Below, piece by piece: positions 1 to 44,786 of a DNA stretch of 44,786 bases. Origin of the DNA: an uncultured Thiotrichales bacterium (GTDB taxonomy: Bacteria; Pseudomonadota; Gammaproteobacteria; CAIRSR01). The number at the start of each line of letters is the position of its first letter. Positions within the stretch are counted from its first letter, which is position 1. The position numbers and the translations under genes are program-made. The stretch lies in contig CAIJYR010000046.1 of NCBI GenBank assembly GCA_903824965.1, positions 1 through 44,786 of the forward strand, read 5' to 3'. The notes beneath the pieces are model-generated. The model worked only from the letters and a program-made list of their open reading frames with translations. It had not been told where the DNA came from and searched no databases.

Positions 1-136
1 CAAATGGCTTTACGCCGTGCTCGGTTGCCTTACGTTTTGTCTCAGCCCGCGATACGGCTGCGGACATCGACAAAACGTACGGCCCTCACGGCTACGCGGG
101 GCTCGTCGCACTACGCTTCGCTCCATGTGCTCCTCG
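1..136. repeat. Hairpin-bearing repeat that truncates emrB
   Basis: The emrB reading frame loses all similarity to its family at about position 137, and the sequence from 1 to 136 is of another character. It holds an inverted repeat: positions 27-41 pair with 69-83 with one mismatch (GCCTTACGTTTTGTC against GACAAAACGTACGGC), separated by a 27-base loop. No recognisable protein is encoded. It looks like one end of an interspersed palindromic repeat or MITE-like insertion. Because it lies at the window edge, a chimeric join cannot be excluded. Confidence 0.45.
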
Positions 137-649
137 AGAGAGGTTGTCCGTGATCCATCCACCACAGATCGGCCCCACAATGGGCGCAACCACCACCGTG
201 ATCGACCACAGCGCAAGCGCAAGACCTTTTTTCTCAGGTGGATAGTTGTTCAGCAAAAGACTTTGTGACATCGGAATGATGGGGCCTGCACAAATCCCTT
301 GCAACACACGAGCGGCGATCAAAATGGGCAGATTGGGTGCCAATCCACACAACCCGGAGGCTATGGTAAAAAGCAAAATCGCCGCCACAAACAAACGAAC
401 ATCACCAAAACGACGCGACAACCAACCGGTCAACGGCAGCGCAATGGCATTGCTGACGGTAAAAGAGGTGATAATCCAAGTCCCCTGGTTCTGGCTCACG
501 GCCAAATCACCGGCAATGGTAGGCAAAGACACGTTGGCGATCGACGTATCGAGCACCTGCATAAACGTCCCAAGACTAAGCCCCAGAGTCAACAAAAAAA
601 GAGAGTAACCGCGCAAGGGGGGTGGTGGTGTGAGGGCGTTACTTTCCAT
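92..649 (-). pseudogene. emrB: EmrB-type multidrug MFS transporter, N-terminal part only
   Basis: Drug:proton antiporter of the DHA2 (14-TM) family, the inner-membrane pump of an EmrAB-TolC system. About 170 N-terminal residues are present, of the roughly 510 usual. Visible are the first membrane helix, the family motif around LDTSIANVSLPTIAGDL, the motif-A-like loop GWLSRRFGDVR, and the stretch LLLNNYPPEKKGLALALWS that is highly characteristic of EmrB. After GGWITDNLS the frame runs into unrelated sequence and stops at 92, so the gene is disrupted or the assembly changes here. The start is the ATG at 649, which overlaps the end of emrA by 11 bases. A GTG at 661 is the alternative. Unless the rest lies intact elsewhere, the pump should be non-functional. 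Confidence 0.8.
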
Positions 650-1817
650 GATCTCGCCCACAGCGAGGACAGTTGGTTTGTAGGACAGATTGGATGAGTG
701 CCTCGGCCTCTTTTGCGTCTTCGATGGGGATTTCGTAGCGTGTGCCGGGTGAGGGGGCAGCCTGGTTGAACACGCTGGTTTCTATCTCGGCCTTCATGGA
801 CAACCCAACGCGAAGGGGATGTGCAAGCAATTCCTTGGGATCGAGCGCGATACGAACGGGCAAACGCTGGATAATTTTGATCCAATTGCCACTCGCGTTT
901 TGCGGCGGCAACAAAGAAAAAACGCTTCCTGTGCCAGGGGAGAGACCTTGAACGGTACCGTGAAAGACGAGTGCGGTTCCATAGAGGTCAGAGGTCAACC
1001 GTACGGGTTGGTTGGGGTGGATATTCTTGATCTGGTCTTCTTTACAATTCGCATCCACCCAGATCTGGTTTGTGGGTACGATGATCAAGAGCGGCACCCC
1101 AGGGGCAACCTGTTGGCCAATTTGTACTGAACGCTTCGCCACTTGTCCGTCTGCGGGCGAGCGAATGCTACAACGCTGCACCGTCAACCAGGATTCACGC
1201 AGCCGAACAGCGGCCTGTTTGACCTCAGGGTGGGTCTCCACCGACGTACCGGCTACCACCGCTTCCGAGGCACCCCACTCTGCTTCCGCTTGATCAAGCG
1301 CCCATTGTGCTTGGTCACGGGCAGCCTGTGCGTGCTCTACCTCCTCTTTGGAGACCGCCTGTACCGTGACTGCGTGCAACCGTCGAGTGAGATCCGCTTC
1401 TGTCTGTTGGAGTGTTCGCCGCTTTTGGGCAAGGTTGGCAGCCTGTTGGTCGCGTCTTCGGAAGGCTTGGCTGATCCGACGAACCGTACTCCCAAGGTCT
1501 GCCTCGCTCTTTTCTAGGGCAAGATGGGCATCGGTATCGTCCAACCTCACCAAGACCTGGCCTTGCTTCACAGGTTCGGTATCGTCGGTCAACACCGCAA
1601 CGACGGTCCCAGCGATGCGGGGCGTGACCCGAATCAGATTGCCAACCACATAGGCATCGTCTGTGCTTTCGTGGATACTGGCATACGTGAACCAGTACAT
1701 CCCCCATACAACACCCGCCGCCAGAAAAGCAAGCGCGAGGAGGGCCAGCCACCGTGTGCGTTGGGGGGCCGATTTAGCATCAATCGGCTTAGAATCGGTC
1801 GGCTTAGAATCAGTCAT
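639..1817 (-). CDS. emrA: EmrA-like membrane fusion protein (HlyD family)
   Basis: Periplasmic adaptor linking the EmrB pump to an outer-membrane TolC channel. 392 residues. A short cytoplasmic N-terminus rich in TDSKP repeats is followed by one membrane segment (about residues 22-45, ALLALAFLAAGVVWGMYWF). Then come the hallmark STDDAYVVGNLIRVTPRIAG biotinyl-lipoyl half-motif, a long coiled-coil hairpin (about 95-200), the second lipoyl half with PADGQVAKRSVQIGQQV, and a beta-barrel domain. It overlaps the TolC-like gene by 8 bases and emrB by 11, so the three form one translationally coupled operon. The C-terminus carries an extra CPRC pair (NCPRCGRDHGK), which is not usual for EmrA; I do not know its role. 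Confidence 0.9.
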   Translation of the reverse strand: MTDSKPTDSKPIDAKSAPQRTRWLALLALAFLAAGVVWGMYWFTYASIHESTDDAYVVGNLIRVTPRIAGTVVAVLTDDTEPVKQGQVLVRLDDTDAHLALEKSEADLGSTVRRISQAFRRRDQQAANLAQKRRTLQQTEADLTRRLHAVTVQAVSKEEVEHAQAARDQAQWALDQAEAEWGASEAVVAGTSVETHPEVKQAAVRLRESWLTVQRCSIRSPADGQVAKRSVQIGQQVAPGVPLLIIVPTNQIWVDANCKEDQIKNIHPNQPVRLTSDLYGTALVFHGTVQGLSPGTGSVFSLLPPQNASGNWIKIIQRLPVRIALDPKELLAHPLRVGLSMKAEIETSVFNQAAPSPGTRYEIPIEDAKEAEALIQSVLQTNCPRCGRDHGK

Positions 1818-3306
1818 GCTGCCCGGTCTTCTCTGAGGGGGGGGCGCCGCCCAAAGTCTTGAACAATCCTACCCAGGCACGCAGGCGATCCGCTTCTGTT
1901 TCGAGGGCGTTGATCCGTTGGCTGAGTACCGTACCCTTCTTTTCAAGGGGTTCCATACGACTGGTCAATCCCATGTTCTGACGCTGCTGTGCCAACGCAT
2001 GGGCCTTTTGGACATCTTCCAGCGCGTGTTGTTGTGCTTCGTAGCGTTGTTCGATGCTCAGAAGCCGCGCATAGGCATCCACTCCCTGGCGAGCGGCTTC
2101 GAGAATGGCTCGGTTGTATTCTGCGACTGCCTGAGCATACGCCGCGTCTTGTTCACCCCATTTTGCACGCAGGGTATTGGTGTTAAAAATGGGAAGATGC
2201 AAGGCAGGGCCAAAGGATGTGGACAAAGCACCCGCACGAAAGAGGGTATCCCATTGCAGGGTTTCCAGGCCCACCATCAGGCGCAAATCCAGGTTGGGGT
2301 AAAAAGCGGCCCGCGCTGCATCCCGTTGATTGGCTACAGCCTCGACACGTTTGCGTAACGCAGCAATGTCCGGCCGCCCTGCCAACCAACCCAAAGGCAG
2401 GTGGGTGGGCAGGAGGGGGACGTGTGCTTTCAGGCTCGGTTTTGGGAGATCCTCGGCATGATCAGGATCAGCGCCCACAGCAGCCGCCAAACGATAGCGC
2501 AAGGCGCGTTCTTGGTATTCTAGTGCATGAATCTGGTCATCTTCTAGCGCGAGTTTTGCGCGTGCATCGAGCAACCATTGTTCAGAATCGAGTCCTAGAT
2601 CGAGCCTTGTCTTGTGTAGATCATATTCTGTTTGATGGTGTTGTCGTAACTGTCGAGCGAGTGCCAAACGGGCGTCGATACCTGCACAGGCGAAATAGCT
2701 ATCCGCCACGGTCACGGCTACGGTGAGGCGAATGGCTTCTGTCTCCAGATATGCAGCCTGCTGTTCATTGCCTGCGGCACGAACCAAAGCGCGGTTTTTG
2801 CCCCACCAATCGAGGTCATCCGAGAGATTCTGTGTGACATCGGTCTGGTGAAAAGAACTCCCCCCGATGGGGGGGGGAAACACACCATACCGCGTGAGGC
2901 GTTCTTGGGCAACGGATGCCTCGGTAGAATAATGCACCTTCGTGGCTAGGGAAGCCAGTCGTTCGGCTTGATCGGCCTTTCGTAGCCGTGCGCTTGCCGC
3001 AGCGAGATCGGGATGATCGATCAGTGCAGTTTCGATGAGTCGGTTGAGGTCGTGCAAACCAAAGTGCTGCCACCATGCTTCATAGGGCGCAGAGGGTTCC
3101 GTTGGTTCGGATGGCGCGTCACTTTGGTGGTGCGTTGGACGGGTATCCGAGGCATCCACCAAACGGTCGATGGTGGCCGTGGTTTCTGGCACCCGCAACG
3201 CTGGAGAGGCTGGCAGATCGTCGGGCAGTCGAGCGCAACCAGCCCCTCCTAGACTTGCCATCGACAAGCAGCCACACAACAAGAAGATGTGTGTTTGTCG
3301 TAGCAC
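1810..3306 (-). CDS. TolC/NodT-type outer-membrane efflux lipoprotein
   Basis: Outer-membrane exit duct of the tripartite pump (OEP family, NodT subgroup). The two OEP repeats are recognisable: EAWWQHFGLHDLNRLIETAL near the start, LDWWGKNRALVRAA, and later GWLAGRPDIAALRKRVEA with FYPNLDLRLMVG. The mature N-terminus is probably a lipidated Cys after SLGGAGC. The frame is open up to 3561 but most of that extension is unlikely. The GTG at 3306 gives a neat 24-residue lipoprotein signal (basic start, FLLCGCLSMASLGGAGC), though its AGGAGG lies directly against the start. The ATG at 3399 (MSFRLSR) is the alternative. It is the promoter-proximal gene of the emr operon and diverges from the glycine-rich array. 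Confidence 0.85.
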   Translation of the reverse strand: MLRQTHIFLLCGCLSMASLGGAGCARLPDDLPASPALRVPETTATIDRLVDASDTRPTHHQSDAPSEPTEPSAPYEAWWQHFGLHDLNRLIETALIDHPDLAAASARLRKADQAERLASLATKVHYSTEASVAQERLTRYGVFPPPIGGSSFHQTDVTQNLSDDLDWWGKNRALVRAAGNEQQAAYLETEAIRLTVAVTVADSYFACAGIDARLALARQLRQHHQTEYDLHKTRLDLGLDSEQWLLDARAKLALEDDQIHALEYQERALRYRLAAAVGADPDHAEDLPKPSLKAHVPLLPTHLPLGWLAGRPDIAALRKRVEAVANQRDAARAAFYPNLDLRLMVGLETLQWDTLFRAGALSTSFGPALHLPIFNTNTLRAKWGEQDAAYAQAVAEYNRAILEAARQGVDAYARLLSIEQRYEAQQHALEDVQKAHALAQQRQNMGLTSRMEPLEKKGTVLSQRINALETEADRLRAWVGLFKTLGGAPPSEKTGQHD

Positions 3307-3703
3307 CCTCCTCTGCAAGAGCCGCTCACGCAGAACAAACAAGCGATCGACCCGTGTTGTGGGCTTTGTTTCAGGGATCCTGGAGAGTCGGAATGACATG
3401 GCGGGTGCAGCAAAGAGGCAGGATGGCGAGAGAGTGACCGTGCCGCACTCTATCCCACTCTCCGCCGTCTTGTCATCCAGTTGCTCGCTCTGCCAAGACC
3501 GACCACACCACAGAATGCCTATACGACGAGTGATCCGACCACCCCTGTCCAGCCAATTCAAGGATTGCTGTACACACGCTGTCTAGTCTTGTTGGACGAT
3601 GGTGGGTGTGAAGAGATAGTTGGACGCACCGCGCCCCCGAAGGTACCGTACCCCTCCGCACTGGGCTTCGTTCTTTGCTGGTTTGTCGTTCAAAAATGAG
3701 TAT

Positions 3704-3719
3704 TGGCATGATTCATGCA
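3704..3719 (+). promoter_or_regulatory. Candidate sigma-54 (-24/-12) promoter
   Basis: TTGGCATGATTCATGC followed by A matches the RpoN consensus YTGGCACGN4TTGCW closely. The invariant GG and GC are exactly 12 bases apart (GG 3705-3706, GC 3717-3718). It would start transcription near 3730, about 40 bases before the first glycine-rich gene at 3768. No comparable match stands before the other four copies. This is a by-eye match; I did not scan for enhancer sites or for the background frequency. Confidence 0.5.
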
Positions 3720-3767
3720 GCATCGGGTTCAGACTGCCATCCGGCAGCAACTTTTGGAGCGTTAAAG

Positions 3768-4028
3768 ATGAGCATGAATGACAGCATTAGCGGTGGAACC
3801 CAGAGCGGCAAGAGTGGCGGTGACGCCTTAGGAGCCGGTGCAGGATTCAGCAGCGCAGGTGCCGGAAGCGGTGCAGGTGCGGGTGGTGGTGGCGGATTCT
3901 TGGGCGGTGGTGGATATGGTGGGGCCGATTCTTCCGCACATGCAGGTTCTATGGGTGCCAGCGTGGGTGCCATGGGTGGTAACGCAACCGATAATACGTC
4001 GATTGGTACCATCAACATCAGTTCATAA
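3768..4028 (+). CDS. Glycine-rich small protein, array copy 1
   Basis: 86 residues, about one third Gly, rich also in Ala and Ser, without Cys. Layout shared by all five copies: a polar N-terminus (DSISGGTQSGKSGGDA), a middle of Ala-Gly-Ser repeats (GAGAGFSSAGAGSGAGA) leading to GGGGGFLGGGGYGG, a variable acidic spot (ADSSAHAGS), then a strongly conserved polar end (GGNATDNTSIGTINI plus two residues). There is no Sec signal peptide and no membrane helix. I do not recognise the family. The start ATG at 3768 is chosen over the upstream ATG at 3675 because it lines up with the other copies and has TTTGGAGC in front. The first gene after the sigma-54-like site; function unknown. Confidence 0.8.
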   Translation: MSMNDSISGGTQSGKSGGDALGAGAGFSSAGAGSGAGAGGGGGFLGGGGYGGADSSAHAGSMGASVGAMGGNATDNTSIGTINISS

Positions 4029-4137
4029 AACCGTCAGCGCATCATCCAGGTGGGTGAATGCGCTTTCTTTGGTGTAGCGCCTTTTGGTTCGCAGTATCCA
4101 TCTCAAGCGTACTCTTAATATTTTTTGGAGCATAAAA

Positions 4138-4398
4138 ATGAGCACAGGTGACAGTATTTCTGGTGGCACGCAAAGCGGCAAGAGTGGCGGTGACGCCTTC
4201 GGAGCCGGTGTAGGATTCAGCAGCGCAGGTGCCGGAAGCGGTGCAGGTGCGGGTGGTGGTGGCGGATTCTTGGGTGGTGGTGGATATGGTGGTGCTCATT
4301 CTGACGCAGGTGCAGCTTCCATGGGTACCAGCGTGAGTGCCATGGGTGGTAACGCAACCGATAATACGTCGATTGGTACCATCAACATCGCCGGGTAA
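4138..4398 (+). CDS. Glycine-rich small protein, array copy 2
   Basis: 86 residues, the closest relative of copies 1 and 3. It begins MSTGDSISGGTQSGKSGG, keeps the GGGGGFLGGGGYGG centre, has HSDAGAASMGTSVSAMGG in place of the DSSAHAGS stretch of copy 1, and ends TINIAG. The start at 4138 has TTTTTTGGAG six to seven bases upstream. The third position and linker are almost unchanged from copy 3, which points to recent duplication, while the coding frame is intact in every copy, which points to selection on the product. No Cys, no signal peptide. Function unknown. Confidence 0.8.
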   Translation: MSTGDSISGGTQSGKSGGDAFGAGVGFSSAGAGSGAGAGGGGGFLGGGGYGGAHSDAGAASMGTSVSAMGGNATDNTSIGTINIAG

Positions 4399-4477
4399 GT
4401 GCACTTTCTTTGGTGTAGCGCCTTTTGGTTCGCAGTATCCATTTCAAGCATACTCTTAATTTCTTTGGAGAATGAAG

Positions 4478-4738
4478 ATGAGCACAAATGACAGCATTAG
4501 CGGTGGAACACAAACCGGCAAGAGTGGCGGTGACGCCTTCGGAGCGGGTGCAGGGTTCAGCAGCGCAGGTGCAGGAAGCGGTGCTGATGCAGGTGGTGGT
4601 GGTGGATTTTTGGGCGGTGGTGGATATGGTGGCGCTCATTCTAACGCAGGTGCCGCTTCCATGGGTACCAGCGTGGGTGCCATGGGCGGTAATGCAACCG
4701 ACAATACGTCGATTGGTACCATCAACATCGCAGGGTAA
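4478..4738 (+). CDS. Glycine-rich small protein, array copy 3
   Basis: 86 residues, N-terminus MSTNDSISGGTQTGKSGG, centre SGADAGGGGGFLGGGGYGG, end TINIAG. Two in-frame ATGs exist (4472 and 4478). GGAG at 4467-4470 is one base from the first and seven from the second, and the second lines up with the other copies, so 4478 is preferred. The differences from copy 2 are small and mostly conservative. No signal peptide, membrane segment or Cys. Function unknown. Confidence 0.8.
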   Translation: MSTNDSISGGTQTGKSGGDAFGAGAGFSSAGAGSGADAGGGGGFLGGGGYGGAHSNAGAASMGTSVGAMGGNATDNTSIGTINIAG

Positions 4739-4817
4739 GTGCGCGTTCTGTTATGTGGCGCCTTTTGGTTCGCAGTATCCATTTCAACCGTATTCTTAAT
4801 TTCTTTGGAGCATGAAG

Positions 4818-5081
4818 ATGAGCACAGGTGACATGATTAGCGGTGGAACACAAAGTGGCAAGAGTGGCGGTGACGCCTTCGGAGAGGGTGCAGGGTTCAG
4901 CAGCGCAGGTGCCGGAAGCGGTGCTGGTGCAGGCGGTGGTGGTGGTGCGCTGTGGGGCGGTGGTGGATTTGGTGGAGCCGATTCTTCCGCACATGCTGGT
5001 TCCGTGGGTGCCAGTGTGGGTGCCATGGGTGGTAATGCAACCGACAACACCTCGATTGGTACCATCAACATCGCTTCCTAA
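4818..5081 (+). CDS. Glycine-rich small protein, array copy 4
   Basis: 87 residues. It differs from copies 1-3 in the centre: GGGGGALWGGGGFGG replaces GGGGGFLGGGGYGG, so an aromatic residue stays at the same place but Phe-Leu becomes Ala-Leu-Trp. The distal part returns to the copy-1 type (ADSSAHAGSVGASVGAMGG) and ends TINIAS. The start is ATG 4818 with TTTGGAG upstream; an in-frame ATG at 4812 is too close to that site. The mosaic of copy-1 and copy-3 features suggests gene conversion within the array. Function unknown. Confidence 0.8.
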   Translation: MSTGDMISGGTQSGKSGGDAFGEGAGFSSAGAGSGAGAGGGGGALWGGGGFGGADSSAHAGSVGASVGAMGGNATDNTSIGTINIAS

Positions 5082-5146
5082 AAATCCTGTTGGGCGGCGA
5101 GTGTCCTAAAAACTTGGATCGTTGTATCTACACTGGAGAAGCAATC

Positions 5147-5410
5147 GTGAGCATGGGTGACAGTATTTCTGGTGGAACACAAAGCGGCAAGAGTGGCGGT
5201 GATGCGATGTCGGCAGGTGCAGGCATGAGCCACGCAGGTGCAGGAAGTGGCGCAGGCGCGGATGGTGGTGGTGGTGCATGGTGGGGCGGCGGTGGCGGCG
5301 GGATGGCCGATTCCTCTGCGGGTGCAGCCTCCATGGGCACCAGCGTTGGTTCCATGGGTGGTAATGCAACCGACAACACCTCCATCGGTACCATCAACAT
5401 CGGTTCCTAA
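5147..5410 (+). CDS. Glycine-rich small protein, array copy 5 (most divergent)
   Basis: 87 residues. It keeps the ends of the family (MGDSISGGTQSGKSGGDA and GGNATDNTSIGTINIGS), but the middle is changed: MSAGAGMSHAGAGSGAGADGGGGAWWGGGGGGMADSS has two adjacent Trp and more Met. The start is GTG 5147, with GGAG eight bases upstream and in line with the other copies. The frame is open from 5090 but that extension has no support. Its leader differs from the other linkers, so it may be expressed differently. The pattern of conserved ends and a variable aromatic centre is the key feature of the family. Confidence 0.78.
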   Translation: MSMGDSISGGTQSGKSGGDAMSAGAGMSHAGAGSGAGADGGGGAWWGGGGGGMADSSAGAASMGTSVGSMGGNATDNTSIGTINIGS

Positions 5411-5692
5411 GTAGGCGCTTTTGGTAAGGTGGAAGGAGACGAAAACAGTATCTTTTCCGCTCCCCCTCGAAGAGTCTGGCGATTGAAACGGTTGCAACCT
5501 GTGGTAGAGTAGAAGCACTGCCCCCGCCGCAGGTACCGTTGGTACCCGTCGGCGTGGTGTATTGCAACACCACCGAACCTACGTCAATCTGCCATCCATG
5601 CGGTTCCGAAGGACGATTGGCGTGACGACGAGTGTGTGCCCTGCCACACCTCCTCGTTTTGATTTCTCACGCATCTTGGATTTACCCAACGG
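5411..5692. other. Intergenic region before ileS with a 7-bp hairpin
   Basis: No gene seen. It has two GGTACC sites nine bases apart (5532, 5541) and a perfect hairpin (GTGGTGT at 5554-5560 against ACACCAC at 5567-5573, loop of six). No T-run follows, so it is not a standard terminator. The ileS promoter must lie here or further downstream, but I could not pick it with confidence. Confidence 0.4.
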
Positions 5693-8539
5693 ATGGATTA
5701 TAAGCATACTCTGAATCTCCCACGAACCGATTTTCCCATGAAGGCAAGCCTTTCCGAGCGCGAACCCCTGCGGTTGCGTCACTGGGAAGCGATCGATCTC
5801 TACCAACAAATGCGTGCGGTAGGCTTGGGAAGACCCACCTTTGTTCTCCATGATGGCCCACCCTACGCCAATGGCAATATCCACCTGGGTCACGCCGTCA
5901 ATAAAGTTCTCAAAGACATCATCATAAAGGCCAAAACGCTCGCAGGGTACGATTCTCCGTACATCCCTGGTTGGGATTGTCATGGCCTTCCGATTGAATT
6001 ACAAGTAGAAAAAAACGTCGGCAAACCAGGTAGCAAAGTCACCTCTCGCCAATTCCGCGCTGCCTGTCGGCACTATGCCGCACAACAGGTCGCCGCCCAA
6101 TCCCACGGTTTCCAGCGTCTTGGGGTGTTGGGCGACTGGCCACACCCCTATTTGACCATGGACTTTGGGACAGAAGCAGACATCCTGCGATCCCTCGGAC
6201 GGATCATCGCAGCAGGTCATGTACATGCCGGTTTTAAGCCCGTGCATTGGTGTGCCGACTGCCGATCGGCCTTGGCCGAAGCAGAGGTGGAATACCAGGA
6301 TCGTACTTCTCCAGCAATAGATGTCCGCTTTCCGGTCGTAGACGGGAACGCATTTTTGGATCGTTTTCAAGAAAGACTAGCACCCTGGGCAGGCGACCCG
6401 ATGGCCGTGGTGATCTGGACCACTACGCCTTGGACACTTCCCGCCAACCAAGCCGTGGCGATTCACCCTGATCTTCCCTATGTGCTGGTGCACACGACTG
6501 ATCAGGGGGGAGCCTCAGAATACATCGTGCTGGCAGAAGCCTTGCTCGATCAGGCCATGCGTCGCTACGGTCGGCAAAACCCCACGATACTGGCCCGTAC
6601 CCAGGGTTCCACCCTAGAAGGGGTGCGAGTACGTCACCCGTTTTATGATCGCGAGGTTCCCCTCATCCTGGGGGAGCATGTCACTGTAGAGGCGGGTACT
6701 GGAGCCGTTCACACCGCGCCTGGCCATGGTCAAGAAGATTATGTGGTGGGACTGCGTTACGGTCTGCCGGTGCACAATCCGGTCGGCGGCGACGGTCGAT
6801 TCTTGCCAGACACGGCGCTTTTTGCGGGGGAGTCCGTCTTTGCAGCCAATGCACATGTACTTGAGCTACTGCGCGATCGCGGGATGCTCCTCCACAACGA
6901 AACGATTCGCCATTCTTATCCCCACTGCTGGCGTCACAAGACCCCCATCCTGTTCCGTGCCACCCCACAATGGTTCATCGGGATGGAGCAAGCAGGACTG
7001 CGCCAACAAGCCTTGGCCGCCATCCAACAGGTAAGTTGGCACCCTGAGTGGGGAGAAGCACGGATTGCCAGCATGATCAACAACCGTCCTGACTGGTGTA
7101 TTTCGCGCCAGCGTACGTGGGGGGTTCCCCTGGCGTTGTTTGTTCATAAGACCACGGGAGCACTGCACCCGCGCACCCAAGAACTCATTGAGGTGGTGGC
7201 AAAACGGATCGAACAAGACGGGATCGACGCCTGGTTCGAATTGGATGCTCGTGAGCTGCTGGGAGACGAGGCAGAGCAGTATCACAAACTCCACGATACC
7301 CTGGATGTGTGGTTTGATTCTGGCGTGACCCATGCGGCCGTTCTGGAGCGTCGTGCAGGTCTCGCGGTACCTGCCGATTTGTATTTGGAGGGTTCTGATC
7401 AACACCGTGGTTGGTTCCAGTCCAGTCTGCTTTCTTCCGTCGCCATGCGTGGGACAGCACCCTATCGTAGCGTTTTGACCCACGGTTTCACGGTAGATGA
7501 ACAAGGCCGCAAAATGTCCAAATCACTTGGCAATATTATTGATCCACACCAAGTGATGGGGACTTTAGGGGCGGATATCCTGCGCTTATGGGTAGCAGCC
7601 ACTGATTACCGCAGTGAGATGGCCATTTCTCCCGAAGTTCTCAAGCGCATTGCAGATTCTTATCGACGGATGCGCAACACGGCACGCTTTCTTTTAGCCA
7701 ACCTCAGTGACTTTGATCCACGTCGTGATCTATTACCTCTTGGGGAGATGTTGTCCCTAGACCGTTGGATCATCGATCGGACTTTCCAATTGCAGGATGA
7801 GGTGCGTGCTGCGTACGATGCCTATCAGTTTCACCTGATTTATCAAAAGGTACACCATTTTTGTGCCATGGATCTCGGTGCCCTGTATTTGGATATTATC
7901 AAAGATCGGCAATACACCACAAAAGCGAGTAGTCATCCCCGTCGATCAGCCCAAAGTGCTGCGTATCATATCATCGAGGCGCTGGTACGTTGGCTTGCGC
8001 CTATTCTTTCCTTTACGGCAGATGAGATCTGGCATTTTATTCCAGGAGATCGGCCCGATGCAGTCTTTCTCACGACCTGGTACCCACGACCGGTATCTTT
8101 TTTAACGGATCCTGTCGAGGGGGGGTTGGATCGTGCGGGCTGGGAACGGGTTTTTGTGGTGCGTGAGGCGGTTGCGAAGGCACTAGAGGGACTTCGGACA
8201 GAGGGTCGTATTGGCTCTTCGCTGGATGCTGAAGTAACCGTGTGGTGTGGTGATACCTTGCGAGAGACCCTGGCGGCCTTAAGGGATGAGCTTCGTTTTG
8301 TGTTCATTACCTCTGCAGCAATGGTTTTACCAGCACGCGATCGACCTCAGGATGCCCTAGAAGCAGGTGATGGCCTGGGCGAGGGTTTATGGATACAGGT
8401 CGCCCCTTCAGTGCATCCCAAGTGTGGGCGTTGTTGGCACCATTGTGTCGATGTGGGTTCCCACACGGAACATCCTACCTTGTGCGGGCGTTGTGTGACC
8501 AATGTTGTGGGGTCTGGTGAGGATCGTCGTTATGCGTGA
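5693..8539 (+). CDS. ileS: Isoleucyl-tRNA synthetase
   Basis: Class I aminoacyl-tRNA synthetase that charges tRNA-Ile in the cytoplasm. 948 residues, the normal bacterial length. The HIGH signature appears as HLGH (residues 64-67, within DGPPYANGNIHLGHAVNK). The connective editing domain follows with GTGAVHTAPGHGQEDY, and the KMSKS loop lies at about 608-612. The C-terminus has the zinc ribbon typical of the eubacterial type (CGRCWHHC and CGRC). It overlaps lspA by a few bases, a classic proteobacterial pair. No T-box is visible upstream, as expected for this phylum. Confidence 0.97.
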   Translation: MDYKHTLNLPRTDFPMKASLSEREPLRLRHWEAIDLYQQMRAVGLGRPTFVLHDGPPYANGNIHLGHAVNKVLKDIIIKAKTLAGYDSPYIPGWDCHGLPIELQVEKNVGKPGSKVTSRQFRAACRHYAAQQVAAQSHGFQRLGVLGDWPHPYLTMDFGTEADILRSLGRIIAAGHVHAGFKPVHWCADCRSALAEAEVEYQDRTSPAIDVRFPVVDGNAFLDRFQERLAPWAGDPMAVVIWTTTPWTLPANQAVAIHPDLPYVLVHTTDQGGASEYIVLAEALLDQAMRRYGRQNPTILARTQGSTLEGVRVRHPFYDREVPLILGEHVTVEAGTGAVHTAPGHGQEDYVVGLRYGLPVHNPVGGDGRFLPDTALFAGESVFAANAHVLELLRDRGMLLHNETIRHSYPHCWRHKTPILFRATPQWFIGMEQAGLRQQALAAIQQVSWHPEWGEARIASMINNRPDWCISRQRTWGVPLALFVHKTTGALHPRTQELIEVVAKRIEQDGIDAWFELDARELLGDEAEQYHKLHDTLDVWFDSGVTHAAVLERRAGLAVPADLYLEGSDQHRGWFQSSLLSSVAMRGTAPYRSVLTHGFTVDEQGRKMSKSLGNIIDPHQVMGTLGADILRLWVAATDYRSEMAISPEVLKRIADSYRRMRNTARFLLANLSDFDPRRDLLPLGEMLSLDRWIIDRTFQLQDEVRAAYDAYQFHLIYQKVHHFCAMDLGALYLDIIKDRQYTTKASSHPRRSAQSAAYHIIEALVRWLAPILSFTADEIWHFIPGDRPDAVFLTTWYPRPVSFLTDPVEGGLDRAGWERVFVVREAVAKALEGLRTEGRIGSSLDAEVTVWCGDTLRETLAALRDELRFVFITSAAMVLPARDRPQDALEAGDGLGEGLWIQVAPSVHPKCGRCWHHCVDVGSHTEHPTLCGRCVTNVVGSGEDRRYA

Positions 8540-9014
8540 AGGAGTCAATCCACTGCATTGGCTCTGGGGATCGCTGATCATTCTTTTGATCGATCAGTTC
8601 ACAAAGACTTCGCTGGAGGCCAGCCTTCAGTCTCGCCATGTGCTAGAACTCCTGCCCGTCTTGAACCTCGCGCTTGCGCACAATACTGGCGCAGCGTTTA
8701 GCCTCTTTGCGAGTGCTTCGGGATGGCAACGGTGGTTTTTTAGCGTTCTAGCAATTGTGATCAGCGGGGTACTGGTGGCTTGGCTGCGCCAGCTACGCCC
8801 GGGTGCGATTCTGGAACCGATGGCCATTGTCTGCATTTTGGGGGGTGCTCTGGGCAACCTGCTGGATCGCATCCGCTTTGGGTACGTGGTCGATTTTATT
8901 CAGGTACATTGGCACGAGTGGTATTTTCCGACGTTCAATATTGCTGACTCTGCCATTACCCTCGGGGCTGGATTGTTGATCATCGATGCACTCTTTTTAC
9001 GCAAAACGGCGTAA
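8532..9014 (+). CDS. lspA: Lipoprotein signal peptidase (signal peptidase II)
   Basis: Inner-membrane aspartyl protease that removes the signal peptide from diacylglyceryl-modified prolipoproteins. 160 residues with four membrane helices. The conserved boxes are present: LIDQFTK near the N-terminus, HNTGAAFSLF, GGALGNLLDRIRFGYVVDFI with the first catalytic Asp, and FPTFNIADSAI with the second. The start ATG at 8532 overlaps the ileS stop (ATGCGTGA) and has GGTGAGG upstream, so the two are translationally coupled. Substrates in this window would include the TolC-like protein and the 40.2-41.5 kb lipoprotein. Confidence 0.96.
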   Translation: MREGVNPLHWLWGSLIILLIDQFTKTSLEASLQSRHVLELLPVLNLALAHNTGAAFSLFASASGWQRWFFSVLAIVISGVLVAWLRQLRPGAILEPMAIVCILGGALGNLLDRIRFGYVVDFIQVHWHEWYFPTFNIADSAITLGAGLLIIDALFLRKTA

Positions 9015-9455
9015 TAGGGTATTGAGTTCCAGTTTGCCCCTCCCCGCGAGGCTACCGTATGCAGATATCTCTAACGGAACTTCGTCCATCTAATTGAGCC
9101 GATAGGAAAAAAGAACGAATAGAGCGTTGGTGGGGAATATGCTCGATTTCTTTGTGGACAAGAGGTTAGATCTTGTAGGTGCGCGGCTGCTGAACGGCTT
9201 TGTAAAGAAGCGTACACTTACGATGGCACTGTTACACAAGAGCACCAGGCCCCAAAACTTTCCACTCAGGGTTAGTGGCTTTCGATAACATGCGAATTGC
9301 TTAGAACTCCCCTGCGAAGGAAGAAAAGATGTGTGCATACGGTAGGGCTTTGGCTATGGGGTGGTTGAGGCTTCTTCCCCAGTCCCTCCTCCGCTCACGG
9401 AGAACGGTTTAACGCAACATCCAACAACCATCCTTGTGCTTGACTGGAATATTCC
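9015..9455. other. Gene-free stretch after lspA
   Basis: 441 bases without a convincing gene. Short open frames occur on both strands (for example minus strand 9090-9338) but lack a ribosome-binding site, family resemblance or coding-like composition. The plus-strand translation around 9160-9290 is broken by stops and could be a decayed gene, but I recognise nothing in it. I see no hairpin with a T-run. Confidence 0.4.
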
Positions 9456-10244
9456 ATGCCAATGTCTTTGTTTTTATTCGCTGTTTTCTGTTTGTTGCCC
9501 ATGATCTCTATAGCCCAGACCCAGAACGGAATCGAGGTTTGGCGGGATCAGCGGGGTGTGCTGAATATCAGCAATATTCACAATGCACACCATGCCCACA
9601 GAACACACTCCACCTTGGTTTACGATCCGGGCACATTCACGCCGCCTGCGGTTCTTCCGAAGCATCTGCCGCCCCCCCCACCGATCGCGATAGCCCACAC
9701 GAAGATCTACGCATACACCGATGAGCATGGCATAAAATGCTTCACGAATATACCGACGGGCAGCCAGCGTTACGCATTGGTGTTGCAATCGGATTTTGGT
9801 CAAATCTCTCCCTATTCGGGTTTCCTCGCGGAACGGCGTTCGACGTACGATGCCATTGTTACGGAGGCATCCCGCACCTACCAGGTGGATCAAGCACTGG
9901 TACGTGCCGTGATCCACACAGAGAGTGCTTTCAATCCCATGGCGGTTTCCCCCAAGGGTGCGAGTGGGCTGATGCAGCTGATGCCAGGTACCGCACAGCG
10001 TTACGGTGTGCGAGATGTATTCAATCCCACCGAAAACGTCTACGGCGGTGTACATTACCTGCGGGATTTGCTAGACACATTCAACAACAACCTCTCCTTG
10101 GCAGTGGCCGCATACAATGCAGGCGAGAATGCCGTCAGCCGTTATGGGGACATTCCTCCCTATGCAGAGACGAATAATTACGTTCGGCGCGTACTGGCAC
10201 TACAGGCCAATTATCAGAGTATCCGTGAGCAACGTCGGGAGTAA
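9456..10244 (+). CDS. Soluble lytic transglycosylase with DUF4124 domains
   Basis: Periplasmic murein hydrolase that cleaves the MurNAc-GlcNAc bond to give 1,6-anhydromuramic ends. 262 residues. A signal peptide (about 1-20) is followed by two short DUF4124-like motifs, VWRDQRGVLNISN and AYTDEHGIKCFTNIP. The SLT catalytic domain runs from about residue 125 to 255. Catalytic Glu156 lies in HTESAFNP, followed by SPKGASGLMQLMPGTA and AVAAYNAGENAV. It is close to the YjbJ/SltY-type single-domain enzymes common in beta- and gammaproteobacteria. It is not tightly linked to either neighbour. Confidence 0.92.
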   Translation: MPMSLFLFAVFCLLPMISIAQTQNGIEVWRDQRGVLNISNIHNAHHAHRTHSTLVYDPGTFTPPAVLPKHLPPPPPIAIAHTKIYAYTDEHGIKCFTNIPTGSQRYALVLQSDFGQISPYSGFLAERRSTYDAIVTEASRTYQVDQALVRAVIHTESAFNPMAVSPKGASGLMQLMPGTAQRYGVRDVFNPTENVYGGVHYLRDLLDTFNNNLSLAVAAYNAGENAVSRYGDIPPYAETNNYVRRVLALQANYQSIREQRRE

Positions 10245-10352
10245 CCTGGAGGATTGTCGTAGTGTGCGGCATAATACCGTTTGGTACCTGGGGAGACGAG
10301 CACCGTCTCGTTGCCTACCCGCCCTAAAATGGGTTTTCTCGGAGACAGTTGC

Positions 10353-11273
10353 ATGAGCATGGCTGATCGCGATGGTTTCATCTGGTTGGATGGGGAGATG
10401 ATCCCTTGGCGCGATGCGAAAATCCACGTACTGACGCACTCGCTGCATTATGGGATGTGTGTGTTTGAAGGGGTTCGCGCCTACCAAACAGCGCAAGGGG
10501 CGGCTCTTTTCCGTTTGGACGATCACACCGATCGATTGTTTCGTTCGGCACACATCTTGGGGATGCAGATACCCTACGATCGTGCGACCCTCAATGAAGT
10601 GCAAAAGGCGGTGGTACGTGCGAACCACCTTGCGGCAGGATATGTCCGTCCTTTGTGCTTCTACGGTTCAGAGGGCATGGGACTGCGTGCGGATAGCCTA
10701 CGGGTACATGTGATGGTAGCCGCCTGGGAGTGGGGCGCTTACCTCGGCAAGGAAGGGATCGAATGTGGCATCCGTGTACGCACCTCCTCCTTCACAAGAC
10801 ACCATGTCAATGTAACCATGTGCAAGGCCAAAGCGACGGGTCATTACGTCAACTCCACGCTTGCCCTTCGAGAAGCCATTGCCTGTGGGTGTGAGGAAGC
10901 GTTGTTGCTAGACGTCCATGGGTTTGTGGCCGAAGGCAGTGGCGAGAATATTTTCATCGTGCGCAATTGCATACTCTTTACGCCTGAATTGACCTCGGCG
11001 CTCGAAGGGATTACCCGTGACACCATTATCCACTTGGCACACGAAATTGGCCTGACGGTCCAAGAGAAACGCATCACCCGCGATGAAGTGTACATAGCAG
11101 ACGAAGCATTCTTCACGGGAACGGCAGCGGAAGTCACCCCCATCCGAGAGTTGGATGGACGGGCGATAGGAAACCACGGACGAGGCCCGATTACAGAGCG
11201 TCTTCAGGCTTTGTATTTCGACCAAGTCCATGGACGGCGTACGCAATACCCCGCTTGGAACAGCAGGGTGTAA
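10353..11273 (+). CDS. ilvE: Branched-chain amino acid aminotransferase
   Basis: PLP enzyme of fold type IV that transfers the amino group between glutamate and the 2-oxo acids of Leu, Ile and Val. 306 residues, almost the E. coli length. Visible are DGFIWLDGEMIPW, the THSLHYGMCVFEG box, the region with the PLP lysine (MCKAKATGHYVNSTLA), SGENIFIV and FFTGTAAEVTPIRELDGR. ATG 10353 is taken as the start because GGAGA stands seven bases before it and the 24-codon upstream extension has no family counterpart. A clear terminator follows, so it is transcribed alone or ends its unit. Confidence 0.96.
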   Translation: MSMADRDGFIWLDGEMIPWRDAKIHVLTHSLHYGMCVFEGVRAYQTAQGAALFRLDDHTDRLFRSAHILGMQIPYDRATLNEVQKAVVRANHLAAGYVRPLCFYGSEGMGLRADSLRVHVMVAAWEWGAYLGKEGIECGIRVRTSSFTRHHVNVTMCKAKATGHYVNSTLALREAIACGCEEALLLDVHGFVAEGSGENIFIVRNCILFTPELTSALEGITRDTIIHLAHEIGLTVQEKRITRDEVYIADEAFFTGTAAEVTPIRELDGRAIGNHGRGPITERLQALYFDQVHGRRTQYPAWNSRV

Positions 11274-11299
11274 TTTTTTCATTGATACAGATACAACCA

Positions 11300-11332
11300 A
11301 CCCTCGTTTTCCCAGAACGAGGGTTTTCTTTT
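11300..11332 (+). terminator. Rho-independent terminator of ilvE
   Basis: A 9-bp perfect stem, ACCCTCGTT (11300-11308) and AACGAGGGT (11316-11324), with a seven-base loop. It is followed by TTTCTTTT and lies 27 bases after the ilvE stop codon. Confidence 0.9.
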
Positions 11333-11375
11333 CCAGCAGTACCTTGCTATCAGACAATCACGTTTGGAGATTCGG

Positions 11376-13475
11376 ATGCGCCATTCTCGGAAGCTCAGTA
11401 TTCGCGAAATGATGTTCAGCTTGGTTGTATTGATTGCTATTGCTATGCTCGGATTAATGACGTTGGTATGGTACCTCGCTCACGGTGTCACGAGCAGTTT
11501 AGAGACGCTGTCGGGAGTGGAGAAGACTGCGCTGATGGGCAAGGATGTTCGCTATCATACGGTACAGATTCAGCAATTCCTCACCGATGCATCGCTGACC
11601 CACGAATTGGATGGCGTGCAGGATTCACGCACTCATGCGGATGCTGCGCAACAGGTTCTCAGTCGCTTAGAAGACATGGAACCAAGCGAAAAGACACGTC
11701 TACAAAAGATTGCCCGTGATGTAGAGGCTATGCAGCGTGTTGGTGAAGAGATGGTGGGTGCCTATTTAAAGCAAGGAGTAGAGGCTGGCAATGTATTGAT
11801 GAAGCGGAAAGACGATGGTTTCGATGAACGTTCTCTTGAAGTGCAAAAAGAGGTGGCTCAGCTGGTACAAGACTTAGTAGCAGCAGCACAGAGCAGAGGC
11901 ACAGATGTCGAGCGCGGAGGATCCGCGATGGTGCGCAAAGCAACTCGTGTACAGTTGACGGCCTTCTCTGTGATTCTAATCGGTAGTTTGTTGGCACTTT
12001 TTCTGATTGGACGCCGTATCAATCAGGTGATTCTTATCATGGATGATGCATTCTTGCGTCTTTCTAGCGGTGATATTTCCTTCAGCCTTGAGACAACAAA
12101 AGACGAGATTGGCAAGATAGGACTTTCTTTCAACCGTTTTGTTGATCAGCTTCGCGCAACCATTCAGCAATTTATCGACATCAACGATCAAATCTCTTCG
12201 TCCACGGCGCAGAATTACCTCAATGCGCATGATATTGCCAACGAAGTGGCAAAACAATCGCGCCAAGTAGACGAAATAGCAGCAAGCGCAACCCAGATCA
12301 GCAGTACCGTAACGCATTTAGCACACAGCACGGTGACGGCTTCTCAGGCTGCTCATGAGGTTGTCCGTCTTGTGGCACGCGGGACGGCATCGCTTGAGAC
12401 GTCTGTGACCAGTATGCAGCAAGTGAAAGTGCGCACGGATGAATCTGCTGGGGTGCTCCATTTGCTGGGGAAACGTTCCACAGAGATCGGTGAAATCGCT
12501 CAGGTTATTAATGATATCGCTGCACAGACCAACTTGCTTGCACTAAATGCCGCGATTGAAGCTGCCCGTGCAGGCGAGCAAGGACGTGGTTTCTCTGTCG
12601 TGGCAGATGAAGTACGGCAGCTTGCAGTCAAAACCGCACAGGCTACCAGTAAAATCACTCACATGATCAAAGGAGTGCAGAGTGAGGCACAACGATCGGT
12701 TGTCTCGATGCAATCGGTGTCGAGCGTGGTGACAGAAGGAGTCTCGCTGATTCAGAGTGCGGGAGATGCACTGCAACAAATTACAATGCACAGCCACGAG
12801 ATGGCGGACAGAATGTCAGATCTAGCAGCAACCGCAGAGGAGCAATCAGCCACCATTCAACACATGTCTAGCCATGTTGCAATGGTTGCCAAAGCGGGAC
12901 GCAACATCGCCAACCGTGCGAAGCAAGATTCTGCAGTAGCCGACACATTGGCCACGACCATTGCTGACGAGCTGGAGAGCATCATTCGCGGCTACCACTT
13001 TGGAGGCGAAGACGATCAGCTTGTAGAGGGTGCGGAACTAGAGAAAGCACTACAATCGGTACCCCCTCTGTTTGTTTGGGATGACGATTTAAGTGTTGGT
13101 ATCCCTCAGATCGACGAACAGCATAAAGTGCTCATTGCCATCATCAATCGTCTTAATGCTGCTATGAAGAAAAAGATGAGTACGAGCATCAAAGGAAAAG
13201 TCCTAGAAGAATTGCTGGACTACACCAAAACGCATTTTGGCATCGAGGAGGAACTGTTTAGGCGTCATCGTTACCAAGAACCAGAATGTTCCGAACATCT
13301 TCGTGCACACGCTGCGTTTATCAAAACCATTGATGACATTAGCAAGCAGTCGTTGGCGGGCAAAGACGCAGTCAGTATCAAAGCACTCAATTTCCTGCGC
13401 CGTTGGTTGATTGAGCATATCAAAGGCACTGACAGAAAATACGTTCCCTTTTTGCTCCAAAAAGGAGTGCGCTAA
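11376..13475 (+). CDS. Chemoreceptor (MCP) with C-terminal haemerythrin domain
   Basis: Transmembrane signal transducer expected to control CheA. 699 residues. One membrane helix near the N-terminus (about 12-35) and another at about 190-210 flank a helical periplasmic domain, then HAMP and the cytoplasmic signalling domain with the hairpin tip [20 protein letters not shown]. The last 130 residues form a bacteriohaemerythrin. All di-iron ligands can be placed: His in DEQHK, His and Glu in THFGIEEE, two His in HLRAHAAF, and the HIKGTD motif. The cytoplasmic haemerythrin should bind O2 or sense redox state. The start ATG 11376 has TTGGAG six bases upstream. The next chemoreceptor begins one base after its stop codon. 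Confidence 0.93.
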
Positions 13476-15404
13476 ATGGGTATTCAAGGGAAATTTGCAA
13501 CCATCATTGGGTTGATCGTTCTTTTAGTGCTGACGAACTTCATTGCCGTGCAATGGTGGGTGGTGGGTTCGCGCTCCGATGGCAAGGTTATCAACCTAGC
13601 GGGTCGAGAGCGTATGCTGAGCCAGCGGATCACCAAAGAAGTATTGTTATCGCTACAGGGTCATCAGAAGGCGCGTGAGGAAGTCCTAAAAACGCGGTCG
13701 CTGTTTGAAAACAGCCTACAATGGCTGATCGACGGAAACCCCGCAGAGAATCTCCCACCTGCCAAGACATCGGCCATCGCTGCACAATTGCGTCGTGTAC
13801 AAAACACCTGGGTACGTTTTTATACATCGCTTGATGCTCTTCTGAATGGCAAACCAGCAACCCCGCAGGACATAGAGGATATTTATACGGCATCCATGGA
13901 TGTTCTGACTGACATGAACAATGCTGTTCAGCTCATGGAGGAGAATAACGCACAGAGCGTTCTTCGTCTTCGTACTCTGTCGTTAGGTTTTTTCTTCGTG
14001 TCGTTACTCATCGCCATCGGATCGTTTTTATATATCCGAAACAACATGATTCGCCGCATTCAGCACACGGAATCGGGCATCGCACAGTTGGCGGAATACG
14101 ATCTGAGCGCCCATTTTGCGTGTACGGGTCGTGATGAGTTGAGCCATGTGTGTCAAAGCGCCCATAAGCTCACCAGCGGTTGGAAAATGACCACGGGTGA
14201 ACTGCTAACCGTTTGTGCCGATGTGACCAATGCTGTTTCTAACCTTTGGTCTTCTTTTAATCGCAACATCCGTGATCTCGAAGTCAGTGAACAGCACTCA
14301 CAATACATCGCAAGCGCAGCCATTGACATGACAAAGACCAGCCAAGACATTGCCGGAAGTGCAGCTACTGCGGCCGATTCGTCGAGCCAAGCGAAAGAAG
14401 CGGCAAGCACTGCCTTGACGACCATGGCAACCGCGAGCGAATGTATGCGCGACCTAGAACGGGGTGCCGACACCTTGGAAACCCAGCTTGGTGGTTTGAC
14501 GCAAGGGATTGGCCAAATCGGGTCGGTTGTGCGCTTAATCAACGAGATTGCCGATCAAACGAACTTACTTGCCTTAAACGCCGCGATTGAGGCCGCTCGT
14601 GCAGGAGAACAGGGCCGGGGTTTTGCGGTTGTAGCCAGTGAGGTGCGTAAACTCGCCGAAAAGACGCTACAGGCCACGGCAGAGATTGCCCAAACGATGC
14701 AGGAAATCCAAGGAAAATCGCGTACCACGGTCGAGAAAATGGCTTTATCCCGTGCCAAGACCAAAGAATCCAGCCAAACGCTTGAAAAGGTGCGTGTGGC
14801 GTTGGTGGATATCCTCCATCTGAGCAACGCATCGTCCGATCAAATCCAATCGATTGCTGCTGTCACCGAACAGCAAAGTGTATCTTCGCAACAGACAGCG
14901 CAAAGCATTCACGAATCAGTCGATGCCTCTGCACGCATTAAGCACGACATTCACGAGATGTTGCATGACTGTGGCGTATTGGGATCTTCTGTGAGTCAGT
15001 TAATCGGTTTGGTAGGCCGTTTCCATTTACCGGCCAATACCGCCATCGAGATTGATTCTGCACGCATTTCACACAAGAATTGGGTACAACGTCTCTATCG
15101 AATGCACTATCTCAATGAGACGATTCGTCCAGAGGAAGTCAGTGACCATACTGCCTGTCGATTTGGCAAATGGTACTACACCACGGGCGCACATGACTTC
15201 CGCAGCGACCCAGATTTTATCAGCATCGAACACCCCCACAAGGAACTCCACCAAAAAGCCAAGCAAGCGGTCCAAACGGCACAAGCCGGTGATCAAAAAA
15301 CTGCCTTGACCCAAATCGAAGAAGTTGACCGCATCAGTCGCGTCATCGTCGAACATTTGGATCGCTTGCGCGTGCGTACCACCACAGGACGGAAAGTGGC
15401 CTAG
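13476..15404 (+). CDS. Chemoreceptor with PilJ-like N-terminus and zinc-binding CZB domain
   Basis: Methyl-accepting chemotaxis protein of 642 residues. The periplasmic part has the PilJ/NarX-like signature [18 protein letters not shown], membrane helices lie near 7-27 and 165-185, and the signalling tip reads [20 protein letters not shown]. The C-terminal domain (about 530-630) is a chemoreceptor zinc-binding (CZB) module with the full ligand set: SHKNW, the diagnostic [11 protein letters not shown] (His and Cys), and HPHKELH. CZB domains are known to bind zinc and have been linked to hypochlorous acid sensing. The gene follows the haemerythrin receptor directly, so the two are likely co-transcribed. 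Confidence 0.93.
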
Positions 15405-15455
15405 TAAACGCTTCTCCGAGATCAGAAAGGCTGCACACTGAGAACAGACGGTTAC

Positions 15456-15878
15456 TTAGTTTCTGCGCTCACGGATCTCTTGGAAGGTCTTACACTCGAT
15501 GCAAAGAGTGGCGGTGGGCCTCGCCTCTAGCCGCCGCAACCCAATCTCTGTGCCACACGCTTCGCAGTAGCCGTAATCGCCGCTCTCTAGCTCCCGTAGC
15601 GCCTCGCTGATCTTGCGCAGGAGCTTTCTCTCGCGGTCGCGTGCACGCAGCTCGATGCCAAAATCTGTCTCTTGCGTAGCGCGATCGTTCGGATCAGGAT
15701 AGTGGGTCACATCCCCCTGCATGTGTGCCACCGTGCGATCCACCTCTTCCATCAATTGTCGCTGCCACGCCAAGAGCAAGTGCCGAAAGTGTGCCCGTTG
15801 ACGATCGTTCATGTACGATTCGCCGGGTTCCTCTTGGTAGGGGGTAGTTTTGGAGGCGAGCAGTTCATGTGTACCCAT
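15456..15878 (-). CDS. dksA: DksA, RNA polymerase secondary-channel regulator
   Basis: Binds RNA polymerase and works with ppGpp to adjust rRNA and amino-acid gene promoters. 140 residues. The coiled-coil tip carries DPNDRAT (the DxxDxA motif that acts in the channel). The C-terminus has the complete four-Cys zinc finger, CEACGTEIGLRRLEA ending CIEC. The start at 15878 is chosen because GGAGAG lies six bases before it; the frame is open further upstream without family similarity. It is convergent with the chemoreceptor gene and diverges from hemC. Confidence 0.95.
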   Translation of the reverse strand: MGTHELLASKTTPYQEEPGESYMNDRQRAHFRHLLLAWQRQLMEEVDRTVAHMQGDVTHYPDPNDRATQETDFGIELRARDRERKLLRKISEALRELESGDYGYCEACGTEIGLRRLEARPTATLCIECKTFQEIRERRN

Positions 15879-16139
15879 CGTTTCTCTCCAGAGGCCATTC
15901 GCAATCCGCCTGCTCAACCACGATGACGGGCAGGCTTTGATCCCATTCAAAATCTAGTGAACGAAAGAGCATACCACCCGCGAAACGGTGAGAGAAGCTG
16001 AAACCAGCGGCGAAAACAACCCGCAATAAAGAAGCTAGTGATTTTACACCGTACAGGGTATCCATGCCGATCATTCTCACACAGACACCGTGATAACAGC
16101 TATGGTAAAATGAAAAGCTATTCTTAACCGGATGCCAAT

Positions 16140-17102
16140 ATGCCCTACCCCTACCCCTACAGGGGAACGATTACCACACTGCGCATTGCGACCCGTAAGA
16201 GTCCCCTCGCCCTGTGGCAAACGGAACATGTGCGTGCTGCGCTCATGCAGCACCATCCAAGCCTCAGTGTAGAATGGGTAGGCATGACGACACAGGGGGA
16301 TCGCATCCTGGACACACCACTCGCCAAAGTGGGTGGCAAGGGATTGTTCGTCAAAGAACTGGAGCAGGGGTTGCGTGACGGCATCGCCGACATTGCCGTT
16401 CATTCGATGAAAGATGTCCCCGTAGAACTCCCAGAAGGCTTAGAAATCGCCGTCATCCTGGCCCGCGAAGACCCCCGCGACGCCTTCGTTTCCAACCACT
16501 ACGCAAGCCCATGGGCGCTGCCTTCGGGCGCACGTGTTGGTACATCCAGTTTGCGCCGTCAGACACAACTCCGCGCACACCGTCCCGATCTACAGGTGCT
16601 GGATTTGCGTGGCACGGTCAATACCCGCTTACGGCGCTTGGACGAGGGATCGTTCGATGCCATCCTACTGGCCTCTGCGGGGTTGCTACGCCTCGGTTTG
16701 GGAAGTCGTATTGCCTACCCACTGGCCCTAGAGGAAAGCCTACCAGCCATCGGTCAAGGGGCCATTGGCATCGAATGTCGCTCTGACGATCCAGAAGTCC
16801 GTCGCCTTCTCCTGCCGCTGCACGACCAGCCTACCGCCGTGCAACTGACTGCTGAGCGTGCCCTCAACGCACGTTTGCAGGGTGGCTGTCAGGTGCCGAT
16901 TGCAGCCCATGCCGAACTCGCAGGGGATCGCCTACGCTTACGTGCCCTGGTAGGCAACCCAGACGGTACCCGCCTGATACGGGCAGAGGCCATCGGCACC
17001 GCAGGACAGGCAGCCGCGCTCGGTGAACAGGTGGCCGAGGATCTCCTCGCCCGTGGTGCAGACGCTATTCTCGCCGAGGTCTACGGGACGCAGCATGGAT
17101 AG
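16140..17102 (+). CDS. hemC: Porphobilinogen deaminase (hydroxymethylbilane synthase)
   Basis: Joins four porphobilinogen units to hydroxymethylbilane in haem synthesis. 320 residues. Conserved boxes are [56 protein letters not shown] and [14 protein letters not shown], in which the Cys carries the dipyrromethane cofactor. The N-terminus has an odd MPYPYPYRG stretch encoded by a six-base TACCCC repeat; the true start could be a few codons later. It overlaps hemD by eight bases. The haem product is needed by the cco operon and CcmF-dependent cytochromes in this window. Confidence 0.97.
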
Positions 17103-17865
17103 ACCGTTGGCAGGACTCGGCGTGCTCGTCACCCGGCCCAGCCACCAATCCGACCCACTTTGTACACTGCTTGCGGAACAAGGGGCCATCCCCTTCTCCT
17201 TTCCGGTCTTAGCCCTTGCCCCTCCAGAGGACACGACACCTCTCCCCGCCCTCTTTGCAGACCTAGCGACTTTTGATCGGGTGATCTTTGTCAGCCCCAA
17301 CGCAGTGCAGTACGCCGCCGATTGGATCAAAACCGTAGGCGGTTGGCCCCCTGGCGTGACCGCCACCCCGATGGGTGCGGGCACTGCGCGTGCTTTGGTA
17401 CAGCGGGGCATTCCCATCGACCTGATGCCCTCAGGGCGTTTTGACTCGGAATCGTTGCTTGCGAGTCTGACTTTCTCAGACCTGCGGGGACAGCGGGTGC
17501 TGATTGTGCGCGGGGAAGGGGGTCGTGAATGGCTTGCCGAGGAATTGATCCGTCGCGGCGCTTCCGTGGTGTATGCAGCGGTGTATCGTCGCACTCAACC
17601 CACGACCGACCCCGCTGCCCTGTTGTGCCGTCTTGCAGAAATACACGTCGCGGTCATCACCAGCAGTGAAGGCTTGCACAATCTCTGTGCGTTGTTGGGG
17701 GGTGAAGGACAGGCGTGGTTGCAAGACACAGAGATCGTTCTGTTCAGCCACCGTACCGCCGAACAAGCGCGATCACTTGGCCTCCGTGGAGTCATTCATG
17801 TAACAACCCAAGCCACCGACGTTGCGATCGTCGATGTTCTCCTCCAGACCAGGGGAAGATCATGA
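17095..17865 (+). CDS. hemD: Uroporphyrinogen-III synthase
   Basis: Closes hydroxymethylbilane with inversion of ring D. 256 residues, the usual length, with the low sequence conservation typical of HemD. Recognisable are [15 protein letters not shown] at the N-terminus, [10 protein letters not shown], and [22 protein letters not shown] followed by YAAVYRR in the middle. The start ATG 17095 lies inside the hemC end (8-base overlap), giving a coupled hemCD pair. The stop overlaps the next gene (ATGA). Confidence 0.94.
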
Positions 17866-18215
17866 CCAAGACCCCAAAGATTCCCGCAAAGCCGCCCCCA
17901 GAGACCCCCTCAAAGACCCCATGGTGTCGATGGGAAGGGAGGGATTTGCTGTTGGCCTTTCACGTTCAGCCACGCGCACACTGCGATGAGATCGTCGGTA
18001 CCCACGGAAACGCCCTAAAAATCCGTCTGACGGCTCCCCCTGTGGAGGGTCAAGCAAACGATCACCTCTTGCGTTTTGTCGCAAACGCCCTACACGTACC
18101 CATCAAACAGGTCACTCTGGTGAGTGGTGCGACAGGACGTGCAAAGCGCGTACGTGTGATCGGCCTCTCGTCTGTGCCAGAGGGACTACGGCAGTGGATC
18201 GAGGATCCCGTCTGA
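17862..18215 (+). CDS. DUF167 / UPF0235 (YggU-like) protein
   Basis: 117 residues, with a Pro- and Lys-rich N-terminal tail before the DUF167 fold (LLLAFHVQPRAHCDEIVG, then LKIRLTAPPVEGQANDHLL and VSGATGRAKRVRV). The family is widespread and structurally known but its function is not settled. It often sits beside YggT or proline-synthesis genes; here it is coupled to hemD by an ATGA overlap. It is convergent with ccoP and their stop codons abut (18215 and 18216). Confidence 0.9.
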   Translation: MTKTPKIPAKPPPETPSKTPWCRWEGRDLLLAFHVQPRAHCDEIVGTHGNALKIRLTAPPVEGQANDHLLRFVANALHVPIKQVTLVSGATGRAKRVRVIGLSSVPEGLRQWIEDPV

Positions 18216-19136
18216 CTAGTTCGATAGACTATAGACGTATCCAGCGAGTACATGGATCTGTGCGCGATCGAGCGTATTCCAGTGGGGAGGCATGAGGTTC
18301 ACAAAGCCATCGGCGATGGCCGCCCGGACGCCTGCTTCGAGTCCCGCCTCAGAGAGCGCGTCTTTGGAGGAGATGTGCATCCATGTTTTGTCGGTGAGAC
18401 GGGGGGCACCCTGTCGTGGATCCCCCCGACCGCCAGCACTGTGGCAAAAGGCACAATAGGCGGCAAAATGTTCCTTGCCTGCAGCGACCTCCTCTGGATT
18501 GGCCGGTTTGTAGCCTGCAAGGGTCATGACGTAACTTGCAGTTTCCTCTACGCCTTTTTCACCCAAAACCGATCCCCACGCAGGCATAATGCCTGTGCGA
18601 CCATGCAGAATGGTGGCTTCGATTTGCTCAGGATGACCGCCCCACAACCAATCTCGATCGGTCAGTTTGGGGTAGTGAGTTCTGTCCTCTCCAGCGCCCT
18701 GGTGGCAGTTCGAGCAGTAGCTCATAAACAAATGCTGCCCGGTCGTTCGGGCCACCGGATCACTTGCGATCTCCGTGATAGAACGTGCTAGGTAGCGGTT
18801 GAACCGTTCTGTGTACACCAGGTTGTATTCTCCTACCTCGTCCTTATACTGCTGTTGCGATGTCCACCGCAACACCCCCGGAAAAGTTCCCAGCGCAGGG
18901 TACAAAGAGAAATAGATCAACGCAAACAAGGTGCACGCATAAAGCAGGTACAACCAACTGCGCGGTACCGGATGATCATACGAACGTACATCCCCCCAGC
19001 TTTGGTGACTGTACTGTACTTTGTGTGCCTCGTGCCTTTCATCAGGACGGTGGAGTACCCACTCGATCAGCACATGGCACACGAAAAGGCTACCCAATAC
19101 ACACACACCAATCCAGAGGCTCAAAAAATCACTCAT
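18216..19136 (-). CDS. ccoP: CcoP-like dihaem cytochrome c subunit
   Basis: Membrane-anchored dihaem c subunit of the cbb3 family that takes electrons from soluble cytochrome c. 306 residues. Two N-terminal membrane helices (about 5-25 and 58-80) flank the VRSYDHPVPRSWLY segment typical of CcoP. The haem sites are CSNCH and CAFCH, with Met ligands in GIMPAWG and NLMPPHW. The start ATG 19136 (MSDFLSLW) overlaps the ccoQ stop by eight bases. Last gene of the ccoNOQP operon. Nothing is missing here, in contrast to CcoN. Confidence 0.95.
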   Translation of the reverse strand: MSDFLSLWIGVCVLGSLFVCHVLIEWVLHRPDERHEAHKVQYSHQSWGDVRSYDHPVPRSWLYLLYACTLFALIYFSLYPALGTFPGVLRWTSQQQYKDEVGEYNLVYTERFNRYLARSITEIASDPVARTTGQHLFMSYCSNCHQGAGEDRTHYPKLTDRDWLWGGHPEQIEATILHGRTGIMPAWGSVLGEKGVEETASYVMTLAGYKPANPEEVAAGKEHFAAYCAFCHSAGGRGDPRQGAPRLTDKTWMHISSKDALSEAGLEAGVRAAIADGFVNLMPPHWNTLDRAQIHVLAGYVYSLSN

Positions 19137-19299
19137 CAGTGTCTCCCCCGTTGGACGCACCCTCTTGTTGCGTTGGTTCCTCTACGAACAGCATTTGGGA
19201 GGCATCATGAAAGGACGAGTGCCACGTCCATCCCAACAAACCGATGAACAGCATCAAGAGTACCACTGTGTAGACTTGGTGAATCAGCAAAAAATCCAT
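19129..19299 (-). CDS. ccoQ: CcoQ-like small membrane subunit
   Basis: 56 residues: MDFLLIHQVYTVVLLMLFIG begins the protein, one membrane helix follows, then a WHSSFHDASQ stretch and a polar acidic tail. Size, single helix, tail and place between ccoO and ccoP agree with CcoQ (FixQ), which stabilises the cbb3 complex. The start ATG 19299 follows the ccoO stop after eight bases, and the end overlaps the ccoP start (ATGAGTGA). The call rests on position and topology, since CcoQ is poorly conserved. Confidence 0.85.
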   Translation of the reverse strand: MDFLLIHQVYTVVLLMLFIGLLGWTWHSSFHDASQMLFVEEPTQQEGASNGGDTDE

Positions 19300-19307
19300 G
19301 GGTTCCC

Positions 19308-19967
19308 TTATGGGGCTGGATGCCCAAGACCACCCGGTTGATCGGAGTCGCCGTTGAGATAGGCAATCAATGCTTCTTCTTCGGTGCTGCCGCGAACCTT
19401 CGCCGGACCTGCCTCAATGTCTTTCTCGGCATACACCGCGCACGTTCTGCAGGTCAGCCGCAGTAGGGTGTTCATGGTACGCATTTTGGTGGTGGTCAGT
19501 GTTCCATCCATCACCGTCTCGGCCAGCCACGGATACGCAGGCATGATCGAGCCTGGCACCACGCTTGCCGGATCGCGTAGATGCTCCCTGTGCCAAAAAT
19601 CGCTATAACCACTCCCGACCCGTGCCAAATCAGGGCCGGTGCGCTTGATTCCCCACAAGGCAGGGTGATCGTATACCGACTCACCCGCGACCGAAAACGG
19701 ACCGTATCTCTGTGTCTCTGGTTGGAAAGGACGCACCATCTGCGTATGGCAGTGTGCGCAACCCTCGCGAATATAAATATCGCGACCCTCCAGGCGCAAC
19801 GCATCGTACGGTTGCAGCCCGCGAACGGGTTCTACTGTTGACCCTACCCCCTTGGGAGCCGTCAAAAAAAACAGCGGGATGATCTCCCCCAAACCAGCGG
19901 TACTCATGATCACAAGCACCATGATCGCCCATAGGCCTATGTTCTTTTCGACAACCTCGTGACTCAT
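19308..19967 (-). CDS. ccoO: CcoO-like monohaem cytochrome c subunit
   Basis: Membrane-bound monohaem c subunit passing electrons from CcoP to CcoN. 219 residues. An N-terminal membrane anchor (IGLWAIMVLVIMSTAGLGEIIPLFF) is followed by GRDIYIREGCAHCHTQMVRP with the haem-binding CAHCH. Then come YGPFSVAGESVYDHP, KRTGPDLARVG and the Met ligand in IMPAYPWL. All are standard for CcoO. Extra Cys appear in LLRLTCRTCAVY (CxxC), where typical CcoO has none; this may be structural or an added metal site. The start is 12 bases after ccoN. Confidence 0.95.
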   Translation of the reverse strand: MSHEVVEKNIGLWAIMVLVIMSTAGLGEIIPLFFLTAPKGVGSTVEPVRGLQPYDALRLEGRDIYIREGCAHCHTQMVRPFQPETQRYGPFSVAGESVYDHPALWGIKRTGPDLARVGSGYSDFWHREHLRDPASVVPGSIMPAYPWLAETVMDGTLTTTKMRTMNTLLRLTCRTCAVYAEKDIEAGPAKVRGSTEEEALIAYLNGDSDQPGGLGHPAP

Positions 19968-19979
19968 TTGGAGGCATCC

Positions 19980-21572
19980 TCAGTGGTCTGCGTGGTGTGC
20001 GGGTGATTCACTCGAATGCTGCGATCCCGTGTGTGGATTCGCAGAATGACGCGGGTCAACCGGACGGTGTGGCCCATGGCGCGGATCCAGCGGAGGGTGC
20101 GAATCGTGGTGCACCTCCGCAGGATGGTGATCGATCACGGAGTCTACCTCAGAGACGCTGTCCTCGTTTTTCCTCGCCTTCGGCAGGGTGCTCGCTACGG
20201 TTTTCCAGGCATTGTAGGTCATCAAACACATACCTGCCAGATACAACATGCCACCTAAGAGGCGCACCACATACAAAGGGTGGCTAACCTGCAGCGATTC
20301 CACAAACCGATAGGCCAGGGTCCCATCGTCATTCTGTGCGTACCACATCAGGCTCTGTACCATTCCGGCCCCCCCTAGGGCCAAGAGGTATAGCATGGTA
20401 CCTACGGTCGCAAACCAAAAATGCAATAGGATGAGGGGTATGCTGTACATCTGTTCAATGTTGAAGAGGCGAGGCAGCATGGCATAGAACGCACCAAAAG
20501 CAAGAAATCCGATCCAGCCCAATCCAGCAGCGTGTACGTGACTGACCGTCCAATCTGTGTACTGTGTAAAAGCATTGACCGATCGGATGGACGTAACAAC
20601 CCCTTCAAGACCTTCGACACCATAGAAAAACAGTGCCAACACCAGGAAACGAAGGATGATGTCGGAATGCAATCGGTGCCAGTCAGCGGAAACAGTCATA
20701 AAACCGTTGATCACGCCAGCTAGAAAAGGCGCGATGAGGAACACAGCGCATACCATCCCCAGGGATTGCGTCCAATCCGGCAAGGCTGTGTAAAGTAAGT
20801 GTTGGGAAGCAGCCCACAAGGCGAGCGATACGAATGTCCAGAATTGCACCACAATCAACCGATAAGAATACACCGGATGTCCCAGTTGGCGTGGTAGAAA
20901 ATAATACAGCACCCCAAAGAAGGCACCTGGCATGAAAGCATCCACCAAACCCTGGCTGTACCAGGCACTGACCATCGCGTCCACCGTGCCCGGGTAGAGC
21001 GAATAGGATTTCATGGGCCACAGACCCACCGGAAGGGCTGCACTGTTCAGGATATGCAATGCAGCAACAGCCAAAATGTACGCGCCGAAGAACCAATTGG
21101 CCACATAGACATAGGACGTATTACGCTGAACAATCGTCCCGAAAAACACAACCGCATAGGCGATCCACACGATGGTGATCAGGATATCGATGGGCCATTC
21201 CAGTTCAGCAAAAGCCTTGCCGCTCGTCATTCCATAAGGGAGTGTGCACAAAGCAAGCACGATGACGCATTGCCATCCCCAGAACGTGAAAGCTGCTAAA
21301 CCGTCGTTAAAGAGCCGCGTGTGACAGGTGCGTTGTACTACATAGTAGGACGTCGCAAAGAGGGCATTGCCACCAAAAGCAAACAGGAGAAGGCTTGAGT
21401 GTACGGGACTGAGTCGCCCGAAGCTCAACCACGGAATGCCAAGATTGAGAGAGGGAAAGGCCAATTCTGCGGCAGCCCACACGCCGATGCCCATTCCAAC
21501 GATGCCCCATACCAGCGTCATGCGTGCAAACTGGCGTACCACCGTGTAGTTATACGTGTTATGCGTGTTCAC
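19980..21572 (-). CDS. ccoN: CcoN-like haem-copper oxidase subunit with altered CuB site
   Basis: Catalytic-type subunit of the cbb3 (C) family, 530 residues and about 12 membrane helices. Low-spin haem His58 (RLSPVHSS) and the haem pair His345/His347 (SHVHAAG) are kept. At the binuclear site the conserved GHNAV is SQGLVD, so CuB-ligand His207 is Gln207 and Gly211 is Asp211. The YIWAGPHHLHY box is ALWAASQHLLY, so the cross-linked Tyr251 is Ala, His257 is Gln and only His258 remains. These numbers coincide with those of Pseudomonas stutzeri CcoN. Known oxygen reductases need the lost residues. NorB has its FeB Glu at 211, so Asp211 hints at different chemistry. A His-rich tail covers about 475-530. 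The start is GTG 21572. Confidence 0.9.
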   Translation of the reverse strand: MNTHNTYNYTVVRQFARMTLVWGIVGMGIGVWAAAELAFPSLNLGIPWLSFGRLSPVHSSLLLFAFGGNALFATSYYVVQRTCHTRLFNDGLAAFTFWGWQCVIVLALCTLPYGMTSGKAFAELEWPIDILITIVWIAYAVVFFGTIVQRNTSYVYVANWFFGAYILAVAALHILNSAALPVGLWPMKSYSLYPGTVDAMVSAWYSQGLVDAFMPGAFFGVLYYFLPRQLGHPVYSYRLIVVQFWTFVSLALWAASQHLLYTALPDWTQSLGMVCAVFLIAPFLAGVINGFMTVSADWHRLHSDIILRFLVLALFFYGVEGLEGVVTSIRSVNAFTQYTDWTVSHVHAAGLGWIGFLAFGAFYAMLPRLFNIEQMYSIPLILLHFWFATVGTMLYLLALGGAGMVQSLMWYAQNDDGTLAYRFVESLQVSHPLYVVRLLGGMLYLAGMCLMTYNAWKTVASTLPKARKNEDSVSEVDSVIDHHPAEVHHDSHPPLDPRHGPHRPVDPRHSANPHTGSQHSSESPAHHADH

Positions 21573-21628
21573 TCATCCCCCTCTGCGTGCAAACCGATAC
21601 ACCCTATAACATCCCCGCCAGTGTGTTT

Positions 21629-22555
<927 letters not shown>

Positions 22556-22807
22556 TTAATCTAACACGCAGGAAGAACACCCGCCACCGCACGCTGGGGG
22601 TGGGCTCTCGTCTTTTTGACGTGCATTCTCCTTTCCGGTCGGTCGGCTCCAGCCTGATCCTTTGAAGACAATGCCGCTTGCCGAAATCAGTCGCCTGAGT
22701 GCAGACTGGTGGCACGCAGGGCAGTCGGTGAGGGGGGCATCTGCGATCTTTTGTGTGATCTCGGTGCGGTGGCCGCAAACGTTGCATGCATACTCATAGG
22801 TGGGCAT
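22556..22807 (-). CDS. FmdB-family zinc ribbon protein
   Basis: 83 residues beginning MPTYEYACNVCGHRTEITQ, the standard opening of the FmdB/CxxC_CxxC_SSSS regulatory family. A four-Cys ribbon (CNVCG and CPACH) is followed by the conserved FKGSGW motif. The tail holds a second Cys cluster, ACGGGCSSC. The family was first linked to regulation of formamide/amide genes but is widespread and its general role is unknown; it is often next to aspS. Here it precedes argB on the same strand. Confidence 0.92.
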   Translation of the reverse strand: MPTYEYACNVCGHRTEITQKIADAPLTDCPACHQSALRRLISASGIVFKGSGWSRPTGKENARQKDESPPPACGGGCSSCVLD

Positions 22808-22990
22808 GGTAAAAAGTCTCCCGTACGTTCAGATTCTGTGTGGGTGCTCGAAATCCCCAAACAACCACGACCCCCTTCCTACCAGCAGAGGGGGTTCAAC
22901 GGTTTTGGACAGATTATGTAAGATTGAGGCCAGTAGGCAGAGATTTCAAGGGGCAGTCTATGCTTGACCCAGAATAAACCGATCCTCCCG

Positions 22991-23029
22991 ATCACCACAA
23001 GAGATCACCACAAGAGATCACCACAAGAG
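22991..23029 (+). repeat. Three tandem 13-bp repeats in the bioH leader
   Basis: ATCACCACAAGAG is repeated three times without a gap and ends eight bases before the bioH start codon. The third copy supplies the weak AAGAGA ribosome-binding site. Copy-number change would alter leader length, not the reading frame. The same leader also has an inverted repeat further upstream (ACCCCCT at 22870-22876, AGGGGGT at 22889-22895). Confidence 0.85.
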
Positions 23030-23036
23030 AACCAAC

Positions 23037-23786
23037 ATGGCATTATTTATCCGCACTTCTGGCACTGGCACCGACGACATCGTATTGCTGCATGGATGGG
23101 GTTTTCACGGTGCAGTCTGGAATGAGGTGGCCGAGACGCTGGTAGCGCAGGGACGACGCGTCCATCAGGTGGATCTTCCTGGCCACGGCCACAGCCCACC
23201 CGCGAATACACCCATGGACATCGACGCGCTCGCCGAAGCCGTGCAAGAAGCTGTGCCCTCGCGGGCTGTGTGGGTGGGCTGGTCTCTGGGGGGGATGGTC
23301 GCACAGGCTGCTGCGGCGATGAATCCCACAAACCTTCGGGCGCTCGTCTTGGTAGCAACGACACCGCGCTTTGTGCGTGGCCCGGACTGGCCAGCCGCCA
23401 TGGATCCGGCACTGCTTGCGCAGTTTGGGCATGGTCTGACGACGAATTGGCGTGCGACTCTCTCGCGTTTCTTGGCGATTCAATCACGCGCTCTCCGTGT
23501 ACGGGCAACGATGTTCCATCCAGCCCCGGATCCCGGTGCATTGGCCAATGGTTTGGTGATCTTGCAAAACACCGATCTTCGTTCGCGTCTTTCGGCGATC
23601 GTCTGTCCGACCTTGGTATTGCTTGGGGAACGGGATACCCTGGTTCCCATTGAGGTCTCCAAGCACTGGTCACGACTGCGACCCGACTGGCGGATACAGT
23701 GTCTCTCAGGGGCAGGCCACATGCCCTTTCTGACCCACCATGCCGAGGTGTCCTCGGCCCTGGCAGAGCATGGACGAAGCGATTAG
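23037..23786 (+). CDS. bioH: Pimeloyl-ACP methyl ester carboxylesterase
   Basis: Alpha/beta hydrolase that releases pimeloyl-ACP from its methyl ester in biotin synthesis. 249 residues. The oxyanion motif LLHGWGFHGAVW, the nucleophile elbow GWSLGGM (Ser), the Asp in LLGERDTLVP and the His in SGAGHMPFLTH form an intact triad. GWSLGG and the overall length fit BioH rather than a generic hydrolase, but no other bio genes are in the window. It is convergent with xerC, overlapping by four bases. Confidence 0.85.
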   Translation: MALFIRTSGTGTDDIVLLHGWGFHGAVWNEVAETLVAQGRRVHQVDLPGHGHSPPANTPMDIDALAEAVQEAVPSRAVWVGWSLGGMVAQAAAAMNPTNLRALVLVATTPRFVRGPDWPAAMDPALLAQFGHGLTTNWRATLSRFLAIQSRALRVRATMFHPAPDPGALANGLVILQNTDLRSRLSAIVCPTLVLLGERDTLVPIEVSKHWSRLRPDWRIQCLSGAGHMPFLTHHAEVSSALAEHGRSD

Positions 23787-24745
23787 TCGGGTGGCGTATT
23801 TTTGTCGCGGGGGTCGCGGTGTGCGCGTGGGTGTGCCTTGTCGTAGACAGTGGCCAAATGCTGAAAATTTAAGTGTGTATAAATCTGGGTGCTTGCAATG
23901 TCTGTGTGGCCCAGCAATTCTTGCACAGCACGCAGGTCGCCACTCGATTCCAACAAGTGACTCGCACAGGCATGACGGAGCAAGTGAGGATGGAGGGGGG
24001 TCACCCCCTGCGCTTGTGATGCTGTTCTTAGGCGGCGCTGTACCGTGCGAGGGTTGACGCGCCGCCCGAACTGGTTTACGAAGAGCGCCTGTTCGTTAGG
24101 GGTGGCGAGGGTGGCCCGTACCGCCAACCACGCCAACAGTACCTCCCTCGCAGTGTTGCCCACGGGCACAATCCGTTGTTTGGATCTTTTACCCGTGACC
24201 CGCACGGTTCCCTCGACAAGATGCACATCCGGCAGATCAAGCCCTACGAGTTCGGCCAAACGCAGCCCTGAGGAATAAAACAACTCCATCATGGCCAGAT
24301 CGCACAAGGTTTTGGCGTTGCCCCCTGGGAAATTCAGGAGCCGTGCCGTTTCGTCAACGTCCATGACCTTGGGCAGACGACGCCCTGTCTTGGGGGCTGC
24401 GACACCGAGCGCAGGATTTGTATGGGCCACCCCTTCCCGCAACAACCAGCGATACAAGGCTCGTAGAGCGCACAGTTCGCGCTGAATGCTTCGTCCATCC
24501 ATGCCATTCCGGTGACGATACGCTGCATAGAACCGAACTTGCTTGGGGTCTACTGTGTCCCATGCGGTGATTTTTTGGGTGCGACAAAAATCCAAGAACG
24601 TTTTGAGATCGTGCGCATAGGCCGCGACAGTGTGGGCAGAAACACGGCGTTCATAACGACAATACTCCAGAAAACCATGCACTCGTTCAGGATCGGGGCC
24701 GCTGCGTGTGGGCGGTTGGTCAGGGGGGTCGGTGTTGTGGGTCAT
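23783..24745 (-). CDS. xerC: Tyrosine recombinase XerC
   Basis: With XerD resolves chromosome dimers at dif. 320 residues. The N-terminal SAM-like DNA-binding domain includes ERRVSAHTVAAYAHDL and MDGRSIQRELCALRALYRWL. The catalytic domain has SGLRLAELVGL (Arg), GKRSKQRIVPV (Lys), HLLRHACASHLL (His, Arg), LLGHTDIAST and the nucleophile Tyr in QIYTHLNF. The His-Leu-Leu-Arg-His form and place on the core chromosome favour XerC over a phage integrase. Start ATG 24745; a GTG at 24775 is less likely. Confidence 0.93.
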   Translation of the reverse strand: MTHNTDPPDQPPTRSGPDPERVHGFLEYCRYERRVSAHTVAAYAHDLKTFLDFCRTQKITAWDTVDPKQVRFYAAYRHRNGMDGRSIQRELCALRALYRWLLREGVAHTNPALGVAAPKTGRRLPKVMDVDETARLLNFPGGNAKTLCDLAMMELFYSSGLRLAELVGLDLPDVHLVEGTVRVTGKRSKQRIVPVGNTAREVLLAWLAVRATLATPNEQALFVNQFGRRVNPRTVQRRLRTASQAQGVTPLHPHLLRHACASHLLESSGDLRAVQELLGHTDIASTQIYTHLNFQHLATVYDKAHPRAHRDPRDKNTPPD

Positions 24746-24777
24746 GTTTCCAGATAAGTGGCAGTCAGTGCGCACCC

Positions 24778-25080
24778 TTAGATGAGCATCCAGAGGACAG
24801 CAAGGGTAACGACCAGGTTGAAGCCGAGCATCCGCTGTAACAGCCTGAAGCGCCCTTCGGTGCGTTCTTCCATCAAGTTGAGTTTTGCCTCTACTCTATC
24901 CAGATCGTTCCTCGTTGCTAGGGCCAGTTCTCGAATGTCCTGCTTGGTGGCGAGTTCTCCCGTGCCAGACCTCAGCACGGTGGCCAGTGCACTGGCTTGG
25001 GCTTCGGCCTGTGGTTCTGTGAAACCTGCTTCGCGCAGGGTTTTCACATACGCCAGCGTATCAAAGGCAATCGTGGTCAT
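24778..25080 (-). CDS. DUF1640 (CCDC90-like) coiled-coil membrane protein
   Basis: 100 residues beginning MTTIAFDTLAYVKTLREAGF. An Ala-rich helix with ELATKQDIREL is followed by a coiled coil (about 50-80) and one C-terminal membrane helix (FNLVVTLAVLWMLI). This is the DUF1640 layout, the bacterial relatives of the mitochondrial CCDC90/MCUR1 proteins. Their bacterial function is not known. The ATG at 25080 overlaps the hisA stop (ATGA), so it is coupled to hisA although no link to histidine synthesis is apparent. Confidence 0.85.
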   Translation of the reverse strand: MTTIAFDTLAYVKTLREAGFTEPQAEAQASALATVLRSGTGELATKQDIRELALATRNDLDRVEAKLNLMEERTEGRFRLLQRMLGFNLVVTLAVLWMLI

Positions 25081-25823
25081 GGAACACCTCTCGTCATTTC
25101 GTCCGCGAGTTGCTGACCTGCCGCAAAATCCAGGGTACCCTCGTAGATGGCGCGTCCGGTGATGGCAGCCACGATGCCTTCGTGGGCCACGGCACACAGC
25201 GCACGAATATCCGCGATGTTGGTAATCCCCCCTGAGGCAATGATCGGAATGGCCACAGCCCGCGCCAAGGCCACGGTAGAATCGACATTGACGCCCGTCA
25301 TCATTCCGTCGCGTCCGATGTCCGTGTACACAATGCCTGCGACACCTGCTTGCTCAAAGGTGCGTGCCATGTCGATGGGCGTGTGTTGGGAGAGTTCCGC
25401 CCAGCCCTCAATGGCCACCTGGCCGCCCCGTGCGTCCAAACCCACCAAAATCTGCCCTGGAAATCGCTTACAGGATGCCTCCACGAACGCGGGATCGCGT
25501 ACCGCCTTAGTACCGAGGATGACATAGCGCACACCCATATCCAGATAACGGGCAACAGTATCCGCGTCACGAATCCCGCCGCCGACCTGAACCGGATGCT
25601 GAGGGTATGCTCGCACAATGTCTGCAATCACGGTGGCGTTGATCGGTCGCCCTGCAAAAGCGCCATCCAGATCAACAAGATGCAGCAGCCTCGCCCCCGC
25701 TTCGATCCAACGTTGAGCGACGGCCTGTGGATCGTTGGAGAACACGGTATTGTCCTCCATACGTCCCTGACGCAATCGTACACACTGGCCATTTTTGAGA
25801 TCAATGGCAGGAATCAGCAGCAT
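25077..25823 (-). CDS. hisA: ProFAR isomerase of histidine synthesis
   Basis: Isomerises ProFAR to PRFAR (Amadori rearrangement), the fourth step of histidine synthesis. 248 residues, a (beta/alpha)8 barrel. The two catalytic Asp are visible: PAIDLKNG near the N-terminus and YTDIGRDGMMTG in the second half. The phosphate-binding motifs are VQVGGGIRD and ASGGI. The ATG at 25823 has GGAG eight bases upstream; the GTG at 25829 is too close to it. It lies 18 bases after hisH; no hisF is seen next to it in this window. Confidence 0.96.
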   Translation of the reverse strand: MLLIPAIDLKNGQCVRLRQGRMEDNTVFSNDPQAVAQRWIEAGARLLHLVDLDGAFAGRPINATVIADIVRAYPQHPVQVGGGIRDADTVARYLDMGVRYVILGTKAVRDPAFVEASCKRFPGQILVGLDARGGQVAIEGWAELSQHTPIDMARTFEQAGVAGIVYTDIGRDGMMTGVNVDSTVALARAVAIPIIASGGITNIADIRALCAVAHEGIVAAITGRAIYEGTLDFAAGQQLADEMTRGVP

Positions 25824-25841
25824 CAACACGTCTCCAAAAAG

Positions 25842-26468
25842 TTATTGCGCACCGTTCCAGGTCATAAAATGGGCCAACAGTGTCAGCCCTGCTCGCTGGC
25901 TTTTTTCTGGATGGAACTGAACGGCAAAGAGGTTAGCCTGTCCAACTGCACATGCGAATGGTAGACCATAGGTGGTAGTGGCCGCAACCAGGGCTGTATC
26001 GGCAGGGATAGCGTAGTAACTGTGGACGAAATAGAATCGGCTGTCTGCAGGAATCCCATGCCACAAGGGGTGTGGTTTTGTGGGTTGTACCTGGTTCCAG
26101 CCCATGTGGGGGATCTTTCGTGCGGGGTCTGGGGCGAAGCGTCCGACCCGCCCTGGGATCACCCCCAGTGCGGGGGTACCGTTGTTTTCTTCGCTGACAT
26201 CGAACAAAGCCTGCATCCCCAGGCAAATGCCCAGAAACGGACGATCGGAGGCGCAGCGACGAATCGCTTCGGTCAGTTTGCGCGACTGTAGTTCATGCAG
26301 ACAATCTCGGATGGCACCAACCCCAGGAAAAACCACGCGATCCGCCTCCAGAATACGATCTGGGTCGCTGGTGACGAGCACCATCGCTTCGGGTGCGACC
26401 TGTTCGAGAGCCTTCGAGACGGAACGCAGATTGCCCATACCATAATCAATCACAGCCACTGAATGCAT
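25842..26468 (-). CDS. hisH: Imidazole glycerol phosphate synthase, glutaminase subunit
   Basis: Class I glutamine amidotransferase that supplies ammonia to HisF. 208 residues. VIDYGMGNLRSVSKAL opens the protein. The catalytic Cys lies in [11 protein letters not shown], and the His and Glu in VQFHPEKSQ. PGVGAIRDC gives the oxyanion-strand region. The ATG at 26468 is chosen because GGAG lies in front of it and because the upstream 23 codons do not belong to the family. Confidence 0.96.
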   Translation of the reverse strand: MHSVAVIDYGMGNLRSVSKALEQVAPEAMVLVTSDPDRILEADRVVFPGVGAIRDCLHELQSRKLTEAIRRCASDRPFLGICLGMQALFDVSEENNGTPALGVIPGRVGRFAPDPARKIPHMGWNQVQPTKPHPLWHGIPADSRFYFVHSYYAIPADTALVAATTTYGLPFACAVGQANLFAVQFHPEKSQRAGLTLLAHFMTWNGAQ

Positions 26469-26833
26469 CCGAGTCTCCGAGAACGTGCTGTTAGGTGTAT
26501 TGGGGCAGGGATCTTCTGATACCATACAGAATGCCATGCTTTTGGGTTTCTTCAGGCGTTTCTTCAGGAAGATCCTATACGACTCTAGAGCCGATACGGT
26601 AGTCCCTCAGCGCGTGGGGAAAGGGCAAGGAAGGGACAAGGTCAGGCAGGGTGGTCTTGATTTTGCTTGTTCATTGTGCATCTTGATCGTGCTCCGATCG
26701 GAGGGATGCACGGTAGGGATCACAAGATCAGTCCTACCTTATTAGATCCCTCCCTGGTTTCTTGGGGTGGGACGCCAAAACAATTACATTGATCCTGTAT
26801 TGTTCTGGATTGCCGTTTTGATGAGGTTCCCGT
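26469..26833. other. Intergenic region between hisH and the vWA-FHA gene
   Basis: 365 bases. A plus-strand open frame (26485-26745) has no ribosome-binding site and no family resemblance. The divergent promoters of hisH and the vWA gene must lie here; I could not place -35/-10 boxes with confidence. No hairpin with a T-run is seen. Confidence 0.4.
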
Positions 26834-28771
26834 ATGCCAAACCATGCGCCTGTTCGCTTCCTTGTCGCCTTCTTGGTGTTGCTCTTATGGCTGCCAACGG
26901 CTTTGGCAACCGACTCGGATATCGTCATTCTGCTCGACAATTCCGGCAGTATGAGACACCATGATCCGAGTTTCCTGCTCCGCCAAGCAGTGCTGTCCTT
27001 CACGGATCAACTGGATCCCAATACCCACGTATCCATTCTCTCTTTTGATGGGAATGTCGTTTCCCTTTTGCCGTTCATCACGCTGGGGGGGGCTCATACG
27101 GAAGTACAACAAGCCTTACGGCGGATCAACTACCGTGGGCCACATACCGATATTGCAAGTGCCGTTGAGCGGGCAACCTATTTACTGCAACACAATAGCA
27201 GACCACGCGCTCAAAAGAGTATTTTATTATTCACCGATGGTTATATGGACACAGGCAATATTAACGTTGACCAGCAAAAGATGCACTGGCTCATCCGTGA
27301 GTTGGCTACCGCCTGTGAGGAAGATACAATACGCATCTTTGGCATTGCTTTCACGGAGGAGGCCGATTACCAACTCCTCCAATCGTTGGCTTGGCATACA
27401 CACGGGGATTACTTCCGTGTGCTGAATCCCGATGAGATAGAAACTGCATTTCATGGGATACAAGCGTTGATTGCCCCTCCGTTGGTACCCATTGCCACCG
27501 TCCGTGCGATCGCCGCCGCAAGTGTGGTTGCGGCCAATACGCCTGTGTCCGTTAATACACCGTCCTCTACGCCGGTATCGGAACCCAGTGCAAGATTAGA
27601 AGCATCGGCGAAACTGCCTGTGGTGCAACATGCGGTTCCCGCTGCAAACGATCCCGAGCCTACAGTAGCTCCCACGGACACAGCGTTGGTGTCCATCGCC
27701 CCTATCTCGGTTGTTGCGGCCCAAGAGACTCCAAGGTTGCCTGTGGCACCGAGCATGGGCACGCAAGCTACGCATACCGATACCGTAGCCCCTGCCTCGG
27801 TAAGTGTCATATCCTCGATACCACCACACAACGCCCCTGAGGTGCAAGCAGTACATCCTGTGGTTGTCACACCCCCTGTACCACCACACAACGCCACTGA
27901 GGTGCAAGCAGTACATCCTGTGGTTGTCACACCCCCTGTGTCTCCAAAAACCGCTGAAGGACAAACAGAGGGAGCGTATGAAAATGGCCTCGACGAACCA
28001 GCAGAAAACCATCTGGCTGTGTGGATCTTTGTTCTCCTGGTAGCAGCCACCCTTGTGTGGGACACGCGCAAGAAATGGCAAAAGACTGTACGATCGCTGC
28101 TTGCAAGGGTCAGACACAATGTACAAGAATATTTTGCAATACTCTTCGAGAAGACACATCTACTATCCTTCTCGATGGGATCCGCTTCTGTGAATCCGCC
28201 CATCAACAAATCGGTCATGCTGCATCCAAAGGAAAGAGAAGCGGTCTTACATAAAACCATTCAGATGTATCTAGATGCGAAGGCAGAAAGGAAAAATCCA
28301 CCACGCATTGACGAGGAAACCTATTCTGAATCCATTCCTGTAACGGATGAAAAGGCAAAGGAAAACAGCGGACACCAAACCTTTTCGGAACGGCTGCCTG
28401 CGGGCATCACGGCCAAATTAATCGATATGCGTGGAGAGGATGGCGTCGGAGAATTTACGCTGACCCACACCCGTACCGCCATCGGTCGTCACGTAGAAGG
28501 CAAGCCTGTAGCCCATTATCTGTATATCAATGATCCAACCGTGAGTCGTCGTCATGCGGTGATCGAGTTCCGTGATTCCTCTTTTTGGATCCAGGATGCA
28601 AAAAGTGTGAACGGTACCTATGTCAATCGCCAACGAATCTATGACGAAGTCCTGCTCAAGAATAACGATTTTGTCCAATTTCACCTTTTTGCTTTCCACT
28701 TTGTGATCTCTTCCGGAGAGCCAGCCTTCGTACCTGTCGCGGGCCAAGACCCCCTAGAAGAGACCCACTAA
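26834..28771 (+). CDS. Membrane protein with periplasmic vWA and cytoplasmic FHA domains
   Basis: 645 residues. A signal peptide (about 1-25) leads to a von Willebrand A domain (about 28-210) with an intact MIDAS start, DNSGSM (35-40), and LFTDGYMDTG later. A Pro/Val/Thr-rich linker (about 220-385) follows and includes a perfect-length 20-residue duplication. One membrane helix (about 395-412, WIFVLLVAATLVW) and a basic stretch come next. The C-terminus (about 545-640) is an FHA domain with IGRH, DPTVSRRHAVIE and SVNGTYVN, the phosphothreonine-binding signature. The topology places vWA outside and FHA inside, so it could couple an envelope ligand to Ser/Thr phosphorylation. No kinase or phosphatase gene is adjacent. 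Confidence 0.88.
   Translation: MPNHAPVRFLVAFLVLLLWLPTALATDSDIVILLDNSGSMRHHDPSFLLRQAVLSFTDQLDPNTHVSILSFDGNVVSLLPFITLGGAHTEVQQALRRINYRGPHTDIASAVERATYLLQHNSRPRAQKSILLFTDGYMDTGNINVDQQKMHWLIRELATACEEDTIRIFGIAFTEEADYQLLQSLAWHTHGDYFRVLNPDEIETAFHGIQALIAPPLVPIATVRAIAAASVVAANTPVSVNTPSSTPVSEPSARLEASAKLPVVQHAVPAANDPEPTVAPTDTALVSIAPISVVAAQETPRLPVAPSMGTQATHTDTVAPASVSVISSIPPHNAPEVQAVHPVVVTPPVPPHNATEVQAVHPVVVTPPVSPKTAEGQTEGAYENGLDEPAENHLAVWIFVLLVAATLVWDTRKKWQKTVRSLLARVRHNVQEYFAILFEKTHLLSFSMGSASVNPPINKSVMLHPKEREAVLHKTIQMYLDAKAERKNPPRIDEETYSESIPVTDEKAKENSGHQTFSERLPAGITAKLIDMRGEDGVGEFTLTHTRTAIGRHVEGKPVAHYLYINDPTVSRRHAVIEFRDSSFWIQDAKSVNGTYVNRQRIYDEVLLKNNDFVQFHLFAFHFVISSGEPAFVPVAGQDPLEETH
27821..27940 (+). repeat. 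Two direct 60-bp repeats inside the vWA-FHA gene
   Basis: 27821-27880 and 27881-27940 differ at only two bases. They encode PPHNAPEVQAVHPVVVTPPV and its neighbour with Thr for Pro. The repeat is in frame and lengthens the periplasmic linker. Confidence 0.95.
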
Positions 28772-29061
28772 CGGAGGTATTCCGCTCCATCGCCCTACGC
28801 CTGCGGCGACATACCGACGTCCAACATTGCTGGACAACTTGTCCACCGCCCTCCCGTCCTGAGGGTGCGGTACCGTGCCCGAACCGTTGACAAGTCGGTA
28901 CACAGCGCAGAAAATGCGGGTCGCATGTATTTTCCTTCGGGCTGTGGGGTCAACGAGATTTTCTTGCGGTCGATCTTCGTTCGTCCCGTGCTTTTCCCCT
29001 TTCGTAACTCTTTCGTTTCGTGAATTTACGTCGCTGTACCCATCATAAGGAATGAGAGCTT
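28772..29061. other. Intergenic region before the ParA/HEPN pair, with palindrome
   Basis: 290 bases without a gene. It holds a 13-base palindrome GGACAACTTGTCC (28832-28844) and, 60 bases on, a related half (GTTGACAAGTCGG). A GC-rich dyad (CCCTCCCGTCCTGAGGG) lies in between. These could be an operator or a partition-like site for the downstream ParA, or the scar of a mobile element. GAATGAGAG just before 29062 serves as ribosome-binding site. Confidence 0.4.
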
Positions 29062-30117
29062 ATGGCCATTCAGATTTGCCTATTTAATCACAAGGGTGGT
29101 GTGAGCAAGACGACCACTGCCTTCAACCTTGGGTGGATGCTCGCAGAGAAAGGAAAGAGGGTGTTGCTTGCGGATTGTGACCCACAGTGCAATCTCACCG
29201 GAATGGTGTTTGGATTTACGGGTATCGATGACTTTAAGGGCATTTATGAATCTGACGGTATCCGCAACATTCGCGATGCTTTATCCCCAGCCTTTGAATC
29301 ACGTCCAGTACCAATAGAAGCAGTTCAGTGTGAGGAAATTAATGGACGGTCGAACATGTTTCTTATTCCTGGGCATATTGGATTGGCAGAGTACGAAGTA
29401 ACGTTGGGTATTGCGCAGGAGCTTTCCGGATCGTTGATGACACTACAAAACCTTCCTGGTGCGTTACATTATCTATTCCAGTTAACCGCAAAAAAATATA
29501 ACATCGATTATATCATTGTCGATATGAGTCCAAGCCTTGGCCCGATCAATCAGAATCTCTTGACGACAAGCGATTTTTTTCTGGTTCCCATGGCACCAGA
29601 CTACTTTTCGGTTATGTCAGTGGATTCGCTTGCGTCCATTCTTCCAAGGTGGAATGCTTAGTCTAAGAAGGCTGCTGGTATTTCTGCACTTCAGAAAGCG
29701 GCGTATCCATTCCCAAAAATCTCAACCAAATTCTTGGGAATCGTTATGCAGAAATACCGACCGAGAGACGGAAGACCAGCGGCAGCGTTTCAGAAATGGA
29801 TAAATAGAATTGAGGATGGTGTCAATAGAAAACTACTTCCTGCGCTAAGTCAATGTGACATGCTTCTATCAGCAGATTTGTACATGCGTGCTGGTGCTCC
29901 CACTGCCAAACCTCTGCTGCAAATGTCGAACTTCAACGGTTTGATTGCTAAGTCGCAGGAACACCAGTCACCGATATTTTCGCTCACCGACGCGCAACTG
30001 GATCAAACGGGCGTTGTATTAGAGCATACACGAACATCTATGCAAAAATTCAGAGAACTGTTCTCAGATGCTGCCGATACGATTATTCGGATCATTGACA
30101 ATGCAAAATGCCATTGA
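29062..30117 (+). pseudogene. ParA-family ATPase with in-frame amber codon
   Basis: ParA/MinD-type P-loop ATPase. The N-terminus IQICLFNHKGGVSKTTTAFNLG has the deviant Walker A, LLADCDPQCNLTG follows, and the Walker B-like strand is YIIVDMSPSLGPIN. A TAG at 29659-29661 interrupts the frame after LPRWNA. Reading continues in the same frame with SKKAAG, AAYPFPKISTKFLGIVMQKYRPR and on to 30117, exactly what the C-terminal half of such proteins looks like, so the lesion is a single base change, probably from TGG (Trp). The full frame would give 351 residues. The second half could be re-initiated at ATG 29734 or made by readthrough. By eye it is more AT-rich than its neighbours, suggesting transfer. 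Confidence 0.82.
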
Positions 30118-30700
30118 TGCACTGCGATCCAGTATCCTCAGAGTGCGAAATCTGAGTGGTTTGCACAATGCGCTTTCGTCTTGGACAACCAAAGCGGTGG
30201 ATACTTCCGATCTACTGAGAGACCAGATCGTCCTTGGGGTAAGCGCACTGGACTATTATATCCATGAAATCACACTGCTTGGCATGGTGGAAGTATTTGA
30301 GGGTCAACGTCCGCCTACGCCTGGCTTCCAGAAGTTCAAAGTTTCGGTTTCCTCTATGCTTAACGGATATACTAGTAACGATAGTAGTTGGTTTGTGTCT
30401 GAGATTCGAGAACAACATAGTTATAAATCCTTCCAAGACCCTGAAAAAATTGCCGAGGCCATTCGCTTGTTCTCAACAGTCAAACTTTGGCATGAAGTGA
30501 GTGCACTATTCAGAAAGCCTAAGGAAGAGATAGAAGCACATCTAAAGCAAATCGTAAAGAGGCGTAATCAAATAGCACATGAGGCGGATATTAGAGCAGG
30601 ATATATGGACGAACGCTGGCCTATCAATGCGCATGACGTAGACCACGCAATCACTTTTTTGTTAGAGACATGCGAACACATGCACACGGTTGTTGGATGA
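30101..30700 (+). CDS. HEPN-domain protein (RiboL-PSP-HEPN type)
   Basis: 199 residues, all-helical. The C-terminal part has the HEPN nuclease motif Rx4H in KRRNQIAHEAD (about residues 155-160), preceded by an HLKQIVKR helix, and the N-terminal half has the LRDQIVLGVSALDYYIHEI segment seen in RiboL-PSP-like HEPN proteins. Such proteins often act as RNA-cutting toxins or effectors in antiviral and toxin-antitoxin systems (known for the superfamily; inferred here). The start ATG 30101 overlaps the ParA frame by 17 bases, so the pair is translationally coupled. The gene is intact, in contrast to its ParA partner. Not typical of the flanking core genes in composition. Confidence 0.75.
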   Translation: MQNAIDALRSSILRVRNLSGLHNALSSWTTKAVDTSDLLRDQIVLGVSALDYYIHEITLLGMVEVFEGQRPPTPGFQKFKVSVSSMLNGYTSNDSSWFVSEIREQHSYKSFQDPEKIAEAIRLFSTVKLWHEVSALFRKPKEEIEAHLKQIVKRRNQIAHEADIRAGYMDERWPINAHDVDHAITFLLETCEHMHTVVG

Positions 30701-30777
30701 GCACTGGCCTAGATACCCCACATCCTGGCTACCTTGATGTCTTTCCCCGTAGCTTTTAGCAATAACCCCGACAGCCT

Positions 30778-32757
30778 ATGATTCCAGAACTGGGTACGTA
30801 CGCACTGATTCTTTCCCTGTGCTTGGCGCTTGTGCAGGGAACCTTTCCGCTGGTGGGTGCTCATCGTGGCAACCAGGCGTGGATGATGCTGTCCCACACC
30901 GCTGCACGCGGTCAATTCGCTTTTTTGTCGATTGCCCTGATCAGTCTTGCATGGTCTTTCGTGCAAAACGATTTTACCGTTGACTACGTCGCACGAAACT
31001 CTAATGTGGCACTTCCAGTGTATTACCGTCTCTCGGCGGTCTGGGGGGGACATGAGGGTTCTTTGTTGTTGTGGGCGTTTCTCTTGGGTGGTTGGATGTT
31101 GGCCGTCAGTGTGTCAGGCAATCTGCCGATCGCCTTATCTGCACGCGTGTTGGGCGTGATGGGTCTTGTGAGTGCCGGTTTTTTGGTGTTCCTGCTTTTT
31201 ACCTCCAACCCCTTCGGGCGCGTTGACCCGTCCCCTGGTTTTGAAGGCAGTGACCTCAACCCACTGCTCCAAGATCCTGGTTTGATTCTGCATCCACCTT
31301 TGTTGTATCTGGGGTATGTCGGTTTCGCGGTGGTCTTTGCCTTTGCGATTGCCGCCTTGTTGGGGGGACGATTGGATGCGGCATGGGCACGTTGGTCACG
31401 TCCGTGGGCATTGGCAGCTTGGGTGTGCCTGACCCTTGGCATCACCCTCGGATCGTTTTGGGCCTACTATGAGTTGGGTTGGGGGGGGTGGTGGTTTTGG
31501 GATCCGGTAGAAAATGCCTCGTTGATGCCTTGGCTGGTCGGGACTGCGCTCCTTCATTCCCTGGCCGTGACCGAAAAGCGGGGTGAGTTTCGTGCCTGGA
31601 CGGTGTTGCTGGCCATTCTTGCTTTTTCGTTGAGTTTGCTTGGAACCTTTCTGGTGCGATCGGGGGTGCTGACCTCTGTACATGCCTTTGCCTCTGATCC
31701 TCGGCGCGGGGTGTTTATCCTGATCTTTCTTGCCACGGTGGTGGGCAGTTCCCTGTTGTTGTACGCGATTCGTTCGCCTACGATGGTACGGCCCTCAAAA
31801 TCGGGCTTTTCCTTGCTATCACGGGAAGTGATGTTGCTCACCAACAATGCGCTCTTGGTTGCCGCCACAGCCACCATTCTCTTAGGGACGTTATACCCGT
31901 TGGTGCTTGATGCGATGCATCTCGGTAAAATCTCAGTAGGCTCCCCTTATTTTTCGTCGGTCTTTGTCCCCTTGATGATCCCGTTGGTTTTTTTGATGGG
32001 GGTTGGGCCTTTGGCTCGCTGGCGTCGAAATACGTTGTCCGAATTGGTCATGCGATTGCGTTGGGTGGGCATCGTCTCTGTTTTTGTCGCAGCGAGTGCA
32101 ACCCTCTTGTTGGGTTCGTGGAATCCGATGGCCACCGTGGGTGTGTGGCTTGCGCTGTGGGTGATGGCTGCCACCCTGGAAGCCCTGGAGGTGCGGGTAC
32201 GAACGGTGGGCCGCTGGGACACCGTAGAGGGATTGCGTTCAGTGCCTATGGGCCTGTGGGGCATGGGAGTCGCCCATTGCGGGGTGGGCCTTTTTATCCT
32301 CGGCGTATCGCTCTCCGGTGGCTACAGTGAGGAGCGCGATGCAGTGCTTTCCCCAGGACAATCGATTACCCTCGCGGACTATACTTTTCGTTTTGAGGGT
32401 ATCGCACCGATAGACGGCCCCAACTACACTGCCCAAAGAGGGACAATCACGGTGCACAAGGAGGACGACAAAGGGCACGGCAAGGTCTGGAGCCTCTACC
32501 CCGAAAAACGCACCTACCGTGTCCAAACCATGCCCATGACCGAGGTTGCCATTGACTACGGTGTTCTGCGACATCTATATGTGGCCTTGGGCGAATCGGT
32601 AGGAGGGGGGGATGCGTGGAGTATGCGTCTGTACGTGAAGCCCTTTGTCGGCTGGATTTGGCTCGGAACCTTGGCGATGGCTTTGGGTGGCCTGTTGGCT
32701 GCTCTTGATCGTCGTTATCGCAGAAACACCCTAACGACCGTACGGAAAGGTATCTAA
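30778..32757 (+). CDS. ccmF: Cytochrome c maturation haem lyase subunit CcmF
   Basis: Large inner-membrane subunit of the haem lyase that attaches haem to apocytochrome c. 659 residues with many membrane helices. The tryptophan-rich WWD motif is present (GGWWFWDPVENASLMPW). The haem-binding His are in VWGGHEGSLLLW and LHPPLLYLGY. The LVRSGVLTSVHAFASDP segment and the C-terminal periplasmic domain complete the family pattern. No other ccm gene is next to it, and the ParA/HEPN pair lies just upstream, so the original ccm neighbour may have been displaced. It serves CcoO and CcoP. The stop abuts the cupin start. Confidence 0.96.
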   Translation: MIPELGTYALILSLCLALVQGTFPLVGAHRGNQAWMMLSHTAARGQFAFLSIALISLAWSFVQNDFTVDYVARNSNVALPVYYRLSAVWGGHEGSLLLWAFLLGGWMLAVSVSGNLPIALSARVLGVMGLVSAGFLVFLLFTSNPFGRVDPSPGFEGSDLNPLLQDPGLILHPPLLYLGYVGFAVVFAFAIAALLGGRLDAAWARWSRPWALAAWVCLTLGITLGSFWAYYELGWGGWWFWDPVENASLMPWLVGTALLHSLAVTEKRGEFRAWTVLLAILAFSLSLLGTFLVRSGVLTSVHAFASDPRRGVFILIFLATVVGSSLLLYAIRSPTMVRPSKSGFSLLSREVMLLTNNALLVAATATILLGTLYPLVLDAMHLGKISVGSPYFSSVFVPLMIPLVFLMGVGPLARWRRNTLSELVMRLRWVGIVSVFVAASATLLLGSWNPMATVGVWLALWVMAATLEALEVRVRTVGRWDTVEGLRSVPMGLWGMGVAHCGVGLFILGVSLSGGYSEERDAVLSPGQSITLADYTFRFEGIAPIDGPNYTAQRGTITVHKEDDKGHGKVWSLYPEKRTYRVQTMPMTEVAIDYGVLRHLYVALGESVGGGDAWSMRLYVKPFVGWIWLGTLAMALGGLLAALDRRYRRNTLTTVRKGI

Positions 32758-33120
32758 ATGTCCACGAATACCACGCTTCCCCCTGCTGAGGCCCATGCGT
32801 TCCAAGACCTCCTTGCTTTCGCTGCGCATGGGATTGCGAGTCGAGTCCTTGCCAAAGCAGAAGGCGGTACGGTGACGCTTTTCTCTTTTGAAAAGGGAGA
32901 GTCGCTTTCTGAGCACACGGCACCTTTTGATGCGCTTGTTTTCATCCTGGAAGGTGCGATGACGCTCACCATCGGCGGAAAGACAGTACAAGCGATGTCC
33001 GGTACGGCAACGCTCATGCCAGCAAACGTGCCGCACGCCCTCGATGCAGATGAGCGCACCCGTATGCTTCTTGTTATGCTACGCGAATCCGCGAAAATAC
33101 GTACCATCACAAGATCTTAG
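32758..33120 (+). CDS. Small cupin-domain protein
   Basis: 120 residues forming a single cupin_2 barrel. Motif 1 is weak (SEHTAPFDALVFILEGAMTLTIGG, only one His), and motif 2 is LMPANVPHALDA with one His. With two possible metal ligands it may bind metal weakly or not at all. The ATG follows the ccmF TAA directly, so it is translated from the same message, and panB begins 12 bases after it. The substrate is unknown. Confidence 0.85.
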   Translation: MSTNTTLPPAEAHAFQDLLAFAAHGIASRVLAKAEGGTVTLFSFEKGESLSEHTAPFDALVFILEGAMTLTIGGKTVQAMSGTATLMPANVPHALDADERTRMLLVMLRESAKIRTITRS

Positions 33121-33131
33121 AAAAGAAAACA

Positions 33132-33932
33132 ATGAAAACCGTGACGGCCATGGCCTTGCGCCACATGAAAAACGCGGGCGAAAAAATTGCCTGCTTGACG
33201 GCATACGATGCGAGCTTTGCCGTACTGCTCGAAGGGGCGGGTGTCGAGGTGCTCCTGGTCGGTGATTCTCTCGGCATGGTCGTGCAGGGCCAAGCAAGCA
33301 CCTTGTCAGTCAGCATGGATGCAATGGTTTATCACACCACCTGTGTTGCCCGTGGCATCACTCGATCCCTGCTGGTTGCGGACTTGCCTTTCCTGAGTTA
33401 CGCCACCCCTGAACGTGCACTGGACAATGCGGGGCGACTGATGGCAGCAGGTGCCAAAATGGTCAAACTGGAGGGATGCAGTGCCTCCGTGTTGGAGACG
33501 GTGCACCGCTTGGTGCAGTGGGGGATTCCGGTGTGTGGACACCTTGGGCTACTGCCTCAGTCGGTACACACCTTGGGGGGCTATCGTGTTCAGGGCACCG
33601 AACCCGATCGCGCTACTGCCATCCTGGACGAAGCAGAGGCATTGCAGAACGCAGGCGCGGAATTGCTGGTGTTGGAGTGCGTTCCTGTCACGCTTGCGAA
33701 GCGGATCACGGAGGCGTTGTCCATTCCTGTCATCGGCATTGGTGCGGGCGTGCATTGCGATGGTCAAGTGCTTGTATTGTATGATGTGTTGGGTATCGTG
33801 CTGGGGAAGCGTCCACGCTTTGCGCACGATTTCATGCAGGGCAACACCAGCCTACATGATGCAATTGCGGCTTTTGTCCGTGATGTAAAACGCGGGGCGT
33901 TCCCCGGGCCAGAGCACAGCTACGGTACCTAA
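33132..33932 (+). CDS. panB: 3-methyl-2-oxobutanoate hydroxymethyltransferase
   Basis: Transfers a hydroxymethyl group from methylene-tetrahydrofolate to ketoisovalerate, the first step towards pantothenate. 266 residues. The family boxes KIACLTAYDASFA, VGDSLGMVVQG, ADLPFLSY, VKLEGC, GHLGLLPQSVHTLGGYRVQG and GIGAGVHCDGQVLVLYD are all intact. Usually followed by panC; here the next downstream sequence is an IS-derived repeat and a gene on the other strand, so panC is elsewhere. Confidence 0.97.
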   Translation: MKTVTAMALRHMKNAGEKIACLTAYDASFAVLLEGAGVEVLLVGDSLGMVVQGQASTLSVSMDAMVYHTTCVARGITRSLLVADLPFLSYATPERALDNAGRLMAAGAKMVKLEGCSASVLETVHRLVQWGIPVCGHLGLLPQSVHTLGGYRVQGTEPDRATAILDEAEALQNAGAELLVLECVPVTLAKRITEALSIPVIGIGAGVHCDGQVLVLYDVLGIVLGKRPRFAHDFMQGNTSLHDAIAAFVRDVKRGAFPGPEHSYGT

Positions 33933-34027
33933 ACCATCCCATCCGTCTCTGTTAGAGGTAGGAAACAAACGTCAACAAATCGGATACTATGCAACTGCCT
34001 TCTAAAGAGTTGCCGGAATGGTCTCAA

Positions 34028-34153
34028 AGCAGGTCGTTTGTGAAAGAGGAGTTGCCATCGGTCACGGCCAGGATGTTGTAGCAGAAATGCGAGAGCCTGG
34101 AGACCCCGATGGGTTCATCCTTGAAACCCCCCTGCTTCAGCCATGGGGTGGTT
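34028..34153 (+). mobile_element. IS200/IS605-like 3' end remnant, copy A
   Basis: Positions 34028-34130 match 44602-44704 in inverted orientation with only two mismatches in 103 bases. After the shared block a hairpin region follows (ACCCC to GGGGT around 34126-34148) and then GGTGGTTTAG. A frame through it ends SFVKEELPSVTARML, with a synonymous codon difference just outside the block, as if it were the last codons of a transposon gene, and the hairpin resembles the right end of IS200/IS605 (TnpB-type) elements. The remainder of such an element is absent. The family assignment is by resemblance only. Confidence 0.6.
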
Positions 34154-35098
34154 TAGACAGCCAGCCAAACAATGTGCCTGACACGTATTCTTAGCAGTGG
34201 CAACGGTGCATGGCTCAATGTGGATAGTAACGTGCGTGTCAGGGAAACGAGCACGAATACCGTCGGAAATACGATCTGTAATCTTATGGGATTCTAGTAC
34301 GCTCATCTCTGCATCCACGACCACGTGCGCCTCGATAAAACGTGAAGCACCTGCTTTGCGTGTCAGCAAACGATGAAAACCACGTACCGTCGGCGTGAAA
34401 TTGGCAAAATATTCTCCAAGCCATGCCACTTCGTGGTCGGGCAGTGCTACGTCCACCAGATCCTGGCCCGCTTGCATCAGCAATTCCCATGCAGCCTGCA
34501 AAATCATCGTCGCGACCAGAATAGCCGCCACAGGGTCGACCCAGTGTAGATCGATGTCTGGTCTTACGCGCTGTCCTACCCACATGATTGCCAGACCCAG
34601 CATGACACCTACCGACGTGTAAACGTCGGTACGCAAATGCCAAGCGTCTGCTTGGAGTGCCACAGAATCCGTCTGCTTACCAATGGCCATTAGGCGAGAC
34701 GAAATCCACCAATTCACTATAGCAGAGAGGAACATAACCCCAACGCCCCACCCAAAACCCTCTACTGGCTCTGGTCTGATCAGCTTGTGGATAGATTCGT
34801 AGAGGATCCAACCAGCAGCAAGAAAAATAAGCAATGCTTCGACAGTACCGGATAGATTTTCAAACTTACCATGTCCAAAGGGGTGTCGTTGATCGGCTGC
34901 TTTGCCACTGGCACGCACGGCTACCCATGCAATGATCGAGGCTAACAAATCAACGCTAGAGTGAATCGCTTCCGAAAGGATGGAAACAGAATTGGTCGTG
35001 ATACCCACGATCAATTTGAAAAACGTCAGGAGTGTATTAGACAAAACCGACAATGCGGCACTACGGCTTTTTAGTTGCGTTGTCTGGTTATTGTTCAA
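34115..35098 (-). CDS. Cation diffusion facilitator (metal efflux) transporter
   Basis: Metal/proton antiporter of the CDF family, about 327 residues. Six membrane helices are predicted. Metal-site motifs are SEAIHSSVDLLAS (HxxxD, helix 2) and WHLRTDVYTS (HxxxD, helix 5), with the HPFGHGKFE loop typical of Zn/Fe transporters. The cytoplasmic domain ends in a Cys/His-rich tail (CQAHCLAGC). The last 12 codons (NHPMAEAGGFQG) are read from the repeat of copy A, so an insertion created the present stop. The frame is open to 35212, but TAGGAG stands eight bases before the TTG at 35098, and the STAS gene ends at 35136. Part of the signalling operon by position only. Confidence 0.88.
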   Translation of the reverse strand: MNNNQTTQLKSRSAALSVLSNTLLTFFKLIVGITTNSVSILSEAIHSSVDLLASIIAWVAVRASGKAADQRHPFGHGKFENLSGTVEALLIFLAAGWILYESIHKLIRPEPVEGFGWGVGVMFLSAIVNWWISSRLMAIGKQTDSVALQADAWHLRTDVYTSVGVMLGLAIMWVGQRVRPDIDLHWVDPVAAILVATMILQAAWELLMQAGQDLVDVALPDHEVAWLGEYFANFTPTVRGFHRLLTRKAGASRFIEAHVVVDAEMSVLESHKITDRISDGIRARFPDTHVTIHIEPCTVATAKNTCQAHCLAGCLNHPMAEAGGFQG

Positions 35099-35135
35099 TG
35101 GGCCATCTCCTATATGTTGTGCGGCATAAAATACT

Positions 35136-35633
35136 TTACCCCTCTTTCTCCAAAGAACGAACCACATCTCTGAAGGTCGCTTCATTGCGCCTATCCATTT
35201 CCAGCAAAGCACGATGTGCTTCTAGAATAATCTTGGTCATGCGGGACTGATCGGTTTCTGACTCAGGAATGGGTTCACCGCTTGACTGTTCAAGCGTTAC
35301 TGGGAAATCGGTCGTGACTAATTGAAAAAAGTTCCCAAACCCCATACTGATCAATATTTCTGTGATATCCTCACGGGGTGAAAACAAAACCACCTCGGAG
35401 GCATGATGTACCGACATCAACCGTGCAATTTTGACTAATAGACCGAGCGTGGTGCTGTCAATCATTTCAGTTTGTGAAAGATCCACCAAGAACGCACGGG
35501 GGGTAGAGTCAGCGAAAAGCCGCTGGAGAAAACGGTCAAGAGAGGGTGCCAACGAATACCGTATCGAACCCACTAAGCGTAGGCAGTGTGTACCGTTATG
35601 CTCGGCGTGCAGAATGGATCCCTGATTTATCAT
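35136..35633 (-). CDS. STAS-domain anti-sigma factor antagonist
   Basis: 165 residues. The STAS fold covers about 1-110. The phosphorylatable serine region is recognisable in VDLSQTEMIDSTTLGLLVKI, where Ser follows the Asp as in SpoIIAA/HsbA. A C-terminal extension of about 50 residues (SEPIPESETDQSRM-like and a charged helix) is not part of the core fold. The start overlaps the upstream PP2C gene by four bases (ATGA). Role by family: its phosphorylation state decides whether it binds an anti-sigma factor or another target; the preceding PP2C domain would dephosphorylate it. Confidence 0.88.
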   Translation of the reverse strand: MINQGSILHAEHNGTHCLRLVGSIRYSLAPSLDRFLQRLFADSTPRAFLVDLSQTEMIDSTTLGLLVKIARLMSVHHASEVVLFSPREDITEILISMGFGNFFQLVTTDFPVTLEQSSGEPIPESETDQSRMTKIILEAHRALLEMDRRNEATFRDVVRSLEKEG

Positions 35634-36910
35634 TGGGTTCTCTGTACCTGAAAGAAGGTAATGTCGTCAGGTGGCGGCGAGGTACTCGGCAATCGCATGT
35701 GTGCTGCCAGGGTGTCAATGTCCATCCTAGGATCAGCTACTAAGGCCTGCAAAGTGGCGTATTTTTCCTTGAGAGTTCGCTCTGGCATGATTTCCAGCAG
35801 ACCATCGGAGAACAACCAGAGCCTAAACTCGCTCGGCAGCTCCAGTTCGTGACGCGGAAACTCAGCATCCTCAAACAGTCCTACGGGGCGGTTCGGGTAT
35901 GCAAGAGAACGAACCTCTGTTTGGTTGCATATAATAGGATACGGGTACTGACCACCGTTGCTACAAACGAGGCTGTGGTTTTGTTGATCGATGACACCGT
36001 AAAAAATGGTCAAGTATTTGTCAAGGCGTTGACGGCACAAATCACGATTGAGACGCGCCAAAGTACGATCGGGATGCAGTATCGTAGGATCGGCTTCTTC
36101 GTGGCTAGAGTGACGATACTGGCCAATGAGGGTGGTGAGCATCACGGTAATGAACGCAGACGCCGCACCGTGTCCTGAGACATCGGCCATATAAAAACCC
36201 AAATGACGTTCATCAATATAAAAATAATCAACAAAATCGCCAGAAAGAAAGGTCGACGGATACAGCCTAGAACGGAATACGTACTCACCCCACTGGCGCC
36301 TTGGGGGAGGCATCAACTGGCCTTGGAGGTGACGCCCTGCCTTTTCATCCTCTTGGAGTTGCTCGACTGCACGGCGTAAATCGCGGTTGAGGGTTTCTAA
36401 GTGTTCTCGATAATAACGATTTTGCTCCATCAATTCGGCACGTTCCAATACCCGACAAAGGGTACTGTCCAGAATGCCCATTTCTATAATCGGCTTGGTC
36501 ACATAGTCCCATGCACCCCGCTTGAGTGCTTGGATAGCGTCACCGACAAGGTTTGCGCCTGAGACAATAATGACAGGGGTTTCTGGAGATTCTTTGGTAA
36601 TGATCGAAAGGACTTCTAAGCCATCGGCACCCGGCAAGCGCAGATCACACAACACAGCATCAGGATGCTCGCTGCGGAACAACGCAATGCCCGACAAACC
36701 ATCACTGGCCTGAAGCATCTCATAACCGCTGTCTTCTAGGTAGGCAACGATCCCGCTTCGTACCGCTGGCTCATCCTCAATGGTCAGGATGCGTGCGCTT
36801 CGATCCCTTTTGGGGGGCTTGGAAACCCACACATCACTGTCGATAGGGTGCGCAGAACATAGCCGGAACGATGTGTCTCGATGCTCACCAGCGTCTCTGT
36901 CAGTGCTCAT
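35630..36910 (-). CDS. Response regulator with PP2C (SpoIIE-type) phosphatase domain
   Basis: 426 residues. After a 35-residue tail a receiver domain (about 38-155) has the acidic pair (IEDE), phospho-acceptor Asp89 (CDLRLPGADG) and Lys in YVTKP. A coiled coil (about 160-205) links it to a PP2C/SpoIIE phosphatase domain (about 220-425) with SGDFVDYF, ADVSGHGAASA, FSDGLLE and PDDITFF holding the metal-binding Asp. It resembles HsbR/RsbU-type regulators whose phosphatase acts on a STAS protein, here the next gene. It overlaps both neighbours by four bases. No HATPase-type anti-sigma kinase is seen in the window, so part of the switch lies elsewhere. Confidence 0.92.
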   Translation of the reverse strand: MSTDRDAGEHRDTSFRLCSAHPIDSDVWVSKPPKRDRSARILTIEDEPAVRSGIVAYLEDSGYEMLQASDGLSGIALFRSEHPDAVLCDLRLPGADGLEVLSIITKESPETPVIIVSGANLVGDAIQALKRGAWDYVTKPIIEMGILDSTLCRVLERAELMEQNRYYREHLETLNRDLRRAVEQLQEDEKAGRHLQGQLMPPPRRQWGEYVFRSRLYPSTFLSGDFVDYFYIDERHLGFYMADVSGHGAASAFITVMLTTLIGQYRHSSHEEADPTILHPDRTLARLNRDLCRQRLDKYLTIFYGVIDQQNHSLVCSNGGQYPYPIICNQTEVRSLAYPNRPVGLFEDAEFPRHELELPSEFRLWLFSDGLLEIMPERTLKEKYATLQALVADPRMDIDTLAAHMRLPSTSPPPDDITFFQVQRTQ

Positions 36911-37317
36911 AAGCTTTTAACGGTGGACGAAAGGGCCCGTTCGAGCGACTCAGCAACCCGGCGCACAGCACCCGTCAGCAAACCCATGTCATTTTGGGGT
37001 TTGAAAAACAAATCCGTGTTCGCGATCCCAAGGGCGCGTAAATCATCAGGGATGACGTACCCCGCAGAACCGGTGTGGATCAAAAAACGCAGTTTCGTGT
37101 CCCGTTGGGACAGCGCACGAACGGCAGCATTGCCATCCATGCCCGTGAGACGCATATCCATGATGCACACATGGAAACGGGATCCTCGCAGCATCAACTC
37201 CAGGGCTGCCTCGGCGGAGGCCGTGATTTTTACCTCCATCCCCTCATCTTCCAGGTAGGCACGTACCCCTTCGGCCACAAGCGCCTCATCGTCTACCAGC
37301 AGCACACGCAAACCCAC
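36907..37317 (-). CDS. Single-domain response regulator
   Basis: 136 residues, a receiver domain only. Acidic residues in LLVDDEALVAEG, phospho-acceptor Asp54 in IMDMRLTGMDG, Thr/Ser in IHTGSAG and Lys in FFKPQ are all present. The helix after the receiver is short and carries no output domain. It starts with GTG at 37317 and overlaps the PP2C regulator (ATGA), forming the first gene of the REC / REC-PP2C / STAS unit. It could deliver phosphate to the unit or sequester it. Confidence 0.9.
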   Translation of the reverse strand: MGLRVLLVDDEALVAEGVRAYLEDEGMEVKITASAEAALELMLRGSRFHVCIMDMRLTGMDGNAAVRALSQRDTKLRFLIHTGSAGYVIPDDLRALGIANTDLFFKPQNDMGLLTGAVRRVAESLERALSSTVKSL

Positions 37318-37402
37318 AGGGCCTCCACCGAAACGGAATCAGTGCTACGCAGCCATTCTACTCCAAGGAGCGCCCTACGTGCCATCCTCGCCCAATGAGA
37401 TC

Positions 37403-38248
37403 CTAATCAATATCAAATAAGGTAGTTTCAATCCATCCGCTGGCTTTCACGGTTGCATCAATGGCCTTGAGTGTGGCGAGCAAAGGTTCTAACTGCGCGA
37501 GCGGCCAACTGTTCGGGCCATCCGAGAGGGCCTGATCGGGATTGGGGTGTGTCTCCATAAACAACCCGGCAACCCCTGCAGCCAGTGCGGATCGGGCGAG
37601 CACGGGCACGTATTCCCGTTGTCCACCGGAGGATCCACCCTGCCCCCCAGGGAGCTGTACCGAATGCGTGGCATCGAACACCACCGGACACCCTGTGGCA
37701 CGCATGGCAAACAAGGCACGCGGATCCGAAACCAGTTGGTTGTAGCCGAAAGAAACGCCACGCTCGCACACAAGAATGGCATGGTTGCCGGTCTGTCGTA
37801 CTTTTTCTACGACGTGCACCATATCCCACGGTGCCAGAAACTGGCCTTTTTTGAGGTGAATCGGTTTGCCAGTTTTGGCCACACGCTGGAGAAAATTCGT
37901 CTGACGACACAAAAATGCCGGTGTCTGCAGTATGTCCACGACCTCTGAGACCTGATCGAGCGGCGTATCTTCGTGGACATCGGTGAGGATCGGCACCCCG
38001 ACTTCTTGGCGCACCCGACGCAGAATCGCCAATCCTTGCTCTATCCCAGGCCCTCGAAAACTGTGGCCTGAGGTGCGATTTGCTTTGTCGAAAGAGGCTT
38101 TGTAGATGAACGGAATGCCCAAACGTGCCGTGATCGCCTTGAGTTCGTGCGCAATGTGGAGTGTCATCGACTCCGATTCGATTACGCACGGCCCCGCAAT
38201 CAGAAAAAACGGATGGTCAATGCCAACGTCAAAACCGCACAGTTTCAT
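37403..38248 (-). CDS. kdsA: KDO-8-phosphate synthase
   Basis: Condenses phosphoenolpyruvate with arabinose-5-phosphate for the lipopolysaccharide sugar KDO. 281 residues, usual length. [61 protein letters not shown] and [11 protein letters not shown] are all intact. The ATG at 38248 (MKLCGFDVG) is the start; the frame is open upstream through the 7-bp repeats without meaning. The gene follows pyrG, a common order in beta- and gammaproteobacteria, but a hairpin repeat lies between them here. Confidence 0.96.
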
Positions 38249-38320
38249 AAGATTTCGTATGTAGCCTTTGATAAACCCCTTTCCCCCAGAGGAAGGAGCT
38301 GGGGGAGACAGGGTGGTTGG

Positions 38321-38348
38321 ATCTTGAATCTTGAATCTTGAATCTTGA
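38321..38348. repeat. Four tandem ATCTTGA heptamers
   Basis: Four perfect copies of a 7-bp unit between kdsA and the IS-like hairpin, followed by a partial fifth. Next to it, 38284-38304 has an inverted repeat (CCCCCAG and CTGGGGG). Confidence 0.9.
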
Positions 38349-38363
38349 TCTAAGCACAAATAC

Positions 38364-38410
38364 CAAACCACCCCATGACTGAAGTCAGGGGGTTTCGAGG
38401 TTGATCTAAA
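38364..38410 (-). mobile_element. IS200/IS605-like right-end hairpin, copy C
   Basis: On the minus strand this reads TCGAAACCCCCTGACTTCAG and TCATGGGGTGGTTT, a near-perfect hairpin (TGACT/AGTCA nested in CCCC/GGGG). It matches the distal 35 bases of copies A and B, including the flanking CAACC/CATCC and GGTGGTTT. The gene-end part present in A and B is absent, so only the end of an element remains. Confidence 0.6.
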
Positions 38411-38451
38411 AACAAGTCAAACCCAGCCTTTTTTCTTTTCTTAGTGCAAAG

Positions 38452-41551
<3,100 letters not shown>

Positions 41552-41834
41552 GTGTTTTTCTCAGTTTAGAATGAGCATTTTGTCTTGGTGCTTAGCACCC
41601 TAGTTGGGGTCGTATCGCAAGAAACCACACCCAGTTTTTGCGTTCTGAACACACTCGTCTACGAACCCGTCTTGGGGAGGGGGCAGGGATGATAAAGCTC
41701 GTGGGCCATGCCGAAACCAGACGCCGACAGCGTACCACCACAGCCACAGGGATTCTACACCTCCCTAGCTACACAGACGTGTAATCCGTGTACACTAGCA
41801 TCCTTGCAAAAGGTGCCAAGACTCGGAGCTGCCG
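41552..41834. other. Divergent intergenic region
   Basis: 283 bases between the lipoprotein gene and the membrane protein gene. A GTGTACAC-like dyad (ACACAGACGTGTAATCCGTG, 41771-41790) lies before the membrane protein. I could not define promoters. Nothing else is recognised. Confidence 0.35.
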
Positions 41835-42824
41835 GTGAGCGCAAAACAACCCCCAGAAACGACGACAACGACCACAACGCAACCACAGACACCCTCCCCA
41901 CCACCCGATCCACCCGTGCGCTCGTTTGCGCGTATCCTCCTGGATCACACGCCGCGCTCTGTGCGGATCGGTGCCCTGGTGAGCCTGTTCTTTTTCGTGA
42001 GCTGGATCGGCTACATGACCAGCGGACAGTTCATGGGTGCACTCGACCAGCAGGCACAGGCCATCGCCAAGCAAACGGTCGCACAGACCGCAGCCGCCTT
42101 CGTCATCGCCAAATCGATCAACGGTGCTGTGTCCGTGGCGGCGACCTTCACGGTAGGGGCCGGTGCGCTCGTCAATGGTTCCATTGAGCCTGGCAAGGTC
42201 TTAGATCCCTTCGATCGCCTCATTGATGATTTCTCGGATTATTTGCTGATCGCCGCAAGTGCTGCAACACTCACACAACTGATCCTAATCATCGATGGCA
42301 GCGTGGGTTTTAGCATTGTCGTTCCGTTTTGTTTCTTGTTGGGTTTTTTGGTCTACCTGCTGCGACACCACAGAACCGGTTGGCAGTTTCACCTCGGTGG
42401 TTTATTACAGGCTACGCTTGCCTTTGTCGTTCTCTTGCGATTCGGGTTGCCCTTGGCAATGATTGCGTCACACCAGTGCTACGATGCTTTTCTAGCACCC
42501 CATTACAACCACGCACAGTCAGAATTGAATGACATCCAAGAACAAACCAAAGCCATGTACACAAGCATCACCAACGCCAAAGATCACAGCGATCAGTGGT
42601 TGCTCTCCCGTTGGTTCGATACGGCCTCTGACAAGGTAGACGGGGTACGTGCAGCAGCAGCCGTGCTCAAAGACAATTTTGAGCATTTTTTTGATGCCAT
42701 CTTCACGATGACGGCAATCATGGCCTTGGAGATCCTCTTTTTGCCGATCGCGCTTGGTTGGGTACTCTGGAAATTAACACGCCGCATCACCGGTGCCTTG
42801 TGGTACCGAGGGATGGTGGCATAG
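41835..42824 (+). CDS. Multi-pass membrane protein of unknown function
   Basis: 329 residues with about six membrane helices (near 45-65, 90-120, 138-158, 160-178, 190-215 and 290-315). The N-terminal 30 residues are a Thr/Pro-rich tail (PETTTTTTTQ). A soluble segment (about 220-285) is probably a helical loop (QSELNDIQEQTKAMYTSI). The GTG at 41835 is the start, with GGAGCTG upstream. It overlaps the holB frame by 32 bases. I do not recognise a family. Amphipathic helices near the end (LGWVLWKLTRRITGALWY) may lie on the membrane surface. Confidence 0.65.
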   Translation: MSAKQPPETTTTTTTQPQTPSPPPDPPVRSFARILLDHTPRSVRIGALVSLFFFVSWIGYMTSGQFMGALDQQAQAIAKQTVAQTAAAFVIAKSINGAVSVAATFTVGAGALVNGSIEPGKVLDPFDRLIDDFSDYLLIAASAATLTQLILIIDGSVGFSIVVPFCFLLGFLVYLLRHHRTGWQFHLGGLLQATLAFVVLLRFGLPLAMIASHQCYDAFLAPHYNHAQSELNDIQEQTKAMYTSITNAKDHSDQWLLSRWFDTASDKVDGVRAAAAVLKDNFEHFFDAIFTMTAIMALEILFLPIALGWVLWKLTRRITGALWYRGMVA

Positions 42825-43896
42825 GACGACAGACCTGTTCGATTCTGCGCTTTTCCCTTGGCAAGGGGCCGTCTGGGCACACTTGGTAGACTACCACCAA
42901 AGTGGGCGCTTGCCCCATGCTTTGCTCTTCGCGGGGCCGCACGGCACCGGAAAGACGCATCTTGCCCGTTGCTTCGCGCAACGCCTGCTGTGTGAACGTC
43001 CGATAAACACGGGTCTTGCCTGTGGTACCTGCACCGCTTGTCGACGTTTTGTAGCGGGTTCTCATCCTGATTTTTTGTGGGTGCGTTCGGATGCCAGTCA
43101 GGATGCCACCGAAGCTGTCGGGGAGGACGGACTGAGTACAGAGGCCGAAAAAAGCGAAGAAAAAACAAAAGGCAGTCGCTACATCCGCATAGACCAAATC
43201 CGCGCTCTCAGTAAGTGGCTCGAACTCACTTCCCACTGCGGTGGGCCTCAAGTGGCGCTCCTCACCTCCGCAGAGCAGATGAACGCCAACGCCGCAAACA
43301 GTCTCCTGAAGACTTTGGAAGACCCACCCGGTGGGGTATTGTTGATGCTGGCCACCGCCCATCCCGCACGCCTTCCCGCCACCCTTCGTAGCCGCTGCCA
43401 AACGGTTGTTTTTCCGATGATTGCCGCAGAAGCCGCAAGCGCTTGGTTGATCACCCAGGGGATTACGGATCGTGCCACTGCCCTATCGTTGCTATCGCTC
43501 GCGGGCGGAGGCCCCCTTGCCGCACTCGCACTCGGACAATCGGGTCTTTTAGCACTTCGCATGACCGTGTTTGCCGAACTGGAAGGCATCGTGATGGGAC
43601 GTTTGTCTCCGATCGCGGTTGCCCAGGCGTGGTTGACGCAAGAACTAGAATCGATTCTGGCACTCCAATGGGGTCTCTTGGCAGAGATGATTCGTATAAC
43701 CCTTATGTTCGGGCCTGTACCTGCCGATCCTGAAGGGGCAGAACGCTTGCGTAGGATGGCCGAGCACTTGGGGATTCGTCGTTTGTATGCACGCCTGGAT
43801 CATCTACACGAAGCATTGCGCTTGGCACGCAGTACGACCCAAGCGAACAAGCAACTCTTGCTCGAAGATCTCCTCATTCCCTGGCGTGTATCGTGA
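42793..43896 (+). CDS. holB: DNA polymerase III delta-prime subunit
   Basis: Clamp-loader subunit (AAA+) working with DnaX and HolA to load the beta clamp. About 367 residues. HALLFAGPHGTGKTHLARCF is the P-loop-like motif. The zinc module has CGTCTACRRF. IDQIRALSKWL, NAANSLLKTLEDPP and LRSRCQ are classic. An acidic insertion (about residues 100-127, rich in Glu and Lys) separates the zinc module from the core and is longer than usual. The GTG at 42793 is the only good in-frame start; the next usable codon would be a CTG near 42835. The poor ribosome-binding site makes the start uncertain. Confidence 0.9.
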   Translation: MPCGTEGWWHRTTDLFDSALFPWQGAVWAHLVDYHQSGRLPHALLFAGPHGTGKTHLARCFAQRLLCERPINTGLACGTCTACRRFVAGSHPDFLWVRSDASQDATEAVGEDGLSTEAEKSEEKTKGSRYIRIDQIRALSKWLELTSHCGGPQVALLTSAEQMNANAANSLLKTLEDPPGGVLLMLATAHPARLPATLRSRCQTVVFPMIAAEAASAWLITQGITDRATALSLLSLAGGGPLAALALGQSGLLALRMTVFAELEGIVMGRLSPIAVAQAWLTQELESILALQWGLLAEMIRITLMFGPVPADPEGAERLRRMAEHLGIRRLYARLDHLHEALRLARSTTQANKQLLLEDLLIPWRVS

Positions 43897-44036
43897 CCCT
43901 CACGGCTAAAACCATTGGATTCTCACGGCATTTCGTTGATCGGTGTGCGTCACTAGGCCCGTAAAGGCCGCTTATGAAAAACCGTCGCTCCATCATTGCT
44001 GCAAAATTGGACAGTCCCAATTTACTCCTGACACAG

Positions 44037-44065
44037 TTGACAAAGGACAGGAGATACTGCATCAT
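44037..44065 (+). promoter_or_regulatory. Sigma-70 promoter of the tRNA pair
   Basis: TTGACA at 44037-44042, a 17-base spacer and CATCAT at 44060-44065 (four of six consensus bases). Transcription would start near 44072, seven bases before tRNA-Gly. Confidence 0.55.
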
Positions 44066-44078
44066 GACTGCCTCTTCT

Positions 44079-44154
<76 letters not shown>

Positions 44155-44193
44155 TGTTTCCCTGGATCTTGTGTCTGTTCCGGCAGACGGTTT

Positions 44194-44267
44194 GGCTGAG
44201 TGGCAGAGTGGTCATGCAGCAGCCTGCAAAGCTGTGGACGTCGGTTCGATTCCGGCCTCAGCCTCCA
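44194..44267 (+). tRNA. tRNA-Cys (anticodon GCA)
   Basis: 74 bases including CCA. The acceptor stem is GGCTGAG/CTCAGCC, the anticodon loop CTGCAAA gives GCA, and the T loop is TTCGATT. Layout matches bacterial tRNA-Cys. It is 39 bases after tRNA-Gly and probably co-transcribed. Its 3' end is a candidate attachment site for the integrase relic that follows. Confidence 0.94.
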
Positions 44268-44399
44268 CACAATCAGTAGCTTACGAATAAACCCGCAAAA
44301 CCTCCCTCCCCATAACACGCTGTTTGGTATTCTGGTGCCGCCCAGTTAAAGTGGCAAACCACATGGTAATCGGACTGTTGTGCGTGTGCGCTAGTTGCT

Positions 44400-44708
44400 A
44401 TGGCAACCAAAAGGCAGCGCGGTGGAAGCTGGGAGTTCGTCGTTAATCGGACATCACTGTTTCCAAAACCAATCTACCTCACCTTCTCAACGGAGGAAGA
44501 GAGCGACGATTACGTTCGTCGACTCGAATCTCTTCTTGACAGGGGAATCATTCCTGCAGGACTTCTCCATCCAGCTAGACCACCCCATTGCTCTACGCCC
44601 TGGGGTTTCAAGGATGAACCCATCGGGGTCTCCAGGCTCTCGCATTTCTGCTACAACCTCCTGGCCGTGACCGATGGCAATTCCTCTTTCACAAACGACC
44701 TGCTCTGA
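44400..44708 (+). pseudogene. Tyrosine integrase, N-terminal arm-binding fragment
   Basis: The first 54 or so residues (MATKRQRGGSWEFVV and then YLTFSTEEESDDYVRRLESLLDRGIIP) match the arm-type DNA-binding start of phage/genomic-island tyrosine integrases. After about 44570 the frame runs into the inverted IS-like repeat (copy B) and ends at 44706-44708. No catalytic domain is present in the window. Placed 130 bases after tRNA-Cys, it marks a former island insertion at a tRNA gene. The family call rests on this short stretch. Confidence 0.6.
44577..44704 (-). mobile_element. IS200/IS605-like 3' end remnant, copy B
   Basis: Inverted match to copy A with two mismatches over 103 bases (44602-44704 against 34028-34130). 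Beyond the shared block the hairpin arm differs but keeps the outer CCCC/GGGG and GGTGGT ends (44577-44601). It interrupts the integrase frame. The minus-strand frame ends QSRSFVKEELPSVTARRL, the same as copy A apart from one residue, which supports descent from one coding end. Confidence 0.6.
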
Positions 44709-44786
44709 CGGTCTACTGCACCGTGCTCATACCCGAAGGTACAATCTTCGCGGGTTCATGACGCAGCCACCCCGTTTGTAACAGCG

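What the first reader, a model, noticed from the sequence alone, without database searches (positions are those of the whole stretch)
3768..5410. Five tandem glycine-rich proteins with fixed ends and a varied aromatic centre
All five frames are intact, share DSISGGTQSGKSGG at the start and GGNATDNTSIGTINI at the end, and differ mostly in the middle (FLGGGGYGG, ALWGGGGFGG, AWWGGGGGGM). Whole units with linkers were duplicated. There is no Sec signal, Cys or membrane helix. Gly-rich low-complexity proteins of this size can form fibres, amyloid-like layers, condensates or pore-forming microcins. I do not recognise the family. The divergent EmrAB/TolC-type exporter makes secretion conceivable, though that is inference and its emrB is broken here.
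Basis: partly seen in the sequence, partly recalled or inferred. Interest (0 to 1): 0.75.

Follow-up and report, generated by a model that had tools for sequence, protein, structure and literature searches.

The report
Secreted, enzyme-modified glycine-rich peptide array
Five tandem genes encode small glycine-rich peptides of an undescribed family found in scattered proteobacteria, always together with a peptide cross-linking enzyme (a graspetide-type ATP-grasp ligase) and a leader-cutting export pump, so they are most likely precursors of secreted, modified peptides.

Summary
In detail: five intact, Shine-Dalgarno-led, tandem glycine-rich genes with conserved ends, under purifying selection. 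I find no Pfam, NCBIfam, PHROGs or PDB family for them. Iterated profile searches found relatives in 10 other proteobacterial genomes (40 intact members called), usually in tandem arrays. All share K-x-G-G-[DE] near the N-terminus and D-[NQ]-[TP] near the C-terminus, 57-66 residues apart with one exception.

In several genomes the array lies next to an operon: an ATP-grasp ligase whose PDB homologues are graspetide synthetases (PsnB, MdnC, CdnC), a degenerate second ATP-grasp, a PpiC protein, an HlyD adaptor, a cNMP-binding/C39-peptidase/ABC exporter with intact triad, an FHA protein and three TolC-like proteins. Exporter and ligase occur in all 11 carriers (ligase weak in one) and at no comparable score in 59 non-carriers. 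The window's own genome has the machinery on two other contigs. A sigma-54-type promoter sits 49-64 bp upstream of the first gene.

Best reading: double-glycine-type precursors of a new, probably graspetide-like, type-I-secreted peptide system. Chemistry and biological role are inferred, not shown. The EmrAB/TolC genes beside the array are not its exporter.

The parts
3704..3719 (+). sigma-54-type (-24/-12) promoter TGGCATGATTCATGCA, 9 of 11 consensus positions, upstream of gene 1
   Evidence: sites with at least 9/11 precede the first gene of the array in G000, G410, G469, G500, G523 and G539; background about 0.04 per 250 bp
3768..4028 (+). glycine-rich precursor gene 1 (86 aa)
4138..4398 (+). 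glycine-rich precursor gene 2 (86 aa)
4478..4738 (+). glycine-rich precursor gene 3 (86 aa)
4818..5081 (+). glycine-rich precursor gene 4 (87 aa)
5147..5410 (+). glycine-rich precursor gene 5 (87 aa, GTG start)
4052..4125 (+). duplicated linker between copies (also at 4393-4466 and 4733-4806)
   Evidence: family D3, 84-91% identity

Best explanation
The five genes are precursors of ribosomally made, enzymatically modified, type-I-secreted peptides. Each has a short N-terminal leader ending in K-S-G-G, a low-complexity glycine-rich body that is free to vary, and a conserved C-terminal D-N-T...G motif. Proposed steps: (1) sigma-54-dependent transcription from 3704-3719 (site seen, activity inferred). 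(2) Recognition by the graspetide-synthetase-like ligase (ATP-grasp-B, on contig C216), probably with a degenerate ATP-grasp partner (ATP-grasp-A, contig C94) and perhaps a PpiC/TIGR04500-like protein, installing ester or amide bonds between side chains (inferred). The invariant or nearly invariant candidate residues are Lys15, Asp19, Asp75 and Thr77, besides variable Ser/Asp in the centre. (3) Cleavage after Gly-Gly and export by the C39/cNMP ABC transporter, HlyD adaptor and TolC-like channels (machinery shown, processing inferred). (4) The set of paralogues displays different aromatic/glycine centres outside the cell, most plausibly as bioactive peptides such as protease inhibitors or antagonists (weakest step).
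For: Relatives in 10 other genomes with the same anchors. Arrays abut the ATP-grasp or T1SS genes in G469, G500, G523, G539, G410, G496, G104 and G319. ATP-grasp-B hits TIGR04187/MvdD/MvdC 'ribosomal peptide maturase' models (below the curated cut-offs), and its best PDB hits are graspetide synthetases: PsnB E=1.9e-34, then MdnC, MdnB, 9bou, CdnC, AMdnB. Its ATP-grasp residues (KP, QE, RVH, LD-N) are conserved. In a 70-genome panel, ATP-grasp-B and the cNMP-C39-ABC exporter are in all 11 carriers, including the window genome, and not at comparable score in 59 non-carriers. The C39 Gln/Cys/His/Asp residues are intact in G469, G500 and G319; they are also present in the window genome's and G234's exporters. 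The PpiC gene's best NCBIfam model is TIGR04500, the family of the rosaritide partner MirC (PMC13097080). Gene order sigma54 activator-PpiC-HlyD-ABC-FHA-3 OEP-ATP-grasp-A is on one contig in the window genome.
Against: The leaders lack the hydrophobic -4/-7/-12 pattern of classical double-glycine leaders (K at -4, Q at -7), and I saw no microviridin-type 'PFFARFL' motif in them. The bodies are longer and poorer in acidic residues than most known graspetide cores (own knowledge). In the window genome the array, ligase and exporter are on three contigs, so linkage there is only by co-occurrence. G643 has only a weak ATP-grasp match (E=2e-12). No modification, cleavage or activity has been observed.
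Confidence: 0.62

Rival explanations
1. The peptides are secreted structural or matrix proteins (silk-like or adhesive). The same type-I machine exports them, and the ATP-grasp enzyme cross-links them between chains through their conserved ends, making a covalent polymer rather than small cyclic peptides.
For: Low-complexity GAGAGS-like centre, fixed ends, long bodies, many copies, no immunity gene noticed; the FHA protein and three outer-membrane proteins suggest a regulated, high-flux secretion machine.
Against: The best PDB relatives of the ligase are graspetide synthetases; an exporter with an intact C39 peptidase is typical of small exported peptides; copies are only about 85 aa.
Confidence: 0.15
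2. They are antibacterial microcins or class II bacteriocins, possibly multi-peptide; modification is minor.
For: Double glycine, a C39-ABC/HlyD/TolC exporter, multiple divergent paralogues, and more hydrophobic Gly/Leu/Val centres in G104 and G319.
Against: No recurrent immunity-like gene noticed beside arrays or dispersed copies; single copies are scattered among housekeeping genes; leaders do not match the class II pattern; two ATP-grasp-like enzymes point to heavier modification.
Confidence: 0.13
3. The ATP-grasp enzyme adds amino acids (RimK-like ligation) to the peptides rather than forming internal links.
For: RimK and MptN models also match weakly.
Against: Graspetide maturase models and structures score far better than RimK (E=1.9e-34 against about 1e-3 in the PDB).
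Confidence: 0.07
4. The array is a decaying or neutral repeat with no protein function.
For: A decayed sixth copy beside an IS3-type transposase exists, and the close relatives G001-G003 lack the family.
Against: Purifying selection, conserved ends across 10 bacterial families, Shine-Dalgarno-like sites on nearly every member and strict co-occurrence with the machinery.
Confidence: 0.03

Closest known systems
Graspetide systems, e.g. plesiocin (PsnB), microviridin (MdnB/MdnC), chryseoviridin (CdnC)
   Same: Homologous ATP-grasp synthetase with conserved ATP-grasp residues; ribosomal precursors; frequent C39-ABC and HlyD partners (PMC8939145)
   Different: Glycine-rich bodies with ends fixed on both sides, the two anchors 57-66 residues apart; a second, degenerate ATP-grasp protein; cNMP-fused exporter, FHA protein and three TolC-like proteins; no known core motif; cross-links not shown
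Rosaritide (graspetide group 21, MirA-D; PMC13097080)
   Same: Graspetide synthetase of the TIGR04187 type, a PpiC/TIGR04500-type partner and a peptidase-containing ABC transporter
   Different: Actinobacterial short core; here the PpiC match is below cut-off, the precursor is unrelated, and the export system is Gram-negative type I
Corallotide (graspetide group 15; PMC13097080)
   Same: Unusually large graspetide precursor
   Different: Repeated Lys-containing motifs and a 2OG oxygenase; the present family usually has one Lys, in the leader
NHLM/class II microcin exporters and double-glycine peptides
   Same: C39 peptidase-ABC exporter with HlyD adaptor, Gly-Gly before the predicted mature part
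   Different: Leader lacks the hydrophobic pattern; no immunity gene noticed; modification enzymes present

Membership tests
Graspetides | Dedicated ATP-grasp synthetase homologous to graspetide synthetases | tested here: met
   PsnB 1.9e-34, MdnC, CdnC; window genome's own enzyme, PsnB 4e-26
Graspetides | Side-chain ester/amide macrocycles in the product (loss of 18 Da each) | not testable with these tools
   needs co-expression and mass spectrometry
Graspetides | Conserved donor (Ser/Thr/Lys) and acceptor (Asp/Glu) pattern in the core | tested here: inconclusive
   Lys, Asp/Glu, Asp and Thr are (nearly) invariant at the two ends, but there is no repeated core motif as in described groups
Graspetides (microviridin type) | PFFARFL/Phh[x1-2]h motif in the leader | tested here: not met
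   the commonest leader is V-x-V-x-Q-S-G-K-S-G-G, without such a motif
Double-glycine peptides processed by C39 peptidase | Gly-Gly at -2/-1 in every precursor | tested here: met
   G and G at 100% (members were selected with K-x-G-G, so this is partly by construction; the unselected profile alignments agree)
Double-glycine peptides processed by C39 peptidase | Hydrophobic residues at -4, -7, -12 of the leader | tested here: not met
   -4 is always K, -7 is Q in 82%
Double-glycine peptides processed by C39 peptidase | Cognate exporter with intact C39 triad | tested here: met
Type I secretion | ABC transporter + HlyD adaptor + TolC-type channel encoded together | tested here: met
   (G469); window genome contig C94
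Class II bacteriocins / microcins | Adjacent immunity gene and antibacterial activity | tested here: inconclusive
   no recurrent small immunity-like gene noticed in the gene maps (not searched systematically); activity untested

The most novel reading that the evidence does not exclude
The two conserved ends are covalently stapled to each other (Lys or Asp around the Gly-Gly site with Asp/Thr of D-N-T) by the paired active/degenerate ATP-grasp enzymes. This would make giant single-ring peptides whose glycine-rich loop of about 60 residues is the variable, displayed part: a new graspetide architecture in which a duplicating array generates loop diversity.
Probability: 0.2. Interest if true: 0.8.

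Novelty: new variant of a known kind. Interest (0 to 1): 0.62.

Why it matters
It turns five anonymous low-complexity frames into likely precursors of a coherent, apparently undescribed peptide-modification and secretion system spread over at least 10 proteobacterial families. In Makarova et al. 2022 (PMC8939145) precursors of several ATP-grasp branches could not be identified; precursors like these, glycine-rich and able to lie away from their enzymes, would be easy to miss. The system pairs an active with a degenerate graspetide-type ligase and predicts precise residues to test. It also gives an exact motif for genome mining.

Tried and rejected
Pfam, NCBIfam, PHROGs and PDB searches of the glycine-rich proteins: no matches. 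tblastn in plasmids and phages: none. Pattern-based scans of genome contigs and viral contigs with the precursors: no confirmed relative; ATP-grasp-B in viral contigs: none, in plasmids one distant archaeal match. Close relatives G001-G003 have no array upstream of ileS (contigs end there, or transposase-like sequence lies there) and no family member elsewhere. The EmrAB/TolC exporter idea was rejected. AlphaFold on the window copies is uninformative (pLDDT 47); the wider alignment A3 was not folded because its loci are outside the tool's stated scope. Weak low-complexity hits on C38 and C7 were not followed. Literature searches combining glycine-rich, ATP-grasp and secretion terms found no paper on this system; supplements of PMC8939145 and PMC13097080 could not be opened, so an unnamed listing there is possible.

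Full report
Observation. The window is contig C46 of a 3.2-Mb draft genome; its isoleucyl-tRNA synthetase is closest to gammaproteobacterial ones. Between a divergent EmrA/OEP pair and ileS-lspA lie five intact frames of 86-87 codons, each preceded by GGAG. They are 83-90% identical to the first copy and sit in tandem repeats that include the linkers. Nei-Gojobori dN/dS is 0.14-0.55, with the C-terminal segment most constrained. A sixth copy on contig C142 is truncated and frameshifted, beside an IS3-type transposase.

Family. No curated family matches, and pattern scans and tblastn found nothing. A profile of the five copies over 369 members of the class found relatives in two other orders; after iteration, G104, G319 and G234 carry about 4 to 8 copies each. 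A sample of 398 phylum members added seven genomes outside the class, with arrays of 2-4. Forty intact members were extracted. Conserved positions, weighted by genome: K-[ST]-G-G-[DE]-[ATV] at the start and G-x-x-x-D-[NQ]-T-x-[IL]-G-x-[IV]-[NST]-[IV] at the end, 57-66 residues apart with one exception at 78; one member has P for T. Cys occurs in one of forty, and a Lys outside the leader in four. Residues in the centre vary, exactly the 'fixed ends, varied centre' of the finding.

Surroundings of the relatives. In G469 the array lies inside one gene run: PpiC, HlyD adaptor, a 1076-aa protein with cNMP-binding, C39-peptidase and ABC domains, an FHA protein, three TolC/OEP proteins, ATP-grasp-A, array, ATP-grasp-B. 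G500, G523 and G539 repeat this order in the part their contigs cover; G410, G496, G104 and G319 have an array or copy next to ATP-grasp-B, with OEP-like genes and ATP-grasp-A in G104 and G319. A further G319 copy lies beside the HlyD adaptor and the exporter. PP2C phosphatase genes lie next to ATP-grasp-B or the array in G104, G319 and G234.

Co-occurrence. In a 70-genome panel, profile A4 (ATP-grasp-B) finds all 11 carriers and, outside them, only two weak matches (9e-17, 2e-12). Profile A7 (cNMP-C39 part of the exporter) finds all 11 at 1e-67 or better and only two non-carriers at 2e-26 and 2e-22. G643's ATP-grasp match is weak (2e-12). G104 and G319 share a genus, so the 11 are not fully independent, and the non-carriers are mostly gammaproteobacteria. 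The window's own genome has ATP-grasp-B on C216 (48% identical to that of G469), and sigma54 activator, PpiC, HlyD, exporter, FHA, three OEPs and ATP-grasp-A in order on C94. C216 ends in IS3 orfA-like sequence just upstream of ATP-grasp-B, and C46 and C94 begin with the same 136-bp repeat, which cuts emrB. Insertion-sequence activity may have separated the parts, but the draft cannot prove distance.

Enzymes. The PDB matches of ATP-grasp-B at E up to 1e-3 are graspetide synthetases plus two weak RimK-type hits: PsnB 1.9e-34, MdnC, MdnB, a MvdD-like enzyme, CdnC, AMdnB; naming the codes 7drm, 5ig9 and 5ig8 as PsnB, MdnC and MdnB is my own knowledge. Its ATP-grasp residues are conserved. ATP-grasp-A is a distant homologue (PsnB 8.5e-12) whose anchor Lys is replaced by Arg or His and whose other ATP-grasp positions vary, so it is probably a non-catalytic partner. 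The C39 Cys, His and Asp are present in the five exporters compared. The PpiC protein's best NCBIfam model is TIGR04500, below cut-off, the family of MirC, which the rosaritide synthetase requires (PMC13097080).

Promoters. Sites matching TGGCAC-N5-TTGCW at 9 or more of 11 positions precede the first gene of the array in G000, G410, G469, G500, G523 and G539 (two are 11/11); expected about 0.04 per 250 bp. In the window this is 3704-3719. The G104 and G319 copies and most G234 copies lack such a site, so this is not universal. Sigma-54 activators are encoded beside the machinery in G000 and G234.

Mechanism. Shown: conserved precursors, conserved machinery, co-occurrence, conserved catalytic residues, purifying selection. 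Inferred: recognition by ATP-grasp-B, cross-linking, cleavage after Gly-Gly, export, biological role. The most conserved residues able to take part in ester or amide bonds are at the two ends, which raises the possibility of an end-stapled loop. The absence of a recurrent immunity gene speaks against a plain bacteriocin. Microviridins are protease inhibitors (PMC8939145), and one G104 copy follows a subtilisin-like gene, but that is a single case.

Comparison and novelty. It works like a graspetide system with type I secretion. Membership is not proven, because the defining bonds cannot be tested here, the microviridin leader motif is absent and the classical double-glycine leader pattern is not met. 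I rate it a new variant of a known kind.

Noticed in passing
window 1-136: Repeat identical to the first bases of contig C94 truncates emrB after about 175 codons; both contigs end in the same repeat.
   Followed up: partly
L006 1450-1635 (G000:C142): Decayed sixth copy of the glycine-rich gene next to IS3-type transposase fragments.
   Followed up: partly
L237 8494-10300; L121 7467-10640; L162 8609-11229: PP2C-type phosphatase genes adjacent to ATP-grasp-B or the array in three gammaproteobacterial genomes, with an FHA protein in the operon: possible phospho-regulation of secretion. The PP2C naming is by eye, not by a domain search.
   Followed up: no
L236 2113-6782 (G000:C94): Formylglycine-generating-enzyme-like, ShlB/FhaC two-partner transporter and Lcl_C-domain genes directly downstream of ATP-grasp-A in the window's genome.
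   Followed up: no
L123 16-7839; L242 9265-13302: Large NRPS-like genes beside a glycine-rich copy in G234 and near the export operon in the window's genome; not confirmed by a domain search.
   Followed up: no
L122 353-1995: A G104 precursor copy lies about 170 bp downstream of a subtilisin-like protease gene on the same strand.
   Followed up: no
L020 600-2400: In G003 the region upstream of ileS holds a transposase and intron-like sequence instead of the array.
   Followed up: no
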